From Acidiluteibacter ferrifornacis (GTDB taxonomy: Bacteria; Bacteroidota; Bacteroidia; Flavobacteriales_E; Vicingaceae): 64,000 nt of DNA. A program made the position numbers and the translations under genes. The stretch is taken from positions 124,001 to 188,000 of the forward strand of contig NZ_WWNE01000008.1 in the NCBI RefSeq assembly GCF_009909615.1, in the 5' to 3' direction. This document shows positions 1 through 64,000 of this stretch, one piece after another; within the stretch, counting starts at the first letter, position 1, and every line of letters starts with the position of its first letter. The notes beneath the pieces were generated by a model. It ran no database searches. It saw only the letters and a program-made list of their open reading frames with translations, and was not told the origin of the DNA.

Positions 1-305
1 GGTACCAAACCTGTTTTCCAGTTGGGCTTAATACTTTTAACTCAAAAAATATTTCTTTAAGTCAAAATGTACCTAACCCAACTAATGGAGTAACAACAAT
101 AACTTACGGTTTAACGAAATCAGGTCAGGTGAACTTTAATGTCACTAACATGTTGGGACAAACCTTTGCTCAAACTTCTGAATTCATGAGCGCAGGTGAT
201 CACATGATTGAATTGAATGTTGCTGAATGGGCTGATGGAGTATATTTTTACTCTATTGAGTTTGAAGGAGAAAGAATTGTTAAGAAAATGATTATTTCTA
301 AATAA
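1..305 (+). CDS. C-terminal part of a T9SS-secreted protein (5' end outside window)
   Basis: The frame is open from the window edge (first full codon at base 3) to TAA at 303-305, about 100 residues. It contains SQNVPNPTNGVTTITYGL, then VNFNVTNMLGQ and a final DGVYFYSIEFEGERIVKKMI block. This is the layout of a type A T9SS C-terminal sorting domain (Por_Secre_tail): a PNP start, a central beta strand ending in GQ, and a closing GVYF...KKM.I. In the known family this domain directs passage through the type IX secretion pore and is removed at the cell surface. The catalytic or adhesive part of the protein lies upstream of the window, so its function cannot be judged. A strong terminator follows directly. 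Confidence 0.9.
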   Translation, partial: YQTCFPVGLNTFNSKNISLSQNVPNPTNGVTTITYGLTKSGQVNFNVTNMLGQTFAQTSEFMSAGDHMIELNVAEWADGVYFYSIEFEGERIVKKMIISK

Positions 306-326
306 TATTTAATTGTTATATATTTA

Positions 327-359
327 AAGGGAACTATTGAGAAATAGTTCCCTTTTTTT
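327..359 (+). terminator. Rho-independent terminator after the first T9SS gene
   Basis: A perfect 12-bp stem, AAGGGAACTATT at 327-338 and AATAGTTCCCTT at 343-354, closes on a 4-base GAGA loop and runs into a T tract up to 359. It separates the truncated gene from the next gene, which starts at 378. Confidence 0.93.
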
Positions 360-377
360 GTAATTAAAATCCATAGA

Positions 378-3300
378 ATGAAAAGAATAAGTCTATTTTT
401 TGTTTTTATTTCAATGAGTATGTTTGCTTTTTCGCAAACTGTAATAGTCAATGAAGATTTTGAAGGCAGTTCAACTTCATTTAATAGTTATGCAGCTTCT
501 AATCCATTTGCATTTTGGAATACAAACTCTGTTTTTAGTACGAGTGGTTCAAAATCCTATCGCGGAGTAGTAACTTTTAACGACACTTTATTTTTGGAGT
601 CTAATTCATTTTCTACGATGGGCTATTTGAGTGTGGGTTTATCCTTTAATCAAATTTGTAAAATAGGAAGCCTGGACAAGGCTCATTTGCAATATTCATT
701 AGATAATGGAATCACATGGACCTATCTCACCACTAATGAATATTTAGGTACAGGATTATTTGCTCAAAACCTGTTTTCTTCAAGATCATACGCGGATTGG
801 TTATCCAGCCAACCTACAACCCTGCCAAATAATACGTGGTGGAAGAATGAAACTTTTGACATCTCTGCCACAGCCAACAATAGTCAAGTAAAAATTCGGT
901 TGGTACTAGTTGATGGGGATTTTAATGGCCCTGCTTCTAATTATGGGTGGTTAATCGATGATTTTCAAATTGTGGGAGCTGCTTGTGAGCTCATTCCACC
1001 TACTCTTTCAAATGCAACGGTGATTACTGGTGCCACTTATTCCTTGTCACCAACGCGATTATCAATTGATGCCTTTGATCAATCTGGAATCTCTTCCGCA
1101 AAAGTATACTTCACTATCAATAATGGGGCGATTGACTCTGTGTCATTGAGTAATGTATCCGGAAATACGTGGACAGGAAATTTGCCATCGGGGTCAATTA
1201 ATGATACCATTTGTTATTATTATTCTATAAGAGATGCCTCCACATGCTTTAATCAAGAAGTATTGCCAGCCAGTCAATGTTATCAATTTTATATTGACCC
1301 ATTACCGCCAGTGCCTTGCATAGGAACGGCTATAACAAACTATCCCTATAACGAAGATTTTACTACATTTCTAGTTGGCACAAGTGGCGCTCTGGTTAAT
1401 AACTGGGAAAATTCGACATTTGATGATTTTGACTGGTACGTTCACTCAGGTGCAACAACTTCTACAAATACGGGACCTTCCTCAGATCATACAGGAGGAA
1501 ATGGCAAATACCTCTATATGGAAGCAACAGGGCCTTTATCAGGAGAAGAGGCTCATTTAATTACACCCTGCTATACTTTAGGTAGTAATTCATTTTATCA
1601 ATTTAGCTTTTGGTACCATATGTATGGAGTGGGAATGGGAGAGTTGCATGTAGATCTTTTTGCGAATAATATGTGGAACTTGGACATTATGCCTTCCATC
1701 GCTGGAGATCAAGGGAATCAATGGCTGAAAGCTACTATTGATGTGTCTAATTATGCAGGTCAGACCATTAAACTTCGGTTTAGAGGCCGAAAAGGCCCTA
1801 GTTATACCAGTGATATTGCGCTCGATGATATTGGTTTAAATGTAACTACAGGAGAGGATGTCTCAGTTGCATCAATTAGCAATCCAATGGATAAAACATG
1901 TTTGTTAAATCCATCTCAAAGAGTGGATGTTTCAATTTTTAATAATGGTTTCGTGCCTATTTCATCCATTCCAGTGGCTTATCAATTAAATAATGGTCCT
2001 GTGGTAAGGTCAACTTCTACATCTAGTATTTTGCCCTCTAGTTCCCAAATCTTTACTTTTTCAACACCAATTACCGTCACTCCAAATGTTCAGCATACTT
2101 TAAAAATTTGGACAGAATTATCAACGGATATCAATACCGCTAATGATACTTTAACTTATAATTTTGCAATGAATAGTACTGTGAGTTCGTTTCCTTTTAC
2201 AGAATTGTTTGACCAGTTTACTGTTGGAGCTCCTGGCATTCTTATCAATGGTTGGGAAAACGATCAGCAAGATGATATGGATTGGAATGTTAATACCGGA
2301 GGAACTCCATCGGCTAATACTGGACCTTCTCAAGATCATAATTCAATTGGAGGAGGAAATTACATGTATATTGAAACAAGCAACACTCCTCAAGGTTACG
2401 AAGCGTATCTCATTAGCCCTTGCATTGATTTATCCAATGTACTAGCCCCTCAATTGAATTTTTGGTACCATATGTATGGAGCGACTATGGGTGCTTTGCA
2501 TGTGGATATATGGTCTAATGGTGCTTGGGTATTAGATGTAATGCCGATTATTTCAGGAAATCAAGGCAATGTATGGAAAAATCAGATTGTCAATTTGTCC
2601 ACATACGCTAATCAAATCATTAAAGTTCGATTTAGAGGGGAGGTAGGATCCAGTTTTACTAGTGATATAGCAATAGATGAAGTGACCTTGACTAATCTAG
2701 CCACTATTGATATTTCACTTAATTCCTTGTCTAGTCCAATGAATCAGGGATGCCAGACCGCTTTAAACCAAAATGTAAGTTTAAACATTCAGAATTTCAG
2801 TAATGTGACCCTCACTAATATCCCTTTAGCGTTTCAAAATAATGGTGGAATTACATATAGAGACACGCTGGCAGGTCCGTTAGCACCTTTTGCCAGCCAA
2901 AACTTTACCTTTACTAATCAAGTAGTTTTTCAACCATCAATGAATAATTTTTTCAGAGTATGGCTAGAAGAACCATTAGATTTAAACCCTTTTAACGATA
3001 CCCTTGTAAGGCTGATTTCAACCAATGGAATCGTCAATCAGTTTCCCAATAATGAGGATTTTGATGGCTTTTTTGTTGGGGCGCCGGGTACATTACTAAA
3101 TGGATGGGAGAATGAGTTAGCCGCAGACAATCACGATTGGTATGTTAATTCGGGAGCAACGCCTACAGCCTTAACTGGCCCTGTTGGTGACCATACTAAT
3201 CTGAATGGGAATTACATGTACATCAAAGCGGATGGAAATAGTGGTAAAAGTGCCAGATTACTCAGTCCATGTTTTGATTTAAGTTCTACCAATAAGGCTC

Positions 3301-3836
3301 AACTTTCTTTTTGGTATCATATGCTTGGTTCAGATATGGGCAGTTTACATGTTGATATTATCATTAATGGGTTTTACGTCCAAGATATTATTCAGCCTAT
3401 TTCAGGAAATCAAGGGCAAAGTTGGTTGAATCAAACGATTGACTTATCCGGTTATTCTGGAACTATTCGGGTAGTTTTTAGAGGTGATGTGATTACTAAA
3501 TCTGGAACAATAGCAGGTGATATTGCCATTGACGATATTGAGGTAAGTGATGTTTTAGTTGGATTAAATACCTATGCCACGAGTAATTATGTTGGGGAAA
3601 TTTATCCTAACCCAACGGCTAGAGCTGCTTATATTGCTCTTCAATCATCATTGGAACAAACAACGCAAATAAAGATTATGGACATGAAAGGACAGTTGAT
3701 CCAACAATCAAGTCTAAATTTAGGAATGGGTAAACAAACGGTAGAGCTACCCATTGACAACTTGAAAAGTGGTGTTTATCTTTTGCAACTCTCAATGGGC
3801 AATGATCTTTATACACGTAAGTTGATTGTCCATTAA
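378..3836 (+). CDS. Large T9SS-secreted protein with three MAM-like repeats
   Basis: The product has 1152 residues. A Sec signal peptide (about residues 1-19, ending AFSQ) is followed by a jelly-roll-like region (about 20-205), an Ig-like stretch, and three copies of a module of roughly 170 residues starting near 320, 604 and 887. Each copy has a GxLxNxWEN start, a GP..DH turn, a WYHM(Y/L)G strand (near 411, 694 and 978) and a SDIA.D(D/E)-like end. This resembles MAM/concanavalin-type jelly rolls, often carbohydrate- or protein-binding in surface proteins. CARDB-like Ig linkers (for example DVSVASISNPMD) separate the copies. The last 75 or so residues (IYPNPTARAAYI to LYTRKLIVH) are a type A T9SS sorting domain. 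No catalytic motif is visible, so an adhesin or matrix role is an inference. It stands alone between two terminators. Confidence 0.9.
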   Translation: MKRISLFFVFISMSMFAFSQTVIVNEDFEGSSTSFNSYAASNPFAFWNTNSVFSTSGSKSYRGVVTFNDTLFLESNSFSTMGYLSVGLSFNQICKIGSLDKAHLQYSLDNGITWTYLTTNEYLGTGLFAQNLFSSRSYADWLSSQPTTLPNNTWWKNETFDISATANNSQVKIRLVLVDGDFNGPASNYGWLIDDFQIVGAACELIPPTLSNATVITGATYSLSPTRLSIDAFDQSGISSAKVYFTINNGAIDSVSLSNVSGNTWTGNLPSGSINDTICYYYSIRDASTCFNQEVLPASQCYQFYIDPLPPVPCIGTAITNYPYNEDFTTFLVGTSGALVNNWENSTFDDFDWYVHSGATTSTNTGPSSDHTGGNGKYLYMEATGPLSGEEAHLITPCYTLGSNSFYQFSFWYHMYGVGMGELHVDLFANNMWNLDIMPSIAGDQGNQWLKATIDVSNYAGQTIKLRFRGRKGPSYTSDIALDDIGLNVTTGEDVSVASISNPMDKTCLLNPSQRVDVSIFNNGFVPISSIPVAYQLNNGPVVRSTSTSSILPSSSQIFTFSTPITVTPNVQHTLKIWTELSTDINTANDTLTYNFAMNSTVSSFPFTELFDQFTVGAPGILINGWENDQQDDMDWNVNTGGTPSANTGPSQDHNSIGGGNYMYIETSNTPQGYEAYLISPCIDLSNVLAPQLNFWYHMYGATMGALHVDIWSNGAWVLDVMPIISGNQGNVWKNQIVNLSTYANQIIKVRFRGEVGSSFTSDIAIDEVTLTNLATIDISLNSLSSPMNQGCQTALNQNVSLNIQNFSNVTLTNIPLAFQNNGGITYRDTLAGPLAPFASQNFTFTNQVVFQPSMNNFFRVWLEEPLDLNPFNDTLVRLISTNGIVNQFPNNEDFDGFFVGAPGTLLNGWENELAADNHDWYVNSGATPTALTGPVGDHTNLNGNYMYIKADGNSGKSARLLSPCFDLSSTNKAQLSFWYHMLGSDMGSLHVDIIINGFYVQDIIQPISGNQGQSWLNQTIDLSGYSGTIRVVFRGDVITKSGTIAGDIAIDDIEVSDVLVGLNTYATSNYVGEIYPNPTARAAYIALQSSLEQTTQIKIMDMKGQLIQQSSLNLGMGKQTVELPIDNLKSGVYLLQLSMGNDLYTRKLIVH

Positions 3837-3885
3837 AAATGGGGATAAAAAAAGACGTTTAAAAGAAAGCTACAGCTATTGCATA

Positions 3886-3934
3886 AAAAATCCCATTGCA
3901 GAATATTTCTTATGCAATGGGATTTTTATTTTTT
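3886..3934. terminator. Bidirectional terminator between convergent genes
   Basis: AAAAATCCCATTGCA (3886-3900) pairs perfectly with TGCAATGGGATTTTT (3913-3927) around a 12-base loop. There is a T tract on the plus-strand side and an A tract on the other side, so it can serve both the plus-strand T9SS gene and the minus-strand glyA. Confidence 0.88.
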
Positions 3935-3992
3935 GTGTAGGACTTAGTATAGCCCGTTGATACGATAAAGAGAATACGTTAGCTTTTCGGAA

Positions 3993-5264
3993 TCAATAAT
4001 CAAAAAGAGGCAAATCTTCCATTAAATGATTCACTTGCTTTTTTATGTTGGCTAATTCGCTCTCATTGTTTTTATGGTTAATTGCGTTATCTATCAACTC
4101 AGCAATCAAAGGAATCTCCTTTTCTGTAATTCCACGCGTGGTAATTGCAGGTGTCCCAATACGTATTCCGGAAGTAACAAAAGGACTTCTAGTGTCGAAA
4201 GGAACCATGTTTTTATTGACAGTAATGTCAGCTAATCCTAGCACTCTTTCCGCTTCCTTTCCGGTAATGTCTTTTGAATTTAGGTTAATCAATAAACAGT
4301 GATTGTCTGTTCCTCCTGAGATAATGTCAAATCCTCTTTTTACCAATTCTTCTCCTAACAATTTAGAGTTTTTCATGACTTGTAAAGTGTACTCCATGAA
4401 GGAATCTTCTAAAGCTTCACCAAATGCTACAGCCTTACCAGCTATCACATGTTCTAAAGGACCACCTTGGGTGCCAGGAAATACTGCAGAATCCAATAGC
4501 GCAGACATCATTCTAATGTCTCCTTTAGGAGTTTTTATGCCCCATGGATTTTCAAAGTCTTGTCCCATCATAATCATCCCACCTCTAGGTCCTCTTAATG
4601 TTTTATGAGTAGTTGTGGTCACGATATGGCAATGGGGTAGTGGGTCATTTAAAATTCCTTTTGCAATTAAACCAGCAGGATGAGAAATGTCGGCCATTAG
4701 CAAAGCTCCAACTTCGTCCGCGATTGCTCTCATTTTTTTATAATCCCAATCTCTGCTATAAGATGAAGCACCTGCTATCATCAATTTAGGTTGCTCCTTT
4801 TTAGCTATGGCCTCTATTTTATCAAAATCAATTCTACCAGTTTCTTGTTCTACTCCATAGAAGGTAGAGCGATATAGTTTTCCAGAAAAATTGACCGGAG
4901 AGCCATGGGTCAAATGTCCCCCATGAGCTAGATCAAACCCTAGGATGGTATCACCTGGATTTAATACTGCCAACATAACTGCTGCATTGGCTTGGGCACC
5001 TGAGTGTGGTTGAACATTTACCCATTCTGCATTAAAAAGGGCCTTTGCACGGTCTATTGCCAATTGCTCTACTTGGTCCACTATTTGACAACCTCCATAG
5101 TACCTTTTGCCTGGAAGTCCTTCGGCGTATTTGTTCGTCAACACTGAGCCCATTGCTTTCAATACTCCTTTACTAACATAGTTTTCGGAAGCAATTAACT
5201 CTAATCCCTCAGTTTGTCTTTTCTTCTCTTTCTTTATGAGTTTGAATAGTTCTTTATCTTTCAT
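3993..5264 (-). CDS. glyA: Serine hydroxymethyltransferase
   Basis: This 423-residue cytosolic PLP enzyme interconverts serine plus tetrahydrofolate with glycine plus 5,10-methylene-tetrahydrofolate, the main entry of one-carbon units. The family signatures are clear: [11 protein letters not shown] near 21-31, [15 protein letters not shown] near 44-58, the AHGGHLTHG loop near 113-121, and the PLP-binding lysine K221 in [14 protein letters not shown]. Length and start ([14 protein letters not shown]) fit the family. It is monocistronic as far as can be seen, with the bidirectional terminator at its 3' side and a spacer of about 380 bases upstream. No unusual feature was found. Confidence 0.98.
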
Positions 5265-5645
5265 ATCGGATATATCTTAGACGGCTAAAATTAGTCAAAT
5301 ACTTCGTATTTTTTAAATAAGTCAATGCTGTATTCCTTCGGATTATTTTTATTTCGGATTTGATCAATGAATGTGTCGGTGGATGATGCAATACTTTTTC
5401 ATAGGAGGACAAATCGTGTTGAATTAATCCCATAATCAAATCGCTGTAAATACTATTTTTAGAAGGTCATCGTCTGCTATTAGAGCCTCCTGATGCAGTT
5501 TTGTTTAACATGAGAGTATAGCGGTTCCAATAGAGTACCGCCCCTTTTAAAAAACTTGATTTGTATGGAACGGCGCTTTCAATTTGAAGTGAGATGCTCT
5601 TTTAATGGAACAATAATAAAAATAAATACACAAAAAAAAGGAAGA
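5265..5645. other. Intergenic spacer upstream of glyA
   Basis: I see no gene in this stretch of about 380 bases. A 61-codon minus-strand frame (5254-5439) overlaps the glyA start, has no recognisable domain and is best read as chance. The glyA promoter should lie in the part near 5265-5310. TAATTTTA (minus strand, 5285-5292) is a one-mismatch match to the -7 box. The right end holds the terminator of the PID-CTERM gene. Confidence 0.6.
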
Positions 5646-5665
5646 CTATTGGTCTTCCTTTTTTT
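5632..5665 (-). terminator. Terminator of the PID-CTERM gene, overlapping its stop codon
   Basis: GGAAGAC (5640-5646) pairs with GTCTTCC (5652-5658), extended by flanking A7 and T7 tracts. Read on the minus strand it ends in a run of T. The stop codon of the small gene (5646-5648) lies in the loop side of the hairpin, so the terminator and the 3' coding end are superimposed. Confidence 0.88.
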
Positions 5666-5876
5666 GATTCATTTCATATACTTTTTTACCACCGTAGGCA
5701 GCTCCTGCAATTAACAACCAGGAGAGTCCTCCATCAATGGGAACACAGGGAGGAGGGAAGCATGGACCAGGTCCACCGCCACCGCCAGGGCCACCACCAG
5801 GAGGTTGTGCATTTAAATCGGAGGTTGCTAAGAATAGAATAGCAACTAATGGTATATATCTCAATATCTTTTTCAT
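5646..5876 (-). CDS. Small PID-CTERM protein, likely exosortase substrate
   Basis: I chose the internal ATG at 5874-5876 (MKKILRYIPLV) over one seven codons upstream. It gives a clean signal peptide, and a TATATTTG promoter box overlaps the upstream ATG. The product has 76 residues: signal peptide 1-24 (ending LNAQ), a Gly/Pro-rich core 25-44 with two cysteines (C39, C44), then VPIDGG (45-50), a hydrophobic stretch LSWLLIAGAAYGG (51-63) and a basic tail beginning KK. The order PID motif, short transmembrane helix, basic end is that of the PID-CTERM sorting signal recognised by Bacteroidota exosortases. If cleaved near VPID, the mature product is only about 24 residues. It lies 34 bases after a T9SS gene and about 3.5 kb from an exosortase gene. 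The family call is from memory of the motif; the substrate role is inference. Confidence 0.85.
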   Translation of the reverse strand: MKKILRYIPLVAILFLATSDLNAQPPGGGPGGGGGPGPCFPPPCVPIDGGLSWLLIAGAAYGGKKVYEMNQKKEDQ

Positions 5877-5894
5877 ATTCAATTGTTCTGTGTG

Positions 5895-5902
5895 CAAATA
5901 TA
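5895..5902 (-). promoter_or_regulatory. -7 promoter box TATATTTG upstream of the PID-CTERM gene
   Basis: It matches the Bacteroidota consensus TAnnTTTG exactly on the minus strand and ends 18 bases before the chosen ATG. It could give the small gene its own transcript in addition to read-through from the upstream T9SS gene. I see no clear -33 TTTG. Confidence 0.5.
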
Positions 5903-5910
5903 GAAATTTC

Positions 5911-8900
5911 TTAGAAATTAAACTTTTCAGTGATCACTTCATTGTTGGTACGTACCACGATTAAATGGATACCATTTAATTCGGTCGTAAAATCTAGTTC
6001 CTTAGAGCCATTTCCATCAATACCAATGTATTGTGTAGTGGCTACTTTCTGACCATTTAAATTGTATATATCAACTTGTGCTTGTTGTGCTTCTTCAACT
6101 GCATAGTTCAATTCTACAATTTGACCTCTTTTAAGGATAGAAACTCCATTGGAAGATGGATTAGATTCCGAAGCCTTGTTCAATAAATCTATACAATCTT
6201 CTGCAGATTTAAATAAGTGCAATTCAAAACGATCGTATTTACCGGTATTGGCAGCGAAGGTGTAAGTAGCTTCTGAACTGAGGTCAATTATTTTACCTAC
6301 TTCTTTGTCTTCCAATAATGCACAGTTATAAACGGCTAACAATTCAGCTACATCTTCTGCTTCGATGGTATAAGAACCATTCTCTCCTGCCAAAAATGAA
6401 ATTGGAAGGTGGTGAGCGTTATCCATTGAGTTGATGGAAGATCCAATCAACTCCACATTACTCTCTGAAGCTTTTGTGATTAATGAAGTAGCAGCTTTGT
6501 GTGGACTAGCTAAGTAATATTCATCTTCTGTATCCAAGCCATTTTCAGCTGTAGAAGAAGGCATCACCGATAACTCATTACCAAACCCATTTCCTAAACT
6601 ACTTATGGCTAAAGCAAATTTCTTTTCTTTTTTCTGCTTAGAAATCAAGCTTATAGCCAATGGAAACTTGTTTGACTCATTAAATGTAATGACCTTATCG
6701 CTACCAGAAGTATTGTTCACCCAAAAACCTTGATGAGCGGCAATGAACCCACCAGTAAACAACTGGTAAGCTCCATTATTTTGGACATAGACGTAGAACT
6801 GGTTGCTTACTCCAGAAGGCTTCGTTACCGAGCTGTAATTGATGAAACAAGAATATGGATTAGCAATTAAATTAAAACCTGGTTTTAGTGTGATACTGAT
6901 AGGTCCTGTATAAGGAGTTCCTCTATGATCCATCGTTTGTGCGGCAAAAGTGGATAAGTTGTCTCCTAAAAATAGCTCAACTCCTTCTCCAGCTACAATG
7001 GTTTCAGCAGTAGAAGTGATGTATATATACGCTTTGGTAGTATTGTTGTATTTGGTAACGCTGTAGTAAATTGGTCCACCAGCACCATCTCTCGCATCTC
7101 CATCGTTACCGCCAACACCACTCATGAACAATTCTGCATCCCAATCGGCGATAGTTGTAGAAACTACAGGAGCAGTAATGTCCGCATAATTGGCTGCTCT
7201 AGCAGAGAAATAACGTTGTAAAATAAATTCTCCACTAAATGAGTTGGTAGCAGATGGCTGAATTTGCGCCTGTGTACTTGCATCAGAAACTAAAGTAACA
7301 GTTGCACCATCATTAACTAATTGTCCTGCTGCCACTTTAATAAAATTGGTAATGTTCCAATCTCCTGATTTAAAAGAAACCGTAGTACTGTTGTTGGCAT
7401 AAAAGTCAAATTGAGTAATAGCACTGCCCGAATTATTCCATAATTCTTGTGCTCCTGTTCCCACAAATCCGAGTAACCCTGTTGAGCTGCTAATCGAACC
7501 ATTTACCAATAAATCGCCATTGAGCAATAAACTGTCGTTGCTATTGAAATTTAGTGTTGCGCCTGCATCAATGGTTAAACCTTCAGCAGTAGCAGTTGCT
7601 CCATCTACATCAACGACACGCGGCGATGGAATTACTACATTGTCGGTTGAAGTAGGAACGCAAGTACAACTCCAAGTTGCCGGAGTATTCCATGCTCCAT
7701 CGCCTACAGCAGTGATCACGTTAGGACGCACCGCTAATGTAATGTAATCTCCATCAGTAAGCGCAACACCCGTAAACGTGATGGTTTCATCAATGGCGTT
7801 ATACGTTCCTATTAAGGATTGTGAAATACTAGAATTATCAAATGCTCCTGTGGTGTTATCGATTAATAAACGGTAATCATTTGCAGGGTCAACAGCAAAG
7901 TTATTACCAGTTAGAAAGAACTTGATGTCAATTGTTCCAGGGGTATTGGTAACATCTGCTCTCCATGTTTGATTGAATCGGTTACTTGCGTAAGCGGATC
8001 CTACAGAAGTAGTAGTGCTAAGGCCACCATTGTCATGCCCAATTAATAAATAATCTCCATTTCCCAATGTAGAAGCGTTAGAAATTTCTACGATTCCTGT
8101 TCCTTGAGCGTTGGTGTTGGCACCATCAGACTCTTGACCAATACCGAATACTTCAAAGTTGTGAGTTGAAATATGAGAATAATAGGTGTTGAGAGTGTTG
8201 ACACTAAATTTACTACCTAAATAAGCACTAATAATATTTCGTTCTGCTGAATTTAAGCGTCTATTAAAAATGATAATTTCTGAGATTTCGCCGTTTTGAA
8301 ACCTAATAGGGGAGCCTGATGAGTTGACTAATGTTCCAACAGTAGAGATAGAATTGGATAATAATGCTGTTCTTGTAATAGTACTATTGTCTCTACGTGC
8401 AGAATTCGCTCGACCATACTCCAACAGTCCACCAGTAAACGAGTTGTCTGTATGAAATTGAAAAATGGTTGGATCGTTTTGGGAAAATGGGAAGGTATAG
8501 TATTTATTAGGAGATGTGTAAGAAACACCCACCGCGTTTGAAATGGAGTAAATAAAGTGCTTTTGTAAGGTAAGTACACCATTTATAGCAGTGGACTGCG
8601 ATTGATGCACTGTGAAAACAGAAGTATGGTCAGTCGTTATATGACTGCTAAATTGCAGAAAATCGTTGGAGCCATCAAAGTCAACTGCAGAAATTCCATT
8701 TATGAGACTTGTTTTGAATAAGGGCTGTCTACTTGAAGTAGCCTGAATAGCGTGATTATTATTTCCTGAAAAATCGGTCCAAGAAGATATAGCAGAGTTG
8801 TCGGGTAGACTTAATCTATTAGCATCTAGCCAAACTAAGTTATCTGAGGAATTGCCAATTCCACCAGGTCCAATTTGAGAAAAAATTATCGTGGGGCTTA

Positions 8901-8940
8901 AAAAAAGTGTTAGTAGGAAAGGAATAAAATTTCTTTTCAT
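5911..8940 (-). CDS. T9SS-secreted protein with LamG-like N-terminal domain
   Basis: The product has 1009 residues with a signal peptide of about 21 (ending IIFSQ). Residues about 30-245 form a LamG/concanavalin-like domain (LVWLDANRLSLPD, WTDFSGNNNHA, VDFDGSNDFLQF, EIIIFNRRLNSAERN), typical of glycan- or ligand-binding jelly rolls. A second beta-rich part follows (about 250-395), then a GAWNTPATWSC module (about 410-520) common in large secreted Bacteroidota proteins. The C-terminus (IVELNYAVEE, VDIYNLNGQKV, GIHLIVVRTNNEVITEKF) is a type A T9SS domain. It sits between the exosortase pair upstream and the PID-CTERM gene downstream on the same strand, and has its own good promoter. No catalytic residues were recognised, so a surface or matrix adhesin is the likeliest role (inference). 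Confidence 0.9.
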   Translation of the reverse strand: MKRNFIPFLLTLFLSPTIIFSQIGPGGIGNSSDNLVWLDANRLSLPDNSAISSWTDFSGNNNHAIQATSSRQPLFKTSLINGISAVDFDGSNDFLQFSSHITTDHTSVFTVHQSQSTAINGVLTLQKHFIYSISNAVGVSYTSPNKYYTFPFSQNDPTIFQFHTDNSFTGGLLEYGRANSARRDNSTITRTALLSNSISTVGTLVNSSGSPIRFQNGEISEIIIFNRRLNSAERNIISAYLGSKFSVNTLNTYYSHISTHNFEVFGIGQESDGANTNAQGTGIVEISNASTLGNGDYLLIGHDNGGLSTTTSVGSAYASNRFNQTWRADVTNTPGTIDIKFFLTGNNFAVDPANDYRLLIDNTTGAFDNSSISQSLIGTYNAIDETITFTGVALTDGDYITLAVRPNVITAVGDGAWNTPATWSCTCVPTSTDNVVIPSPRVVDVDGATATAEGLTIDAGATLNFNSNDSLLLNGDLLVNGSISSSTGLLGFVGTGAQELWNNSGSAITQFDFYANNSTTVSFKSGDWNITNFIKVAAGQLVNDGATVTLVSDASTQAQIQPSATNSFSGEFILQRYFSARAANYADITAPVVSTTIADWDAELFMSGVGGNDGDARDGAGGPIYYSVTKYNNTTKAYIYITSTAETIVAGEGVELFLGDNLSTFAAQTMDHRGTPYTGPISITLKPGFNLIANPYSCFINYSSVTKPSGVSNQFYVYVQNNGAYQLFTGGFIAAHQGFWVNNTSGSDKVITFNESNKFPLAISLISKQKKEKKFALAISSLGNGFGNELSVMPSSTAENGLDTEDEYYLASPHKAATSLITKASESNVELIGSSINSMDNAHHLPISFLAGENGSYTIEAEDVAELLAVYNCALLEDKEVGKIIDLSSEATYTFAANTGKYDRFELHLFKSAEDCIDLLNKASESNPSSNGVSILKRGQIVELNYAVEEAQQAQVDIYNLNGQKVATTQYIGIDGNGSKELDFTTELNGIHLIVVRTNNEVITEKFNF

Positions 8941-8960
8941 CTTCTATAAAATATATCGTA

Positions 8961-8992
8961 CAAATCTACGTTAAAAAAATTTCTTATTCAAA
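8961..8992 (-). promoter_or_regulatory. Promoter of the LamG/T9SS gene (TTTG-N20-TAGATTTG)
   Basis: On the minus strand, TTTG (8992-8989) is followed after 20 bases by TAGATTTG (8968-8961). This fits the Bacteroidota sigma-A pattern (-33 TTTG, about 19-21 bases, -7 TAnnTTTG), and the box ends 20 bases before the ATG at 8940. It overlaps the last codons of the exosortase partner gene, so the T9SS gene can be transcribed independently of it. Confidence 0.65.
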
Positions 8993-9447
8993 GTATTTAA
9001 GGCATATAATGTGATACTTATAAATAAGAATATAAGGGGACTATGTATCCACCCAACTAATATACGTAAGTATGGATAAAAAGTTGGGAATTGATTCAAA
9101 AAAAATGCAAGTAGCATTAGAAGAATTGTTAGAACTGTGCAAAATCCATAAATAAACTTTACCATGGTTTTGCCCAAAGCGCTATTAAACCCTTTTTTAA
9201 TTCCAAAATACGTAATGAACATAAACAGCACAGTAAATCCTACAGTTAACCCGTACTTCAGTAGATTCAACTCAGAAGGATTGTAATTCATTAAATAAGG
9301 CAAAGGAGTGGTTTTAGCGTAAAAAGTATTAGCTCCCTCCATGATGGCGTTGATGCTTCTGAACACCACTTCTCGCCAATAGCTTAGGACATAAAGGAGA
9401 GTTAAAGCTGCCCACCAAACTGCTCTTCGACTTATTTTTTGATCCAT
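8971..9447 (-). CDS. Small membrane protein coupled to the exosortase
   Basis: The 158-residue product is predicted to have about four membrane helices: near 12-24 (WAALTLLYVLSYW), 65-83 (YGLTVGFTVLFMFITYFGI), 96-117 and 134-150. A polar loop (about 25-60, REVVFRSINAIMEGANTF) lies between the first two. Its start overlaps the end of the exosortase gene by 16 bases, so the two are probably translationally coupled. Bacteroidota exosortases are commonly paired with a short membrane protein of about this size (the flavobacterial exosortase F-associated family is one). Position, length and topology fit, but I cannot assign the exact family from sequence alone. A role as a partner or stabiliser of the exosortase is inference. 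Confidence 0.75.
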   Translation of the reverse strand: MDQKISRRAVWWAALTLLYVLSYWREVVFRSINAIMEGANTFYAKTTPLPYLMNYNPSELNLLKYGLTVGFTVLFMFITYFGIKKGFNSALGKTMVKFIYGFCTVLTILLMLLAFFLNQFPTFYPYLRILVGWIHSPLIFLFISITLYALNTLNKKFF

Positions 9448-9971
9448 TGGTAAATTTTAATGCGCCACATCCACAGTAAAAAGACGATGCCGTAAACAAA
9501 AAGGGTGAAGGTGTAGGAATGGTGAAAATCCAATTGGTCTGGAGCGTAGACCACAATCAGCGCCAAGGCCGTTACCCGGAGTACGTTTAAGCTGTGTATG
9601 ATCGTGACCCCAACTGCTATGGAAAGCCCTTTCATCCACCACACCCCTTTAAAGGAAAGGATGAAGGTGGCGTACAAAATAAACAAGCTCAGCCCGTCGC
9701 AAGGTCCGCCTATGATGACTCCACTACTGCCTTGGATTCCCATTAGGAATTGGGTTTGGGAGGAATTGGACATCAATTCGTATCCCAGCCCACTGAGGAT
9801 CCATTCCGATTGAGCAATGATAATGTTAATCAGCCCACTGTCAATGGAGGTGTAAGGAGAGAGCCCCCAATGGTAAAGGGCTGATAGTATAGCATAGATG
9901 GCTACCATTTTTAAGATAAAATGAAAGCCTTGCTTGTTTTGCTGATAGACGAGTTTTAGATTGCTCCACAT
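9432..9971 (-). CDS. Exosortase/archaeosortase family protease
   Basis: The product is a 179-residue inner-membrane protein with several hydrophobic segments. The three conserved catalytic residues of the exosortase family are in place: cysteine C91 in GGPCDGLSLF, arginine R132 in HSLNVLRV and histidine H150/H151 in LDFHHSYTF. In the known family this enzyme recognises a short C-terminal motif plus transmembrane helix, cleaves it, and probably transfers the protein to an extracellular acceptor. Its length is that of the compact Bacteroidota forms (XrtF-like or a related Xrt type; I cannot decide which). The likely substrate is the PID-CTERM protein at 5646-5876. It is divergently placed 64 bases from the polysaccharide gene cluster, a context often seen for exosortases, and overlaps the next gene. 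Confidence 0.93.
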   Translation of the reverse strand: MWSNLKLVYQQNKQGFHFILKMVAIYAILSALYHWGLSPYTSIDSGLINIIIAQSEWILSGLGYELMSNSSQTQFLMGIQGSSGVIIGGPCDGLSLFILYATFILSFKGVWWMKGLSIAVGVTIIHSLNVLRVTALALIVVYAPDQLDFHHSYTFTLFVYGIVFLLWMWRIKIYQWIKK

Positions 9972-10035
9972 AACTACAAAATAAATGATTTAAATTCGTT
10001 TCTTTGCTCATTATAATTGTTTCAGCGACTTAAAT
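9972..10035. promoter_or_regulatory. Divergent intergenic region between exosortase and wzc-like gene
   Basis: Only 64 bases separate the two start codons, so promoters for both directions must overlap here or lie in the coding ends. On the minus strand, TTATTTTG (9977-9984) is one mismatch from the -7 box and ends 5 bases before the exosortase ATG. I could not find a good plus-strand -7 box. Confidence 0.35.
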
Positions 10036-12375
10036 ATGCAAAATAATACTGCTCACAGTACTTCTTTTCAAATAGATCCTCGCATTTTTCTGGTTTACAT
10101 TTTAAGGTATTGGTATTTTATTTTAATTGGCCTGATTGGTGGAGTTGTATATGCTTTTTATCAAGTGCGATATACTCCTGCTACCTATTCCACTAATGCG
10201 CGTATGTTGGTGAAAGATGAATATTCTTCGTGGGGGCAAGAGTATTTTTTGCCTGGGATGGAGCTAGTGAGTGGAAGAAACCGATTGATCAACGAAATTG
10301 GAATCATCAAGTCTTATCCACTGATGGATAGAGTGGCTAAAAAATTGAACTGGGAAGTTTCTTATTACAAATTGGGGAATATCAAAACTACCGAAATGTA
10401 TCCCATTTCTTCTTTCAAGGTCGATTTGGTTGAGGGGGTGAAAACGTTTCAACGCAATTACATTCAATTTTTGTCTGATGACAAGTTCCAAATTAGTTTG
10501 GACATAGAGACCATAAAGGATGGATCCATATATCAAGTAGGTGAGGTTTTTGAATGGGATGGTGGGAAGTTGATTTTGACTTCTAATTATGTGGAAGAAA
10601 GTGATGAAGTTTTCGCATTTCAATTTAATCCAATTAGCAGTTGGACGCGTTATTTTCAGCAGGCAATCAATATCGATGTAGAAAACACGGAGTCCTCTAT
10701 TTTGATTTTATCTGAGAATAATCAGACGCCCCAAAAGTCTATTGATTTTTTAAATGCCCTAATGGATGAGTATATTCAATGGGGTATGGATCAGAATAAT
10801 GAAATAGCAGTCAACACTATGGCATTTGTGGATCAGCAATTGCAAGGTATTGCCGATTCTTTGGTGGTTACTGAATATCGATTGGAGCAGTTCCAACAAA
10901 AGAATTTTTCTGAGCGGATTTTTATTACGGAGGAAGAGAGTAACATAATGGAGGTGTTTCAACTGGAAGAAGAGTTGACCCAAAAAAGCATTCAGCGGGA
11001 ATATTATTCAGCATTAATTAAAACACTAGAATCAAAAGAGTTTACTGCTTTTCCCTCTTCGGCTGTATTTGGCTTTCTTGATCCCAATATTGATCGGCTG
11101 ACGGAGCGCATTCAAGTTTTGGTTCAAGAGCAGAGGGAGGCTAGTTTTCAATTTCAAAATGTTAATTTAAGAATCGAGCAGCAGCAGCAGGAGCTTGATC
11201 GTCAAATTGATGCTTTGTTGTCGGTTGCAAAAGCGAACCGAGAGCAAGTGAATGTGTTGATAGATTCACTCAAAAAAATGATTGCTAAGGAAGAGAATAA
11301 AGTTTTACGAATTCCTAGCGAACAACGGGAATATTTCAATCTAAAGCGAGAAAATAAATTGTTGAGTGATTTGTATACCTTTCTGTTGAATAAGCGTTCT
11401 GAGGCTGGAATTGCTAAAGCCTCCAATGTACCCAAAGCTCAAATATTGGATTACGCCACTGAATTTCGGAGTGCCTACGTTGGTCCTAAGGTTTCTGGCG
11501 TTTATATTAACGCCATCTTTCTGGGTTTATTAATTCCCCTGTTTATTATTCTACTACTGTATTTTTTTAATTCCAAAATTGTTGATCGTGCGGATTTGGA
11601 AAAGATTACCTCTATTCCATTGCTAGGTTCTATTATGCATAAAAAAGATTTGGATAGCAATGTGGTGGTGAGTACCAATTTAAAATCCATCGTTTCCGAA
11701 GCGTTTCGAAGCATACGTACCAACATCAATTACATGGTAGAAGGAAAGGAACAACAAGTGGTGATGGTGACTTCATCCATATCTGGAGAGGGAAAAACCT
11801 TTACTTCCATTAATTTAGCGGCCATTTATGCCGCCTCTGGAAAAAAAACCATCCTGGTGGGTGCAGATTTACGTAAGCCGAAGATTTTTCAAGACTTTGG
11901 ATTGACCAATGAAGTTGGATTGAGTACCTACTTGATTCGAAAAGGAGGGTTGAATGATTGTGTGCGTAAAACGCATGTTAAGAATTTAGATTTAATATCA
12001 TCTGGGCCTATTCCGCCCAATCCCGCAGAATTGATTGAAAGCGAACGAATGCACCAATTTTTAGCGGATCTGAAGTCTACTTATGACATCATCATTATCG
12101 ATACACCTCCGGTGGGATTGGTAACAGATGCCTTAATCATCAATCAACATGTAGATGCGTCCATCTATATTGTGCGACATGGGTATACCAAAAAATCCTA
12201 CTTAGAAAATATCAATGAATTACATGTTCAAGGAAAAATAAAAAGATTAGGGATTGTAGTGAATGCAGTCAAGGAAAAGAATGGGCCATTAGGAAGTGGT
12301 TATGGCTATGGCTATGGTTATGGATACGGCTATGGATATGGATACGGCTATGGATATTATTCAGACGATAATTAG
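10036..12375 (+). CDS. wzc: Wzc-type polysaccharide co-polymerase / tyrosine autokinase
   Basis: The product has 779 residues. The first membrane helix (about 18-41) opens a Wzz-like periplasmic domain, with a long coiled-coil region (about 260-440, rich in E, Q and R). The second helix is near 492-514 (VYINAIFLGLLIPLFIILLL). The cytosolic BY-kinase has Walker A SISGEGKT (about 581-588), Walker A' TILVGADLRKP and Walker B IIIIDTPP (about 684-691). The C-terminus is a tyrosine cluster of ten alternating Tyr-Gly steps (about 756-775) before YSDDN. In the family, autophosphorylation of this tail controls chain length and export of exopolysaccharide. It heads the plus-strand locus and ends 3 bases before the flippase gene. 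The usual upstream partner wza (outer-membrane export protein) is not in the window. Confidence 0.95.
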   Translation: MQNNTAHSTSFQIDPRIFLVYILRYWYFILIGLIGGVVYAFYQVRYTPATYSTNARMLVKDEYSSWGQEYFLPGMELVSGRNRLINEIGIIKSYPLMDRVAKKLNWEVSYYKLGNIKTTEMYPISSFKVDLVEGVKTFQRNYIQFLSDDKFQISLDIETIKDGSIYQVGEVFEWDGGKLILTSNYVEESDEVFAFQFNPISSWTRYFQQAINIDVENTESSILILSENNQTPQKSIDFLNALMDEYIQWGMDQNNEIAVNTMAFVDQQLQGIADSLVVTEYRLEQFQQKNFSERIFITEEESNIMEVFQLEEELTQKSIQREYYSALIKTLESKEFTAFPSSAVFGFLDPNIDRLTERIQVLVQEQREASFQFQNVNLRIEQQQQELDRQIDALLSVAKANREQVNVLIDSLKKMIAKEENKVLRIPSEQREYFNLKRENKLLSDLYTFLLNKRSEAGIAKASNVPKAQILDYATEFRSAYVGPKVSGVYINAIFLGLLIPLFIILLLYFFNSKIVDRADLEKITSIPLLGSIMHKKDLDSNVVVSTNLKSIVSEAFRSIRTNINYMVEGKEQQVVMVTSSISGEGKTFTSINLAAIYAASGKKTILVGADLRKPKIFQDFGLTNEVGLSTYLIRKGGLNDCVRKTHVKNLDLISSGPIPPNPAELIESERMHQFLADLKSTYDIIIIDTPPVGLVTDALIINQHVDASIYIVRHGYTKKSYLENINELHVQGKIKRLGIVVNAVKEKNGPLGSGYGYGYGYGYGYGYGYGYGYYSDDN
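12301..12360 (+). repeat. Tandem hexanucleotide repeat encoding a Tyr-Gly tail
   Basis: Sixty bases are made of TAT/TAC and GGC/GGA/GGT codons in strict alternation: 9 glycine and 11 tyrosine codons, the last two tyrosines adjacent. Codon usage varies between units, so it is not a perfect DNA repeat. Gain or loss of a 6-base unit would change the number of phosphorylatable tyrosines without a frameshift. Confidence 0.9.
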
Positions 12376-12378
12376 GGA

Positions 12379-13827
12379 ATGAGTTCTTTAAAACGAAGAT
12401 CAGCAATTGCAGTCGCTTGGGATTTAGGTGGAGTATTACTTAATCACGGTACGAGCTTTATTATATCTATCTTTTTAGCGAGGCTCTTAAGTCCAAAGGA
12501 GTTTGGATTAGTAGGAATGGCAATGGTTTTTATCACTATTTCTCAAGTGTTTGTTGATGTAGGCTTTTCCTCCGCACTAATTCAAAACAAGAGAAACTCA
12601 AATTTAGGATATAACTCAGTATTTTATTTCAATATTGTAGCAGGTTTGCTGCTGACTATCCTCTTTTTTTTTTTAGCGCCTTTTATTGGTTTATTTTATG
12701 AAAATAACACTGTTTCAAACTTGGTTCGCTGGTTGTCTTTAAGTATTTTAATAAGTTCCTTTAATCAGGTTCAATCAGCCATCCTTAGTCGAAAATTAGA
12801 TTTTAAGGCACTTGCTCTTCGGCATGTGATTGCGTCGGTTGTTGGAGGAATAGTTGGAGTTCTTGCAGCTTTTAACGGGGCGGGTGTATATGCACTAGTT
12901 TTAAAATCTTTATTGGCCTCTTTTTTAAGTTCAGTTTTGCTATGGAAGGCTTCTAAATGGAGACCGAGTTTACAATTTTCTCTGGATGAATTAAAAAAAA
13001 TGATGGGATTTAGTTCCTATGTTTTTTTTGATAGAATTGTAACTACTATACTTGGTAGCTTAGATGTCCTGACTGTAGCTAAAGTTTTTTCAGCATCTAC
13101 TTTAGGTTTTTACAGTAGAGCTGTTACTTTGAAAGATCAAGTAACCACTTACTCAACAGTTAGTATTCAAAAAGTGTTCTTTCCTGTGCTCTCTTCTCTG
13201 CAAGAGAATGAAGCCGAATATCAAAGAATTTATTTTAGGATAATTTCAGTAGTTGCTTTTGTATCTTATGGATTGACGGGTGTTTTGTATATTTTAGGAG
13301 AACCGATCATCATTGGATTGTTTGGGGAAAAATGGGGCGCCTCAGTAGCTATTTTTCAAGTGTTGATTCTGTCAGCTTGCAATACTCCTTTAAATGCCAT
13401 GATGATAAATGCCTTTATGAGCAAAGGATTAACTAAGGAAAATTTTAAAATTGGATTGTTTAGAAAGGCAGTACAGCTAATTCCTATCTTAATTGCTTAT
13501 TATTATGGATTATATGCTTTTACTGTTTCAGTTGTTATTGTTAGTTATCTAATAACATTTACAAATATTTTATTTTTGAGTCATTATTTACAGCTAAGCA
13601 TCAGTAAACATTTATTAAAAGTGTTTGAAGGGATGTTCCCACTATTGTTGTTTATTGCAATAATTAAATTTATAGGTTTAGACGGATTATGTATAAAACT
13701 TATATTTGCTTTGTTATTTGGGATATTCTACTGTGCCTATAGTTATGTCTTGAAATCAGAAGGTTTTGTTTTTGTGCAACAAAATATTTTAAATGGAGTT
13801 AGTAAATGGATATTAAAAAGAAAGTAA
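12379..13827 (+). CDS. Wzx-type polysaccharide flippase (MOP superfamily)
   Basis: The 482-residue protein is mostly membrane helices, with the MOP/PST start pattern: WDLGGVLLNHGTSFIISIFLARLLSPKEFGLVG near 14-46, then ISQVFVDVGFSSALIQNK. Proteins of this type move lipid-linked repeat units across the inner membrane. It starts 3 bases after the autokinase gene and overlaps the next gene by 22 bases, which supports one operon. About 14 helices is the family norm and is plausible here. The GVYALVLKSLLASFLSSVLLWKASKWRP stretch (described by its position, about 170-197) and the C-terminal helices are typical. The transported glycan is not predictable from sequence. Confidence 0.92.
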   Translation: MSSLKRRSAIAVAWDLGGVLLNHGTSFIISIFLARLLSPKEFGLVGMAMVFITISQVFVDVGFSSALIQNKRNSNLGYNSVFYFNIVAGLLLTILFFFLAPFIGLFYENNTVSNLVRWLSLSILISSFNQVQSAILSRKLDFKALALRHVIASVVGGIVGVLAAFNGAGVYALVLKSLLASFLSSVLLWKASKWRPSLQFSLDELKKMMGFSSYVFFDRIVTTILGSLDVLTVAKVFSASTLGFYSRAVTLKDQVTTYSTVSIQKVFFPVLSSLQENEAEYQRIYFRIISVVAFVSYGLTGVLYILGEPIIIGLFGEKWGASVAIFQVLILSACNTPLNAMMINAFMSKGLTKENFKIGLFRKAVQLIPILIAYYYGLYAFTVSVVIVSYLITFTNILFLSHYLQLSISKHLLKVFEGMFPLLLFIAIIKFIGLDGLCIKLIFALLFGIFYCAYSYVLKSEGFVFVQQNILNGVSKWILKRK

Positions 13828-14513
13828 ATGGGTATTTTTATCGGATTTACAACAGAATTTTTGTTCCCTTACAAATAAGGAATCATCCAAAAGTGTTCTG
13901 TATAGGAATGAATAAGACTGGTACGACTTCCTTTATATGTGCAATGAAAGATTTGGGATATGTTGTGGGAGACCAGGCAAAGGGTGAGCAATTGCTTCGA
14001 GATTATCGAAAAAATAAATTTAAAAGAATAATAGATTATTGTCGAACTGCCGAGGTGTTTCAGGATGTACCATTTTCATTACCTAAAACCTATGAGTATT
14101 TAGATAGAGAGTTTCCCAAGGCTAAATTTATTCTAACTGTTAGAGACTCCTCCGAGCAGTGGTATAATTCAATTACAAAGTTTCATGCTCTTCGTTTTGG
14201 TAATGGAGAATTACCCACTAGTGAACAATTAAAAAAAGCAGATTATATCTATCCTTCTTACATGTGGCACTTGATGCAAGCAATATGCAATTCATCTGAA
14301 AAGAATCCTTATGATAAAGATTTATTAATGGATGCTTATGATGTGTATAATTCTCAGGTAATTAGTTATTTTGATAATAGACCAAAGGATTTTCTTTTAA
14401 TTAACTTATCTAATAAAGATAGTTATTCTAAACTTGTTGATTTCTTGGGTGTTTCATCACCCTTTAAAGATTTTCCGTGGGAAAATAAAACTAATCAATT
14501 CACCAAACAATGA
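13806..14513 (+). CDS. Sulfotransferase family protein
   Basis: The 235-residue cytosolic protein has the PAPS-binding 5'-phosphosulfate loop at the start of the domain (KVFCIGMNKTGTTSF, about 29-43) and the 3'-phosphate-binding strand FILTVRDSSEQWYNS (about 110-124). These are the two diagnostic motifs of the sulfotransferase fold, which transfers sulfate from PAPS to a hydroxyl or amine. Length and the C-terminal segment (VDFLGVSS...FPWENKTNQF) fit the short bacterial forms. It overlaps the flippase gene by 22 bases and the next gene by 4 (ATGA), so it belongs to the operon. Sulfation of the exopolysaccharide repeat unit is the natural inference, as in marine bacteria. The acceptor sugar is unknown. 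Confidence 0.88.
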   Translation: MDIKKKVNGYFYRIYNRIFVPLQIRNHPKVFCIGMNKTGTTSFICAMKDLGYVVGDQAKGEQLLRDYRKNKFKRIIDYCRTAEVFQDVPFSLPKTYEYLDREFPKAKFILTVRDSSEQWYNSITKFHALRFGNGELPTSEQLKKADYIYPSYMWHLMQAICNSSEKNPYDKDLLMDAYDVYNSQVISYFDNRPKDFLLINLSNKDSYSKLVDFLGVSSPFKDFPWENKTNQFTKQ

Positions 14514-15589
14514 TACCAGTAACAAAACCATACTTACCTGAATTAAGTAAATATCAAGACTATGTTAAAACAATATTTAGTCGACAATGGTTGACCAATA
14601 ATGGGCCCTTAGTTCAACAGTTAGAACAGAAGTTTAGAGAGTACTTGAATATTCAAAATTTGCTTTATGTTAGTAATGGAACTATAGCCTTGCAGTTGGC
14701 CATCAAGGCCTTAGATTTAAAAGGAGAGATTATTACCACTCCTTTTTCTTATGTGGCTACCACTAGTAGCATTGTTTGGGAAGGATGTAAACCGGTTTTT
14801 GTGGATATCGATTCGCAAACATTAAATATTGATCCAGCAAAAATTGAAGCGGCTATTACTCCTCGAACATCAGCCATATTAGCCACTCATTGCTTTGGTA
14901 ACGCTTGTGATATAGAAGCTATAGATGCTATAGCAAAAAAGCATCACTTAAAAGTGATTTATGATGCGGCTCATTGTTTTGGAACCAAGTATAAGGGTAA
15001 AAGTATTTTTGATTTTGGAGATATCAGTACAACTAGTTTACATGCCACTAAGTTAATGCACTCTACAGAAGGAGGGATTGTTTTTGCCAATGCAAAGGAA
15101 TTAATACATCGGATGAGTTTAATGAGAAATTTCGGACACGACGGCTTCGACAAGTTTAATGGGGTAGGTATCAATGGGAAGAATTCGGAGTTTCATGCGG
15201 CAATGGGACTTTGCGTTTTAGAAGATTTGGAACTTATTTTAAAAGAAAGAAAGAAGCAGTCTGAATTATACTCTCAGCTTTTGACGGGGCTGACCATTGA
15301 TACTCCAACGATACAGCCTTCATGTAATTTTAATTATGCTTATTATCCTGTAATTTTTGAGAATGAGTCGACAGCTTTAGATGTAAAATTGAAATTGGAG
15401 AAAAATGATATTTATCCTCGAAGATATTTCTATCCATCATTAAGCAGTCTCGATTATGTAGATTTGGCTAGTACTCCAATTTCTGATAACATTGCATCCC
15501 GTATACTATGTCTACCTCTATATCATGAACTTCATAAAGATTCACAAAGTTTGATTTGTGAAATAATTTCACAAGCATTAATTAAGTAG
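14510..15589 (+). CDS. DegT/DnrJ/EryC1-family sugar aminotransferase
   Basis: The product has 359 residues. The PLP lysine is K181 in TTSLHATKLMHSTEGG. Other family landmarks are VSNGTIALQLA (about 54-64), TTPFSYVATTSSI (76-88) and IYDAAHCFG (150-158). It begins IPVTKPYLP, like the 4-aminotransferases that make dTDP-4-amino-4,6-dideoxyglucose (VioA-like). Such enzymes move an amino group from glutamate onto a nucleotide 4-keto-6-deoxy sugar. The next gene is a sugar N-formyltransferase, and the two reactions are consecutive in formamido-sugar pathways. This context favours dTDP-Qui4N as product, but the keto-sugar donor genes (rmlA, rmlB) are not in the window. Confidence 0.93.
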   Translation: MIPVTKPYLPELSKYQDYVKTIFSRQWLTNNGPLVQQLEQKFREYLNIQNLLYVSNGTIALQLAIKALDLKGEIITTPFSYVATTSSIVWEGCKPVFVDIDSQTLNIDPAKIEAAITPRTSAILATHCFGNACDIEAIDAIAKKHHLKVIYDAAHCFGTKYKGKSIFDFGDISTTSLHATKLMHSTEGGIVFANAKELIHRMSLMRNFGHDGFDKFNGVGINGKNSEFHAAMGLCVLEDLELILKERKKQSELYSQLLTGLTIDTPTIQPSCNFNYAYYPVIFENESTALDVKLKLEKNDIYPRRYFYPSLSSLDYVDLASTPISDNIASRILCLPLYHELHKDSQSLICEIISQALIK

Positions 15590-15611
15590 CTAAAAAATAG
15601 CATTTTAAATT

Positions 15612-16340
15612 ATGAGAGTATTGGTTTTAAGTGATAATGTTCAACAGTATATTCGGATAAAAAAATTGTTTCAAGAGAGGGATCGGAAGGAATTGAAAAT
15701 AGATTATAAGCATAGTCCTATACGCTCATCTATATGGGAACATGAAGATTTTAATGGAAAGAACTTAGTAATAAATGTAAAAAGGGACTGGAGAGAACTT
15801 TTGTTAAACTATGATTTGATTATTTCAATGCATTGCATGCAGTTGTTTCCTAAAGAGCTTGTTGAGGGGGTCCGCTGTATAAATATTCATCCTGGTTATA
15901 ATCCTGTTAATCGAGGCTGGTATCCGCAAGTATTCGCAATTATCCATGATACTATTATTGGAGCAACTATTCATGAAATGGATGAAAAGTTGGATCATGG
16001 TCCTATCATAGCTCATGAAACAGTTCCAAAATATCTTTATGATACATCTATAGACATATATAATCGAGTTTTGTCAAAAGAAATTGAATTGTTCGAGAAA
16101 TATTTTGATTCTATTATTGATAATACATATATAACCAATAGTTTTGAAAATCAAGGTAAAGTATATTTAAAAAGAGACTTTATAGACTTATGTGAATTGG
16201 AACTGGATGAAAAGGTCACATACAGGGAAGTAATTAATAGATTAAGAGCACTGACTCATGGAGATTATAAAAATGCTTACTTTTTTGATGAAGAAGGAAG
16301 GAAAGTTTATGTGTCAGTTAATTTGGAATTAGATGAGTAA
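15612..16340 (+). CDS. Sugar N-formyltransferase (dTDP-4-amino-4,6-dideoxyglucose type)
   Basis: The 242-residue protein carries the formyltransferase catalytic set: N91 and H93 in INIHPGYNP and D128 in KLDHGPI, with RGWYPQVFAI directly after the His motif. That segment is characteristic of the VioF/WlaRD group acting on dTDP-4-amino-4,6-dideoxyglucose, using N10-formyl-tetrahydrofolate. Some members carry a C-terminal ankyrin repeat; here the C-terminal 60 residues (VTYREVINRLRALTHGDYKNAYFFDEEG) look like the usual compact extension. It follows the aminotransferase by 22 bases and overlaps the next glycosyltransferase by 8. The expected product is a formamido sugar for the repeat unit. Confidence 0.9.
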   Translation: MRVLVLSDNVQQYIRIKKLFQERDRKELKIDYKHSPIRSSIWEHEDFNGKNLVINVKRDWRELLLNYDLIISMHCMQLFPKELVEGVRCINIHPGYNPVNRGWYPQVFAIIHDTIIGATIHEMDEKLDHGPIIAHETVPKYLYDTSIDIYNRVLSKEIELFEKYFDSIIDNTYITNSFENQGKVYLKRDFIDLCELELDEKVTYREVINRLRALTHGDYKNAYFFDEEGRKVYVSVNLELDE

Positions 16341-17211
16341 GCGTAATATTTTAGTTTCTGCCTGTATTATCACCTATAACCAAGAGAAATATATAAAACA
16401 ATGTATTGATAGTGTTTTAAAGCAAAACCTAGACTATAATCTAGAGATTGTTATTGGAGATGATTGCTCAACAGATTCAACTGGACAAATATGTCTAGAA
16501 TATGCACAGCAAAATCCTGAACTTATTCGATTTCAAACAAGAAGCAAAAATTTAGGCGTCGGTAAGAATTGGTCAGAGACAATTTTAGCGTGTAAAGGGG
16601 ATTATATAGCTTTATGTGAAGGAGATGATTTCTGGATAGATCCAAATAAATTACAAAAACAAATTGATTTTTTGGAAACGCAAGATAACTTTGTAATGAG
16701 TTTTCACGATGTGAAAGTTGTCGATCAAAATTCTGAGCCAATTGAACACTACAGCAATTCGAATAATAATAAGAGAAGCTATTCTTCGTTTGAAATGCTC
16801 TCTGGGCCGATAATGCCAACTGCGAGTAACGTTGTAAGAGGTGATGCGTTGAGAAAGGCAGTGAAATTTCCGGAGGTTAGCAAAGTTTTCAATATGGATA
16901 CATTTACGCATGCTCATTTGTCTCGTTTTGGGGAGGCCTATTTTCATGAAAATATGACGTCGGCAGCGTATCGTGTTCATGATGGTGGTGTCTGGACTAG
17001 GGCTCGTTACAATTTTAGGGTACAAGAAGCTCTCAAAACGTTACTACTTGTTTATACTACTATTGGTGATTTAGAGTCAAAAAAAATTTTAAGGCGAGAT
17101 ATAAATAGAGCATATTGGAATATTTTTAAATTTCATTTAAAAAAGTTAGACTTTATTTCTCTTTTTAGGGACGCTAAAAATTTTCTATTTTTTTCACTTA
17201 ATGTACAATAA
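16333..17211 (+). CDS. Family 2 glycosyltransferase (first of a paralogous pair)
   Basis: The 292-residue protein has a GT-A fold: SACIITYNQEKYIKQCIDSVL at the start, VIGDDCSTDST (about 40-50) for nucleotide binding, and a DXD-type metal motif CEGDDFW (95-101) followed by DPNKLQKQIDFLE. It should add one sugar to the lipid-linked repeat unit on the cytosolic face. It shares its whole motif order with the next gene (CEGDDYW, LQKQVDFL, YRVHDGGV versus YRRHDGGV), so the two are duplicates that have diverged. It overlaps the formyltransferase gene by 8 bases. Sugar specificity cannot be read from sequence. Confidence 0.9.
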   Translation: MSKRNILVSACIITYNQEKYIKQCIDSVLKQNLDYNLEIVIGDDCSTDSTGQICLEYAQQNPELIRFQTRSKNLGVGKNWSETILACKGDYIALCEGDDFWIDPNKLQKQIDFLETQDNFVMSFHDVKVVDQNSEPIEHYSNSNNNKRSYSSFEMLSGPIMPTASNVVRGDALRKAVKFPEVSKVFNMDTFTHAHLSRFGEAYFHENMTSAAYRVHDGGVWTRARYNFRVQEALKTLLLVYTTIGDLESKKILRRDINRAYWNIFKFHLKKLDFISLFRDAKNFLFFSLNVQ

Positions 17212-17268
17212 ATAAGCAATATTATCAGAATAGTTTATTTAGTAAATAGGTTTAACTGAGGGAAAAAG

Positions 17269-18171
17269 ATGATGGTATCAGTTGCAATGATAACTTATGG
17301 GCATGAGCATTATATAGAAGAAGCCATTAATGGTGTTTTGATGCAACAATGTAACTTTGAGGTAGAGTTAATTATTGCTGATGATTGTTCTCCTGACCAT
17401 ACAAAACAAATAGTCAATAGAATTATAAGTACTCACCCCAAAGGGGCTTGGATAAAGTACACTAGACACAAGAAGAATCTGGGTATCGCACGTAATTTTG
17501 CTTGGTCGATGCTTGAGGGTAAGGGTAAATACATCGCAATTTGTGAAGGGGATGACTATTGGACGGATCCTCTAAAATTACAAAAGCAGGTCGACTTTTT
17601 AAATGCAAACCCTAATTATATGATGGCTTGCCATTCTAGTAATGAAGTTGATGCTAACGGGAATGTGTTTAAAATAGCCACCAGAAAAGATAAAGTTATA
17701 GACTTATCTATTGTGCTTAAACAGGGATGGTTTATTAGAACAGCCTCCATGCTTTTTCGCAAAGAAACACTTGAAAACGGTTTTCCTCCTTTTTTCTTCG
17801 ACGCTTATTCTACAGATTATATTTTACAAGTGATGATTCTTAAAAAGGGTATCTGCAAATACTTTCCTGAAGTAATGAGTGCATATAGAAGACATGATGG
17901 TGGGGTTTCAGGAGCAACACCAAACATTCAGTTCAACAGGTGGAGTGATAAATTGAAACTGTTGGATAAAATTGACCAGTTCTGCGATTTAAAATATAAA
18001 AAAGAAATTGATATCCAAAAGGCTGATATAAAAATGAGTATCGTATTGTATCTGCTTAAATATCCCTATTTAGTAAAAGTAGTTGGTGTTGATGGGTATT
18101 TAGGCCATATCTTTTCCATGCATTTTTTTAAATTAATTAGCCTAAAATTAAAGAAGAAATTGAAATTCTAA
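17269..18171 (+). CDS. Family 2 glycosyltransferase (second of a paralogous pair)
   Basis: The 300-residue protein starts at an ATGATG and has VSVAMITYGHEHYIEEAING, LIIADDCSPDHT (about 34-45) and the metal motif CEGDDYW (92-98). The segment DPLKLQKQVDFLN matches the previous gene nearly residue for residue, as does the acceptor-side motif YRRHDGGVSG. It probably adds a different sugar in the same repeat unit. It lies 57 bases downstream of its paralogue. A purine-rich GAGGGAAAAAG stretch precedes the start, one of the few Shine-Dalgarno-like sequences in this locus. Confidence 0.9.
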   Translation: MMVSVAMITYGHEHYIEEAINGVLMQQCNFEVELIIADDCSPDHTKQIVNRIISTHPKGAWIKYTRHKKNLGIARNFAWSMLEGKGKYIAICEGDDYWTDPLKLQKQVDFLNANPNYMMACHSSNEVDANGNVFKIATRKDKVIDLSIVLKQGWFIRTASMLFRKETLENGFPPFFFDAYSTDYILQVMILKKGICKYFPEVMSAYRRHDGGVSGATPNIQFNRWSDKLKLLDKIDQFCDLKYKKEIDIQKADIKMSIVLYLLKYPYLVKVVGVDGYLGHIFSMHFFKLISLKLKKKLKF

Positions 18172-18256
18172 CTTCTTTCCATTAAATACCAGTTATAATC
18201 GGTGATTTAATATGTGTCAATATATTGTGCAACTGAGAAATCAAGATGTTTAAATT

Positions 18257-19378
18257 ATGTCAAAATTACACTCGAGCTCATTTTTTATCTTTCATTTTCG
18301 GCCTCTAGAAAATTATCCCCCAATCTTGAATATGTTAGATTATTTGGGGAAAAAAAATGAGCTCAATTCAATATATTGCATCAGTACCAATGGCCAAGTT
18401 TCCAATAGGGGGTTTTTAAAAAAGGTAAAGGTTTTTCGATTCGGAAATGTTGGTGGGTCAAAGTTTTGCCTTTGGTATACATATTTATTTTTTAATGTGT
18501 TAGGCTTATTATTATTATTATTAAAGCGACCCCAAAAAATTCTTTACTATGAAAGTTTGTCTGCTTTCCCTGTATATATTTATAAAAGATTTATAAATAA
18601 AAAGGCGGATGTCTATATACATTTTCATGAGTATGTTAGTTTAGAAGAATACAATCAAAGTTCAATAGTTGAGCGGTTTTTTCACAAAAAGGAAATATTC
18701 TTATATTCTAGATGCGAATGGATCTCACATACTAATACAGTTAGATTGAATAGGTTCTTAAAGGACTATGGCATAACTTATCTTCCAAGGAAACATAGAG
18801 TGTTACCGAATTATCCATCTAAAGAGTGGGTAAAAAAAAATAAGGCGTGGACAAGAGGAGAAACTATAAAAATTGTTTTTGTTGGATATACCCTAACGAA
18901 GGGTGGTAGTTATTTACAGGAATTAGTTGAAATTCTAAAACAACAGCGAATACCTATTCATTTAAGCATATATTGCTCTAAATTAAATGCCTTTATTGAA
19001 AACTTTCAAGGGAACTATGGTGATTTGGAGATATCTGTTCATTCAGCAATAATGTATAAGGATGTAGCTCATGTACTACAAAGACATCATATTGGAGTTA
19101 TTTTATACAAAGCTAAAACAGAGAATGTGATTCATTGTGCTCCTAATAAACTTTTTGAATATTTAGGCTGTGGTTTGGATGTCTGGTATCCCCATGAGAT
19201 GAAGGGTACTTATGCTTATGACAGCATGATAGAGCCTAGAGTACTTCGAATTAACTTTAACGATATCTCAAATTTTAATGTAAAACCTTTAATTAGGGAG
19301 AACCCAAATCCGATACAATATCAATATTATGCAGAGACGGCATACCAATTATTCTTTAATTTTTTATCTACTAAATAG
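18257..19378 (+). CDS. GT-B-like glycosyltransferase
   Basis: The 373-residue protein has two halves: an N-terminal acceptor domain with a hydrophobic patch (about 75-90, FFNVLGLLLLLL) that may touch the membrane, and a C-terminal nucleotide-binding half beginning IKIVFVGYTLTKGG (about 209). The motif CAPNKLFEYLGCGLDVWYP (about 295-313) replaces the usual PxKxFEYLAxGxPV signature of family 4 enzymes. Sequence support is weaker than for its neighbours, but fold, length and position in the operon agree. It is flanked by AT-rich gaps of 85 and about 190 bases that hold no gene. Confidence 0.78.
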   Translation: MSKLHSSSFFIFHFRPLENYPPILNMLDYLGKKNELNSIYCISTNGQVSNRGFLKKVKVFRFGNVGGSKFCLWYTYLFFNVLGLLLLLLKRPQKILYYESLSAFPVYIYKRFINKKADVYIHFHEYVSLEEYNQSSIVERFFHKKEIFLYSRCEWISHTNTVRLNRFLKDYGITYLPRKHRVLPNYPSKEWVKKNKAWTRGETIKIVFVGYTLTKGGSYLQELVEILKQQRIPIHLSIYCSKLNAFIENFQGNYGDLEISVHSAIMYKDVAHVLQRHHIGVILYKAKTENVIHCAPNKLFEYLGCGLDVWYPHEMKGTYAYDSMIEPRVLRINFNDISNFNVKPLIRENPNPIQYQYYAETAYQLFFNFLSTK

Positions 19379-19572
19379 TTTGAAAGCTATGAATGCTTTT
19401 AACTTAACAATCTAGAAAATTTTTACAAAGATAGATTTCCACCTTGACATTTAATTGAGGATAATTAAATTAAAAATGATTTGAATTCTAATCATAGTCG
19501 AAATGGTATGCATTATTCTTATATTCGTGCCAAAAATAGAATGTGCAGACAAATTAACTTGATTTTATATTG

Positions 19573-20751
19573 ATGATCAAACGGAAGAAGTTTAAAGTGA
19601 TTGTTAGTCATCCTATTCAGTATCATGCGGTTTTGTGGAGAAGCTTGCCCAAGATTGAAGGCTTAGACGTTGAAGTTTTTTTTTGTTCTGATCATGGACA
19701 GCAAAAATCTTTGGATAAGGATTTTGGAGTATCCTTTAGTTGGGATATTCCTTTAAGAGATGGTTATAAAAGTAAGGTCTTTAAGAATTATGGATTTGGA
19801 AATGGTTTCTTTAAATACATTAATTTTTCTCTAATTATTTCTATTTTGTCAACTAGAAATGATTTTGTTTATTTTCACGGTGTTAATAGTTTTACATCGT
19901 ATTTAAGTTTTTGGATTTCAAAAATTAAGGGATCTAAAATTATTGTTAGAAATATTGCACACCTTAACGGAGAACCTAATCGAAGTAAATTTAATAGACT
20001 CTTAAGGGATTTTGTTTACGGTAGTGTTTATCGAAATGCATCTTACTGTTTATATACAGGTCGGTTTAATAAAGAGTTTTTTAAGAGTTTTAGGGTAAAG
20101 GTTGATAGATTAATTCATGCTCCACATGTTGTTGATAATGATTTTTTTAAACAAAGAGAGCTTGACGGTGAAGAATATTTTGATTTTAAGGAAAGACTAT
20201 CAATAGAAAGGAATGAAGTAGTGCTTATGTTTTGTGGAAAATATACAGCTATCAAACAACCTATAATGCTTTTAGATGCTTTTCAAAATAGCATATTGAA
20301 ATGTAAAGCGACTTTGCTATTTATAGGAGATGGTATTTTAAGGGATTCATTGCTAAATAAAGCTCAAGAAATTAATGAACCTGATAATTTTAAAAGGGTA
20401 TTGTTTCTAGGGTTTAAGAATCAGACAGAATTGCCTGCCTATTACAGTATTGCTGATATTTTAGTTTTGCCATCTATTCGTGAAACTTGGGGTCTTGTCG
20501 TAAATGAAGCTTTAAACTTTTCAACGTCTATCATCGTAAGTAGTGATGTGGCTTGTGGGCCTGAATTGGTTGAAAACAAAACTGGGGTTATTTTTAATAA
20601 AAATAGTCAGGAGGAACTAAAAAGTTCAATCGAACAATTAGTTAATGATGATAAACTATTAAAAAAGTATAAGAATAATGGTAAGAAAATCATTATGAAT
20701 TGGAGTGTAAATGAATATGTTGAAGTTATAAAAAAGATTGTAAATGGTTGA
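19573..20751 (+). CDS. Family 4/1 glycosyltransferase
   Basis: I use the ATG at 19573 rather than the TTG one codon earlier, giving 392 residues. This is a GT-B enzyme: FKVIVSHPIQYHAVLW at the N-terminus, a mid-domain FCGKYTAIKQPIMLLDAF, LLFIGDGILRD, and the donor-site signature PSIRETWGLVVNEALNF followed by SSDVACGPELV near the end. It should transfer a sugar from an NDP-sugar to the growing repeat unit. The end of the gene overlaps the following propeller gene by 8 bases, suggesting coupled translation. The region is very AT-rich compared with the start of the locus. Confidence 0.92.
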   Translation: MIKRKKFKVIVSHPIQYHAVLWRSLPKIEGLDVEVFFCSDHGQQKSLDKDFGVSFSWDIPLRDGYKSKVFKNYGFGNGFFKYINFSLIISILSTRNDFVYFHGVNSFTSYLSFWISKIKGSKIIVRNIAHLNGEPNRSKFNRLLRDFVYGSVYRNASYCLYTGRFNKEFFKSFRVKVDRLIHAPHVVDNDFFKQRELDGEEYFDFKERLSIERNEVVLMFCGKYTAIKQPIMLLDAFQNSILKCKATLLFIGDGILRDSLLNKAQEINEPDNFKRVLFLGFKNQTELPAYYSIADILVLPSIRETWGLVVNEALNFSTSIIVSSDVACGPELVENKTGVIFNKNSQEELKSSIEQLVNDDKLLKKYKNNGKKIIMNWSVNEYVEVIKKIVNG

Positions 20752-21994
20752 TTATTTATGTAGCACAGAGGGTTTGAGTGGTGATTTAGCCCATTTTGTA
20801 GGTTTTCATGATATCTGTCCATGGAATGAGGCTAATGAGCTTTTAGCAATACATCAAGCAGAAAAAGATGATATAAAGGCAAGAACAAAAGCAGACTTTG
20901 TTAATATAGCGCTTTGGCATCCCCAAAAGGAGGAGATAAACATAATAGATGAGACAAATTGCTGGAATTGGCAACAAGGAAGTAGACTCCAATGGATTCC
21001 TAATTCTTCAAGCATAATATATAACAAAAGGATAAATGATCGGTTAATTTCTCAAATATATAATGTTGGTGAGAGTAAATTTGAGTCTGTTATAGAAAGA
21101 CCAATTTATGAAATCGATCATTCTGGAAAAAAGGCTTTATCCTATAGTTTTTCCAGACTCGGTGAGTTATGGAAGGGGTATGGATATGCAGAACTGCAAA
21201 AGGACTTTGATCAAGATGAAATTGCTCCTGCCACAAATGGAATTTTTGAAGTTGACCTTGTAAATAATACTAGTAAATTGTTAATTTCTCTAGCTCAAAC
21301 ATTTGAAATAGGTCGAAAAAGTAATTTTGATTCTTTTAAACGTTTCTTTACTCACTGTTCTTTCAACCCCTCAGGTACTAGGTTCTGCTTCTTTGAGCGA
21401 TTTCATACTGCTGAGGGGGCACTGTATTCGAGATTTTTTGTTGCTAATAGTGATGGGACAGGATTAAAACTTATTTCAGAAGGAAAGCAAAGTCATTTTG
21501 ATTGGTTTAATGATAGTAAAATTTTAATTTGGAGTAGGCCATCTAAAAGTTTGATCAATTCTGCACATAAGATGGGGATGCTTCATAAGTTCCCATTTAA
21601 ACAAATTATACGCTTGATTAGAAGTCTAAATCCATCGTTAAAGAGTAAGATGACCAATGAATACTTTAGAATTATAGATGTGACCGATAAAGATAACGAT
21701 CTTGTTGTTGCTCGTGAAATTGTAAAGGAGGATGGTCATCCAATGTTTAGTAAGGATAGGAAACAGTTTGTAAATGATACATATCCTAATTCGGAAGGAA
21801 AGCAAGAGTTAATGCTTATTGAGATGGATACATTCTCAAAAAAATCCTTGGGATGGTTTAGTGTACCTCAAAAATTCCAAGATACAGATTTGAAATGTGA
21901 CTTGCACCCTCGATGGGATAGAAACTTTTCTAATATTTGTGTTGACTCTAGTCATTCAGGGAAAAGACAAGTTTATATATTATCAGGAAAGTAA
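20744..21994 (+). CDS. Oligogalacturonate-lyase-like beta-propeller protein without signal peptide
   Basis: The 416-residue product shows repeated propeller-blade patterns: HCSFNPSGTRFCFFERFH (about 204-221), VANSDGTGLKLISEGKQSHFDWF (described by its position, about 232-254), DGHPMFSKDRKQFVNDTYP (about 330-348) and DLHPRWDRNFSNICVDS (about 386-402). The histidine-centred blade motifs resemble PL22 oligogalacturonate lyase (Ogl) and TolB-like propellers, where histidines bind a metal. There is no signal peptide, so it should act in the cytosol. It overlaps the upstream glycosyltransferase by 8 bases and is followed after 3 bases by another one. A role in modifying or sensing a sugar intermediate is speculation. 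It may equally be a non-catalytic scaffold. Confidence 0.72.
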   Translation: MVDYLCSTEGLSGDLAHFVGFHDICPWNEANELLAIHQAEKDDIKARTKADFVNIALWHPQKEEINIIDETNCWNWQQGSRLQWIPNSSSIIYNKRINDRLISQIYNVGESKFESVIERPIYEIDHSGKKALSYSFSRLGELWKGYGYAELQKDFDQDEIAPATNGIFEVDLVNNTSKLLISLAQTFEIGRKSNFDSFKRFFTHCSFNPSGTRFCFFERFHTAEGALYSRFFVANSDGTGLKLISEGKQSHFDWFNDSKILIWSRPSKSLINSAHKMGMLHKFPFKQIIRLIRSLNPSLKSKMTNEYFRIIDVTDKDNDLVVAREIVKEDGHPMFSKDRKQFVNDTYPNSEGKQELMLIEMDTFSKKSLGWFSVPQKFQDTDLKCDLHPRWDRNFSNICVDSSHSGKRQVYILSGK

Positions 21995-21997
21995 GTC

Positions 21998-23014
21998 ATG
22001 AAGAGCCTTTTATACGTTTATCAGAATTATAGAAAATCCTATTCTAGTGCTTCTTTAAGTATTTTAAGAGCTTTGCATAGTTTGAAGGGATTCAAAATTG
22101 AAGATTTTGAAGTAAAGCCAATTTCCTATAGTAATTTTATAAATAGGATATTGAATAAGGTTTCATTTATTAGAACACGGCACTTTAAAGTACAGAATGA
22201 GCTTTTGATGACAAAAGTTGGAAATGGATGTTATGACTATATGTTTGTAATGAAGGGAACCGATATTAAGTCAGATACTTTGCTTACTATTAAAAAGAAT
22301 AATCCTTCGATAAAGCTTATTTGTTTTAATCCCGACGACCCTTTTAATAGAGCTTCTTCAAATGAAGAAATAATTAAATCGATTGCTGTCTATGATTATT
22401 ATTGTATTTGGACTAGGCATTTAGATTTAAAACTGAAAGCAGCAGGCGCTAACCATATAAAATATTTACCATTTGGCGTCGATGAAACCATAATTTACCC
22501 TTTGGATGCGGAATATAAATATGAAATATCTTTTGTAGGGAATGGTGACGATGAAAGGCACCAGCTAATAAGGGGATTGGCCTTAGAGTTTGAGAGGAGA
22601 AATTTAATGATTAGAATACATATTTTCGGGAGTAATTGGCCTGATTTAGGATCAAATGTAATTGTAGATGGTCAAAAAAATGCAGAGGATCTTTTGAAAA
22701 CTATAGCGGCATCTAAAATAAACCTAAACTTATTACGAAAACAAAATAAAAACTCAATTAACATGAGAACCTTCGAAATTCCTGCGGCTAGAGGATTCAT
22801 GTTGCATGAAAGAAGTGATGAAGCTCAAAGTTTTTTTACCTCAAACACAGAAGTAGTATATTTTGATGATGTTGTAGATTTAGCAAATAAATGTGAGTAT
22901 TACCTAAAGAATGAGGAGGAGAGAAAGGGATGTGTAACTAATTGCAATAAAAAATTGAAATCGATAGATTATTCGTACCAAAAGATAATAGATAACGTAT
23001 TTAATCAGTTATAA
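21998..23014 (+). CDS. CgeB-like glycosyltransferase
   Basis: The 338-residue protein has KLICFNPDDPFN in the N-terminal half, then YKYEISFVGNGDDERHQL (about 170-187) opening the nucleotide-binding half. It ends with INLNLLRKQNKNSINMRTFE and IPAARGFMLHERSDEA, the RxFE..A.GG-like signature of CgeB/Glyco_trans_1_2 enzymes. The family transfers sugars in spore coat and exopolysaccharide synthesis. It starts 3 bases after the propeller gene. A spacer of about 160 bases without any gene follows before the polymerase. Confidence 0.85.
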   Translation: MKSLLYVYQNYRKSYSSASLSILRALHSLKGFKIEDFEVKPISYSNFINRILNKVSFIRTRHFKVQNELLMTKVGNGCYDYMFVMKGTDIKSDTLLTIKKNNPSIKLICFNPDDPFNRASSNEEIIKSIAVYDYYCIWTRHLDLKLKAAGANHIKYLPFGVDETIIYPLDAEYKYEISFVGNGDDERHQLIRGLALEFERRNLMIRIHIFGSNWPDLGSNVIVDGQKNAEDLLKTIAASKINLNLLRKQNKNSINMRTFEIPAARGFMLHERSDEAQSFFTSNTEVVYFDDVVDLANKCEYYLKNEEERKGCVTNCNKKLKSIDYSYQKIIDNVFNQL

Positions 23015-23177
23015 AGCCGATTTATTCTTAATATTTTTAATGTTCAAATACCCTAAGGTGATTTAGGTCTCTGTATTCTGGTTAATTTTTATGATATTTG
23101 ATTGTAGAAGATTTTTCATTATCACTAAGAAACTGGCCTCCTAAACATTCCGTACTTGTATAACACTTTATTATACT

Positions 23178-24569
23178 TTGATTAATAATAGATACCTTCC
23201 TGTTTTAATTGCACTCCTATACTTTTCCTATAGCCTAATTTTTACTAGCAGTTTGTTTATTACAAACATTGGATTATCATTTACGTTATACGTTTTTTTG
23301 GATTTTGTAAATAAGCTTGGTCATCTTATCCCGATTAAGGAATTAATTATTTTAATAGCTTCATTGCAGTGGATATTAGGAGCATCAATTTCATATCAAA
23401 TAAGTGTTCAACATTACAGATATTACATGTATGTTGATGAATCTACTTATATGAGTTATATTGTACCTTCCTTGATACTTCTTTGGTTGGGCTTTCAACT
23501 TGTTAATGTGAAGTTGATTAAACAGAAAATAGTAGATTTATTTGCTGAGGAAAAGGATACATTAAAAAAGCATGGTTTTGTTTTCGTAACAATTGGACTA
23601 ATTTCAAGGATAGTTGTTTCCTTAATAAGTATTCCGAGTTTAAGTTTTGTCCTATATCTGTTGAATTTAGTATTGATTATTGGTGTTGTGTATTTATTTT
23701 TTTGCTATCCAAATAGGAAATGGAGTTTATTTCTTTTAACCATTACCTCCTTTTTTATTTCTGCGATATATTCTGGCCTGTTTCATGGGTTTTTGCTTAT
23801 TGCTATTTTTCTCACATTTTTTGTGATATCTGAAAAAATGAAATTTGTTTCAAAGATGTTTATGTTAGTGATTAGTTTCGGGGTCGTTTTTACTATACAA
23901 ACCGTTAAAACAGAGTTAAGATCAGAAGTGTGGGTTAGTTCTAATAAAAAGGATGCTTTAAGTGTTTTTTGGAATTTAGTACAAAGTCAATTTTTTCAAG
24001 AATCAACGACTAAATCCTCCTTAAACTATGAAAGTGAAAAGTTAAATGAGACTAATGAAGTAAATAGCCGATTAAATCAAGGTTGGATAATTAGTAAGAT
24101 AATGAGTAATATACCATATAAAGAAGATTATTTGGGTGGAGAAACCGTAAGAGAAGCTTTCAGCTCTAGTCTCTTACCACGATTTCTATTTCCTGATAAA
24201 AAAGGAGCTGCTGATGGTATTGAAGATTTTAAGAGAATTACTGGACTGGATTTACAAAGAGGAACATCAATGGGGCTATCAATTACAGGTGAGTTTTATG
24301 CGAACTATGGTATTTATGGTGGTTGGCTTGCAATATTTATTTATGGACTTTTAATCTCATTATTTATAAAATGGTTTATTAATTTTTCTGGTCATAAATC
24401 TCCATTAACATATATCTGGCTAGTTTTAATTTTTTATCAGGTGGTAAAGGCAGAAACTGAATTAATTAAGATATTAAATCATATGTTTAAGTCACTAATT
24501 ATTTTCTATATATTTAAGTTAATTGCAAATTCTTTTCAATTTAAATTTTTAATTAAAGGAGATAAATAG
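23178..24569 (+). CDS. Wzy-like polysaccharide polymerase
   Basis: The 463-residue membrane protein has about ten hydrophobic helices and a large polar loop (about 240-350, with LNETNEVNSRLNQG and LPRFLFPDKKGAADG). A segment near 370-390 (SMGLSITGEFYANYGIYGG) resembles the conserved G-E-x-Y-x-N-x-G region of Wzy-type O-antigen polymerases. Wzy links repeat units at the periplasmic side, and every Wzx/Wzy locus needs one; this is the only candidate here. The start is TTG: in this frame a stop lies 12 codons upstream and no ATG exists before residue 80 or so. It is the most AT-rich part of the locus. Confidence 0.85.
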   Translation: MINNRYLPVLIALLYFSYSLIFTSSLFITNIGLSFTLYVFLDFVNKLGHLIPIKELIILIASLQWILGASISYQISVQHYRYYMYVDESTYMSYIVPSLILLWLGFQLVNVKLIKQKIVDLFAEEKDTLKKHGFVFVTIGLISRIVVSLISIPSLSFVLYLLNLVLIIGVVYLFFCYPNRKWSLFLLTITSFFISAIYSGLFHGFLLIAIFLTFFVISEKMKFVSKMFMLVISFGVVFTIQTVKTELRSEVWVSSNKKDALSVFWNLVQSQFFQESTTKSSLNYESEKLNETNEVNSRLNQGWIISKIMSNIPYKEDYLGGETVREAFSSSLLPRFLFPDKKGAADGIEDFKRITGLDLQRGTSMGLSITGEFYANYGIYGGWLAIFIYGLLISLFIKWFINFSGHKSPLTYIWLVLIFYQVVKAETELIKILNHMFKSLIIFYIFKLIANSFQFKFLIKGDK

Positions 24570-24599
24570 CTTGTTTTACTAAAATTGACCTTGTTGGTT

Positions 24600-25562
24600 A
24601 TGCTTATTTTTAGAAAGAAATTAGTAAGTTTTAACAGTATTGAAAATGTATTCAATACCTTACTTCCGTACCTTGAACAACAGGAAGTTGAACTGCCATA
24701 CCATAGTGTGGGCTTATTGCCTAGATTAAAAAATATAGCCTTTGTTGCTCAGTTCCAAAAACACTTAAAACACATCACTGGCCACGATCATTACCTCCTG
24801 TGGTGGCCCTTTAAGAGGACGGTATTGACCATTCACGACATAGAAGCATTGAAGCGGAAGAGCGGCTTTAAAAAGTGGATCTTTCAAAAATTATGGTTCG
24901 ATTGGCCTATTGCCAATGCAACGGTAATTACCACTATTTCAGAATTCAGTAGACAGGAAATTCTGACTTTAAAAAACTATAAAACTCCTATAGAAGTGAT
25001 CTATAATCCCCTGACCTTACCCATGGATTTTAATCCGAAACCTTTCAATACCCATTGTCCTCAAATTTTGCATTTAGGGGTTAAGAAAAATAAGAATTTA
25101 GTTCGTTTGATTGCTGCTTTAAATGGAATTTCTTGCCGCTTAATTATTATAGGGAAACCCACATCGGATTTAAAAAAGTTGCTTCAAGAACATCAGGTCG
25201 ATTGTGTCTTTAAAACTGGACTGAATAATGAAGAGATTATCTCGGAGTATCAGTCGTGTGACTTGGTTGCTTTTGTCTCTACCTATGAAGGGTTCGGGTT
25301 ACCCATTATAGAGGCCCAGGCAGTCGGTCGTCCTGTGATTACAAGTAATGTTGCTTCAATGCCAGAAGTAGCAGGGGACGGGGGAGCCTTATTAGTAGAC
25401 CCATTTGATGAAACGGCTATTAGAGAAGGGATAATTCGATTAATAGATGACGATAAATTGAGAGATCGCTTAATTATTAATGGTTTAGATAATGTTAGAC
25501 GTTTTCGGCCTGAGAAGATTGCTGCTCAATATCGCCTGCTATATAAAACGATAGATAGATAA
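24600..25562 (+). CDS. Family 4 glycosyltransferase
   Basis: I use ATG 24600 (MLIFRKKLVSFNSIENV, 320 residues) rather than a TTG five codons upstream. The GT-B signatures are complete: LTIHDIEALK, TTISEFSRQEIL, VIYNPL, ILHLGVKKNKNLVRLI and the donor-site block STYEGFGLPIIEAQAVGRPV followed by SNVASMPEVAGDGGALLVDP. This is a mannosyltransferase-like group, though donor identity cannot be fixed. GC content rises again from here, marking the right edge of the AT-rich core. The next gene starts 7 bases after its stop. Confidence 0.92.
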   Translation: MLIFRKKLVSFNSIENVFNTLLPYLEQQEVELPYHSVGLLPRLKNIAFVAQFQKHLKHITGHDHYLLWWPFKRTVLTIHDIEALKRKSGFKKWIFQKLWFDWPIANATVITTISEFSRQEILTLKNYKTPIEVIYNPLTLPMDFNPKPFNTHCPQILHLGVKKNKNLVRLIAALNGISCRLIIIGKPTSDLKKLLQEHQVDCVFKTGLNNEEIISEYQSCDLVAFVSTYEGFGLPIIEAQAVGRPVITSNVASMPEVAGDGGALLVDPFDETAIREGIIRLIDDDKLRDRLIINGLDNVRRFRPEKIAAQYRLLYKTIDR

Positions 25563-25569
25563 AAAGTGA

Positions 25570-27114
25570 GTGCCTTGTTGGTCAATTTACCTTAGTTTTG
25601 TGGGAAGAAATTTTAATGATGACATGAGTTCGGCATTTGTAACATATGACTACAAGACATTTTCTATTTCGGGAGGAAGGGCATTTGACCGACTAGAAGT
25701 TGAAGTAAAGGGAGTCTTAACCAACCTTAATTTCTTATCCGAGAAGTTGGGTGGTGTAAATTCAAAGGAAGAAATCGTTGCTGCAGCTTATACCAAATGG
25801 GGGAAACATTTTATTGATCAAATAGAGGGGACTTTTTTTATTGTCATTTTTGACCAAGAGAAAAGAGAATTGTTGTTGTATAGAGATAAAATGGGGGTTG
25901 TCCCTTGTTATTATTTTAAAACGGATCACTTTTTTGCTTGCTCTACTTCTATTCAATCATTGCTACAACTAGACGAAGTAGATAGGGCTTTGAATGTTTC
26001 AGCTTTAGGGAGTTATATTTCTTATGGACATGTGCATTCATCAGAAACTTTGATTAAGGGTGTTTCTCAACTGCTACCAGCTCATTATTTAATTCTGAAT
26101 GATGAAGAGTTTACAATCACTCCTTATTGGTCGATTACTTCACATTATGACTATATTTCAGAAGGGCGGACACGAGAACAACATACTTTTCATTTGGATC
26201 AGCTACTGGAAGGTTTTAACAGCGAAAACTCACCGACTTTGTTGGAACAATCTGAAACAACAGGAGGAAATCGTTTTATGAAATGGATTGCTAAGGTGGA
26301 TCATCCTTCCATTCATGCGCTTGATTATTTTGAAATTTTTGAGCAAGCTGATTTAAAAACGAAACATCTTGCTGTAATGATTGGTGAGAATGAAGTATGG
26401 GGGAAAGGAAAATTATACGACTCTTTAGAGGGACTTCAGTCAAAAAAGTGGTTGTTAAGTTACCCTAAAAACTTAAGAAGTTTTCTAAGTCGTTGGGTTA
26501 ATATTCCGCACAAACAAAGTTTAGGAGAAACTTATTCTCAGCTAATTTTTCAAGATTATTTTGACCTAGATTATTTATACCCCACTTATCGCAGGTTGTA
26601 CCCTATTGCTTCTTTGAAAAAGAGTTTGGAGGTGGAATTTGTAGATGAAGTTCAAGGATGGGCTAGAAAGACAGTGGTTTATCAAACGGAAGGTTTTCAG
26701 TTCCCTTATTTGTCTAAGTTGGGGTTGATGGAGCTACAAACTAGAGTTGTGAATGCACAATTACCTGCATTGTATGATGCCCAACGAGTATTTCACCAAA
26801 GGGTTCATAGGCCCTATCTGGAGTGGAAACGATTACGCTACCTTTTAAATTTGCCTGATCAACACAAAACTGGATTAAGGAAATGGTATGATTCGGTAAG
26901 TAAAAATGTGGTTGGATTAGAGATGAGTTGGGACAAGACTGAAGATGGAGTTCAAAAGTTGCATCAATTTGCCCACCGAAAAGTAATTAAAGACCCATTA
27001 AGAAAGGATATCATTAATGGATTTCCACGCTTAACAAAGGAAAAGCGAAATCAATTGAATCATTCCATTATTATTTTAGAAGCCTGGTTGCAACAAAACA
27101 AAATCAATGATTAA
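25570..27114 (+). CDS. Asparagine-synthetase-like protein lacking catalytic motifs
   Basis: The product has 514 residues. The N-terminal half is a class II glutamine amidotransferase fold: NLNFLSEKLGG, YTKWGKHFIDQIEGTFF, LLLYRDKMGVVPCYY and LGSYISYGHVHSSETLIKGV are all AsnB landmarks. The nucleophile Cys2 of active AsnB (MCGI) is absent: the gene begins GTG-Pro-Cys-Trp, or ATG at 25624 if the first strand is not used. In the synthetase half, the SGGxDSS pyrophosphate loop is replaced near 227-238 by SETTGGNRFMKW. Both active sites therefore look lost. AsnB-like proteins recur in exopolysaccharide loci. Here a structural or regulatory role is more likely than amidation (inference). It overlaps the next gene by 8 bases. 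Confidence 0.8.
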   Translation: MPCWSIYLSFVGRNFNDDMSSAFVTYDYKTFSISGGRAFDRLEVEVKGVLTNLNFLSEKLGGVNSKEEIVAAAYTKWGKHFIDQIEGTFFIVIFDQEKRELLLYRDKMGVVPCYYFKTDHFFACSTSIQSLLQLDEVDRALNVSALGSYISYGHVHSSETLIKGVSQLLPAHYLILNDEEFTITPYWSITSHYDYISEGRTREQHTFHLDQLLEGFNSENSPTLLEQSETTGGNRFMKWIAKVDHPSIHALDYFEIFEQADLKTKHLAVMIGENEVWGKGKLYDSLEGLQSKKWLLSYPKNLRSFLSRWVNIPHKQSLGETYSQLIFQDYFDLDYLYPTYRRLYPIASLKKSLEVEFVDEVQGWARKTVVYQTEGFQFPYLSKLGLMELQTRVVNAQLPALYDAQRVFHQRVHRPYLEWKRLRYLLNLPDQHKTGLRKWYDSVSKNVVGLEMSWDKTEDGVQKLHQFAHRKVIKDPLRKDIINGFPRLTKEKRNQLNHSIIILEAWLQQNKIND

Positions 27115-28240
27115 GAGAAAGTTGCTCATTTTTATAGATTGGTATTACCCAGCCTTCAAAGCAGGGGGTCCTATCAAATCGGTTTTCAATATTGCTCAAA
27201 CGTTAAAAGAAGACCTAGAGATTTCCATTATTACTTCTGCATATGATTTGGGGGAAGTGAATTCCCTCGAAGGAGTTCCAACTGATACTTGGATGACCAA
27301 TGATGAGATCAAGGTTATTTATTTAAAAAGGGAACAGCAGAGCCGTTCACGATTAAAGGAATTAATATTAGAGGTATCTCCAGATATCATTTATTTCAAT
27401 AGTTTATTTTCGACTGCGTTCACTTTAAAGCCAATAATAATTGCTAAACGGTTGGGAATTAATAGAATTATAGTTGCCCCCCGAGGGATGTTAGGGAAGG
27501 CGGCCTTAGAAATTAAACCACTTAAAAAACGGGTGTTTCTTTCAATCGCTAGGGCGATGGGGATATTTGCAAATGTTCAATGGCATGCGTCTACAGAACA
27601 AGAAAGGAAAGAGATAGAGATGGTTTTTGGTCAAGGTGCCACGATTTCTATTGCTAAAAATATTGCAGGAAGAGCATTGCGTAGAGAGTTGCCATCTAGA
27701 TTTAAAGTTCCGGGTGAACTTAAACTGGTTTTTTTCTCACGCATTAATGAAAAGAAAAACTTGCTGTTTGCATTAGAGGTCCTAAGGGAATGGGAGGAAG
27801 GAGCGATTTATTTGGATATTTATGGACCCATTGAAGATAGAAACTATTGGGAAAAGTGCCTTCAATTGATGAAGAATTCTAGTGTACATTTTGACTATAA
27901 AGGATTGATTCATCCAACTCAATTGGATGCTATTTTGCACCATTACCATTATTTGTTTTTTCCTACCAAACATGAAAATTATGGGCATGTGATCGCTGAA
28001 TCTTTATGTGCTTCCCTGCCAGTTATAATCAGTCAAAATACTCCATGGAGAAATTTAGCAGCTCAGAATTTGGGTTCCGACTTACCGCTACTCGTTGAAG
28101 ACTTTAAAGTGTATATATCCAAAGTGGTAGAGGAAGGAGAATTGGAGTATAAGGTCAAAGTAGAGGCAGCGTATGCTTATAGTCTCCAAAATATTGTGCA
28201 TGTTGATGTTATTGACGAAAATAGAAAGTTGTTCTTATGA
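27107..28240 (+). CDS. Family 4 glycosyltransferase
   Basis: The 377-residue GT-B enzyme starts LLIFIDWYYPAFKAGGPIKSV, the glycine-rich acceptor-side loop seen in WcaI/EpsF-type enzymes. It continues with VAPRGMLGKAALEIKPLKK, WHASTEQERKEI, KLVFFSRINEKKNL and the donor motif FPTKHENYGHVIAESLCASLPV. It should transfer one sugar to the repeat unit. It overlaps its upstream neighbour by 8 bases and the acetyltransferase gene by 4 (ATGA), so this end of the operon is tightly packed. Base composition is like the housekeeping parts of the window. Confidence 0.92.
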   Translation: MIKRKLLIFIDWYYPAFKAGGPIKSVFNIAQTLKEDLEISIITSAYDLGEVNSLEGVPTDTWMTNDEIKVIYLKREQQSRSRLKELILEVSPDIIYFNSLFSTAFTLKPIIIAKRLGINRIIVAPRGMLGKAALEIKPLKKRVFLSIARAMGIFANVQWHASTEQERKEIEMVFGQGATISIAKNIAGRALRRELPSRFKVPGELKLVFFSRINEKKNLLFALEVLREWEEGAIYLDIYGPIEDRNYWEKCLQLMKNSSVHFDYKGLIHPTQLDAILHHYHYLFFPTKHENYGHVIAESLCASLPVIISQNTPWRNLAAQNLGSDLPLLVEDFKVYISKVVEEGELEYKVKVEAAYAYSLQNIVHVDVIDENRKLFL

Positions 28241-28791
28241 TTCATACAGATTTATCCCGATATGATAATAGTGATTTTAAGCTAGGGCGTGGAGTTGTAG
28301 TTCGTACCATTTGGTATTTCATCAATACCTTAGTTTTTAAGTCTTATTTATTGCCAATTAATTCGATAAAAATAGGGTTGTTACGCTTGTTTGGAGCCCG
28401 GGTAGGTAAGGGTGTAGTCATTAAGCCCAATGTAAATATCAAATATCCTTGGAGGCTCTCTATTGGTGAACATACATGGATAGGAGAAGAAGTGTGGATT
28501 GATAATTTGACAACAGTTGCTATAGGCGCCAATTGTTGTCTATCTCAAGGTGCATTTTTATTGTGTGGTAACCATGATTTTAAAAAGTCCACTTTTGATT
28601 TAATAACTTTACCTATAACTTTGGAGGATGGAGTTTGGATAGGTGCCAAGTCTATCGTGTGTCCAGGTGTTAAAGCTTTTTCTCATTCTGTTTTAGCGGT
28701 GAATTCAGTAGCAACTCGAGATATGGAAGCCTATTTTGTTTATCAAGGGAACCCCGCACAAAAAGTTAAAAGCAGAACAATAGTAGAATAG
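28237..28791 (+). CDS. wcaF: WcaF-like O-acetyltransferase
   Basis: This 184-residue left-handed beta-helix acyltransferase has hexapeptide repeats (IGEHTWIGEEVWIDNLTTVAIGAN, position about 77-100) and the catalytic histidine in LLCGNHDFKKSTF (near 109-121). The DGVWIGAKSIVCPGV and YQGNPAQKVK segments near the end are the usual cofactor-side motifs. The N-terminal DLSRYDNSDFKLGRG matches the colanic-acid WcaF start. It transfers acetyl from acetyl-CoA to a hydroxyl of a sugar in the repeat unit. It overlaps the previous gene by 4 bases and precedes the last glycosyltransferase by 7. Confidence 0.9.
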   Translation: MIHTDLSRYDNSDFKLGRGVVVRTIWYFINTLVFKSYLLPINSIKIGLLRLFGARVGKGVVIKPNVNIKYPWRLSIGEHTWIGEEVWIDNLTTVAIGANCCLSQGAFLLCGNHDFKKSTFDLITLPITLEDGVWIGAKSIVCPGVKAFSHSVLAVNSVATRDMEAYFVYQGNPAQKVKSRTIVE

Positions 28792-28798
28792 TAACTAT

Positions 28799-29548
28799 AT
28801 GAAAATTTCCATCATAACGGTTTGTTACAATAGTGCAAAGACCATTCAAGATTGCATTCAATCGGTAGTTAATCAGTCTTATCCAGATGTAGAGTATATC
28901 TTAATTGATGGACAGTCAACCGACAATACGTTAGAGATTGTGCATTCCTTTGGGAATAAGATCAGTCAAGTCATTTCTGAACAAGACAAGGGAATGTACG
29001 ATGCCATTAATAAAGGCATAAAGCTGGCTACTGGTGATATCATCGGGATCTTGAATTCAGACGATATGTATGTGGATGAACTAGTGTTGTCAGAAGTAGT
29101 CCAAAAAATGATAGCGACGAATGCTGATGCCTTGTATGCCGATTTGAACTATGTGGATCAAATGGATACCAATAAAGTGATTCGCTATTGGAAATCTGGA
29201 GAATACAAAAAGGGGTCGTTTCTGTCGGGCTGGATGCCTCCACATCCTACTTTTTTTATCAAGAAGGAGTTTTATTCTCAATATGGAGGGTATAGTCTGG
29301 ATTTAGTTTCGGCAGCAGATTATGAGTTAATGCTTCGCATGATTCATAAGAATTCAGCAAAAATGGCCTATTTACCTCGGGTGATTGTCAATATGCGAGT
29401 AGGAGGGATGAGTAATTCTAGTCTCTCCAATCGACTAAGAGCCAATAAAGAAGATCGAAAAGCTTGGGATATGAATGGATTGACCCCTAGGTCTTTTACG
29501 CTGCTTTTTAAACCGCTTCGCAAGCTAATTCAATATGTGAAGCGATAA
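28799..29548 (+). CDS. WcaA-like family 2 glycosyltransferase
   Basis: The 249-residue GT-A enzyme has ISIITVCYNSAKTIQDCIQSV, YILIDGQSTDNT (about 34-45), SEQDKGMYDAINKGIKLATG (about 64-83) and the metal site GILNSDDMY. The QDKGMYDAIN motif is characteristic of colanic-acid-type transferases that act together with a WcaF acetyltransferase, and here the two genes are adjacent. It is the last gene of the exopolysaccharide operon. The 3' spacer holds several hairpins and a terminator. Confidence 0.93.
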   Translation: MKISIITVCYNSAKTIQDCIQSVVNQSYPDVEYILIDGQSTDNTLEIVHSFGNKISQVISEQDKGMYDAINKGIKLATGDIIGILNSDDMYVDELVLSEVVQKMIATNADALYADLNYVDQMDTNKVIRYWKSGEYKKGSFLSGWMPPHPTFFIKKEFYSQYGGYSLDLVSAADYELMLRMIHKNSAKMAYLPRVIVNMRVGGMSNSSLSNRLRANKEDRKAWDMNGLTPRSFTLLFKPLRKLIQYVKR

Positions 29549-29583
29549 AGTCGACTGTAGAATAATTTTAAAAAAGACATTTC

Positions 29584-29662
29584 GGTACACTTTAGTACCT
29601 TGAGTGGTTTTGTTGTAAAGAAGATTGTATCGTAAGGTACTAATAGCACTTTGAAAAGTGCT
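29584..29662 (+). other. Competing stem-loops in the 3' region of the polysaccharide operon
   Basis: Three pairings are visible. GGTAC (29584-29588) pairs with GTACC (29595-29599). A perfect 10-bp pair, TTAGTACCTT (29592-29601) with AAGGTACTAA (29634-29643), uses some of the same bases, so it excludes the first. AGCACTTT (29645-29652) pairs with AAAGTGCT (29655-29662). None is followed by a T tract. They may cap the 3' end of the long transcript against exonucleases. Confidence 0.45.
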
Positions 29663-29675
29663 TTAATGGGTCTAA

Positions 29676-29708
29676 ATAAAAAAGCTCCTTGAATTGGAAT
29701 CAAGGAGC
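29676..29708 (-). terminator. Terminator of the DUF6089 gene
   Basis: GCTCCTTGA (29684-29692) pairs with TCAAGGAGC (29700-29708) around a 7-base loop. On the minus strand it runs into a T-rich tract (29676-29683 on the plus strand is A-rich). Transcription from the polysaccharide operon meets the same hairpin from the other side, so it may act both ways. Confidence 0.85.
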
Positions 29709-29732
29709 GTTCTATATTTAAAAAACTTTGGT

Positions 29733-30647
29733 TTAAAACTTAGTTCGTTTTCTTCGTTTGTTGATCACACTGTTATAGCGTCTTTTGTAGAAGGAGCTTT
29801 TTCCTCTGAAAGCGTAAGAAAAGGAAACTTGTCCGACCAAATATCCATCATTACTATCTGGATTGCCTCGAATAGCACCATTGTTATAATAACCAGCATG
29901 GGGGAAATTTGCATCTCCTTCTATTGCTCGTCTTTCATTGGTTCTACTTGCCAAAAGCTGTGATTCAACATATGGTAGTTGAGTTGCTGGGTCTTTAACA
30001 TATCTGGTACTCACATCGTCTAAGTAATCCGTAAAAGTAGCTCTGTAGCCAATTTCCATTCCAATTCTAAAATTACGTTGAAAGGTAAAATAAAATCCGG
30101 CTCCAAAAGGTAAAGCAAAACTTACTTTTTCGTATTCACTAGATTGCCCTTCTGTTCTTAATTCTCTTAGATTGTAGGTTTTTCCTTGGTATTCTGCCGT
30201 AGGGTTAAAGTAAAATGCGCTGAACCCTCCAAAAATGTATGCTTTGAAATCATTCCGATAACGACCAGTACGATTTAAATCACCTATTGTCCAGAAGTAA
30301 TATTCAACTGTAGTAGACAATTCTATGACGTCAGTTTTAAAACTTAAATTTCTTGCTCTTCTAACAGGGTCGTCTGTCAAACTATCTGCACTAGCCAATC
30401 GAATGTAATTTAAAGCTAATTTTCCTGCAAATCGATTGTGGAAACGATACCTTGCAAAAGCTCCACCTGAAAAGTTGGTGGCGTCCAAGTTCATGTCCAT
30501 GAAGCTATTTTTGGGAGATCCTTTAGGTCCTCCTAGCTCACCTAGGTAATTGGAAACACCTAGTGAAACCCCAACGTCTAGATTGTATTGCGCATTAACG
30601 CAAATGCTTGATATAGCAAGCCCTATGAAAATTAGTATTTTTCTCAT
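29733..30647 (-). CDS. DUF6089 family outer-membrane beta-barrel protein
   Basis: The product has 304 residues. The signal peptide is 1-19 (ending CVNAQ), then YNLDVGVSLGVSNYLGELGG, which is the typical DUF6089 opening, followed by alternating amphipathic strands (RYRFHNRFAGKLALNYIRLA, FGAGFYFTFQRNFRIGMEIGYR) and an end in an aromatic strand (GYLVGQVSFSYAFR). These are the features of an eight- or ten-strand outer-membrane barrel. The family is widespread in Bacteroidota, often near bam or isoprenyl transferase genes, and has no established function. Only the ATG at 30645-30647 gives the signal peptide, and a -7 box ends 4 bases upstream. Confidence 0.88.
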   Translation of the reverse strand: MRKILIFIGLAISSICVNAQYNLDVGVSLGVSNYLGELGGPKGSPKNSFMDMNLDATNFSGGAFARYRFHNRFAGKLALNYIRLASADSLTDDPVRRARNLSFKTDVIELSTTVEYYFWTIGDLNRTGRYRNDFKAYIFGGFSAFYFNPTAEYQGKTYNLRELRTEGQSSEYEKVSFALPFGAGFYFTFQRNFRIGMEIGYRATFTDYLDDVSTRYVKDPATQLPYVESQLLASRTNERRAIEGDANFPHAGYYNNGAIRGNPDSNDGYLVGQVSFSYAFRGKSSFYKRRYNSVINKRRKRTKF

Positions 30648-30651
30648 GCTA

Positions 30652-30659
30652 CAAATGTA
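30652..30659 (-). promoter_or_regulatory. -7 box TACATTTG four bases before the DUF6089 start
   Basis: An exact TAnnTTTG match. Transcription would begin at, or one or two bases from, the A of the ATG, so the mRNA is probably leaderless. No clear -33 element is visible. Confidence 0.55.
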
Positions 30660-30753
30660 AAAAAAAACTTTAATTGTTAACGAAATTTAAAGAAAAACCT
30701 TGAGGTAACAGATAGTGATTGTTTAATTTAGGCGACTTTTAAAGCGTTACAGG

Positions 30754-31707
30754 ATGAAAAATAAAATTACGCAATTGCTAAACATTCAATATCCCATTAT
30801 TCAAGGAGGAATGGTTTGGAATAGTGGTTGGAAATTAGCGGCCGCTGTCAGTAATGCAGGAGGTTTAGGATTGATTGGAGCAGGCTCAATGAAACCTGAA
30901 CTGTTAGAAGAACATATTCATCGTACTCAACAGGCCACGGATAAACCATTTGGAGTTAATGTGCCTATTTTTTCTCCCTATGCCACAGCACAAATCCAGA
31001 CCATAATAGATGCAGGTGTGCGCATTGTATTTACTTCTGCTGGGAGTCCCGCCCAATTTACAGCTCAATTAAAGTCACATGGAATTACAGTAGTTCATGT
31101 AGTTTCAAGCGCTTATTTTGCTATGAAGGCTCAAGCAGCCGGTGTAGATGCCGTTGTTGCGGAAGGATTTGAAGCTGGAGGACACAATGGAAGGGAAGAA
31201 ACCACTACGCTCTGTTTAATTCCTGAGGTCAAACGAGTAATAAAAGTTCCTTTAATCGCTGCGGGAGGAATAGCAACTGGAGCAGCTATGCATGCGGTCA
31301 TGGCTTTAGGAGCAGATGGAATTCAAATGGGTAGTCGGTTTGCAGCATCTGTGGAGGCGTCTTCACACATCAACTATAAAAACTTAATTGTAGAAGCGAA
31401 AGAGGGATCAACTCAACTTCGACTAAAACAACTGGCTCCAGTTCGGTTGTTAAAAAATGAATTCTTTCAATCTGTTGTCCAATTGGAAGAATCAGGAGCT
31501 TCTCCTAAAGAGTTAATGGAGTTGTTGGGCAAAGGTCGAGCTAAAAAAGGTATGTTTGAGGGAAATTTGGTAGATGGGGAGCTAGAGGTTGGACAAGTTG
31601 CCAGCTTGATCGATGAGATTTTACCTGTTGATCAAATTTTTAAGAATTTATTAGAAGAATATGAAGCTTCTATTCAATCAATCACACAAGAAAAATATAA
31701 ATTTTAA
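30754..31707 (+). CDS. Nitronate monooxygenase / FabK-like flavoprotein
   Basis: This 317-residue FMN-binding TIM-barrel protein has YPIIQGGMVWNSGWKLAAAVSNAGGLG (position about 13-39), an FMN phosphate site AGGIATGAAMHAVMALGADGIQMG (about 170-193) and the EGFEAGGHNG active-site loop (about 138-147). Nitronate monooxygenases oxidise toxic nitroalkane anions, while the related FabK reduces enoyl-ACP in fatty-acid synthesis. The motifs here do not separate the two with certainty. Its stop overlaps the next ATG by one base (TAATG), so it is co-translated with the M16 pair. Confidence 0.88.
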   Translation: MKNKITQLLNIQYPIIQGGMVWNSGWKLAAAVSNAGGLGLIGAGSMKPELLEEHIHRTQQATDKPFGVNVPIFSPYATAQIQTIIDAGVRIVFTSAGSPAQFTAQLKSHGITVVHVVSSAYFAMKAQAAGVDAVVAEGFEAGGHNGREETTTLCLIPEVKRVIKVPLIAAGGIATGAAMHAVMALGADGIQMGSRFAASVEASSHINYKNLIVEAKEGSTQLRLKQLAPVRLLKNEFFQSVVQLEESGASPKELMELLGKGRAKKGMFEGNLVDGELEVGQVASLIDEILPVDQIFKNLLEEYEASIQSITQEKYKF

Positions 31708-32951
31708 TGATTCAATTTGAAAAGTTTTCGTTGAGGAACGGCTTGAGAGTAATTGTTCACCGTGACGAAACAACGCCTATCGTGGCTTTTAACTTATTGT
31801 ATGATGTCGGTGCAAGAGATGAGGATGAGTCAAAAACAGGGTTTGCTCATTTATTTGAGCATTTAATGTTTGGTGGCTCTGTAAATATTCCAAATTATGA
31901 TTCTCCATTACAGGAGGTCGGAGGTGAAAATAATGCATTTACATCCAACGACATCACGAATTACTACATTACACTACCAAAAGAGAATATTGAAACTGCC
32001 TTTTGGTTAGAGTCTGATCGAATGTTGAGCTTGGCGTTTACAGAAAAGAGTTTGGAAGTACAGCGCAATGTGGTTATTGAAGAGTTCAAGCAGCGGTATT
32101 TAAATCAGCCCTATGGAGATGTTTGGTTGCTACTTAGACCTTTGGCTTATACTCGCCACCCATATAAATGGGCTACAATTGGTAAGGAAATTAAACACAT
32201 CGAGGAGGCAACGATGGAAGATGTAAAGTCTTTTTTCTTTAAACATTATCGACCCAATAATGCAATACTTTCTGTAGCAGGAGATATTTCTAAAGAACAG
32301 ATTGAAAAGTTGGCAGAAAAGTGGTTTGGGGATATTCCACAAGGAGATATCGTACCGAGAGACCTGCCTAAGGAGCCAAAGCAACTGCAAGCGAGAAGTT
32401 TGACTGTTGAAAGAGACGTTCCTTCAGATGCCATTTATAAAGCATATCACATTTGTAATCGAGTTGATCCTAATTATTATGCAATTGATTTAGTTTCCGA
32501 TATATTATCAAGAGGGGATTCTTCTCGTTTGTTTGAATCGTTGATTAAAGAGCAAGAGTTGTGCTCTAATGTTAACGCTTATATTACAGGAGATATGGAT
32601 GAGGGCTTGTTTGTGATATCTGCTACTGCTAATGAAGGGGTTTCTTTAGAGAAAGTGGAAGATGCGATCCATAGAGAATTAGAGCTGCTCAATAAGAATG
32701 GGGTAAGTGATTTGGAGCTGCGGAAAGTTAAAAATAAGGTAGAGTCGGCTCATGCATTTGGGAATACATCAGTTTTAAATAAAGCGATGGGCTTGGCTAT
32801 AGCTGAGCTAATAGTTGATGCCTCACTAGTCAACCAAGAAATGGATTTTTACCAAGCTGTAACAACTGATCAAATTCAAGCATATTGTCAGCAAGTGTTA
32901 GTTCCTACCAATTGTTCAACATTGTATTATAAATCGAATAAATCGAAATGA
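31707..32951 (+). CDS. M16 zinc peptidase, catalytic subunit
   Basis: The product has 414 residues. The inverted zinc motif HxxEH is present: H48, E51 and H52 in GFAHLFEHLMFGG, with a third ligand expected in VVIEEFKQRYLNQPYG near 125-135. In the family (mitochondrial processing peptidase, pitrilysin relatives) a catalytic and a non-catalytic half enclose a chamber that degrades peptides. I see no signal peptide, so it is probably cytosolic. The next gene, overlapping by 4 bases (ATGA), is the non-catalytic partner. Together they should form a heterodimer. Confidence 0.94.
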   Translation: MIQFEKFSLRNGLRVIVHRDETTPIVAFNLLYDVGARDEDESKTGFAHLFEHLMFGGSVNIPNYDSPLQEVGGENNAFTSNDITNYYITLPKENIETAFWLESDRMLSLAFTEKSLEVQRNVVIEEFKQRYLNQPYGDVWLLLRPLAYTRHPYKWATIGKEIKHIEEATMEDVKSFFFKHYRPNNAILSVAGDISKEQIEKLAEKWFGDIPQGDIVPRDLPKEPKQLQARSLTVERDVPSDAIYKAYHICNRVDPNYYAIDLVSDILSRGDSSRLFESLIKEQELCSNVNAYITGDMDEGLFVISATANEGVSLEKVEDAIHRELELLNKNGVSDLELRKVKNKVESAHAFGNTSVLNKAMGLAIAELIVDASLVNQEMDFYQAVTTDQIQAYCQQVLVPTNCSTLYYKSNKSK

Positions 32952-34216
32952 TAGATAGAAAAATTCCGCCTATTTTTAAATCAATTGAAGAAGTTAAAGT
33001 TCTTCAAGCTCAAGAATTAGTTTTGTCAAATGGGGTTGAGGTCGGTTATATCAACGCTGGTACGGAAAAGGTATTAAAGTTAGAAATTATAATGAATGCA
33101 GGTGTTGTCGATGCTAGCCATCCGGCAATTGCCTTTGCCGCAGCCGATTTAATAGATAAAGGTACCGACTCTATGTCGGCTAACCAGGTAGCTACAGCCT
33201 TTGATACGTTGGGGGCATATGTCAATACTGAGGTTAACTTTGATCGTACTAGTTTGTCGGTGTTTTGCCTGAGTAGAAATGTGGAACAAGTTCTAGAACT
33301 CCTGCTAAATGTTCTCTTGAATGCTAAATTTCCCCAAAAAGAGTTGGACAATTACATCAATAACCAAAAACAAAAAATGAAAGTTAACTTGGAGCGTGTT
33401 AGTTATGTAGCTAAAAAGCGTTTCCCAGCATTAATTTTTGGTTCGGCTCATCCTTATGCCTCCACGGTAGAATTGGTCGATTATGATAGTTTGAGGTTGG
33501 TTGACATTGTTGAGTTTTACACTCAAAAGCTGCTTTCAAAAGGTATGCGTGTTCAAGCTTCTGGAGATGTCAATGAGCAGGTTTTAAAGTTAATATCCAA
33601 TGCTTTTTCGCCCATAGAGTTGGTACCTAATTCAATGGTTTCTTTCCCAAAAATGGTGGAGATGCGTGCAAGAAAGCAATACATAGAAAAGCCCAATGCG
33701 GTGCAATCTGCTATACGTATTGGAAAGTCGCTTTTTAATAGAACGCATACGGATTATGTCAAAATGCAAATGGTCTCAACTATATTGGGTGGGTATTTTG
33801 GGTCGAGATTGATGGCAAATATTCGAGAAGATAAAGGGTATACCTACGGAATTGGTTCAGCCATTGTCCCGTTAAAACATACTGGCTACTTTTTCTTGAC
33901 TACTGAGGTGGGTAAAGAAGTAAAGGATGCTGCGTTGGCCGAGATTTATAAAGAGATAAAGTTGCTTCAAGAAGAATTAATTACTGATCAAGAACTGAAA
34001 TTGGTTAAGAATTACGTTTTAGGTAGTTTTTTGAAAAGTGTGGATGGGCCATTTGCTCAGATGGATAAGTACCAGTTGATAAAAGATAGTGAATTGAATT
34101 ATGACTATTTTGAGAGGTATCTTCAAACGGTGAAGAATTTGACCAAGGAAGAGGTAAAAGAATTGGCCAATAAGTACCTTCAAATAGATTCATTGAGTGA
34201 GTTGGTTGTCGGTTGA
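32948..34216 (+). CDS. M16 peptidase-like protein, non-catalytic partner
   Basis: The 422-residue protein has the same fold as the previous gene, but the metal motif is missing: the matching segment reads AFAAADLIDKGTDSMSANQV (about 62-81). The substrate-binding Arg-Tyr region of M16 C-terminal domains is intact (LGGYFGSRLMANIREDKGYT, then YGIGS). This split of roles is typical of two-gene M16 systems. It overlaps the catalytic gene by 4 bases, so equal amounts should be made. A spacer of about 115 bases with no gene follows. Confidence 0.92.
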   Translation: MIDRKIPPIFKSIEEVKVLQAQELVLSNGVEVGYINAGTEKVLKLEIIMNAGVVDASHPAIAFAAADLIDKGTDSMSANQVATAFDTLGAYVNTEVNFDRTSLSVFCLSRNVEQVLELLLNVLLNAKFPQKELDNYINNQKQKMKVNLERVSYVAKKRFPALIFGSAHPYASTVELVDYDSLRLVDIVEFYTQKLLSKGMRVQASGDVNEQVLKLISNAFSPIELVPNSMVSFPKMVEMRARKQYIEKPNAVQSAIRIGKSLFNRTHTDYVKMQMVSTILGGYFGSRLMANIREDKGYTYGIGSAIVPLKHTGYFFLTTEVGKEVKDAALAEIYKEIKLLQEELITDQELKLVKNYVLGSFLKSVDGPFAQMDKYQLIKDSELNYDYFERYLQTVKNLTKEEVKELANKYLQIDSLSELVVG

Positions 34217-34332
34217 TTGTTCTATTGGGTGGGTAAGGATTTGTCTTGATTAGATTAAACTTTTCTAGTGCAACCTATTGGAGTTGTTTAGAGTCTAAAT
34301 TGATATTAAATTAGCACAAACTGAAACAATCT

Positions 34333-36633
34333 ATGAAAAGTCAAAACCTACTTCTAGCCATTTTATTGTTATTTTCAATCCAACTTTCCGCCTCTCACTA
34401 TATAGGAGGCGAAGTCTATTGGAGGTGTATTCAAGGTACAGGGAAGTACATTTTCTATATGGATTATTATAGAGATTGTAATAGCACCTCTGCTGATATT
34501 GGTACAGGTCCCGTTACTTTAAGGGTTTACAACACGCCACTGCCCAATAATGGGGCTTTAAGTCAAATCACAATGACGTTTGTTCCGCCAGATCCGGGAA
34601 CTCCTCTTGGGCCTAATGGTGGTGCTTCAGTTGCTCCTCTTTGTAAAGGTTGTGCAAATTCCTCTCAACCTATTTCTTGTGTTACAGAGGATAGAGGAAC
34701 TTTAGAAAAGTACTCTTATCGTTCTCAGCCTATTACCTTGAGTGGTAAACCGCCAAGTGGTAACGGTACTACTGCAGGTTGGGTGTTTGGATATACTTCA
34801 CCTTGTTGTCGTTCTGGTGATATAGAGAACTTATCCAATTTAGGGTCTTCTGCTATGTTTAAGGCAATTATGTATGGTGACGGACGAGCATCTCAAGATC
34901 CATGTTATGATAGTTCTCCATTATTTAAAGAAGAACCGTCTGCAATTATTTGTGAGGGGTATGATTTTCAGTTTAATCATGGAGTATATGATGAACAGCT
35001 GGACTCTTTGTCATTTCAATGGGCAAACGTGGTGAATTCAAGTTCAAGTGCAACACATTATCAACCAGTTATTAATAACTGGGAAGCAGGCTTTTCTTTG
35101 GCTAACCCTACGCCAACACCAGCCATGAATCCGCTCAACAAATCGGCGACTATAGATAGTAGAACAGGGAATGTAAAATTTTTTACTATTTTGCCTCCAA
35201 GTGTTCCTGCTAATATTGCTGGTATTTACGTTACTTCTACACAAGTTGATGCATGGGGGGTAAGTCCAATCACAGGGAAGAGGGTAAAGACAGGTACCAT
35301 TTATAGAGATATGCCATTTAATATTTTTAGGTGCCCTTCCATCTTTTTTACCTTCAACGATATAAATGGTAATCCTCGAACTGTGAATGAAGTAAATAAA
35401 CCACCATTTGTTTTCTTGAGTAGTGGTAGAGATGCAAAAAGTATTGATACTACAATTATTATAGGGGATTCTCTGAAATTTGATTATGTAGTGATAGATA
35501 CCAATGCCAATCCTTGTGATATTGGTTTATTGACTCAAGTTTCTATACAGCCTAGTGGAGTTCAATTTGATTCTAGCTTTTCGAATACGAATGGAAATTG
35601 CTTGCTTCCGCCTTGTGCAATATTAAATCCAGCACCGATAGGGCGCCCTGCGCGTCTTGTCGGAAACTCAATAGTTGAAACCCAGTTTAATTGGAAAGCA
35701 GATTGTGCACATTTGATGGAGTTGGGTGCCTCCATGCAAGCGGATGCGAGGAGAAACTTTCAGTTCGTATTTAAGATATACGATGATTTTTGCCCTGTGC
35801 CTGCAATGAATTATGCTAGTTTAAATGTGACGATTAAGTTACCTGAAGTTCCCCAACCGCCTAAAGTTTATTGTTTTGATACTTCGAGCGCTAGCATAAA
35901 TTTCTTTTATGAACTCACAAATTATAACCCTAATAGGTTTAATAGTGTCGAAGTGTATTTAGGACAGAGGCTTAAAGGGTCACAAGGGTCTTTTTCCTTT
36001 TTTACGCAACCAATTGAATATATTACTAATCATATTGGTCAAGGATTTATTCCTATGAATCAACTTGACCCTAATCAAGAGTATGCCATCAGATTAAAAC
36101 ATCGAGATTCGATTTGTACATGGGATGTAACATCTCAGTATAGTAATGTTATTTCTGCCGGTCAGACTGACACCGTTCAGTTTAATTTAAACTATAAAGA
36201 CAGTACTTTAAGTTTGTCGAATCCGCTAAATGGAAATTTACAGTGGTATAAGAATGGAGTTTTGATAGCCAATGCATCAGGAAATGCTATAGTAATATCG
36301 GATACTGGCAGGTACGAAGTAGAGGTAACCATTGGAGGATGTGTGTTCCGAAGTCAACCTTATATTATTTCTGTGGTGAGCAGTATAGAGCTGAAGTCAT
36401 CCATTTCTGAGCTGTCTATTTTTCCTAATCCAACAAATGGTAATTTAAGTATCAGTGGACTCCATGAGAATGAGAGTATTAAAAGTGTTAGTGTTTATAA
36501 CTTAAATGGACAATTAAAAGCTTTGCCAAATAGTGGTTCATTCATAGATTTGAGTGTTCTCCCTAAACAATTATACATTCTTAGAATTGAGACGAATTGG
36601 AGAGTGGTGACGAAGAAAATAGTAAAACAGTAG
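34333..36633 (+). CDS. T9SS type A secreted protein, paralogue of the next gene
   Basis: The 766-residue product has a signal peptide (1-20, ending QLSA) followed by SHYIGGEVYWRCI, a start seen in large gliding- or adhesion-related secreted Bacteroidota proteins. Residues about 20-335 are nearly the same as those of the following gene, including many cysteines (YYRDCNST, CKGCANSSQPISC, SPCCRSGD) that should form disulfides outside the cell. After this the two proteins diverge. The end (SIFPNPTNGNLSIS, VSVYNLNGQL, YILRIETNWRVVTKKI) is a type A T9SS domain. No enzyme motif was recognised. Confidence 0.9.
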   Translation: MKSQNLLLAILLLFSIQLSASHYIGGEVYWRCIQGTGKYIFYMDYYRDCNSTSADIGTGPVTLRVYNTPLPNNGALSQITMTFVPPDPGTPLGPNGGASVAPLCKGCANSSQPISCVTEDRGTLEKYSYRSQPITLSGKPPSGNGTTAGWVFGYTSPCCRSGDIENLSNLGSSAMFKAIMYGDGRASQDPCYDSSPLFKEEPSAIICEGYDFQFNHGVYDEQLDSLSFQWANVVNSSSSATHYQPVINNWEAGFSLANPTPTPAMNPLNKSATIDSRTGNVKFFTILPPSVPANIAGIYVTSTQVDAWGVSPITGKRVKTGTIYRDMPFNIFRCPSIFFTFNDINGNPRTVNEVNKPPFVFLSSGRDAKSIDTTIIIGDSLKFDYVVIDTNANPCDIGLLTQVSIQPSGVQFDSSFSNTNGNCLLPPCAILNPAPIGRPARLVGNSIVETQFNWKADCAHLMELGASMQADARRNFQFVFKIYDDFCPVPAMNYASLNVTIKLPEVPQPPKVYCFDTSSASINFFYELTNYNPNRFNSVEVYLGQRLKGSQGSFSFFTQPIEYITNHIGQGFIPMNQLDPNQEYAIRLKHRDSICTWDVTSQYSNVISAGQTDTVQFNLNYKDSTLSLSNPLNGNLQWYKNGVLIANASGNAIVISDTGRYEVEVTIGGCVFRSQPYIISVVSSIELKSSISELSIFPNPTNGNLSISGLHENESIKSVSVYNLNGQLKALPNSGSFIDLSVLPKQLYILRIETNWRVVTKKIVKQ
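34391..35335 (+). repeat. Tandem gene duplication, copy 1 (N-terminal module)
   Basis: It aligns with 36800-37744 at a constant offset of 2409 bases with no gap. In the first 60 bases 57 are the same. A patch near 34975-35030 is clearly more divergent than its flanks, giving a mosaic look. Confidence 0.9.
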
Positions 36634-36683
36634 CGTCTAATAGCTGAAGATTCTATTTTTTTTTCGAAATTGCGGCAACCATT

Positions 36684-36720
36684 GTAGTTTTACTCGTCTT
36701 TTGGACGTAAAAGAAACTAC
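36684..36720 (+). promoter_or_regulatory. Long imperfect hairpin upstream of the type B T9SS gene
   Basis: GTAGTTT (36684-36690) pairs with AAACTAC (36714-36720). Inside, CGTC (36695-36698) pairs with GACG (36704-36707). No T tract follows, so it is not a standard terminator. It lies 15 bases before the start codon at 36736 and could affect translation or transcript stability. Confidence 0.45.
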
Positions 36721-36735
36721 TTACGTTTTAATTTA

Positions 36736-39700
36736 ATGACTATGAAAAAGATAAGTTTACTGCTGTTGATTTTTATCTCAGCCATTTCCAGTTCTTTTGC
36801 CTCTCACTATGTAGGAGGTGAAGTCTATTGGAGGTGTATTCAAGGGACAGGGAAGTACATTTTCTATATGGATTATTATAGAGATTGTAATAGCACCTCT
36901 GCTGATATTGGGACGGGTCCCGTTACTTTAAGGGTTTACAATACGCCATTGCCCAATAATGGGGCTTTAAGTCAAATCACAATGACTTTTGTTCCGCCAG
37001 ACCCAGGAACTCCTCTAGGACCTAATGGAGGTGCTTCAGTTGCGCCTCTTTGTACAGGTTGTGCAGGTTCGCCACAACCCATTTCTTGCGTTACAGAGGA
37101 TAGAGGAACTTTAGAAAAGTACTCTTACCGTTCTCAGCCTATTACCTTAAGTGGTAAGCCACCAAGTGGTACCGGTACTACTGCAGGTTGGGTGTTTGGA
37201 TATACTGCACCTTGTTGTCGTTCTGGTGATGTAGAGAACTTATCCAATTTAGGGTCTTCTGCTATGTTTAAGGCAATTATGTATGGTGATGGGCGAGCAT
37301 CCCAAGATCCATGCTATGATAGTTCTCCTCAGTTTAAAGAATCTCCTTCGGTGATTATTTGTGAGGGGTATGATTTTCAGTTTAATCACAATGCGACTGA
37401 TGATGAATTGGATTCATTGTCTTATCACTGGGCAAACGTAGTGAATTCAAGCTCAAGCACAACGCAATATCAACCTGTTATTAATAACTGGGCAGCAGGC
37501 TTTTCTTTGGCTAATCCTACGCCAACACCAGCGATGAATCCGCTAAACAAGTCAGCGACCATCGATCCATTAACAGGAGAAATTAGAATGTTTACAATAT
37601 TGCCTCCAAGTGTGCCTGCTAATATTGCTGGTATTTACGTTACTTCTGCGCAAGTTGATGCATGGGGGATAAGTCCAATTACAGGAAAGAGGGTAAAGAC
37701 AGGTACTATTTTTAGAGATATGCCATTTAATATTTTTAGATGTCCTAAAATTACATACACCGCTGTCATAAATGGTAGTCCGGTTACAGTTAACGAAACT
37801 AATAAGCCGCCGTTTGTTCAAATTGGGGCTGCTGCTGGTTCAAATAGTTTGGATACAATTGTTTATGCTGGAGATTTTGTTTCTATTCCATTTTTAGCAG
37901 TTGATTCCAATACTAGTCCTTGTTCCGTAACATCATTGACCGAAGTTTCGGTTGAGCCGACAGGTTATCAGTTTGATAAGTCTTTTAATGATCCGCAAGG
38001 TAATTGCCCAATTAAGCCGTGTGCAACTCTAACTCCTGCCCCATCAGGAGCTCCAGTAAAAAGACTGAGAGGGCTCTCTACTGTAGGAACTAGATTTAAT
38101 TGGCAAACGACTTGTGACCATCTAAATCCAGTGGGTGTTCAGCAGTTATCTTCAGGACGATTTACATTCGTTATGAAAGTGTACGATGACTTCTGTCCTG
38201 TACCTGCAATTAACTACCCCACTATTAATATTACACTTAAAGCGCCCGATCCATTAGGGCCTCCTGTTATTCGTTGTGTCAATAAATTGGATGACGGAAG
38301 TTATGTTATTAGTTGGACTGGGCCAGTGCATCCTGATACGACCAATTCATTTCATTCTTATCAACTGTTCCTTTCTCAAAGAACAGCGGGTTCAAATGTT
38401 CCTTATACTAATTTAAGTAACCCTATCGCTTTTGGTTTGACAGATTATGAAGGCTCATATACTATTCCAGCGAGTGCTTTCCCTCCTGGTCAAGAAGTGG
38501 CATTTAGAATGAAAACTAGATATGGCTGTGGTGGGTCTGATACTTCTGATTTCTCTCCATTATATGCGACAACTAATCGTTTGAAGGCGGTGCATTCTGG
38601 GACGTTACCAGCTGGAGATCCTAATGCTCCTCAAACTAAAGTTACACTTAGTTGGAAGTCACTATTTAATACCATCCCTAATTACAATCCTAGAAAGCCT
38701 TTATTAATGGCTTCTTCGATGCTAGAGTCGTGGAATGGCGTATTTTATATTTATCAGCGTCACTCGCCACATAACTCAGGGCCTTGGTTGTTGATAGATT
38801 CCATTATGGAGACCGATACCTCTAAATTTAAATGGACAGGAGAAAGCCCTGTCTGTGACGATTCTGTTTCGTTTAAGATTGCAACTAGGGATACCTTGGC
38901 CAATTGTGAGTCATTTAGTAATGTGGTGACAAAGAATATGAAATCTATTGTGCCGCCTGCAAAGCCAAAATTAATTGAAACATTGGTTCGTCCAAATGGT
39001 GATGTTTTCTTGAAGTGGGCAGTTTTGGGACTTTCTGCTGATTCATATGTAATCTATGAATCGGATGCTACTGGAGCCTTGATGAATAAGCTTGATAGTG
39101 TAATTGTGCCTCAAGACACTTTTATTCATATAGGAGCAGGAGCCGATCTAGGTGCTAAGTATTATGTAATAATTCCTTATGACACTTGTAATAAGGCTGT
39201 AGCAGGAACAAAATCAGAAGTTATTAAGACTTCCCAAGCTAGCGTTTCGTTGTCAGGAAACTGTATTGTTACTGCCAATATCACTTGGACTCCATTTTTA
39301 GGGTTTGGTGCAGGCGCTATTACTCAGTATGAGTTTTACATTGTTGAGAATGGTGTGACTACTAAAATCGGGACTAGAAATGTGCCCGTTACCTCATTTG
39401 ATTACAATGTAGGTCCTCAAACATCTTATGATTTTTATGTAGTTGCGAAGGCGGGTGCAGGGCAATCGGCTCGTTCAAGTATGTTTAATGTAGTAACTGG
39501 TAGCTTACCCGATACTTTTGTTATTGCTCCTCCAGATGTGCGATGTGTTCGTTATATTGGAAATGTTGTTGAATTGGAATGGTTGAAACCATTAAATCCG
39601 AAGAATAATTTTGAAGAGTATCGTGTAGAGCGTTTAGATGGCAATAATTGGGTTGTGGCACCAAATGGAATAATTACAGACTATAACACTACAACATATA

Positions 39701-41586
39701 CGGATGCAAGTCCTATAGTAGATTTGAAGTATCGAGTAGCTTCTGTTTCTAATTATTGTAATCAGCGAAAGGACTCTCTTCCTGGAGGTTTTGTAACTCC
39801 GATTGTTTTAGACGTTGAAAATTATGTAATTCCAAATGTGCCAACAGCTCCTAAGTTGAAATTGGAGTGGACTAGTACAGGAATTCAATATGAGAATAAC
39901 TATGAAATTTTAAGAGACGCATCAGTCGGAGTGCCAAGTGGTGTATATAATGTTGATACAACTGTTAAGCAAACTGTTTTGTCTTTTATTGATACGGATA
40001 GTTGTACGAAAATTGGAAGATATTTTGTTCAAGTTCAAGATACTTCAGGTTGTTATAGTGTATCAAATACAGCCGAGGAAACTTTTAGAGACTCTGAAGG
40101 ACCACTTAAGCAGTACATCGATTATGTTACTGTAGATTATACAGATATTAATAATTTGGCTGTAAAAATAGTATGGTCTAAAAACCCTTCAAAGGATGTT
40201 AAAAGGTATATCATCGAACGACCTCTAACTACCTTCCCAATTACTAATATTACAATTGATACGAGTGGGGAGACTACAGAAGTTACTGAGTATGTTAATC
40301 CTGCTGATACTTCTTACACCTACACTATTTTTGCAGAAGATTCGTGTGATGGTATTTCTGACGGACCATTCGATGAAGCTACCACAATTGATATCGACAG
40401 TAGGTTCTTGATTTGTGATTCTGCGGTGGAGTTGACATGGAATCGTTACGATTGGTTCAGATCTGGTTCAGAGGTGTTGTATGAAATTTACGCATCTCAA
40501 ACAAAGGTGTTTGCTGATTTTGTGAAAATTGGTTCAACAACTAGAAATGTTTTTACACATGAAGGTGTCCAATCAGGAGATAATTACTACTATGTAAAAG
40601 CGCTTGATTTAAATGGAGCTGGTCCATTCTTTTCAAATTCTAATTTAACATATGAATTTGTTGAATATCCTGATCCTCCTGCATATCAATACATGCACTC
40701 TGTATATGTTAATTCTCCAAACTTTATAGAAATTCAATGCTATGTGGATACAGCAGCATTGGTTAAAGGATATGCCATTTACCGTGGAGTAGATTCTTCC
40801 GCATTGGTTAAAATTGATCAAGTAGGAACAGATGCAGTAGTAGATGGTGCTGTTAATTTCTCAGACTATAATGTAGTTTCTGATGAAGGTAGCTATTACT
40901 ATAGAATAAACGCGCTGGATTCTTGCGGAAACTTGTCTATCGCCTCTAATTTAGGTAAGTCTATTTACTTGGTTAATACTACGGATAACTTGGCTTTAAC
41001 CAATACTTTGAAGTGGACAGCATATGAAGATTGGGCCAACGGAGTAGATTATTACCTAATCTACAAGGCAGAGAAGAATAAGTTTGGCGTAGATGCTTAT
41101 GATACGTTATATGTAGAGCCAGGAATGGGGAATGTTATTACCTATACGGATGATGTTTCTGATTACCTAGATGACAAGGATAACTTCCTTAAAAATGGCC
41201 AATATTGTTATTATGTAGTAGCCGTTGAGAATGGAAGAGGAGTTCCTTCTGATCCTTCAATAGGTTCAGGAATGGCTTTATCAAACGCGGTTTGCACAAA
41301 TATGCAGCCTGCAATGTACATTCCGAATGCTTTTTCTCCTGGTACTGCGGTAAATAATGTGTTTAGACCTGAAGGGGTTTACTTTGATTTCACAAGGTAT
41401 GAGATGATTATTTACAACCGATGGGGAGAAGTTGTTTTCGAAACCAATGACTATTACAAAGGATGGGATGGTTCATTGAGTGGAGGAAAGTATGCTCCAA
41501 TAGGAACTTATGTATACTCGATTCGATTTATAGATTCGAATGGGGAAGAGCGTTCAAGAAAAGGAACTTTAACCATTGTAAGGTAA
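36736..41586 (+). CDS. Giant T9SS type B secreted protein with FN3-like repeats
   Basis: The 1616-residue product has a signal peptide (about 1-24, ending SSFA) and then SHYVGGEVYWRCI, opening the module of about 315 residues shared with the previous gene. From about 510 onward follow many fibronectin-III-like units, recognisable by repeated strands such as KVTLSWKSL, DVFLKWAVLG, VVELEWLKPL, LKLEWTSTG and NTLKWTAYED. The end (YIPNAFSPG, VNNVFRPEG, YEMIIYNRWGEVVFET, YKGWDG, GTYVYSIRF, from about 1528) is a gliding-motility-type (CHU_C) type B T9SS domain. Such proteins are often retained at the surface as filaments or adhesins. It closes with a strong terminator. The ATG two codons downstream is also possible. 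Confidence 0.92.
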   Translation: MTMKKISLLLLIFISAISSSFASHYVGGEVYWRCIQGTGKYIFYMDYYRDCNSTSADIGTGPVTLRVYNTPLPNNGALSQITMTFVPPDPGTPLGPNGGASVAPLCTGCAGSPQPISCVTEDRGTLEKYSYRSQPITLSGKPPSGTGTTAGWVFGYTAPCCRSGDVENLSNLGSSAMFKAIMYGDGRASQDPCYDSSPQFKESPSVIICEGYDFQFNHNATDDELDSLSYHWANVVNSSSSTTQYQPVINNWAAGFSLANPTPTPAMNPLNKSATIDPLTGEIRMFTILPPSVPANIAGIYVTSAQVDAWGISPITGKRVKTGTIFRDMPFNIFRCPKITYTAVINGSPVTVNETNKPPFVQIGAAAGSNSLDTIVYAGDFVSIPFLAVDSNTSPCSVTSLTEVSVEPTGYQFDKSFNDPQGNCPIKPCATLTPAPSGAPVKRLRGLSTVGTRFNWQTTCDHLNPVGVQQLSSGRFTFVMKVYDDFCPVPAINYPTINITLKAPDPLGPPVIRCVNKLDDGSYVISWTGPVHPDTTNSFHSYQLFLSQRTAGSNVPYTNLSNPIAFGLTDYEGSYTIPASAFPPGQEVAFRMKTRYGCGGSDTSDFSPLYATTNRLKAVHSGTLPAGDPNAPQTKVTLSWKSLFNTIPNYNPRKPLLMASSMLESWNGVFYIYQRHSPHNSGPWLLIDSIMETDTSKFKWTGESPVCDDSVSFKIATRDTLANCESFSNVVTKNMKSIVPPAKPKLIETLVRPNGDVFLKWAVLGLSADSYVIYESDATGALMNKLDSVIVPQDTFIHIGAGADLGAKYYVIIPYDTCNKAVAGTKSEVIKTSQASVSLSGNCIVTANITWTPFLGFGAGAITQYEFYIVENGVTTKIGTRNVPVTSFDYNVGPQTSYDFYVVAKAGAGQSARSSMFNVVTGSLPDTFVIAPPDVRCVRYIGNVVELEWLKPLNPKNNFEEYRVERLDGNNWVVAPNGIITDYNTTTYTDASPIVDLKYRVASVSNYCNQRKDSLPGGFVTPIVLDVENYVIPNVPTAPKLKLEWTSTGIQYENNYEILRDASVGVPSGVYNVDTTVKQTVLSFIDTDSCTKIGRYFVQVQDTSGCYSVSNTAEETFRDSEGPLKQYIDYVTVDYTDINNLAVKIVWSKNPSKDVKRYIIERPLTTFPITNITIDTSGETTEVTEYVNPADTSYTYTIFAEDSCDGISDGPFDEATTIDIDSRFLICDSAVELTWNRYDWFRSGSEVLYEIYASQTKVFADFVKIGSTTRNVFTHEGVQSGDNYYYVKALDLNGAGPFFSNSNLTYEFVEYPDPPAYQYMHSVYVNSPNFIEIQCYVDTAALVKGYAIYRGVDSSALVKIDQVGTDAVVDGAVNFSDYNVVSDEGSYYYRINALDSCGNLSIASNLGKSIYLVNTTDNLALTNTLKWTAYEDWANGVDYYLIYKAEKNKFGVDAYDTLYVEPGMGNVITYTDDVSDYLDDKDNFLKNGQYCYYVVAVENGRGVPSDPSIGSGMALSNAVCTNMQPAMYIPNAFSPGTAVNNVFRPEGVYFDFTRYEMIIYNRWGEVVFETNDYYKGWDGSLSGGKYAPIGTYVYSIRFIDSNGEERSRKGTLTIVR
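36800..37744 (+). repeat. Tandem gene duplication, copy 2 (N-terminal module)
   Basis: Partner of 34391-35335. Most differences are in third codon positions. The similarity stops abruptly just after the segment encoding MPFNIFRCP, where both proteins turn into unrelated sequence. This marks the module border. Confidence 0.9.
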
Positions 41587-41605
41587 TTTAATCTATAATT
41601 ACATG

Positions 41606-41645
41606 AAAGACCCTGATTAGTTTCACCTAGTCAGGGTCTTTTTTT
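41606..41645 (+). terminator. Rho-independent terminator after the type B T9SS gene
   Basis: GACCCTGATTAG (41609-41620) pairs with CTAGTCAGGGTC (41627-41638), including one wobble, around a 6-base loop, followed by seven T. It isolates the secreted-protein genes from guaB. Confidence 0.92.
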
Positions 41646-41679
41646 GTTTTTTTTAAATTTTTAGCTGGCTTAAAATTGT

Positions 41680-41687
41680 TAATTTTG
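41680..41687 (+). promoter_or_regulatory. -7 box TAATTTTG of guaB
   Basis: An exact TAnnTTTG match ending 28 bases before the guaB ATG and right after the terminator. The expected leader is about 20-25 bases. Confidence 0.55.
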
Positions 41688-41715
41688 CCCCTATTTATAA
41701 AGAATTTCACCGATT

Positions 41716-43191
41716 ATGAAAAACGCAGAACCGACAAAATTTATCGCTGAAGGATTGACTTACGACGATGTCCTATTGGTGCCTTCATATTCAGAAGTTA
41801 TGCCACGAGAAGTGGTAATTTCTTCGATGTTTACCAAAAAGATTAAATTGAATACTCCAATCGTCTCTGCCGCGATGGATACTGTGACTGAATCTGCGTT
41901 GGCAATTGCGATTGCACAAGAAGGAGGAATAGGAGTGCTGCACAAAAATATGAGTATTGAAGCTCAAGCAGGTGAGGTTAGAAAAGTGAAGCGTTCGGAA
42001 AGTGGAATGATAAAAGATCCCATTACCTTACATGACAGTGCCACCGTTTTCGATGCTAAGAAAATTATGCGTGAAAACAAGATTGGTGGGATTCCTATAG
42101 TTGATGATCAAAATGTGTTAGTAGGAATTATAACTAACAGAGATTTGCGATTCGAAAAGGATTTCAATAAAAAAGTAGCAGATATTATGACTACTCAAGA
42201 ATTGATTACCGCTCAAGAAGGTACTGATCTTTCAAAGGCTGAATCAATCTTACAACAGCATAAGATTGAAAAATTGCCGGTGGTCAATGAAAACAATGAG
42301 TTAGTTGGTCTAATTACTTATAGAGATATTATTAAGTTGAAAGAACGTCCAAATGCATGTAAGGATGAATTTGGTCGTTTGAGGGTTGCTGCAGCTGTAG
42401 GTGTAACCGCTGATGTTGTGGATAGAATTACTGCATTGGTTGCAGTTGGAGTTGATGCAGTAGTTATAGATACTGCACATGGCCATTCTAAAGCTGTTTT
42501 AGAGACACTAAAAAAAGTAAAGTCTACATTTCCTGAGTTACAAGTCGTGGTTGGGAATATTGCAACTGGAGAAGCTGCATTGGCTTTGGCTGAAGCTGGA
42601 GCTGACGCCGTTAAGGTAGGTATAGGCCCAGGTTCTATTTGTACTACCAGAGTTATTGCAGGAGTGGGAGTTCCTCAATTATCGGCTGTTTTAGTTGTTG
42701 CTGAAGCATTGAAAGGTTCAGGAGTGCCAATTATTGCTGATGGAGGACTACGCTTTACAGGAGATGTTGTAAAAGCAATAGCAGCAGGTGCCAATACAGT
42801 AATGGCAGGTTCAATGTTTGCAGGAGTAGAAGAATCTCCTGGTGAAACAATTATCTATGAGGGAAGAAAATTTAAGGCCTATAGAGGAATGGGCAGTATT
42901 GAGGCCATGCAGAAAGGATCAAAAGACCGATACTTTCAAGATATGGAAGACGATATTGCTAAATTAGTACCGGAGGGAATATCAGCTAGAGTGCCTTATA
43001 AAGGAAATATATCAGAAGTGATTTATCAATTAGTTGGTGGTTTACGTGCAGGTATGGGGTATTGTGGATCCAGTACTGTAGAAGAATTGCAGAAAAAGTC
43101 TCAATTCATCCGCATTACCAATGCTGGAATCAGAGAAAGTCATCCTCATGGAGTAGCTATTACAAGAGAGGCTCCGAATTATAGTCGATAA
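41716..43191 (+). CDS. guaB: IMP dehydrogenase
   Basis: The 491-residue enzyme oxidises IMP to XMP with NAD, the first committed step to GMP. The order is classical: TIM barrel, a pair of CBS domains inserted at about 95-205 ([16 protein letters not shown] and [15 protein letters not shown] mark the two), and the catalytic cysteine C309 in [13 protein letters not shown]. The flap [19 protein letters not shown] lies near 394-412. It ends YSR, as in close relatives. It has its own promoter, and the next gene begins 50 bases later, so partial co-transcription is possible. Confidence 0.98.
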
Positions 43192-43241
43192 GAAACAATA
43201 TTAACCAGATAATAAAGTTTAATTACCCAATATTTAACAGT

Positions 43242-45209
43242 ATGAATTTCTATAAAAATCTATTATTTGCGGCTGCGGCCATTTCTATAAACGTAGCAAT
43301 TGGTCAAGAAAAGGATCCTGTTTTATTAACAATAGGTGAGGATAAAGTTTTGTTGTCGGAGTTTAAGTCAGTGTATGAGAAAAATAACTCCAACACTCAG
43401 GTGGCTAAAAGCAGCCCCGAAGAATATCTGGATTTATACGTGAAGTTTAGGTTAAAAGTAAAGCAAGCTATGGATTTGCAAATGGATACCTTACCTACAT
43501 TTGTTCAGGAGCTTGAAGGTTATAGAAAACAACTGGCACAGCCTTATTTAACTGATGAGAAAACCAAAGAACGATTAAAAAAGGAGACCTATGAGCGATT
43601 GCAGCAAGAGGTTAGGGCTTCTCATATTTTAATTCGAGTAGATGAAACCGCATCAGCTGCAGATACATTAAAAGCCTATAAAAAGGCTCAGGAGGCTAGA
43701 AAAAAAGTGCTAGCAGGAGAAGATTTCGCTGCGGTAGCTAAAGAGTATTCTGAAGATCCATCCGTTAGAAACAATAATGGTGACTTAGGCTTCTTTACTG
43801 CTATGTTTATGGTCTATCCATTTGAGAAAGCGGCCTATGGTACCGAAGTAGGAGAAATTAGTGATATTATAAGAACGTCCTATGGTTATCATATAATTAA
43901 GGTAACTGATAAGAGAAAGGCAAGAGGTGACATTCAAGTCGCACACATTTTAGTTCGATTTAATGATGGTGCTAAAGAAGAGTCGGTAAAGGATATTGCT
44001 GTTTCGGATAGTAAAAAGAAAATCGATGAAATTTATGCGAAATTAAAAGCAGGAGAATCTTTTGAAGAATTAGCCTCTCTTTATTCTGAAGATAATAAAA
44101 CGGCTAAAAGTGGTGGAGTCTTACCTCCATTCGGTACTGGGAAAATGATTCAGCCTTTTGAGGATAATGCTTTCGAGTTAGAGGAAGATGGCGACTTTTC
44201 AGAGCCTTTTGAAACTCAATTCGGATATCATATTATAAAGCGAATCAAAGCATTCCCAATTCCTTCGTATGATGAAATGGAATCAAAAATCGAAAAGAAT
44301 TTGTCTCGTGATGCAAAGAAACTATACACCACGGAGGCGGTTGTTAATCGTTTGAAAAAGGAATACTTTTTTAAAGAAATGAAGAATAATCTAAAGCCAT
44401 TTTATAGTTTAGGAGAGGAGTTTGAAGATAAAAAGTGGAATGGAGAAGGGATTAAAAAATCCAATCAAGTAATGGCAACATTTGCAGATCAGCAAATAAC
44501 CAATCAAGACTTTATTGATTTCTTGGTAAAAAGAACACCTGATTTGAGAAAGCAGGATCGCAAGATATTAATTAATAAGCAGTATAATCACTTCATTAAT
44601 GAGACAATGTTGGATTATGAAGATTCTCAATTGGAAAGAAAATATCCTGAATTTAAAGCTTTGGTTCAAGAATACCACGATGGAATTTTATTGTTTGAAT
44701 TAACTGAAGATCAAGTTTGGAATAAAGCAATCATCGATACCAATGGGTTTAAACAGTTTTATGAAGACAATATTATGGACTATCAATGGCCTGAACGTGT
44801 TGATGCTGTTATTTACGTTGCCAATGATTTAAAAATTGCCAATAACACCTATAAGTTAGTAAGAAAGAGAATTAATAAAGACTGGACTCCAGAAGATATT
44901 AAGAAAATGATCAATGAAACATCTCAGTTGAATTTGGAGGTATTAGAAGGGAAATATGCTTCCCAAGATAATCCATACATCGATAAAGTTAATTGGGTCC
45001 CTAGTTTGTCAAAACCGATAGCAATTGATGGAAAATATGCAGTAATTGAAATATTAGGTGTGATAGAGCCAGGAGCTAAATCGATTGAAGAAATAAGAGG
45101 GAAAATTACTTCTGATTATCAAGATTATTTAGAAAAAGAATGGATTCAGTCTTTACGAGAGACCTATCCAGTTGAAGTGAATCAGGACGTATTGAATTCA
45201 ATAAAATAG
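43242..45209 (+). CDS. Two-domain parvulin-type peptidyl-prolyl isomerase
   Basis: The product has 655 residues with a signal peptide (about 1-21, ending AIGQ). Two rotamase (PpiC) domains follow: VRASHILIRVDE to GYHIIKVTDKR (about 123-225) and VAHILVRFNDG to GYHIIKRIK (about 232-335). The rest is a long helical, charged region that probably binds unfolded chains. It acts in the periplasm on outer-membrane and secreted proteins. It forms an operon with the next two genes (2-base gap, then overlap), all with SurA-like parts. In a T9SS-rich genome such chaperones would carry many substrates (inference). Confidence 0.92.
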   Translation: MNFYKNLLFAAAAISINVAIGQEKDPVLLTIGEDKVLLSEFKSVYEKNNSNTQVAKSSPEEYLDLYVKFRLKVKQAMDLQMDTLPTFVQELEGYRKQLAQPYLTDEKTKERLKKETYERLQQEVRASHILIRVDETASAADTLKAYKKAQEARKKVLAGEDFAAVAKEYSEDPSVRNNNGDLGFFTAMFMVYPFEKAAYGTEVGEISDIIRTSYGYHIIKVTDKRKARGDIQVAHILVRFNDGAKEESVKDIAVSDSKKKIDEIYAKLKAGESFEELASLYSEDNKTAKSGGVLPPFGTGKMIQPFEDNAFELEEDGDFSEPFETQFGYHIIKRIKAFPIPSYDEMESKIEKNLSRDAKKLYTTEAVVNRLKKEYFFKEMKNNLKPFYSLGEEFEDKKWNGEGIKKSNQVMATFADQQITNQDFIDFLVKRTPDLRKQDRKILINKQYNHFINETMLDYEDSQLERKYPEFKALVQEYHDGILLFELTEDQVWNKAIIDTNGFKQFYEDNIMDYQWPERVDAVIYVANDLKIANNTYKLVRKRINKDWTPEDIKKMINETSQLNLEVLEGKYASQDNPYIDKVNWVPSLSKPIAIDGKYAVIEILGVIEPGAKSIEEIRGKITSDYQDYLEKEWIQSLRETYPVEVNQDVLNSIK

Positions 45210-45211
45210 AG

Positions 45212-46075
45212 GTGGTTTTAAATCAACCTAAAGTAGTTTTAATTGCACTGTGTTTTGTTGCACTTGCTTCTTGTAATTATTTCAAATCTAAAGAAGATGG
45301 GAAATTGATTGCTTCTGTATTTGATAAAAACTTATATGAGAAGGATATAAGTGAGTTATTCAATACTGAGATGTCACCGGAGGATAGTACTGCAGTGGCC
45401 AATGCCTATATCGATAAATGGATTAAGGATAATTTATTGTTGAAAAAGGCTGAATTGAATTTAAGTATTGAGCAAAAGGACTTTGAAAAGCAATTAGAAA
45501 ATTATAGAAACTCTTTAATTACATTTAACTACGAGAAAAGACTAGTAGAGCAAAACCTGGATACGTTAATAACTTCCCAAGAGATACAAGAGTACTACAC
45601 TCAGAATTCAGCGAATTTTGAATTGAAGAACAATATTTTGAAGGCCGTTTTTGTGAAGGTCTCCAAAGAGGCCCCAAAGGTGGAGAAGTTGAGAAAAGCA
45701 ATTCAACTGAGCAAAGAGAGAGATTGGAAAGAGTTGGAAGAGTATTGTGTTCAATTTGCAGAAGTTTATTCATTGGATACAACGGATTGGTTATTATTTT
45801 CTGATTTTAGAAAATTGACGGGTTTAAATGTTGAGGATGAAGAAGGGTTTATTCGAAGTAATCCTACTAAGGAATGGAGCGACTCTACTGGAACTTATTT
45901 TATAAATGTACTCGACCATAAAGTAAAGTCTAGAATTTCACCTTTAGAATTTGCAAGAGACGATATAAGGTCAATATTGTTAAATCAACGCAAGTTAAAG
46001 TTGATTGCGAAAATGAAACAAAGTATATACGAGGAAGCACTTCGTAAAAAGCAATTTGAAATTTATGAAGATTAA
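45212..46075 (+). CDS. SurA-N-like lipoprotein
   Basis: The 287-residue product starts at GTG (the only start close to the preceding stop). The lipobox LASC puts the lipidated cysteine at C21, so it should be membrane anchored. The body (ASVFDKNLYEKDISELF, DSTAVANAYIDKWIKDNLLLKKAE) resembles the helical N-terminal chaperone part of SurA/PrsA proteins. No complete rotamase domain is present. Position between two parvulins supports a chaperone partner role. It overlaps the following gene by up to 11 bases, depending on which start is used there. Confidence 0.8.
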   Translation: MVLNQPKVVLIALCFVALASCNYFKSKEDGKLIASVFDKNLYEKDISELFNTEMSPEDSTAVANAYIDKWIKDNLLLKKAELNLSIEQKDFEKQLENYRNSLITFNYEKRLVEQNLDTLITSQEIQEYYTQNSANFELKNNILKAVFVKVSKEAPKVEKLRKAIQLSKERDWKELEEYCVQFAEVYSLDTTDWLLFSDFRKLTGLNVEDEEGFIRSNPTKEWSDSTGTYFINVLDHKVKSRISPLEFARDDIRSILLNQRKLKLIAKMKQSIYEEALRKKQFEIYED

Positions 46076-47441
46076 AATGATAAAGGCGATAACCACAATT
46101 GGACTAATGATGGTGCTGGCTTTCTCTAATTCGTTAGTAGCCCAGCCGGAGAACAGACAAGTCATAGATGAAGTAATCGCAATAGTTGGAGATGAAATTG
46201 TAACTAAAAGTTCATTAGAAACTCAGTACTTACAATACTTATCTCAAGGAGAGAAAGTGACTGATGATTTGAGGTGTATTATAATGGAAGATCTATTGTT
46301 CCAGAAGTTATTATTGAACCAAGCTAAAATTGATAGTATCGAAGTGTCAGATGGACAAGTGGAATCTGAAATGGAAAGAAGGTTGAGGTATTTTATTGGC
46401 CAAATTGGGAGCGAAAAAGCACTAGAGGCTTACTATAAGAAATCAATTGATCAGATTAAATCAGAATTAAGGGAGTCTCTAAAAGAACAGTTATTGGTAC
46501 AAACCATGCAAGATAAAATCACTGCTGATGTATCGGTGACTCCTTCTGAGGTTGCTGAATTCTTTCATTCTTTTCCAAAGGACAGTTTGCCTTTAATCAA
46601 TTCAGAGGTAGAGGTGGCTCAAATTGTAAAATATGCACCAATTAGTGAAGAGAGTAAAGAATATGCGAAAGAGCGATTGCGCGAATTTAAAGAGCGAATT
46701 AGAAAAGGAGAAAAGCTTTCTACATTAGCAGTTTTATATTCGGATGATAAGGGGTCTGCTAAGAAGGGTGGAGAGATTGGTTACATTGGGAGAGCTGAAG
46801 TTGAACCAGAATTTGCTCAAGCTGCATTTAAGCTAAAGCCTGGACAAGTGTCGGAGGTTTTTTCAACGCGATATGGTTACCATATTGTAGAGTTGATAGA
46901 TCGGAAAGGTGAAAAGGTAAATGTTCGTCATATTTTAATTAAACCAACCATAGATTATGCTGGACTAGAAAGGTTAAAGAAGGAATTGGATAGTGTAGCT
47001 AAGGTTGTTGAAAATGATACCATTACTTTTTCTCAAATGGCTCAGAAATATTCAGAGGATGAGGATTCTAAAAACAACGGAGGGTTGATATTAAATCCCT
47101 ATTCAGGAACTTCAGTTTTTCAAGCCGATCAGCTAGATCCTTCCTTTTTTTTTGTTATTGATAAAATGCAAGTAGGTGAAATTTCTACAGCTTTTTCTAC
47201 TTCAGATCAGCGAAATAGAGAAGGTTATAGAATAATAAAATTGATAAAACGAACTGAGCCACATACAGCGAACTTGAATGATGATTATCAGAAGTTGAAA
47301 AATGTGGCCACCCAACAAAAAGAGCAGGAGGTGGTTCAAAAATGGATACAAGATCGATTAGAGACATCTTATATAAAAATGAATGAGAAGTATACTGATT
47401 GCGATTATAGAAACAATTGGTTGAAAAAATCACCACAATAA
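46065..47441 (+). CDS. surA: SurA-type periplasmic chaperone and isomerase
   Basis: There are two possible ATGs, 46065 and 46077. Both give a signal peptide ending SLVAQ; I list the longer, 458 residues. The N-terminal chaperone domain begins VIDEVIAIVGDEIVTKSSLETQ, the usual SurA opening. Two rotamase domains follow (about 180-275, EVEVAQIVKYAP to GYHIVELIDRKGE, and about 286-390, VRHILIKPTID to YRIIKLIKRTEP). SurA escorts outer-membrane proteins to the Bam complex. It is the third gene of a folding operon and is followed after 11 bases by a MoxR ATPase gene. Confidence 0.92.
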   Translation: MKIKMIKAITTIGLMMVLAFSNSLVAQPENRQVIDEVIAIVGDEIVTKSSLETQYLQYLSQGEKVTDDLRCIIMEDLLFQKLLLNQAKIDSIEVSDGQVESEMERRLRYFIGQIGSEKALEAYYKKSIDQIKSELRESLKEQLLVQTMQDKITADVSVTPSEVAEFFHSFPKDSLPLINSEVEVAQIVKYAPISEESKEYAKERLREFKERIRKGEKLSTLAVLYSDDKGSAKKGGEIGYIGRAEVEPEFAQAAFKLKPGQVSEVFSTRYGYHIVELIDRKGEKVNVRHILIKPTIDYAGLERLKKELDSVAKVVENDTITFSQMAQKYSEDEDSKNNGGLILNPYSGTSVFQADQLDPSFFFVIDKMQVGEISTAFSTSDQRNREGYRIIKLIKRTEPHTANLNDDYQKLKNVATQQKEQEVVQKWIQDRLETSYIKMNEKYTDCDYRNNWLKKSPQ

Positions 47442-47452
47442 AACAAGTAAAT

Positions 47453-48430
47453 ATGTCTGAATTGAATTTTAAGTCAGAAGTGGAAGCGGTAGATGCATTA
47501 GTAACGAAATACAAAGCGTTAAATGCAGAAATTGGTAAAGTCATAGTAGGGCAAGAAGAGGTCGTAAAGAATGTTTTGATTTCTATCTTTAGTAACGGAC
47601 ATTGTTTGTTAGTTGGAGTTCCTGGATTGGCTAAAACGCTTTTGGTGAATACGATTTCTCAAGTATTAGGGCTAACTTTTAACCGAATTCAGTTTACACC
47701 TGATTTAATGCCTTCAGATATTATCGGTTCAGAAATTTTAGATGAAACTAGAAACTTTAAATTCATCAAAGGACCATTGTTTTCCAATTTGATATTAGCG
47801 GATGAGATTAACAGAACTCCCCCTAAAACTCAATCTGCATTGTTAGAGGCAATGCAGGAAAAATCAATTACAACAGGAGGGAAAACTTATCCATTGGGAA
47901 ATCCATTTTTTGTATTAGCTACTCAAAACCCGATAGAGCAAGAGGGGACATATCCATTGCCAGAGGCTCAATTGGATCGTTTTATGTTCAATATTTGGTT
48001 GGATTACCCAACATTTGAAGAAGAAGTAGCAGTTGTTAAAGCAACGACTACAGAGGCTAAATTTCAGGTGAATAAAATAATGTCAGCTGAAGAAATTATC
48101 TACTTTCAACAATTGATTCGTAAAATTCCAATTACAGATAATGTGCTTAATTATGCTGTAAAATTAGCTTCAAGCACACGACCAAACACTCCCATGGCAC
48201 ATGATATCGTCAACCAATACATCGGCTGGGGCGCAGGGCCTAGAGCATCTCAATTTTTGGTGCTAGGAGCTAAATGTCATGCTGCTATTAATGGAAAGTA
48301 TGCTCCAGATATAGAGGATGTGAAAGCGGTATCTAAGGCTATTTTGCGTCATCGAATGGTTAAAAATTATAAAGCTGAAGCAGAGGGTTTATCAATTGAT
48401 GCTATTATAGAGAAATTACTTGAAGCATAG
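47453..48430 (+). CDS. MoxR family AAA+ ATPase
   Basis: I use the ATG at 47453 (MSELNFKSEVEAV, 325 residues). A TTG 12 codons upstream would overlap surA. Motifs: Walker A VGVPGLAKT, Walker B LADEINR, the MoxR signature PPKTQSALLEAMQEK and sensor motif ATQNPIEQEGTYPLPEAQLDRF. MoxR ATPases act as chaperones for von Willebrand-type proteins and the assembly of complexes. The usual downstream DUF58 and VWA partners are not here: the next gene is convergent and only 2 bases away. Confidence 0.95.
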   Translation: MSELNFKSEVEAVDALVTKYKALNAEIGKVIVGQEEVVKNVLISIFSNGHCLLVGVPGLAKTLLVNTISQVLGLTFNRIQFTPDLMPSDIIGSEILDETRNFKFIKGPLFSNLILADEINRTPPKTQSALLEAMQEKSITTGGKTYPLGNPFFVLATQNPIEQEGTYPLPEAQLDRFMFNIWLDYPTFEEEVAVVKATTTEAKFQVNKIMSAEEIIYFQQLIRKIPITDNVLNYAVKLASSTRPNTPMAHDIVNQYIGWGAGPRASQFLVLGAKCHAAINGKYAPDIEDVKAVSKAILRHRMVKNYKAEAEGLSIDAIIEKLLEA

Positions 48431-48432
48431 TA

Positions 48433-49350
48433 TCATTTCCCGTAAGGTTTAAATAAATTCTTACTTTGAATGGTATCTCTATGCTTTACTTCAAATGCTT
48501 TATCTTTTTTCTCTAATCCTTCCTCTACATCGATATCAGCTTCATAATCCCAATAGCGTCCACCCCAATTATAGGCATCAAAAATAAATGCAGGTCCATA
48601 ATATTCATAAACACCAACTAAAGAAGGATTAGAAGGGCTCAAGGATTCAAAAATAATGCGATTTAAGTGGCGCTGAAACGCCATTTGCATGCTTACTTCG
48701 GCAGAGAATTCGAAAATCTTGCGATAATATACTTCTCGTCTTTCACGTATAATTGGGCTACCAAACCGTAAACTATCGTCTCGGTCAAAGTAAAAGATGT
48801 CGATTACTTTTTTATGACTCATGTTATTGTTACCATCCCATCCTAATATGGTATACATGTCTTTTAGTCCGTTATTGATTAAAGCCACATCGTAATACAT
48901 ACTTCCCCACCAATTCTCAGAAGAAAGGACTAGCTTTTCGGGGTCGACTATTTCATCTGATCGGTCCTTCAACTCATAAAGTAAATAGTCTCCATCGGCT
49001 TTTAAACGCTGAACAAATCCAAAATAATGATAGCTATTGTTGGCATCTAAGAGACTCCAAGTTAAAATGCGTATAGTACTATCAGCTGATCTAACTTTCA
49101 TCAAATTACTTACTCGATCAAATGGTAATTTTATACTGTCGTCTTTTGCTAATAAACTACTCAAATGGGTTTTAAATGCTTTACATGCACTATCCCTGTC
49201 TTGAAATAATGCCGCATTAAGAATACGCTGACCCAACTGAGCTAAGGTCTTTTCTTCCTCTTCATAATTAGTGATATCTTCATAGTATTGACCAAAAGAT
49301 AGGTTGGAAAAGGTTAAAGCGAATATAAAAGATAGTATGGAGTATTTCAT
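48433..49350 (-). CDS. Uncharacterised secreted protein
   Basis: I use the ATG at 49350 (MKYSILSFIFALTFSNLSFGQ signal, written by position 1-21), which gives 305 residues. Another ATG lies six codons upstream. The mature part contains a conserved-looking core, MYYDVALINNGLKDMYTILG (near 155-175), then WDGNNNMSHKKVIDIFYFD. I recall similar segments in unannotated Bacteroidota proteins but no named domain. It is probably periplasmic. Its stop is 2 bases from the moxR stop on the other strand, so no terminator fits between. A -7 box lies 26 bases upstream. Confidence 0.8.
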   Translation of the reverse strand: MKYSILSFIFALTFSNLSFGQYYEDITNYEEEEKTLAQLGQRILNAALFQDRDSACKAFKTHLSSLLAKDDSIKLPFDRVSNLMKVRSADSTIRILTWSLLDANNSYHYFGFVQRLKADGDYLLYELKDRSDEIVDPEKLVLSSENWWGSMYYDVALINNGLKDMYTILGWDGNNNMSHKKVIDIFYFDRDDSLRFGSPIIRERREVYYRKIFEFSAEVSMQMAFQRHLNRIIFESLSPSNPSLVGVYEYYGPAFIFDAYNWGGRYWDYEADIDVEEGLEKKDKAFEVKHRDTIQSKNLFKPYGK

Positions 49351-49376
49351 AGAGTTCATTCTTTGCAATTAACGTG

Positions 49377-49384
49377 CAAAATTA
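49377..49384 (-). promoter_or_regulatory. -7 box TAATTTTG of the uncharacterised secreted protein gene
   Basis: An exact consensus match on the minus strand, 26 bases before the chosen ATG (8 before the alternative). The spacing favours the downstream ATG. Confidence 0.45.
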
Positions 49385-49410
49385 ATCTGAATTGTAAAAA
49401 TAGTGGAAAT

Positions 49411-49449
49411 AAAAAAACCGTCGGAGACTAGCCACGACGGTTTCTATTT
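49411..49449 (-). terminator. Terminator of the ferredoxin gene
   Basis: AAACCGTCG (49415-49423) pairs with CGACGGTTT (49435-49443). Read on the minus strand it ends in a T tract, 12 bases after the ferredoxin stop. Confidence 0.88.
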
Positions 49450-49461
49450 TCAATCACTGTA

Positions 49462-49809
49462 TTACAAGTGCATTTTTGCTTTTTTTCCAAGTAGTATCTC
49501 CTCCGATTCTCTGTAATTAGGATCGTCTACGCAGCAGTCTACCGGGCAAACTGCCGCACATTGTGGTTCATCATGAAAACCTACACATTCTGTACATTTA
49601 TCTGGTACGATATAGTAGTAATCTAAACTAATCGGTTCGTTTGCTGTTTCTGCATCTACAGTACTTCCATCTAATTTTTGAAAGTCGCCTGTAAGCGTCG
49701 TTCCATCAGAGAATCTCCATTCTTCTCCTCCTTCATATATTGCATTATTTGGACACTCCGGCTCACACGCTCCGCAGTTGATACATTCATCTGTAATTAC
49801 AATTGCCAT
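49462..49809 (-). CDS. 4Fe-4S dicluster ferredoxin
   Basis: The 115-residue protein has two cluster sites: [12 protein letters not shown] near 9-20 and [22 protein letters not shown] near 74-95, the second with the longer spacing usual in this family. It is a small cytosolic electron carrier. It stands divergently from the acyl-CoA reductase gene, a neighbour pair I recall from other Bacteroidota. A shared role in reductive acyl metabolism is possible but not shown by sequence. It has an upstream -7 box and its own terminator. Confidence 0.95.
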
Positions 49810-49880
49810 GCTTTTTCTTTTTTATGTTAGTAGCTTTGTATAAAACTAAAAAATTGCAAAATAGTTTTTTATATGAAGTG

Positions 49881-49888
49881 CAAATTTA
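49881..49888 (-). promoter_or_regulatory. -7 box TAAATTTG of the ferredoxin gene
   Basis: An exact match on the minus strand, 71 bases before the ATG, giving a leader of about 65 bases. It is longer than the other leaders in this window. Confidence 0.45.
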
Positions 49889-49917
49889 ATTGATTTTAGG
49901 TCAGAAATTATTTTAGA

Positions 49918-50979
49918 ATGATTATAAATAGTAGAATTGAAGGGATGAAGAAGTTGGGTCAGTTTATGGCACAATTTAAAGTGGATGGGCAGAAGAATCC
50001 TGACGTAATGTCTATCAATGAAGTTCATTACGATAATGTTGAGTCGGCTATTCATCAGGCTAAAATATTAAATGGTTGGTTTACTGAAGAAAATGTTAGA
50101 AGTAGTTTTTCTGCTTGGGGGGAATCATTGACCGAAGAAAAATTAAATATCTGGTTGGGATCGTACGATTTGTCAATTACAATTAAATCTAAATCAGTTG
50201 GGATTATCATGGCGGGAAATATTCCTCTGGTTGGGTTTCATGATTTCTTGACTACTGTGCTCAGTGGTCATAAAGCGGTTATCAAACTTGCTTCTGATGA
50301 CTCTCTTTTAATGCCGCTTATACTTGAAGTTTTGACTACGATAGATCCGGAATTTTCTAATTATTTTGAAATTGTTGATCGGTTGATTTCAGTCGATGCA
50401 GTTATTGCTACAGGAAGTAATAATTCTGCTAGGTATTTTGAACACTATTTTGGAAAGTATCCACATATTATTAGAAAAAATAGAACTTCTCTAGCGGTAT
50501 TGACAGGTGAAGAAACAAAAGAAGATTTAGAAAAATTGGGAAGAGATATGTTTCTTTATTTTGGTTTGGGTTGTAGAAATGTTTCTAAAATATACCTTCC
50601 TAAGAATTTTGACATTAACCGAATTTTTGAAGCAATATATCCGTACAATGAATTGGCAAACCATAATAAATACGCCAATAACTATGACTACAATAAAGCG
50701 ATTTATTTATTGAATAAAGAGCCTCTTCTGGAGAATGGTTTTGTATTGTTCAGAGAAGCGAAAGAAATAAACTCACCTGTCGCTGTTATGTTGTATGAAC
50801 GATACTCCGATCTAAAAGAATTAAAACAGACCATTAATGCGATGCGCTCAGAAATACAATGCGTAGTGACAAATGCAGAATCGTTTATAGGTGCTGTTCC
50901 TTTTGGGAAAGCTCAACATCCCGATTTGTGGGATTATGCAGACGGAGTGGATACGCTTGAGTTTCTTTTGAATCTGTAA
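49918..50979 (+). CDS. LuxC-type acyl-CoA reductase
   Basis: The 353-residue enzyme of the aldehyde dehydrogenase superfamily has a nucleotide-binding part around SVGIIMAGNIPLVGFHDFL, a GHKAVIKLASDD segment, and the catalytic cysteine C219 in FGLGCRNVSKIYLP. LuxC enzymes reduce an acyl group to an aldehyde with NADPH. Bacteroidota carry them without luciferase genes, so a role in lipid metabolism is likely (inference). The stop codon directly abuts the stop of the next, convergent gene. Confidence 0.9.
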   Translation: MIINSRIEGMKKLGQFMAQFKVDGQKNPDVMSINEVHYDNVESAIHQAKILNGWFTEENVRSSFSAWGESLTEEKLNIWLGSYDLSITIKSKSVGIIMAGNIPLVGFHDFLTTVLSGHKAVIKLASDDSLLMPLILEVLTTIDPEFSNYFEIVDRLISVDAVIATGSNNSARYFEHYFGKYPHIIRKNRTSLAVLTGEETKEDLEKLGRDMFLYFGLGCRNVSKIYLPKNFDINRIFEAIYPYNELANHNKYANNYDYNKAIYLLNKEPLLENGFVLFREAKEINSPVAVMLYERYSDLKELKQTINAMRSEIQCVVTNAESFIGAVPFGKAQHPDLWDYADGVDTLEFLLNL

Positions 50980-52434
50980 CTATTGAAATTCGTAACATCC
51001 GGCATCCGGTGCACTATCTGCTGTTCTACTAATGCCCTCCAAGTCTAATGGGACTTGATTTCCGATAAGAGTATTCCCAATATTGATTGCAGATGAATTT
51101 GCCCTTAGGTGATAGTCTTTAGTGCCTACAGACTGGAAAATGCTATCCGTAGGATTTATTACCATATTGGCATATCGCGCATTGTTCGCGGTAACCTTAT
51201 TCGTTTTAAGTAATGAATTTTGAAAATTGAAATTAACAGAACTAGTATCGTATCCCTCAAAATCCCATTCATTTTCTAGGCTGCCATGGATAATGGAATT
51301 GCTGACATTGACATTTGGCTCTCCGACTAACAAACCTTCAGAATAGCTCTGATAGCTTTGTGCATAGAATAGCGGAGTTTCTCTTTTTGATTCGTTCCAA
51401 TAATTTGCAAAAGTGCAGTGCTTGAAGTTGTAGGTCCCAGCACCTGTTATTGCTACGTTGTATTCTCCACAGTTTTCAATCAATACATTTTCTGCATCAA
51501 TTTGATAGAGGGTTCCTAGGAGGCCAAAGCCTGAGGCATTTCTAATTATAGTGTTGTTTAGATTTAACTTGTTATTGGAAATGGCTTTCGTTTCTGCAAA
51601 TGGGTAATATTCTGCTTGAATGCCAATAAACGCATTTTCTATGATCGCGTAATTGAAGTTGTTGTTTACTGATCCTTCATTGATCCATATTCGATCCCAT
51701 TGACCCGGTACATCATCATAATCTCTCTCCAATCGGTCACCTCGGAATAATACTGGTTCGCTTAGTGTTCCATTTACTTGGATATTGGCGTCTTGATATA
51801 CCCATAAGCCACCATTGTTATGGAAATAGATTCGAGTTCCCGCCTCTATATTCAATGTAGCTCCTTCATCTACTACTGCATATCCATATATAACGTAGGG
51901 CTTGTCTTTAGTCCAAGTTACCGTTTGGTTTTCTTCTGCAATAATGCTAAAAGGTGGTAAGCCTTGAATGACTGTAGTAGGGGTAAAATAAATGGCATTC
52001 TGACCGTAGGCTATTAATTTCAAACTTTTTACATTACCATTGGTGAAAAACTGAATTTCATCTTCGATAAAAAATGGATTTAAATCATTTGTTGGATCTA
52101 CGGTCACTTCTACAAAACCAAAAATGCTGTCTTTTGGCGGAATAATGACATCCATTTGTGCTCCAGGTAATCCATCAATATTAATTCTAAATTGAGAATC
52201 CCCGCCTTTTCCTAAACGTATAGAACTAATTTTGATACTCTCTTTATAAGGGTTGTGGATTGTAAAGTTTTTTGTAACTGAACCTATGGTAGTAAAGACT
52301 GTATCAAAGGAAATACTGTCTGTTGAAAACCGAACTTGAGCAGAAGAAGATTCAATGATTTGATCTTCTTTTCTGCACGAGAAAAGTAAAATCATACCGA
52401 TAAATAAACCAATAAGAAGTATGGATTTTTTCAT
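50980..52434 (-). CDS. Lipoprotein with right-handed beta-helix domain
   Basis: The 484-residue product has the lipobox LLFSC with C20. Next comes an Ig-like part (about 35-145: VRFSTDSISFDTVFTTIGS, IHNPYKESIKISSIRLG), then a parallel beta-helix (about 150-450) with repeated N-rich turns (IRNASGFGLLGTL, VLIENCGEYNVAITGAGTYN). The end DAGCYEFQ is typical of secreted choice-of-anchor proteins. Beta-helices often bind or cut polysaccharides, but no catalytic set was recognised. It is probably anchored in the outer membrane. The -7 box ends 5 bases before its ATG, and the signal peptide excludes other starts. Confidence 0.87.
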   Translation of the reverse strand: MKKSILLIGLFIGMILLFSCRKEDQIIESSSAQVRFSTDSISFDTVFTTIGSVTKNFTIHNPYKESIKISSIRLGKGGDSQFRINIDGLPGAQMDVIIPPKDSIFGFVEVTVDPTNDLNPFFIEDEIQFFTNGNVKSLKLIAYGQNAIYFTPTTVIQGLPPFSIIAEENQTVTWTKDKPYVIYGYAVVDEGATLNIEAGTRIYFHNNGGLWVYQDANIQVNGTLSEPVLFRGDRLERDYDDVPGQWDRIWINEGSVNNNFNYAIIENAFIGIQAEYYPFAETKAISNNKLNLNNTIIRNASGFGLLGTLYQIDAENVLIENCGEYNVAITGAGTYNFKHCTFANYWNESKRETPLFYAQSYQSYSEGLLVGEPNVNVSNSIIHGSLENEWDFEGYDTSSVNFNFQNSLLKTNKVTANNARYANMVINPTDSIFQSVGTKDYHLRANSSAINIGNTLIGNQVPLDLEGISRTADSAPDAGCYEFQ

Positions 52435-52439
52435 AGTGA

Positions 52440-52447
52440 CAAATATA
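52440..52447 (-). promoter_or_regulatory. -7 box TATATTTG five bases before the beta-helix lipoprotein start
   Basis: An exact TAnnTTTG match on the minus strand. Its closeness to the ATG implies a leaderless or nearly leaderless transcript. No -33 TTTG was found. Confidence 0.55.
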
Positions 52448-52468
52448 CCTAAAGAACTGTAAAACTGA

Positions 52469-53092
52469 TTATTTTATTGCTTCAGTTGGTGTGAGAACTG
52501 CATCGATTAATTGACCAAAATCAGCTTGGAACGAATTCGTTTTGTCCATAATGTACCATCGTTGTAGTGCTTCTGAAATTTCAGTGTAAGGAGCCTCTTT
52601 GGTTTTCAACTCTAGCATAAGCTCTTGAGCTCCGTTTGGTCTTGGTCCCCATTCACCCATAACTTCTAGAGATTCTGCATCTATGGCAATTACTTTAGGG
52701 ATAGATCTTCCTCCATTTGTCAAATACTGATCCATGATGTCTAGATTCTCATCTCTTAAGATGATTTTCAATTCTATGTTTGGACTAAACTCGGCAGCCT
52801 TGGCAATTAACGGAACATTCTGAGCTGCATCACCACACCAAGCTTCTGTTATTACTAAAAAGTAAGTCTTGCTTTTTACTTGATTAATTTTCTCAATTAA
52901 CAAGTCATTCAAAGTAGCCGTTTTTACTAAACGCTTCATTCGAGATAAGTTTAGTTTTGTATAATGCGCTAAATCTTCAGATTGATTAGGTCCAGTAGTT
53001 TTACCTTCTTTCACTAATTTTTCTGTTAAACTATAATATGTTTGAAAGCTCATGCCTTCTTGGATTCTTTTTTTATCAAATGGAAATTTCAT
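52469..53092 (-). CDS. Thioredoxin-fold protein with a single active-site cysteine
   Basis: I use ATG 53092 (MKFPFDKKRI, 207 residues). The upstream ATG at 53122 would sit on the promoter box. The centre is a thioredoxin fold (YFLVITEAWCGDAAQNVPLI, then GGRSIPKVIAI with the cis-proline). The active site is WCGDA, so the second cysteine of CxxC is missing. Such proteins cannot act as dithiol oxidoreductases and may use one cysteine for monothiol chemistry. There is no signal peptide. It is divergent from mnmD with overlapping promoters. Confidence 0.88.
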   Translation of the reverse strand: MKFPFDKKRIQEGMSFQTYYSLTEKLVKEGKTTGPNQSEDLAHYTKLNLSRMKRLVKTATLNDLLIEKINQVKSKTYFLVITEAWCGDAAQNVPLIAKAAEFSPNIELKIILRDENLDIMDQYLTNGGRSIPKVIAIDAESLEVMGEWGPRPNGAQELMLELKTKEAPYTEISEALQRWYIMDKTNSFQADFGQLIDAVLTPTEAIK

Positions 53093-53119
53093 ACGCTTGT
53101 TGTTTCTTAAATTTGAGTA

Positions 53120-53127
53120 CAAAAATA
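53120..53127 (-). promoter_or_regulatory. -7 box TATTTTTG of the thioredoxin-like gene
   Basis: An exact match on the minus strand, 27 bases before the chosen ATG. It supports that start, since the longer frame would begin inside the promoter. Confidence 0.5.
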
Positions 53128-53142
53128 ACCCTCTTTTTTGGG

Positions 53143-53150
53143 TTCATTTG
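53143..53150 (+). promoter_or_regulatory. Possible -7 box TTCATTTG of mnmD
   Basis: One mismatch to TAnnTTTG, ending 17 bases before the TTG start of mnmD. It lies next to the oppositely oriented box of the thioredoxin-like gene, so the two promoters may interfere. Confidence 0.35.
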
Positions 53151-53167
53151 TAACTAAAGCGACAGAT

Positions 53168-53839
53168 TTGAAAAGAGAAATTATTACTACTGCAGATGGC
53201 TCGCATTCTTTGTATGTTCCTGATTTGGATGAACACTATCATTCCTACCACGGATCTATAAAAGAATCACAACGTGTTTTTATTGAGTTAGGATTAGAGC
53301 ATGTGGCAGAAAAAGTAGATTCAGTTTCTATTTTGGAAGTAGGTATGGGCACCGGTCTCAACGTATTAATGACAGCATTAGCGAACGAAGGTTTAAAAAA
53401 GAACATTCGATACGATGCGATTGAAGCCTTTCCATTGGAGGATGAGTTGTTGAATCAACTGAACTATGCCGATCAATTATTGCATCCATCAGCGACAGAA
53501 TTATTCGAAGCAATTCATTCAGCACCTTGGAATGAAGGAACGGCAATTACTGATTTATTTGTTTTAACCAAAATTGAGGCACCAATAGAAGCCATTGATT
53601 TTTCTCCAGAACAATATGATTTAATTTATTTTGATGCATTTGCTCCTGATGTGCAGGGGGAATTATGGACTGATGATATTTTTGCAAAAATGTATGCTAT
53701 CCTTAAGCCAGGAGGAGTATTGTCTACTTATTGTGTTAAAGGTGATGTAAAGAGAGCATTAATAAAGCAAGGATTTAGAATTGAAAAGCACAACGGCCCT
53801 GATGGCGGAAAGAGAGAAGTGCTGAGAGCGATAAAATGA
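53168..53839 (+). CDS. mnmD: tRNA (mnm5s2U34) methyltransferase MnmD
   Basis: The start is TTG at 53168 (MKREIITTADGSHS, 223 residues), because the family usually opens with K-R-E-I and a Gly-Ser motif. No ATG exists nearby. The SAM-binding site is ILEVGMGTGLNVLM and the catalytic part YDLIYFDAFAPDVQGELW. MnmD methylates the aminomethyl group at wobble uridine 34. It is the single-domain type, without the FAD domain of MnmC, as usual in Bacteroidota. HYHSYHGSIKESQRVFIE near 29-46 is another family landmark. Confidence 0.92.
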   Translation: MKREIITTADGSHSLYVPDLDEHYHSYHGSIKESQRVFIELGLEHVAEKVDSVSILEVGMGTGLNVLMTALANEGLKKNIRYDAIEAFPLEDELLNQLNYADQLLHPSATELFEAIHSAPWNEGTAITDLFVLTKIEAPIEAIDFSPEQYDLIYFDAFAPDVQGELWTDDIFAKMYAILKPGGVLSTYCVKGDVKRALIKQGFRIEKHNGPDGGKREVLRAIK

Positions 53840-53975
53840 AAGAGAAACTAGACGTTAGAAACTAGAAAAGAGATATAACGATTTCTTATTGGTTCTTAAT
53901 AATTAATGATTGTTTTTCTTATGTCAATAATCCTAACCTAAAATTCAGACCTTTACTTTATCAAACAACTAACTT

Positions 53976-54482
53976 TTGAAGCCAATCCCAACTTTCTTAA
54001 CCGATAAACTTGCAATAGCCGATCAGAATAAAAAAGAGAATAAAGCTTTTTTAGACCGATTGAAAAAGAAGAAACCCAAAGATTTGGATCAACAGTTTCA
54101 TGAATTGCACGAAGAAGTTTTTGATGAAATAGATTGTTTGGATTGTGGGAATTGCTGCAAAACCACTTCACCTATTTTTCAGCAGAAAGACATCGAGCGA
54201 ATGGCGAAGCATTTCAAAATGCGACCTGCTGAATTTGTAACCCAATATTTAGTAGAAGACGACGAGCACGACTTTGTGTTTCCTGCTGCTCCTTGTCCGT
54301 TTTTGGCAGACGATAATTACTGCATGGCGTATGAAGCACGTCCAAATGCTTGTCGAGAATATCCGCATACTGACCGGCGAAAAATGCATCAGATATTAAA
54401 TTTGACGTATAAAAACACTTTGGTTTGTCCAGCTGTTTCAGACATTGTAGAGCAGATAAAAATCAATTACGCCAATAGGTAA
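53976..54482 (+). CDS. YkgJ family cysteine cluster protein
   Basis: The 168-residue protein starts at TTG (MKPIPTFLTDKLA). The cysteines are CLDCGNCCKTTSPIF (about 55-69), APCPFLADDNYC (about 107-118) and PNACREYPHTD (about 127-137), forming the CxxCxxCC plus C...C pattern of the family, probably a metal or Fe-S site. The biochemical role is not known. No ATG lies in frame close by. A weak hairpin follows. Confidence 0.9.
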   Translation: MKPIPTFLTDKLAIADQNKKENKAFLDRLKKKKPKDLDQQFHELHEEVFDEIDCLDCGNCCKTTSPIFQQKDIERMAKHFKMRPAEFVTQYLVEDDEHDFVFPAAPCPFLADDNYCMAYEARPNACREYPHTDRRKMHQILNLTYKNTLVCPAVSDIVEQIKINYANR

Positions 54483-54501
54483 CTGTATTTAAAGCCATTT
54501 T

Positions 54502-54535
54502 AGGGGAGTTTTTTAAAAATATCCCCTTATTTTTA
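54502..54535 (+). terminator. Weak terminator-like hairpin after the YkgJ gene
   Basis: AGGGGA (54502-54507) pairs with TCCCCT (54522-54527) around a 14-base AT loop, followed by TATTTTTA. The stem is short, so its function is uncertain. Confidence 0.4.
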
Positions 54536-54554
54536 TGCACTATCTTTTTAAGCA

Positions 54555-56663
54555 ATGAGTCAATTATTACAAACGTCTATTGAATACCTCAAAGGGGTTG
54601 GACCTAAGCGGGCCGAGCTTCTTAAAAAGGGGTTGAATATTCATACGTTTGGCGAATTAATGACCCATTATCCATTCCGCTATGTGGATAAAACGAAATT
54701 CTATACTATTTCAGAGCTTCATCCTGATTTGCCCTACATCCAAATTGTAGGAGAGTTTGTTCACATAGAAACCATTGGCGCAACACGTCAAAAGCGTTTG
54801 TCTGCAATCTTCAAAGACGATACAGGTAGGATTCAGGTAGTTTGGTTCAAGGGAATTAAATTTTTAGGATCCACCGTTCGTGTAGGAGTCAAATATGTTT
54901 TGTATGGTAAGGTCAATGCCTTTAATAACTCACTGAGCATAGTTCATCCAGAGTTGGAGACATTAGTGGAGTACAAAAATACACTGCAATCCACCTTGCA
55001 AGCGGTTTATGCCTCTACGGAGAAGTTGAATAACTCGGGACTTAATTCCAAGAACATTGTCAAACTCCAAAAGAACTTATTTACCCAGATAATTGGTAAA
55101 ATTCCAGAGAATTTATCATCGGATATTATCGATCGGTATAAATTACTGTCGAGAGAAAAAGCATTGATTCAATTGCACTTTCCAAAGAATGCGGAAATTC
55201 TTAAACGTGCTATTTTTCGTTTGAAATTTGAGGAGTTGTTTTTTATTCAACTCGAATTATTGAAATTAAAGCTGATTAACACCAATAAAACCAGAGGATT
55301 TGCTTTTCCTTCAATTGGAGACTATTTCAATCATTTTTATGAACAGAATTTAGCATTTGAATTGACTAACGCTCAAAAACGAGTATTGAAAGAAATCCGA
55401 AAAGACATGGGCACTGGCCGACAGATGAATCGGTTGCTGCAAGGAGATGTTGGGAGTGGTAAAACAGTTGTGGGGCTTATGTCTATGTTGATGGCTATTG
55501 ATAATGGTTTTCAAGCCTGCTTAATGGCACCAACAGAAATTTTAGCACAACAGCACTATGCCTCATTAAGCGAAATGCTTGAAGGAATGCCAGTGAAAAT
55601 ATCATTGCTAACGGGGTCGGTAAAAGTCAAAGAACGTAGGATTATTCATAAAGAACTAGAGAGTGGAGAATTGCACATATTAGTTGGTACGCATGCATTA
55701 TTGGAGGATAAAGTTAAGTTTCACAATTTGGGCTTGTGCGTAATTGACGAACAACACCGATTTGGTGTAGCTCAACGAGCACGTTTATGGAAGAAAAATA
55801 GCAATGGTGTACCGCATATTTTAGTCATGACTGCTACACCTATTCCCAGAACACTAGCTATGACGCTTTATGGCGATTTAGATGTGTCTGTAATCGATGA
55901 ATTACCACCTGGTAGAAAGCCGATAGAAACCATACATTGGTTTGAAAATAAGCGAGAACGATTGTGGGGAGTGCTCCGAGAACAAATAAAGTTAGGCCGG
56001 CAAGTCTACATCGTTTATCCATTAATCGACGAGTCCGAGAAAATGGATTATGCCAACTTACAAGCAGGTTTTGAGGATGTACTGAATAAATTTCCTCGGC
56101 CTGATTATCAGGTGAGTATTGTTCATGGTCAAATGACCAATGAAAATAAGGAGTTCGAGATGCAGCGTTTTGTGAATGGAGAAACCCACATTATGGTGGC
56201 CACAACTGTAATTGAAGTGGGTGTAAATGTGCCCAATGCTTCCTTGATGGTGATTGAAAGTGCAGAGCGCTTTGGATTATCACAATTGCATCAATTAAGA
56301 GGTAGAGTAGGGCGAGGAGCTGAGCAGTCGTATTGTTACTTGATGACGGGTTATAAATTGTCGGACGATGGGAAATTGAGAATGAAAACCATGACGGAAA
56401 CCAATGATGGATTTCAAATTGCTGAGGTAGATTTAAAGTTACGTGGTCCAGGAGATTTATCAGGAACCCAACAAAGCGGAGTGCCTGTCAACTTAAAGCT
56501 TACAAATTTGGCCAAGGATGGACAAATGATAGAAATAGCACGAAATGCGGCCAAAGATATTTTAGATAAGGATCCAAATTTGCAATTGCCCGAGCATCAG
56601 CCAATATTGGCCTTCGCTCGAGAACAACAAAGAGGAAAGACGAATTGGAGTAGGATTTCGTAG
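54555..56663 (+). CDS. recG: ATP-dependent DNA helicase RecG
   Basis: The 702-residue protein begins with the RecG start IEYLKGVGPKRAELLKKGL and an OB-fold wedge domain (about 60-150, VGEFVHIE...IQVVWFKG) that splits forks. The helicase core has Walker A GDVGSGKTVVG (about 296-306), VIDEQHRFG (about 396-404), MTATPIPRT and the TRG-like HQLRGRVGRG motif. It remodels stalled forks and Holliday junctions. It starts 72 bases after the YkgJ gene and is followed by a repeat-rich spacer. Confidence 0.98.
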   Translation: MSQLLQTSIEYLKGVGPKRAELLKKGLNIHTFGELMTHYPFRYVDKTKFYTISELHPDLPYIQIVGEFVHIETIGATRQKRLSAIFKDDTGRIQVVWFKGIKFLGSTVRVGVKYVLYGKVNAFNNSLSIVHPELETLVEYKNTLQSTLQAVYASTEKLNNSGLNSKNIVKLQKNLFTQIIGKIPENLSSDIIDRYKLLSREKALIQLHFPKNAEILKRAIFRLKFEELFFIQLELLKLKLINTNKTRGFAFPSIGDYFNHFYEQNLAFELTNAQKRVLKEIRKDMGTGRQMNRLLQGDVGSGKTVVGLMSMLMAIDNGFQACLMAPTEILAQQHYASLSEMLEGMPVKISLLTGSVKVKERRIIHKELESGELHILVGTHALLEDKVKFHNLGLCVIDEQHRFGVAQRARLWKKNSNGVPHILVMTATPIPRTLAMTLYGDLDVSVIDELPPGRKPIETIHWFENKRERLWGVLREQIKLGRQVYIVYPLIDESEKMDYANLQAGFEDVLNKFPRPDYQVSIVHGQMTNENKEFEMQRFVNGETHIMVATTVIEVGVNVPNASLMVIESAERFGLSQLHQLRGRVGRGAEQSYCYLMTGYKLSDDGKLRMKTMTETNDGFQIAEVDLKLRGPGDLSGTQQSGVPVNLKLTNLAKDGQMIEIARNAAKDILDKDPNLQLPEHQPILAFAREQQRGKTNWSRIS

Positions 56664-56961
56664 GGAAGAAGTAAGACCGTTTCGCTGTTAGATCAGAAGT
56701 TAGACTTCTTTTATGGTATTTATAGACTACTTGTTTCTTAGTGAACTTAGCGAAAATTCTTTGAGCCCTTTGTGGTAATAATCATTAAAATATTTTCTGT
56801 GTGAATTAGCGAAATCAACAGGAGGAAGTTATGATTAGTCAGTCAATTATTCTTAATATAGATTTCACTCAAACATCTATATTCTAGCAGCAAAGTGGTC
56901 TAACCTCTCTTTTCTTTAGTATCATTTTTTAAACCCTTAATTTTACCCCAAAAACTCAGTT
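56664..56961. other. Repeat-rich spacer between recG and the WD40 gene
   Basis: There is no gene in these 298 bases. Right after the recG stop is an AAGTTAGACTT-type element that also occurs after pheT. Next comes a degenerate block (CTTAGTGAACTTAGCG, CCCTTTGTGGTAATAA) that recalls the one at 60551-60592. Confidence 0.6.
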
Positions 56962-57867
56962 TTGACAGAAATCCTCACCTTCGTAAAAGAATACCACGAA
57001 CACCAAGCAGCAGTTTATGCCCTAGAGCAAGGCCCAACGCCTGAAACCTTTTTTTCAGCGGGATCTGACCGAAAAGTCATCTTATGGAATGTAACAACCG
57101 ATGAGCACAAAGTAATCGCTCAAATTCCTGCCATGATTGTTTCTTTGTGTTATTTATCGGAGCAAAACATTTTGTTAGTCGGGCAAACTGGTGGAGGAAT
57201 TCACGTGCTGGATTTAGCTCAAAAGAAAGAAATTAAATTGCTCGCAGCGCATAAAGCCTATGTGTTCGACATGAAATATAACGCTGATAAAAAGCAGTTT
57301 TATGTGGCGTCAGGTGATGGAAGTATTTCCATTTGGAATGCAGAAAACTTTGAATTGATTTGTCAAATAAAGTTCACAAAAGAAAAAATTAGGCAACTAG
57401 CCTATTCCAACAATAGAAGTGAATTAGCGGTAGGTTGCGGAGATGGATTAATACACTTAATGAATATTGATACCTTTCAAAAAAAACAAACGTTGACGCA
57501 TGATTCAGGTGTTAATTCATTGGTGTATATCAACAACGATCATCATTTATTAGTTGGATTAAAAGAAGCTTATTTAGTAGAGTGGGACTTGATGATGTAT
57601 CAAAAAGTCAATGAATTTCCTGCGCACAATTGGGCTATTTATAATTTGCAACAGTTTCCCAACACGCCATATGTTATTTCAGCAAGTCGTGATAAAACAA
57701 TAAAGGTGTGGGATGTAGATACTTTAAAGCCTTTGCAACGCATTCAATTTCCAAAATCAAAAGGACATACCCATTCTGTAAATGCATTGCTACCGCTATC
57801 TATCAATAAATACCTAATTAGCACAGGTGATGATCGACGTGTGAAAGTCTGGAAGGTGAATAATTAA
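56962..57867 (+). CDS. WD40 repeat protein
   Basis: The 301-residue protein starts at TTG (MTEILTFVKEYHEHQ); no ATG lies nearby. About seven WD-type blades can be read: FFSAGSDRKVILWNV, LLVGQTGGGIHVLDL, FYVASGDGSISIWNA, LAVGCGDGLIHLMNI, LLVGLKEAYLVEWDL, VISASRDKTIKVWDV and LISTGDDRRVKVWKV. It should form one closed propeller used for protein-protein contacts. There is no signal peptide. Partners are unknown. Confidence 0.93.
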   Translation: MTEILTFVKEYHEHQAAVYALEQGPTPETFFSAGSDRKVILWNVTTDEHKVIAQIPAMIVSLCYLSEQNILLVGQTGGGIHVLDLAQKKEIKLLAAHKAYVFDMKYNADKKQFYVASGDGSISIWNAENFELICQIKFTKEKIRQLAYSNNRSELAVGCGDGLIHLMNIDTFQKKQTLTHDSGVNSLVYINNDHHLLVGLKEAYLVEWDLMMYQKVNEFPAHNWAIYNLQQFPNTPYVISASRDKTIKVWDVDTLKPLQRIQFPKSKGHTHSVNALLPLSINKYLISTGDDRRVKVWKVNN

Positions 57868-57902
57868 TCACGAACCTTTCCTATTCTATCTATGCGTTTT
57901 TT

Positions 57903-57910
57903 TATCTTTG
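57903..57910 (+). promoter_or_regulatory. -7 box TATCTTTG of pheT
   Basis: An exact TAnnTTTG match, 28 bases before the pheT ATG. The short AT-rich spacer between the WD40 gene and pheT holds nothing else. Confidence 0.5.
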
Positions 57911-57938
57911 TTTTTTTAATTTTTGATTTCATTTATCC

Positions 57939-60368
57939 ATGAAGATAGCATACAGTTGGTTACGCAATTACATTAAAGCTGATATTACCCCTCAAGAAGT
58001 GTCTACTTATCTAACTGATTGTGGATTAGAAGTAGAAGGGATGGAAGAGGTAGAAACCATCAAAGGGGGGTTGAAAGGCATAGTAATTGGTGAGGTTTTA
58101 ACCAAAGTGAAGCATCCTGATGCGGATAAATTAAATTGTACCACCGTAAATGTGGGTGGCGATGAGCCGTTGAGTATTGTTTGTGGTGCACCCAATGTGG
58201 AAGTTGGGCAAAAGGTAGTGGTGTCCACTGTCGGAGCAGAACTATTTCCAATTGACGGGGAGTCGTTTAAAATCAAAAAATCAAAAATTAGAGGCCAAGT
58301 GTCTGAAGGGATGATTTGTGCAGAAGATGAAATCGGACTGGGGGAAGGACATGATGGAATCATGGTCTTAGATCCCAATGCTGTTGTAGGTACTCCAGCT
58401 GCAGAATATTTTAATGTAGAAAGCGATTGGATGATCGAGATTGGTTTAACACCAAATAGAGCTGATGCCGCTTCACATTTTGGAGTCGCAAGAGATTTAG
58501 TAGCGGTATTGAAGCGATACGATAAAACAGCAGAATTAATAAAGCCATCAGTAGCTAATTTTAAAGTAGCCAATACTTCAAGAACTGTATCGGTAACTGT
58601 AGAAGATCAGGAAGCGTGTCCTCGATATTCTTCCTTGACTATTTCAGGTGTTGCCGTAAAGGATAGTCCGAATTGGTTGAAGAATCACCTATTGACTATT
58701 GGCGCTAAGCCGATTAATAATGTGGTGGATGTGACCAATTATGTATTGCACGAAATGGGACAGCCGCTTCATGCGTTTGATGCCGATAAAATTATTGGCG
58801 ATAAGGTAATCGTGAAGCAATTGTTTGAAGGGACTGAATTTGTAACTTTAGATGGAGCAGAAAGAAAGTTGTCTGACAAAGACCTGATGATTTGCAATGC
58901 AGAAGAAGGCATGTGTATTGCAGGTGTTTTTGGTGGCGAAAAATGTGGCGTAAAGACTTCTACCACTAATGTATTTTTAGAAAGTGCATACTTTAATCCG
59001 GTATCAGTTCGTAAAACGGCGAAACGTCATGGATTAAACACAGATGCATCTTTCCGATACGAAAGAGGGACTGACCCTAACATAACAATTTATGCTTTGA
59101 AAAGAGCTGCATTGCTGATTCAAGAATTAGCAGGTGGCGAGATTTCAAGTGAGATCGACGATATCTATCCAAATCCAATTTCTAATTTTGAGTTTGATTT
59201 TTCCATTGCCAACTGCAATAGAATTATTGGTCAGGAAATAGAAGAGGAGCGAATCAAACAAATTTTAACTGATTTAGAAATAGAAATAAAAGCAGAAAAG
59301 GATGGCGTTTTGAGTTTGTCTGTTCCTCCTTATCGAGTAGACGTACAGCGAGAAATTGATGTGATTGAAGATGTGTTAAGAATCTTTGGTTACAACCACA
59401 TTGAGATGCCAGATTTTTTGAAGTCTTCTTTGTCGTATGCGCCAAAACCTGATGCTGAAGAAATTCAGAACGGTGTTTCTAACTTAATGACCGATAACGG
59501 ATTTTTCGAGATTTGGAACAATTCATTAACGGCTGCTAACTTGTATAAAACTGATGATAAATTAGGTGATGATGTAGTAGAAATGCTAAATCCATTGAGC
59601 TCTGACTTAAGTGTAATGCGTCAAAATTTATTGTTTGGCGGATTAGATACGTTGAGGTATAACATCAACCGAAAGTCTGATCGTTTAAAATTGTATGAAT
59701 TCGGAAAGACCTATTTCAGAACAGAAGAAGGAAAATACAAAGAGATTAAGAGATTAAGTCTATTTATGACTGGAACGAAACAGTCAGAAAATTGGCAATC
59801 CAAGACAAGTAATGTTGATTTTTTTGACCTAAAAAATCAAGTAGAATTGATTATTCAAAAGTTGCGATTGAAAGGCCGATTAGAAACGGAAGAAGTTAAG
59901 AATGATCATTTCGCTTACGGTATTTCGTATACTTTAAATAAGCGATCGTTGGTTGATTTCGGAGCTGTTAGCAACGAATTACTTAATAGGTTTGACGTTT
60001 CTCAAGAGGTGTTATACGCGGACTTTAACTGGGATAATATTTTGAAATTGGTTTCAACTAAAGCCGTTCAATATAGCCCGATTTCTAAATTCCCAACCGT
60101 AAGAAGAGACTTGGCACTATTAATTAATGACTCCATTACGTTTGAGCAAATCGAACAATTAGCACAAAAGCAAGAGCGAAAGCTATTGAAAGAAGTGAAC
60201 CTGTTTGATGTATACCAAGGAAAGAACTTAGCTGAAGGAAAGAAATCATACGGCGTTAGTTTTACTTTCGGAGACGACGATAAAACATTAACTGATGTTC
60301 AAATCGAAAAGGTAATGGACAAGTTAATTAAGACGTATCAGAAGGAGTTAGGAGCGGAGTTGCGTTAA
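57939..60368 (+). CDS. pheT: Phenylalanyl-tRNA synthetase beta subunit
   Basis: The 809-residue subunit follows the usual order: N-terminal IAYSWLRNYI, a tRNA-binding EMAP-like domain (about 40-155, VIGEVLTKVKHPDADKL and CGAPNVEVGQKVV), a B3/B4 editing region (about 215-390, NNVVDVTNYVLHEMGQPLHAFDADK by position near 262-286), B5, a catalytic-like core, and the anticodon-binding FDX-ACB domain (about 715-809, KFPTVRRDLALLIND). The alpha-subunit gene pheS is not in the window, which is common in Bacteroidota. It is followed by a spacer of 390 bases. Confidence 0.98.
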   Translation: MKIAYSWLRNYIKADITPQEVSTYLTDCGLEVEGMEEVETIKGGLKGIVIGEVLTKVKHPDADKLNCTTVNVGGDEPLSIVCGAPNVEVGQKVVVSTVGAELFPIDGESFKIKKSKIRGQVSEGMICAEDEIGLGEGHDGIMVLDPNAVVGTPAAEYFNVESDWMIEIGLTPNRADAASHFGVARDLVAVLKRYDKTAELIKPSVANFKVANTSRTVSVTVEDQEACPRYSSLTISGVAVKDSPNWLKNHLLTIGAKPINNVVDVTNYVLHEMGQPLHAFDADKIIGDKVIVKQLFEGTEFVTLDGAERKLSDKDLMICNAEEGMCIAGVFGGEKCGVKTSTTNVFLESAYFNPVSVRKTAKRHGLNTDASFRYERGTDPNITIYALKRAALLIQELAGGEISSEIDDIYPNPISNFEFDFSIANCNRIIGQEIEEERIKQILTDLEIEIKAEKDGVLSLSVPPYRVDVQREIDVIEDVLRIFGYNHIEMPDFLKSSLSYAPKPDAEEIQNGVSNLMTDNGFFEIWNNSLTAANLYKTDDKLGDDVVEMLNPLSSDLSVMRQNLLFGGLDTLRYNINRKSDRLKLYEFGKTYFRTEEGKYKEIKRLSLFMTGTKQSENWQSKTSNVDFFDLKNQVELIIQKLRLKGRLETEEVKNDHFAYGISYTLNKRSLVDFGAVSNELLNRFDVSQEVLYADFNWDNILKLVSTKAVQYSPISKFPTVRRDLALLINDSITFEQIEQLAQKQERKLLKEVNLFDVYQGKNLAEGKKSYGVSFTFGDDDKTLTDVQIEKVMDKLIKTYQKELGAELR

Positions 60369-60596
60369 TTAAGGAAGCTAGAAGTTAGAGCTAAGAAGTT
60401 AGACTTTTTTGGTTTAATATCACTTATTTTTGTTTTTAGGGATAATATTTTTCTTTTGTCAGTTTGAGCCTATTAGGTTTATATTGAGCACAGCTGAAAT
60501 GAAAATTTAAAGGTAAGTATTGGAATTGATTAATCTAAGTGAAATTCATTCTTAGCGCTCTTTGTGAAACCTCTGCGAACTTTGCGGTAAAGAACT

Positions 60597-60626
60597 AAAA
60601 AAAGGCTTCAGTTTCCCAAAGCCTTT
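60597..60626 (-). terminator. Terminator on the hutU side
   Basis: AAAGGCTT (60601-60608) pairs with AAGCCTTT (60619-60626). On the minus strand it runs into seven T. It lies about 130 bases past the hutU stop, beyond the tandem repeats, so those repeats would be in the hutU 3' untranslated region. Confidence 0.75.
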
Positions 60627-60641
60627 CGATTTATCTTTTCC

Positions 60642-60733
60642 TTTGTCATCCAGAGCGGAGTCGATTTGTCATCCTGATTGGAGTTGATTTGTCATCTTGA
60701 GCGGAGTTGATTTGTCATCTTGAGCGGAGTCGA
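60642..60733. repeat. Four tandem 23-base repeats
   Basis: Units at 60642-60664, 60665-60687, 60688-60710 and 60711-60733, each TTTGTCATC followed by variants of (C/T)(A/T)GAGCGGAGT(C/T)GA. Copies 3 and 4 differ at one base; copy 2 is the most divergent. The unit resembles the dispersed GTCATCCTGAGCGGAGTCGA family that I recall from many Bacteroidota intergenic regions. Confidence 0.92.
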
Positions 60734-60758
60734 AAGATAAGACAAAGAATCATATCTA

Positions 60759-62777
60759 CTAAAACAATCCCTCTAAATCAGCATCATCTGCAATATTAGG
60801 AAGAGTAACTTTCAATAAAGGTTCAGCAGCCATGGCACGTTTAATAGCGAAAATAGCTTCGTCATTTCTAGCCCAGTTTCTACGTGCAATACCATTGTTT
60901 ACATCCCAATGCAGCATCGATTTCAATCTTCTGTCGCTATCAGCCGATCCGTCCAACATCATTCCAAAACCTCCGTTGATCACTTCTCCCCAGCCTACGC
61001 CACCACCATTGTGGATAGAAACCCAAGTGGCACCTCTAAACGAATCACCGATTACATTTTGAATAGCCATATCTGCCGTAAATTGTGATCCATCATAAAT
61101 GTTTGATGTTTCTCTATACGGAGAATCAGTACCGGAAACATCGTGGTGATCTCTTCCCAAAATAATGGGGGCAGACAATTCACCAGAAGCAACCGCATTA
61201 TTAAACGCTTCAGCAATCTTCATTCTTCCTTCCGCATCGGCGTAAAGAATTCGGGCCTGAGAACCAACAACTAGTTTGTTTTCACTTGCGGCCTTTATCC
61301 ACTTGATGTTGTCCTGCATCTGCTGTGTAATCTCAGTAGGTGCAGTTTTAGCCATTTCTTCCAGTACTTCTGTCGCGAGATGATCGGTTATTTCTAAATC
61401 TTTTGGATCGTTTGAAGCACAAACCCATCTAAAAGGACCGAATCCATAATCAAAACACATTGGTCCAAGAATGTCTTGAACGTAAGAAGGGTATTTAAAT
61501 TCGACTTCATTTTTCATGACATCAGCTCCTGCTCTGGAAGCTTCCAATAAAAATGCATTTCCGTAATCGAAGAAATACATACCTTTTGCTGATAATTTAT
61601 TAATCGCAGAAGCGTGTCTTTTTAATGTGTTTTGAATTGCTGTTTTGAATGCCTCTGGCTCTTCCGCCATCATTCGGTTGGCTTCTTCAAAACTCATCCC
61701 TACCGGATAATATCCACCTGCCCAAGGATTGTGTAAAGATGTTTGGTCTGAACCTAAGTCTACATGAAAATCTTCTTTAACTAATTTCTCCCATAGATCA
61801 ACAATGTTCCCTTGATAAACCAATGATACAGCCTCTTTGTTGTTTTGAGCTTGTTTTGTACGAGCTAACAGTTCGTCTAAATTAGAGAATACCTCATCTA
61901 CCCAACCTTGAGAATGTCTAGTATGCGTCGCTTTTGGATTTATCTCTGCAGTAATACTTACTGCACCTGCAATTTTAGCGGCTTTTGGTTGAGCGCCAGA
62001 CATGCCTCCCAAACCTGCAGTAACGAATAATTTTCCACCCAAGCCCTCACCAGGAATTTTAGCAATCTTCCGACCTGCATTTAATACAGTAATCGTAGTT
62101 CCATGCACAATTCCTTGTGGACCAATGTACATGAATGAACCTGCAGTCATTTGGCCATATTGACTTACCCCCAATGCATTGAATTTTTCCCAATCGTCAG
62201 GCTTGCTGTAATTAGGAATCACCATTCCATTGGTCACTACTACTCTTGGTGCATCTTTATGTGATGGAAATAAACCCATCGGATGACCTGAATATAATGC
62301 TAAGGTTTGCTCGTCCGTCATTTCAGCCAAATACTTCATTGTTAAGCGATATTGCGCCCAGTTTTGAAATACGGCCCCATTTCCACCATAAGTAATTAAC
62401 TCGTGTGGGTGTTGTGCTACTGCATAATCTAGGTTGTTGCTTAGCATTAGCATGATACCTGCAGCTTGCTTGGATTGATGAGGGAAGTCGGTATAATTTC
62501 TTGCTTTGATTTCATAGTCAGGTCGATACCTGTACATATAGATTCTACCGTATGTTTTGAGTTCGTCAGCGAATTCCGCCGCTAATTCTTTATGTTGCTC
62601 CTTTGGAAAATAGCGCAATGCATTTTTTAGAGCTAATTTTTTCTCTTCCTGATTTAAAATTTCCTTTCGCTTAGGAGCGTGATTGATATTGGGATCATAC
62701 TCTTTTTTTGCAGGAATTGATTGTGGAATTCCTTCTAAAACGGACTTTTTGAAATCTTCTAGTTGCATTGTATTCAT
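60759..62777 (-). CDS. hutU: Urocanate hydratase
   Basis: The 672-residue enzyme converts urocanate to imidazolone propionate, the second step of histidine breakdown, with NAD as a bound electrophile. Recognised parts: ITYGGNGAVFQNWAQYRLTM (about 123-142), GLGGMSGAQPKAAKIAG in the NAD-binding part, and GFGPFRWVCASNDPKDLEITD (described by its position, about 458-478) with the conserved cysteine. It is longer than the 550-residue proteobacterial form, as in other Bacteroidota. Other hut genes are not in the window. It overlaps the upstream DUF5522 gene by 4 bases (ATGA). M4 is an alternative start. Confidence 0.97.
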   Translation of the reverse strand: MNTMQLEDFKKSVLEGIPQSIPAKKEYDPNINHAPKRKEILNQEEKKLALKNALRYFPKEQHKELAAEFADELKTYGRIYMYRYRPDYEIKARNYTDFPHQSKQAAGIMLMLSNNLDYAVAQHPHELITYGGNGAVFQNWAQYRLTMKYLAEMTDEQTLALYSGHPMGLFPSHKDAPRVVVTNGMVIPNYSKPDDWEKFNALGVSQYGQMTAGSFMYIGPQGIVHGTTITVLNAGRKIAKIPGEGLGGKLFVTAGLGGMSGAQPKAAKIAGAVSITAEINPKATHTRHSQGWVDEVFSNLDELLARTKQAQNNKEAVSLVYQGNIVDLWEKLVKEDFHVDLGSDQTSLHNPWAGGYYPVGMSFEEANRMMAEEPEAFKTAIQNTLKRHASAINKLSAKGMYFFDYGNAFLLEASRAGADVMKNEVEFKYPSYVQDILGPMCFDYGFGPFRWVCASNDPKDLEITDHLATEVLEEMAKTAPTEITQQMQDNIKWIKAASENKLVVGSQARILYADAEGRMKIAEAFNNAVASGELSAPIILGRDHHDVSGTDSPYRETSNIYDGSQFTADMAIQNVIGDSFRGATWVSIHNGGGVGWGEVINGGFGMMLDGSADSDRRLKSMLHWDVNNGIARRNWARNDEAIFAIKRAMAAEPLLKVTLPNIADDADLEGLF

Positions 62778-62986
62778 TTCTGAAATCTTTTTTTGTTGGT
62801 TTTATTAAATCCATATGGGCAATGCCTACAACCATTCTTGCAGCAATACCCTCTTTTTAAATGATATTTTTCTGTAAAGACTAAATACCCTTCTTTTGAA
62901 GTGTAGTAGTCTTCGGGGTCTAGTTTGTTAAAAGGTGAAAATCCGTCCATACCATTTTTGAAAGGTACAAAGTTAATCATCAACAC
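62774..62986 (-). CDS. DUF5522 small protein
   Basis: The 70-residue protein has the family core YYTSKEGYLVFTEKYHLKRG (about 27-46) and the cysteine motif GYCCKNGCRHCPYGF (about 46-60). Four clustered cysteines suggest metal binding. The family is found across Bacteroidota with no known role. It is co-translated with urocanase through a 4-base overlap, which hints at a link to histidine breakdown or at simple operon sharing. Confidence 0.9.
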   Translation of the reverse strand: MLMINFVPFKNGMDGFSPFNKLDPEDYYTSKEGYLVFTEKYHLKRGYCCKNGCRHCPYGFNKTNKKRFQK

Positions 62987-63167
62987 TGCAATTAGGAAAT
63001 GAATTCGATTAATACCGATTTGACTCTTAAATGTCGCAAACTACTGCCTCTACACCAAATTGCATAATTTTTTGTTTTCTTGTTTATGAGTAGCTCGGCA
63101 TTTATCTCATATACCCTTAAAGTATAAAGCATCTTATTTTGTTCGGTAAATTAAAGGTTATTTGATA

Positions 63168-63175
63168 TAACTTTG
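63168..63175 (+). promoter_or_regulatory. -7 box TAACTTTG four bases before the ACC deaminase-like start
   Basis: An exact TAnnTTTG match. The start codon begins 5 bases after the box, so the transcript should have almost no leader. Confidence 0.5.
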
Positions 63176-63179
63176 AAGA

Positions 63180-64000
63180 ATGGTAAACGCACAACAAACC
63201 GCGATTGTTCAAGAATTATTTTCTCCGCTTTATGAGGCGAAAAAGGTGCGTTTGTTTTTACAACGAGATGATTTGTTGCATCCTGAAGTAAGTGGGAATA
63301 AATTCAGAAAGCTGAAATACAATATTCGCTATGCGATAGAGCAAGGGAATAAGACCATTCTAACATTTGGAGGAGCTTATTCCAACCACATTGCTGCAAC
63401 TGCAGCCGCGGCTAAACTTTCTAATCTAAATTCAATAGGTATCATAAGAGGGGAGGAGCATTTGCCACTCAACGCTACATTAAAAACTGCTGTAGATAAT
63501 GGCATGGAATTGCATTACATCAGTAGAAGCGACTATAAATTAAAGAAGGATGTTTCATTTTTAGAAGGCTTGAAGCAGCGATTCGGTGAAGTATGCATTA
63601 TTCCTGAAGGAGGAACCAATCAGTTGGCGATAAATGGGGTGGCCGAAATGAAAGCAGATTGGGGTCAAGAATATGATTGTATTGCTACTCCTTTTGGAAG
63701 TGGAGGAACTGCAGCCGGAATTTATTCGGTGTTGGATGAAGAGCAGCAATTACTCATTTTTTCTGCGTTGAAAGGAGAGAAGGTAGGCGAAGAGTTTACT
63801 TCTATTTTGGCTGATAATAATATCGTTGATAACAACAACTGGACGATGTTCAACCAATATCATTTTGGTGGTTATGCTAAAGTAAAACCAGAATTAGTTG
63901 ATTTTGTGAATTTATTCAAAAAAGATTATCACATTCAATTGGACTTAATCTACAATGGTAAAATGCTCTTCGGATTAACTGATTTGATTCGAAAGGACTA
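63180..64000 (+). CDS. ACC deaminase / D-cysteine desulfhydrase family protein (3' end outside window)
   Basis: The frame is open from ATG 63180 to the window edge, 273 full codons. The PLP lysine is K41 in EVSGNKFRKLKYN; TFGGAYSNHIAATAAAAK (about 63-80) and ATPFGSGGTAAGIY are the phosphate-binding parts. The family includes 1-aminocyclopropane-1-carboxylate deaminase and D-cysteine desulfhydrase. In Bacteroidota the latter, or a broader D-amino-acid activity, is more likely, but the deciding residues cannot be compared here. About 30 residues should be missing at the end. Confidence 0.9.
   Translation, partial: MVNAQQTAIVQELFSPLYEAKKVRLFLQRDDLLHPEVSGNKFRKLKYNIRYAIEQGNKTILTFGGAYSNHIAATAAAAKLSNLNSIGIIRGEEHLPLNATLKTAVDNGMELHYISRSDYKLKKDVSFLEGLKQRFGEVCIIPEGGTNQLAINGVAEMKADWGQEYDCIATPFGSGGTAAGIYSVLDEEQQLLIFSALKGEKVGEEFTSILADNNIVDNNNWTMFNQYHFGGYAKVKPELVDFVNLFKKDYHIQLDLIYNGKMLFGLTDLIRKD

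Follow-up and report, generated by a model that had tools for sequence, protein, structure and literature searches.

An XrtX-type exosortase locus of Acidiluteibacter ferrifornacis with a PID-CTERM mini-protein encoded behind a T9SS cargo

Introduction

Sorting by exosortases is expected to involve export of the substrate, its retention by a hydrophobic tail, and cleavage and transfer by a Cys enzyme. We know of no exosortase acceptor that has been identified. To our knowledge, XrtF is the only exosortase of Bacteroidota with a knockout phenotype. Biofilm formation and surface colonisation by Flavobacterium johnsoniae require xrtF and its partner gene as well as T9SS genes, and the XrtF substrate has been named as future work (PMC10936215).

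NCBIfam contains models for PID-CTERM (NF046080), exosortase X (NF046081), and the XrtX-associated membrane protein (NF046082). The consecutive accessions suggest that NCBI curators built NF046080–NF046083 as one set. With NCBIfam families in place for both XrtX and PID-CTERM, the curators probably know of the bare pairing. The open-access literature yielded no paper on PID-CTERM or on XrtX as an enzyme. A common chemistry of T9SS anchoring sugars and exosortase acceptors has been speculated on (PMC7468200), and beyond this speculation no open-access paper linking exosortases with T9SS cargoes was found.

Here we describe an XrtX-type locus in a 64,000-nt stretch of the A. ferrifornacis genome, designated the window. 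In addition to the exosortase, its membrane partner, and a PID-CTERM mini-protein, the locus encodes a large T9SS cargo. We found no description of this cargo pairing, or of the putative peptide nature of the substrate, in the sources read.

Results

Layout of the locus

The minus-strand genes are transcribed in the order of exosortase, membrane partner, T9SS cargo, and PID-CTERM protein, followed by a terminator-like hairpin (Table 1). Genes were called with a simple script, and the ATG at 5876 is the likeliest start of the PID gene. The membrane partner gene and the exosortase gene overlap by 16 nt. The cargo gene starts 30 nt downstream of the partner gene, and the PID gene starts 34 nt past the cargo stop. 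On the opposite strand, the Wzc-like kinase gene is divergent to xrtX and separated from it by 64 bp, an orientation that recurs in many loci of the window's family.

The original prediction described a sorting locus in which the exosortase is coupled to a small membrane protein, a protein with a VPID-helix-basic C-terminus lies on the same strand, and a polysaccharide cluster is adjacent. The gene overlap, the VPID-GG-helix-KK terminus of the mini-protein, and the adjoining Wzc-type cluster agree with each of these points. The T9SS cargo was absent from that prediction and is the most informative part of the locus. Close by, a further T9SS cargo is encoded that has three MAM domains (window 378–3836, plus strand).

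Table 1. Features of the locus, in window coordinates
Feature	Position	Strand	Evidence
xrtX-like exosortase, 179 aa	9432..9971	-	NF046081, TIGR04128, and TIGR04178 scores; invariant residues; tree; AlphaFold2
XrtX-associated membrane protein, 158 aa, all-helical	8971..9447	-	NF046082 match, homologues, AlphaFold2
T9SS cargo of 1009 aa with a signal peptide, a weak G8-like domain, and a C-terminal sorting domain of type A	5911..8940	-	TIGR04183, PF10162
PID-CTERM mini-protein, 76 aa: signal peptide, mature peptide, helix, basic tail	5646..5876	-	NF046080
PID-CTERM sorting signal (positions 1-24 of the 25 in the profile)	5673..5744 (contig 129673-129744)	-	Profile match
Terminator-like hairpin and T-run over the PID gene end	5633..5665	-	14-15 pairs, both strands
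Wzc-like polysaccharide co-polymerase/tyrosine kinase that opens the polysaccharide cluster	10036..12375	+	TIGR01007, 186.8 bits (cut-off 108)

Exosortase and membrane partner

The exosortase belongs to the exosortase/archaeosortase superfamily, with 42.3 bits against the superfamily model TIGR04178 (cut-off 23). Among the subtypes it matches the XrtX model NF046081 best, with 152.5 bits. This score is under the cut-off of 170, and scores of 140 to 170 also occur in several other genomes of the window's family. The match to the XrtF model TIGR04128 (cut-off 90) reaches 90.3 bits as a protein and 89.2 bits in the genome search, with the protein positioned outside the XrtF clade, and that to the XrtY model is 44.4 bits. 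In a tree of 101 rows, the exosortase falls into a 39-row clade of same-family and other XrtX proteins with a support of 96/93. The XrtF proteins lie on the other side of the tree, whose deepest split is weakly supported (90/53). By profile, the protein is nearest to XrtX, and in the tree it groups with the XrtX proteins of the window's family; we do not file it as an XrtF.

The original prediction named C91, R132, and H150 or H151 as the Cys-Arg-His set. C91, R132, and H151 are invariant in an alignment of 13 diverse XrtX and XrtF relatives; the Cys and Arg thus stand, and the histidine is H151 rather than H150 because the former is invariant. The AlphaFold2 model of the exosortase has a mean pLDDT of 84. 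A sequence search for solved structures returned no match, and fold comparison of the exosortase and partner models gave no meaningful match. A scan of the collection with a two-sequence exosortase alignment recovered four loci only. An exosortase match at C19:238189 was discarded as spurious, as its frame is full of stops and lies within a T9SS gene.

The membrane partner matches NF046082 over nearly its full length with 26.6 bits (E 4e-6), under the cut-off of 75. Its position and gene overlap are as expected of an XrtX-associated membrane protein. Thirty other loci have homologues, namely L138 and 29 loci of the window's family, and residues E26, N33, K64, R128, and P137 are invariant. The AlphaFold2 model has a pLDDT of 91.5.

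The PID-CTERM mini-protein

The mini-protein matches PID_CTERM (NF046080) with 44.7 bits (cut-off 26) over residues 46–69 of 77; the genome, which is 99.9% complete, contains no further PID-CTERM match. It is composed of a 23-residue signal peptide, whose cut was read from the sequence by eye, and a 25-residue mature peptide, QPPGGGPGGGGGPGPCFPPPCVPID, ahead of the sorting signal. As far as can be read from sequence, the PID-CTERM "protein" is a peptide between a signal peptide and a sorting signal.

The same organization is seen in other genomes. Among 90 PID proteins, with the signal peptide cut placed by a simple rule instead of a trained predictor, the mature part has a median length of 24 aa (range 11–59) and is rich in Pro and Gly. 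The signal peptides mostly end just before a Gln, and an N-terminal Gln of the mature peptide agrees with the Bacteroidota Q-rule (PMC10653852). The window's family has an extra conserved Cys pair immediately before PID. In many genomes of another class, the mature part resembles QPGLPSAPSQAPID throughout.

PID frames are merely 60–90 codons long, as spurious reading frames might be. That they are spurious is scarcely conceivable: this reading is refuted by the match to a curated profile, by a sequence and a gene position that are conserved in ten families, and by the absence of PID frames from exosortase-free genomes.

Two variants of the mini-protein were observed. A rare long PID-CTERM protein of 973–995 aa, unlike the mini-proteins, is encoded in G166 (L280:1615-4536, minus strand). 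In family f9 (L170, L143:15025-15204), the sorting signal reads PI[ST]G in place of PID; the gene immediately follows that of a T9SS cargo, and an exosortase intermediate between XrtF and XrtX lies nearby.

Co-occurrence of XrtX and PID-CTERM

The survey covered 296 good genomes of the phylum, and each exosortase was typed by its best-scoring model among XrtX, XrtF, and XrtY. PID-CTERM is present in 49 genomes. It occurs in 42 of the 44 XrtX genomes versus 7 of the 252 others, and all seven exceptions carry XrtF or XrtY. None of the 205 genomes without an X/F/Y-like exosortase has a PID-CTERM match. Fisher tests on these counts are extreme, with shared ancestry ignored and with counts from related genomes that are not independent. 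The two XrtX genomes with no detectable PID-CTERM are G147 and G151 (L141, L142), in which the substrates are divergent or lost.

In the window's family, a PID gene lies within 20 kb of xrtX in 29 of the 34 genomes with both, at a median distance of 3.6 kb. PID genes are distant from xrtX in many multi-copy genomes, so the link to polysaccharide genes is not general. Curated family matches, recurrence of the module in same-family relatives, and genome-wide co-occurrence put the locus far beyond chance.

The original prediction regarded the pairing of exosortase and substrate as not settled. It is not wholly open, given the consecutive NCBIfam models for PID-CTERM, exosortase X, and the associated protein. 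The two results that would have contradicted that prediction did not turn up: PID-CTERM is not common in genomes without such an exosortase, and the genome holds no second exosortase nearer to the PID-CTERM type. The profile comparison that it called for ranks XrtX over XrtF and XrtY.

XrtN and the predicted substrates of XrtF

The other exosortase in the genome of A. ferrifornacis is an XrtN (C20:163636-165045, L001), with 249 bits against TIGR04476 (cut-off 200). As a second exosortase, XrtN could process the PID protein. We rejected this reading as very improbable: XrtN adjoins a VIT/VWA protein of its own, whose PEP-like tail matches the end of the XrtN-sorted family, and PID follows XrtX, XrtF, and XrtY over the 296 genomes.

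A profile built on the PID tails of the window and of XrtF genomes detected PID-like mini-proteins under the cut-off in further XrtF genomes. A second profile found such proteins outside its training set in G053, G174, G202, G206, and G245; for G202 and G206, the profile match alone was displayed, without the full reading frame. In family f5, 22 of 23 XrtF genomes contain a PID-like mini-protein (G107 by the NCBIfam model; none in G057), and 0 of 6 genomes without XrtF do. None was found in 20 exosortase-free genomes of the class, or in the six XrtF genomes of family f4. The predicted XrtF substrates (L359, L345-L363, L298-L305) amount to one short secreted protein per genome, with G[LF]PID[DENQ], a helix, and a basic tail. 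In a Flavobacterium-like genus, the PID-like genes share a common gene neighbourhood. A concrete short XrtF substrate is thereby proposed in a tractable laboratory genus.

Pairing of PID genes with T9SS cargoes

The cargo of the window has a T9SS type A sorting domain, matching TIGR04183 with 28.2 bits (cut-off 23) over residues 946–1007 of 1009. It scores 20.5 with PF18962, under the cut-off, and 22.7 with the G8 model PF10162 (cut-off 22.9). Cargo homologues are present in most loci of the window's family.

In fetched loci of XrtX- and XrtY-type genomes, 84 of 105 PID genes lie at most 600 nt behind a same-strand gene with a T9SS tail, and 21 have no cargo directly upstream. The pairs come from ten families: the window's (30/37), f24 (29/32), f10 (6/7), f3 (4/6), f43 (4/5), f22 (3/5), f51 (3/4), f9 (2/3), f2 (2/2), and f5 (1/1). 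In most pairs, the PID start falls between –4 and +130 nt relative to the cargo stop, and a few pairs overlap. The background is 34–125 T9SS tails per genome, about 1–4% of genes. The 3.5-Mb genome of the window has 125 T9SS-tail matches, and a PID gene accompanies just one of them. The profile with which tails were counted derives from 15 tails, mostly from these loci, and partner cargoes were therefore rechecked against the curated TIGR04183. Nineteen of 20 tested pass its cut-off; the last scores 19.2 versus 23.

The passenger domains of the partner cargoes are unrelated and include ice-binding, kelch, DUF5122 propeller, beta-helix repeat, lamin-tail, and G8 domains. Thus, what is conserved is the T9SS tail and the PID peptide behind it. 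In the window's family, the YPNP motif is absent at the start of the sorting domain in all 27 readable paired tails, while the unpaired tails compared keep it. Loss of YPNP was dropped as a mark of paired tails, because paired tails of other families keep the motif and the unpaired set was biased to top-scoring tails.

XrtF-only genomes provide a negative control within the data set: none of their 14 PID-like genes is paired with a T9SS cargo. These solitary genes fit an ordinary sorting system, in which XrtX would process the PID peptide and bring it to the surface, while the cargo would be just one more co-regulated gene for the surface or biofilm, neither physically nor functionally tied to the peptide. 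The standing of XrtX and PID-CTERM as established NCBIfam families and the joint requirement for xrtF, its partner, and T9SS genes in F. johnsoniae biofilm and surface colonisation (PMC10936215) also favour this reading. Against it, nearly each paralogue has its own upstream cargo, as for the six PID genes scattered in G127 and G191, and some cargo stop and PID start codons overlap. On balance, we regard ordinary sorting as quite possible, if somewhat less than probable.

The tight one-to-one pairing and short spacing could instead indicate a role for the peptide, or for the XrtX product, as a chaperone or maturation factor that acts on the cargo in the periplasm during T9SS export, rather than as a surface anchor. 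This is distinctly improbable, as very short, low-complexity, and near-identical peptides across unrelated passenger domains are unlike specific chaperones.

Discussion

The pairing provides a gene-level link between sorting by the XrtX exosortase and secretion by T9SS. From the family assignment, active-site residues, gene order, co-occurrence, peptide size, and pairing, we infer cleavage, transfer to an acceptor, and contact between peptide and cargo. We see close to an even chance that XrtX cleaves at PID and transfers the peptide to an acceptor in the envelope, and that the peptide, once there, serves the T9SS cargo produced with it.

According to this proposal, the locus would be a dedicated XrtX system of one enzyme and one substrate. 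The mini-protein would be exported by Sec, and signal peptidase would expose the Gln, which may become pyroglutamate under the Bacteroidota Q-rule. The VPID-GG-helix-KK tail would keep the mini-protein in the inner membrane, and XrtX with its overlapping partner would cut near PID by means of C91. XrtX would then transfer the peptide of about 25 residues, containing Pro, Gly, and Cys, to an acceptor in the envelope. The most plausible acceptor is a glycan or lipid connected with the Wzc cluster; a glycan is plausible here because that cluster adjoins the locus. Since the peptide and the cargo are encoded in a single transcription unit, the conjugated peptide most likely serves the cargo, probably as a docking or anchoring partner at the surface. 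Several observations weigh against the proposal: the near-identical mature peptides of paralogues with different cargoes, which speak against cargo-specific binding; the 21 PID genes with no cargo directly upstream; the PID genes distant from xrtX in many multi-copy genomes; and the scores of the window's exosortase and partner, which lie under the NCBIfam cut-offs.

A broader generalization is rather unlikely in our estimate: XrtX, and by extension XrtF and XrtY, may perform peptide conjugation rather than protein sorting, each XrtX peptide being the surface partner of the T9SS cargo on the same mRNA. If so, two unrelated sorting machines, one per membrane, would meet on one anchored product. 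Substrates with 14–35 mature residues are well suited to mass spectrometry, by which the cleavage site and acceptor would be directly measurable.

Comparison with known systems

The XrtN system resides in the same genome as the window's system, but on an unlinked contig. XrtN is long, and its VIT/VWA substrate has a PEP-like tail.

The PEP-CTERM/EpsH (XrtA) system of Proteobacteria (PMC1569441) shares the signal-helix-basic tail, the membrane Cys enzyme, and the link to exopolysaccharide genes. However, it handles many large substrates per genome and has no T9SS link, whereas the window's system handles one or few mini-proteins.

The T9SS type A/PorU system (TIGR04183; PMC7468200) acts on the same signal that is present on the large protein of the operon. 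PorU processes cargo tails at the outer membrane, and XrtX would process the PID tail at the inner membrane. Between the two, the link drawn here is one of gene pairing alone.

XrtF of F. johnsoniae (Fjoh_1448/1449; TIGR04128) is likewise a small exosortase with an overlapping partner gene, and PID-like mini-proteins are its predicted substrates, as for XrtX. The profiles of the XrtF and XrtX partners are weakly related (hhalign probability 71). XrtF differs in forming a separate tree clade and in its PID-like genes, which have [DEN] or similar after PID and stand alone, not behind T9SS cargoes.

Exosortase X/PID-CTERM (NF046081, NF046080, NF046082) has the exosortase subtype, the C-terminal signal, and the type of adjacent membrane protein in common with the locus studied here. 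The window's exosortase and partner score under the equivalence cut-offs of these models.
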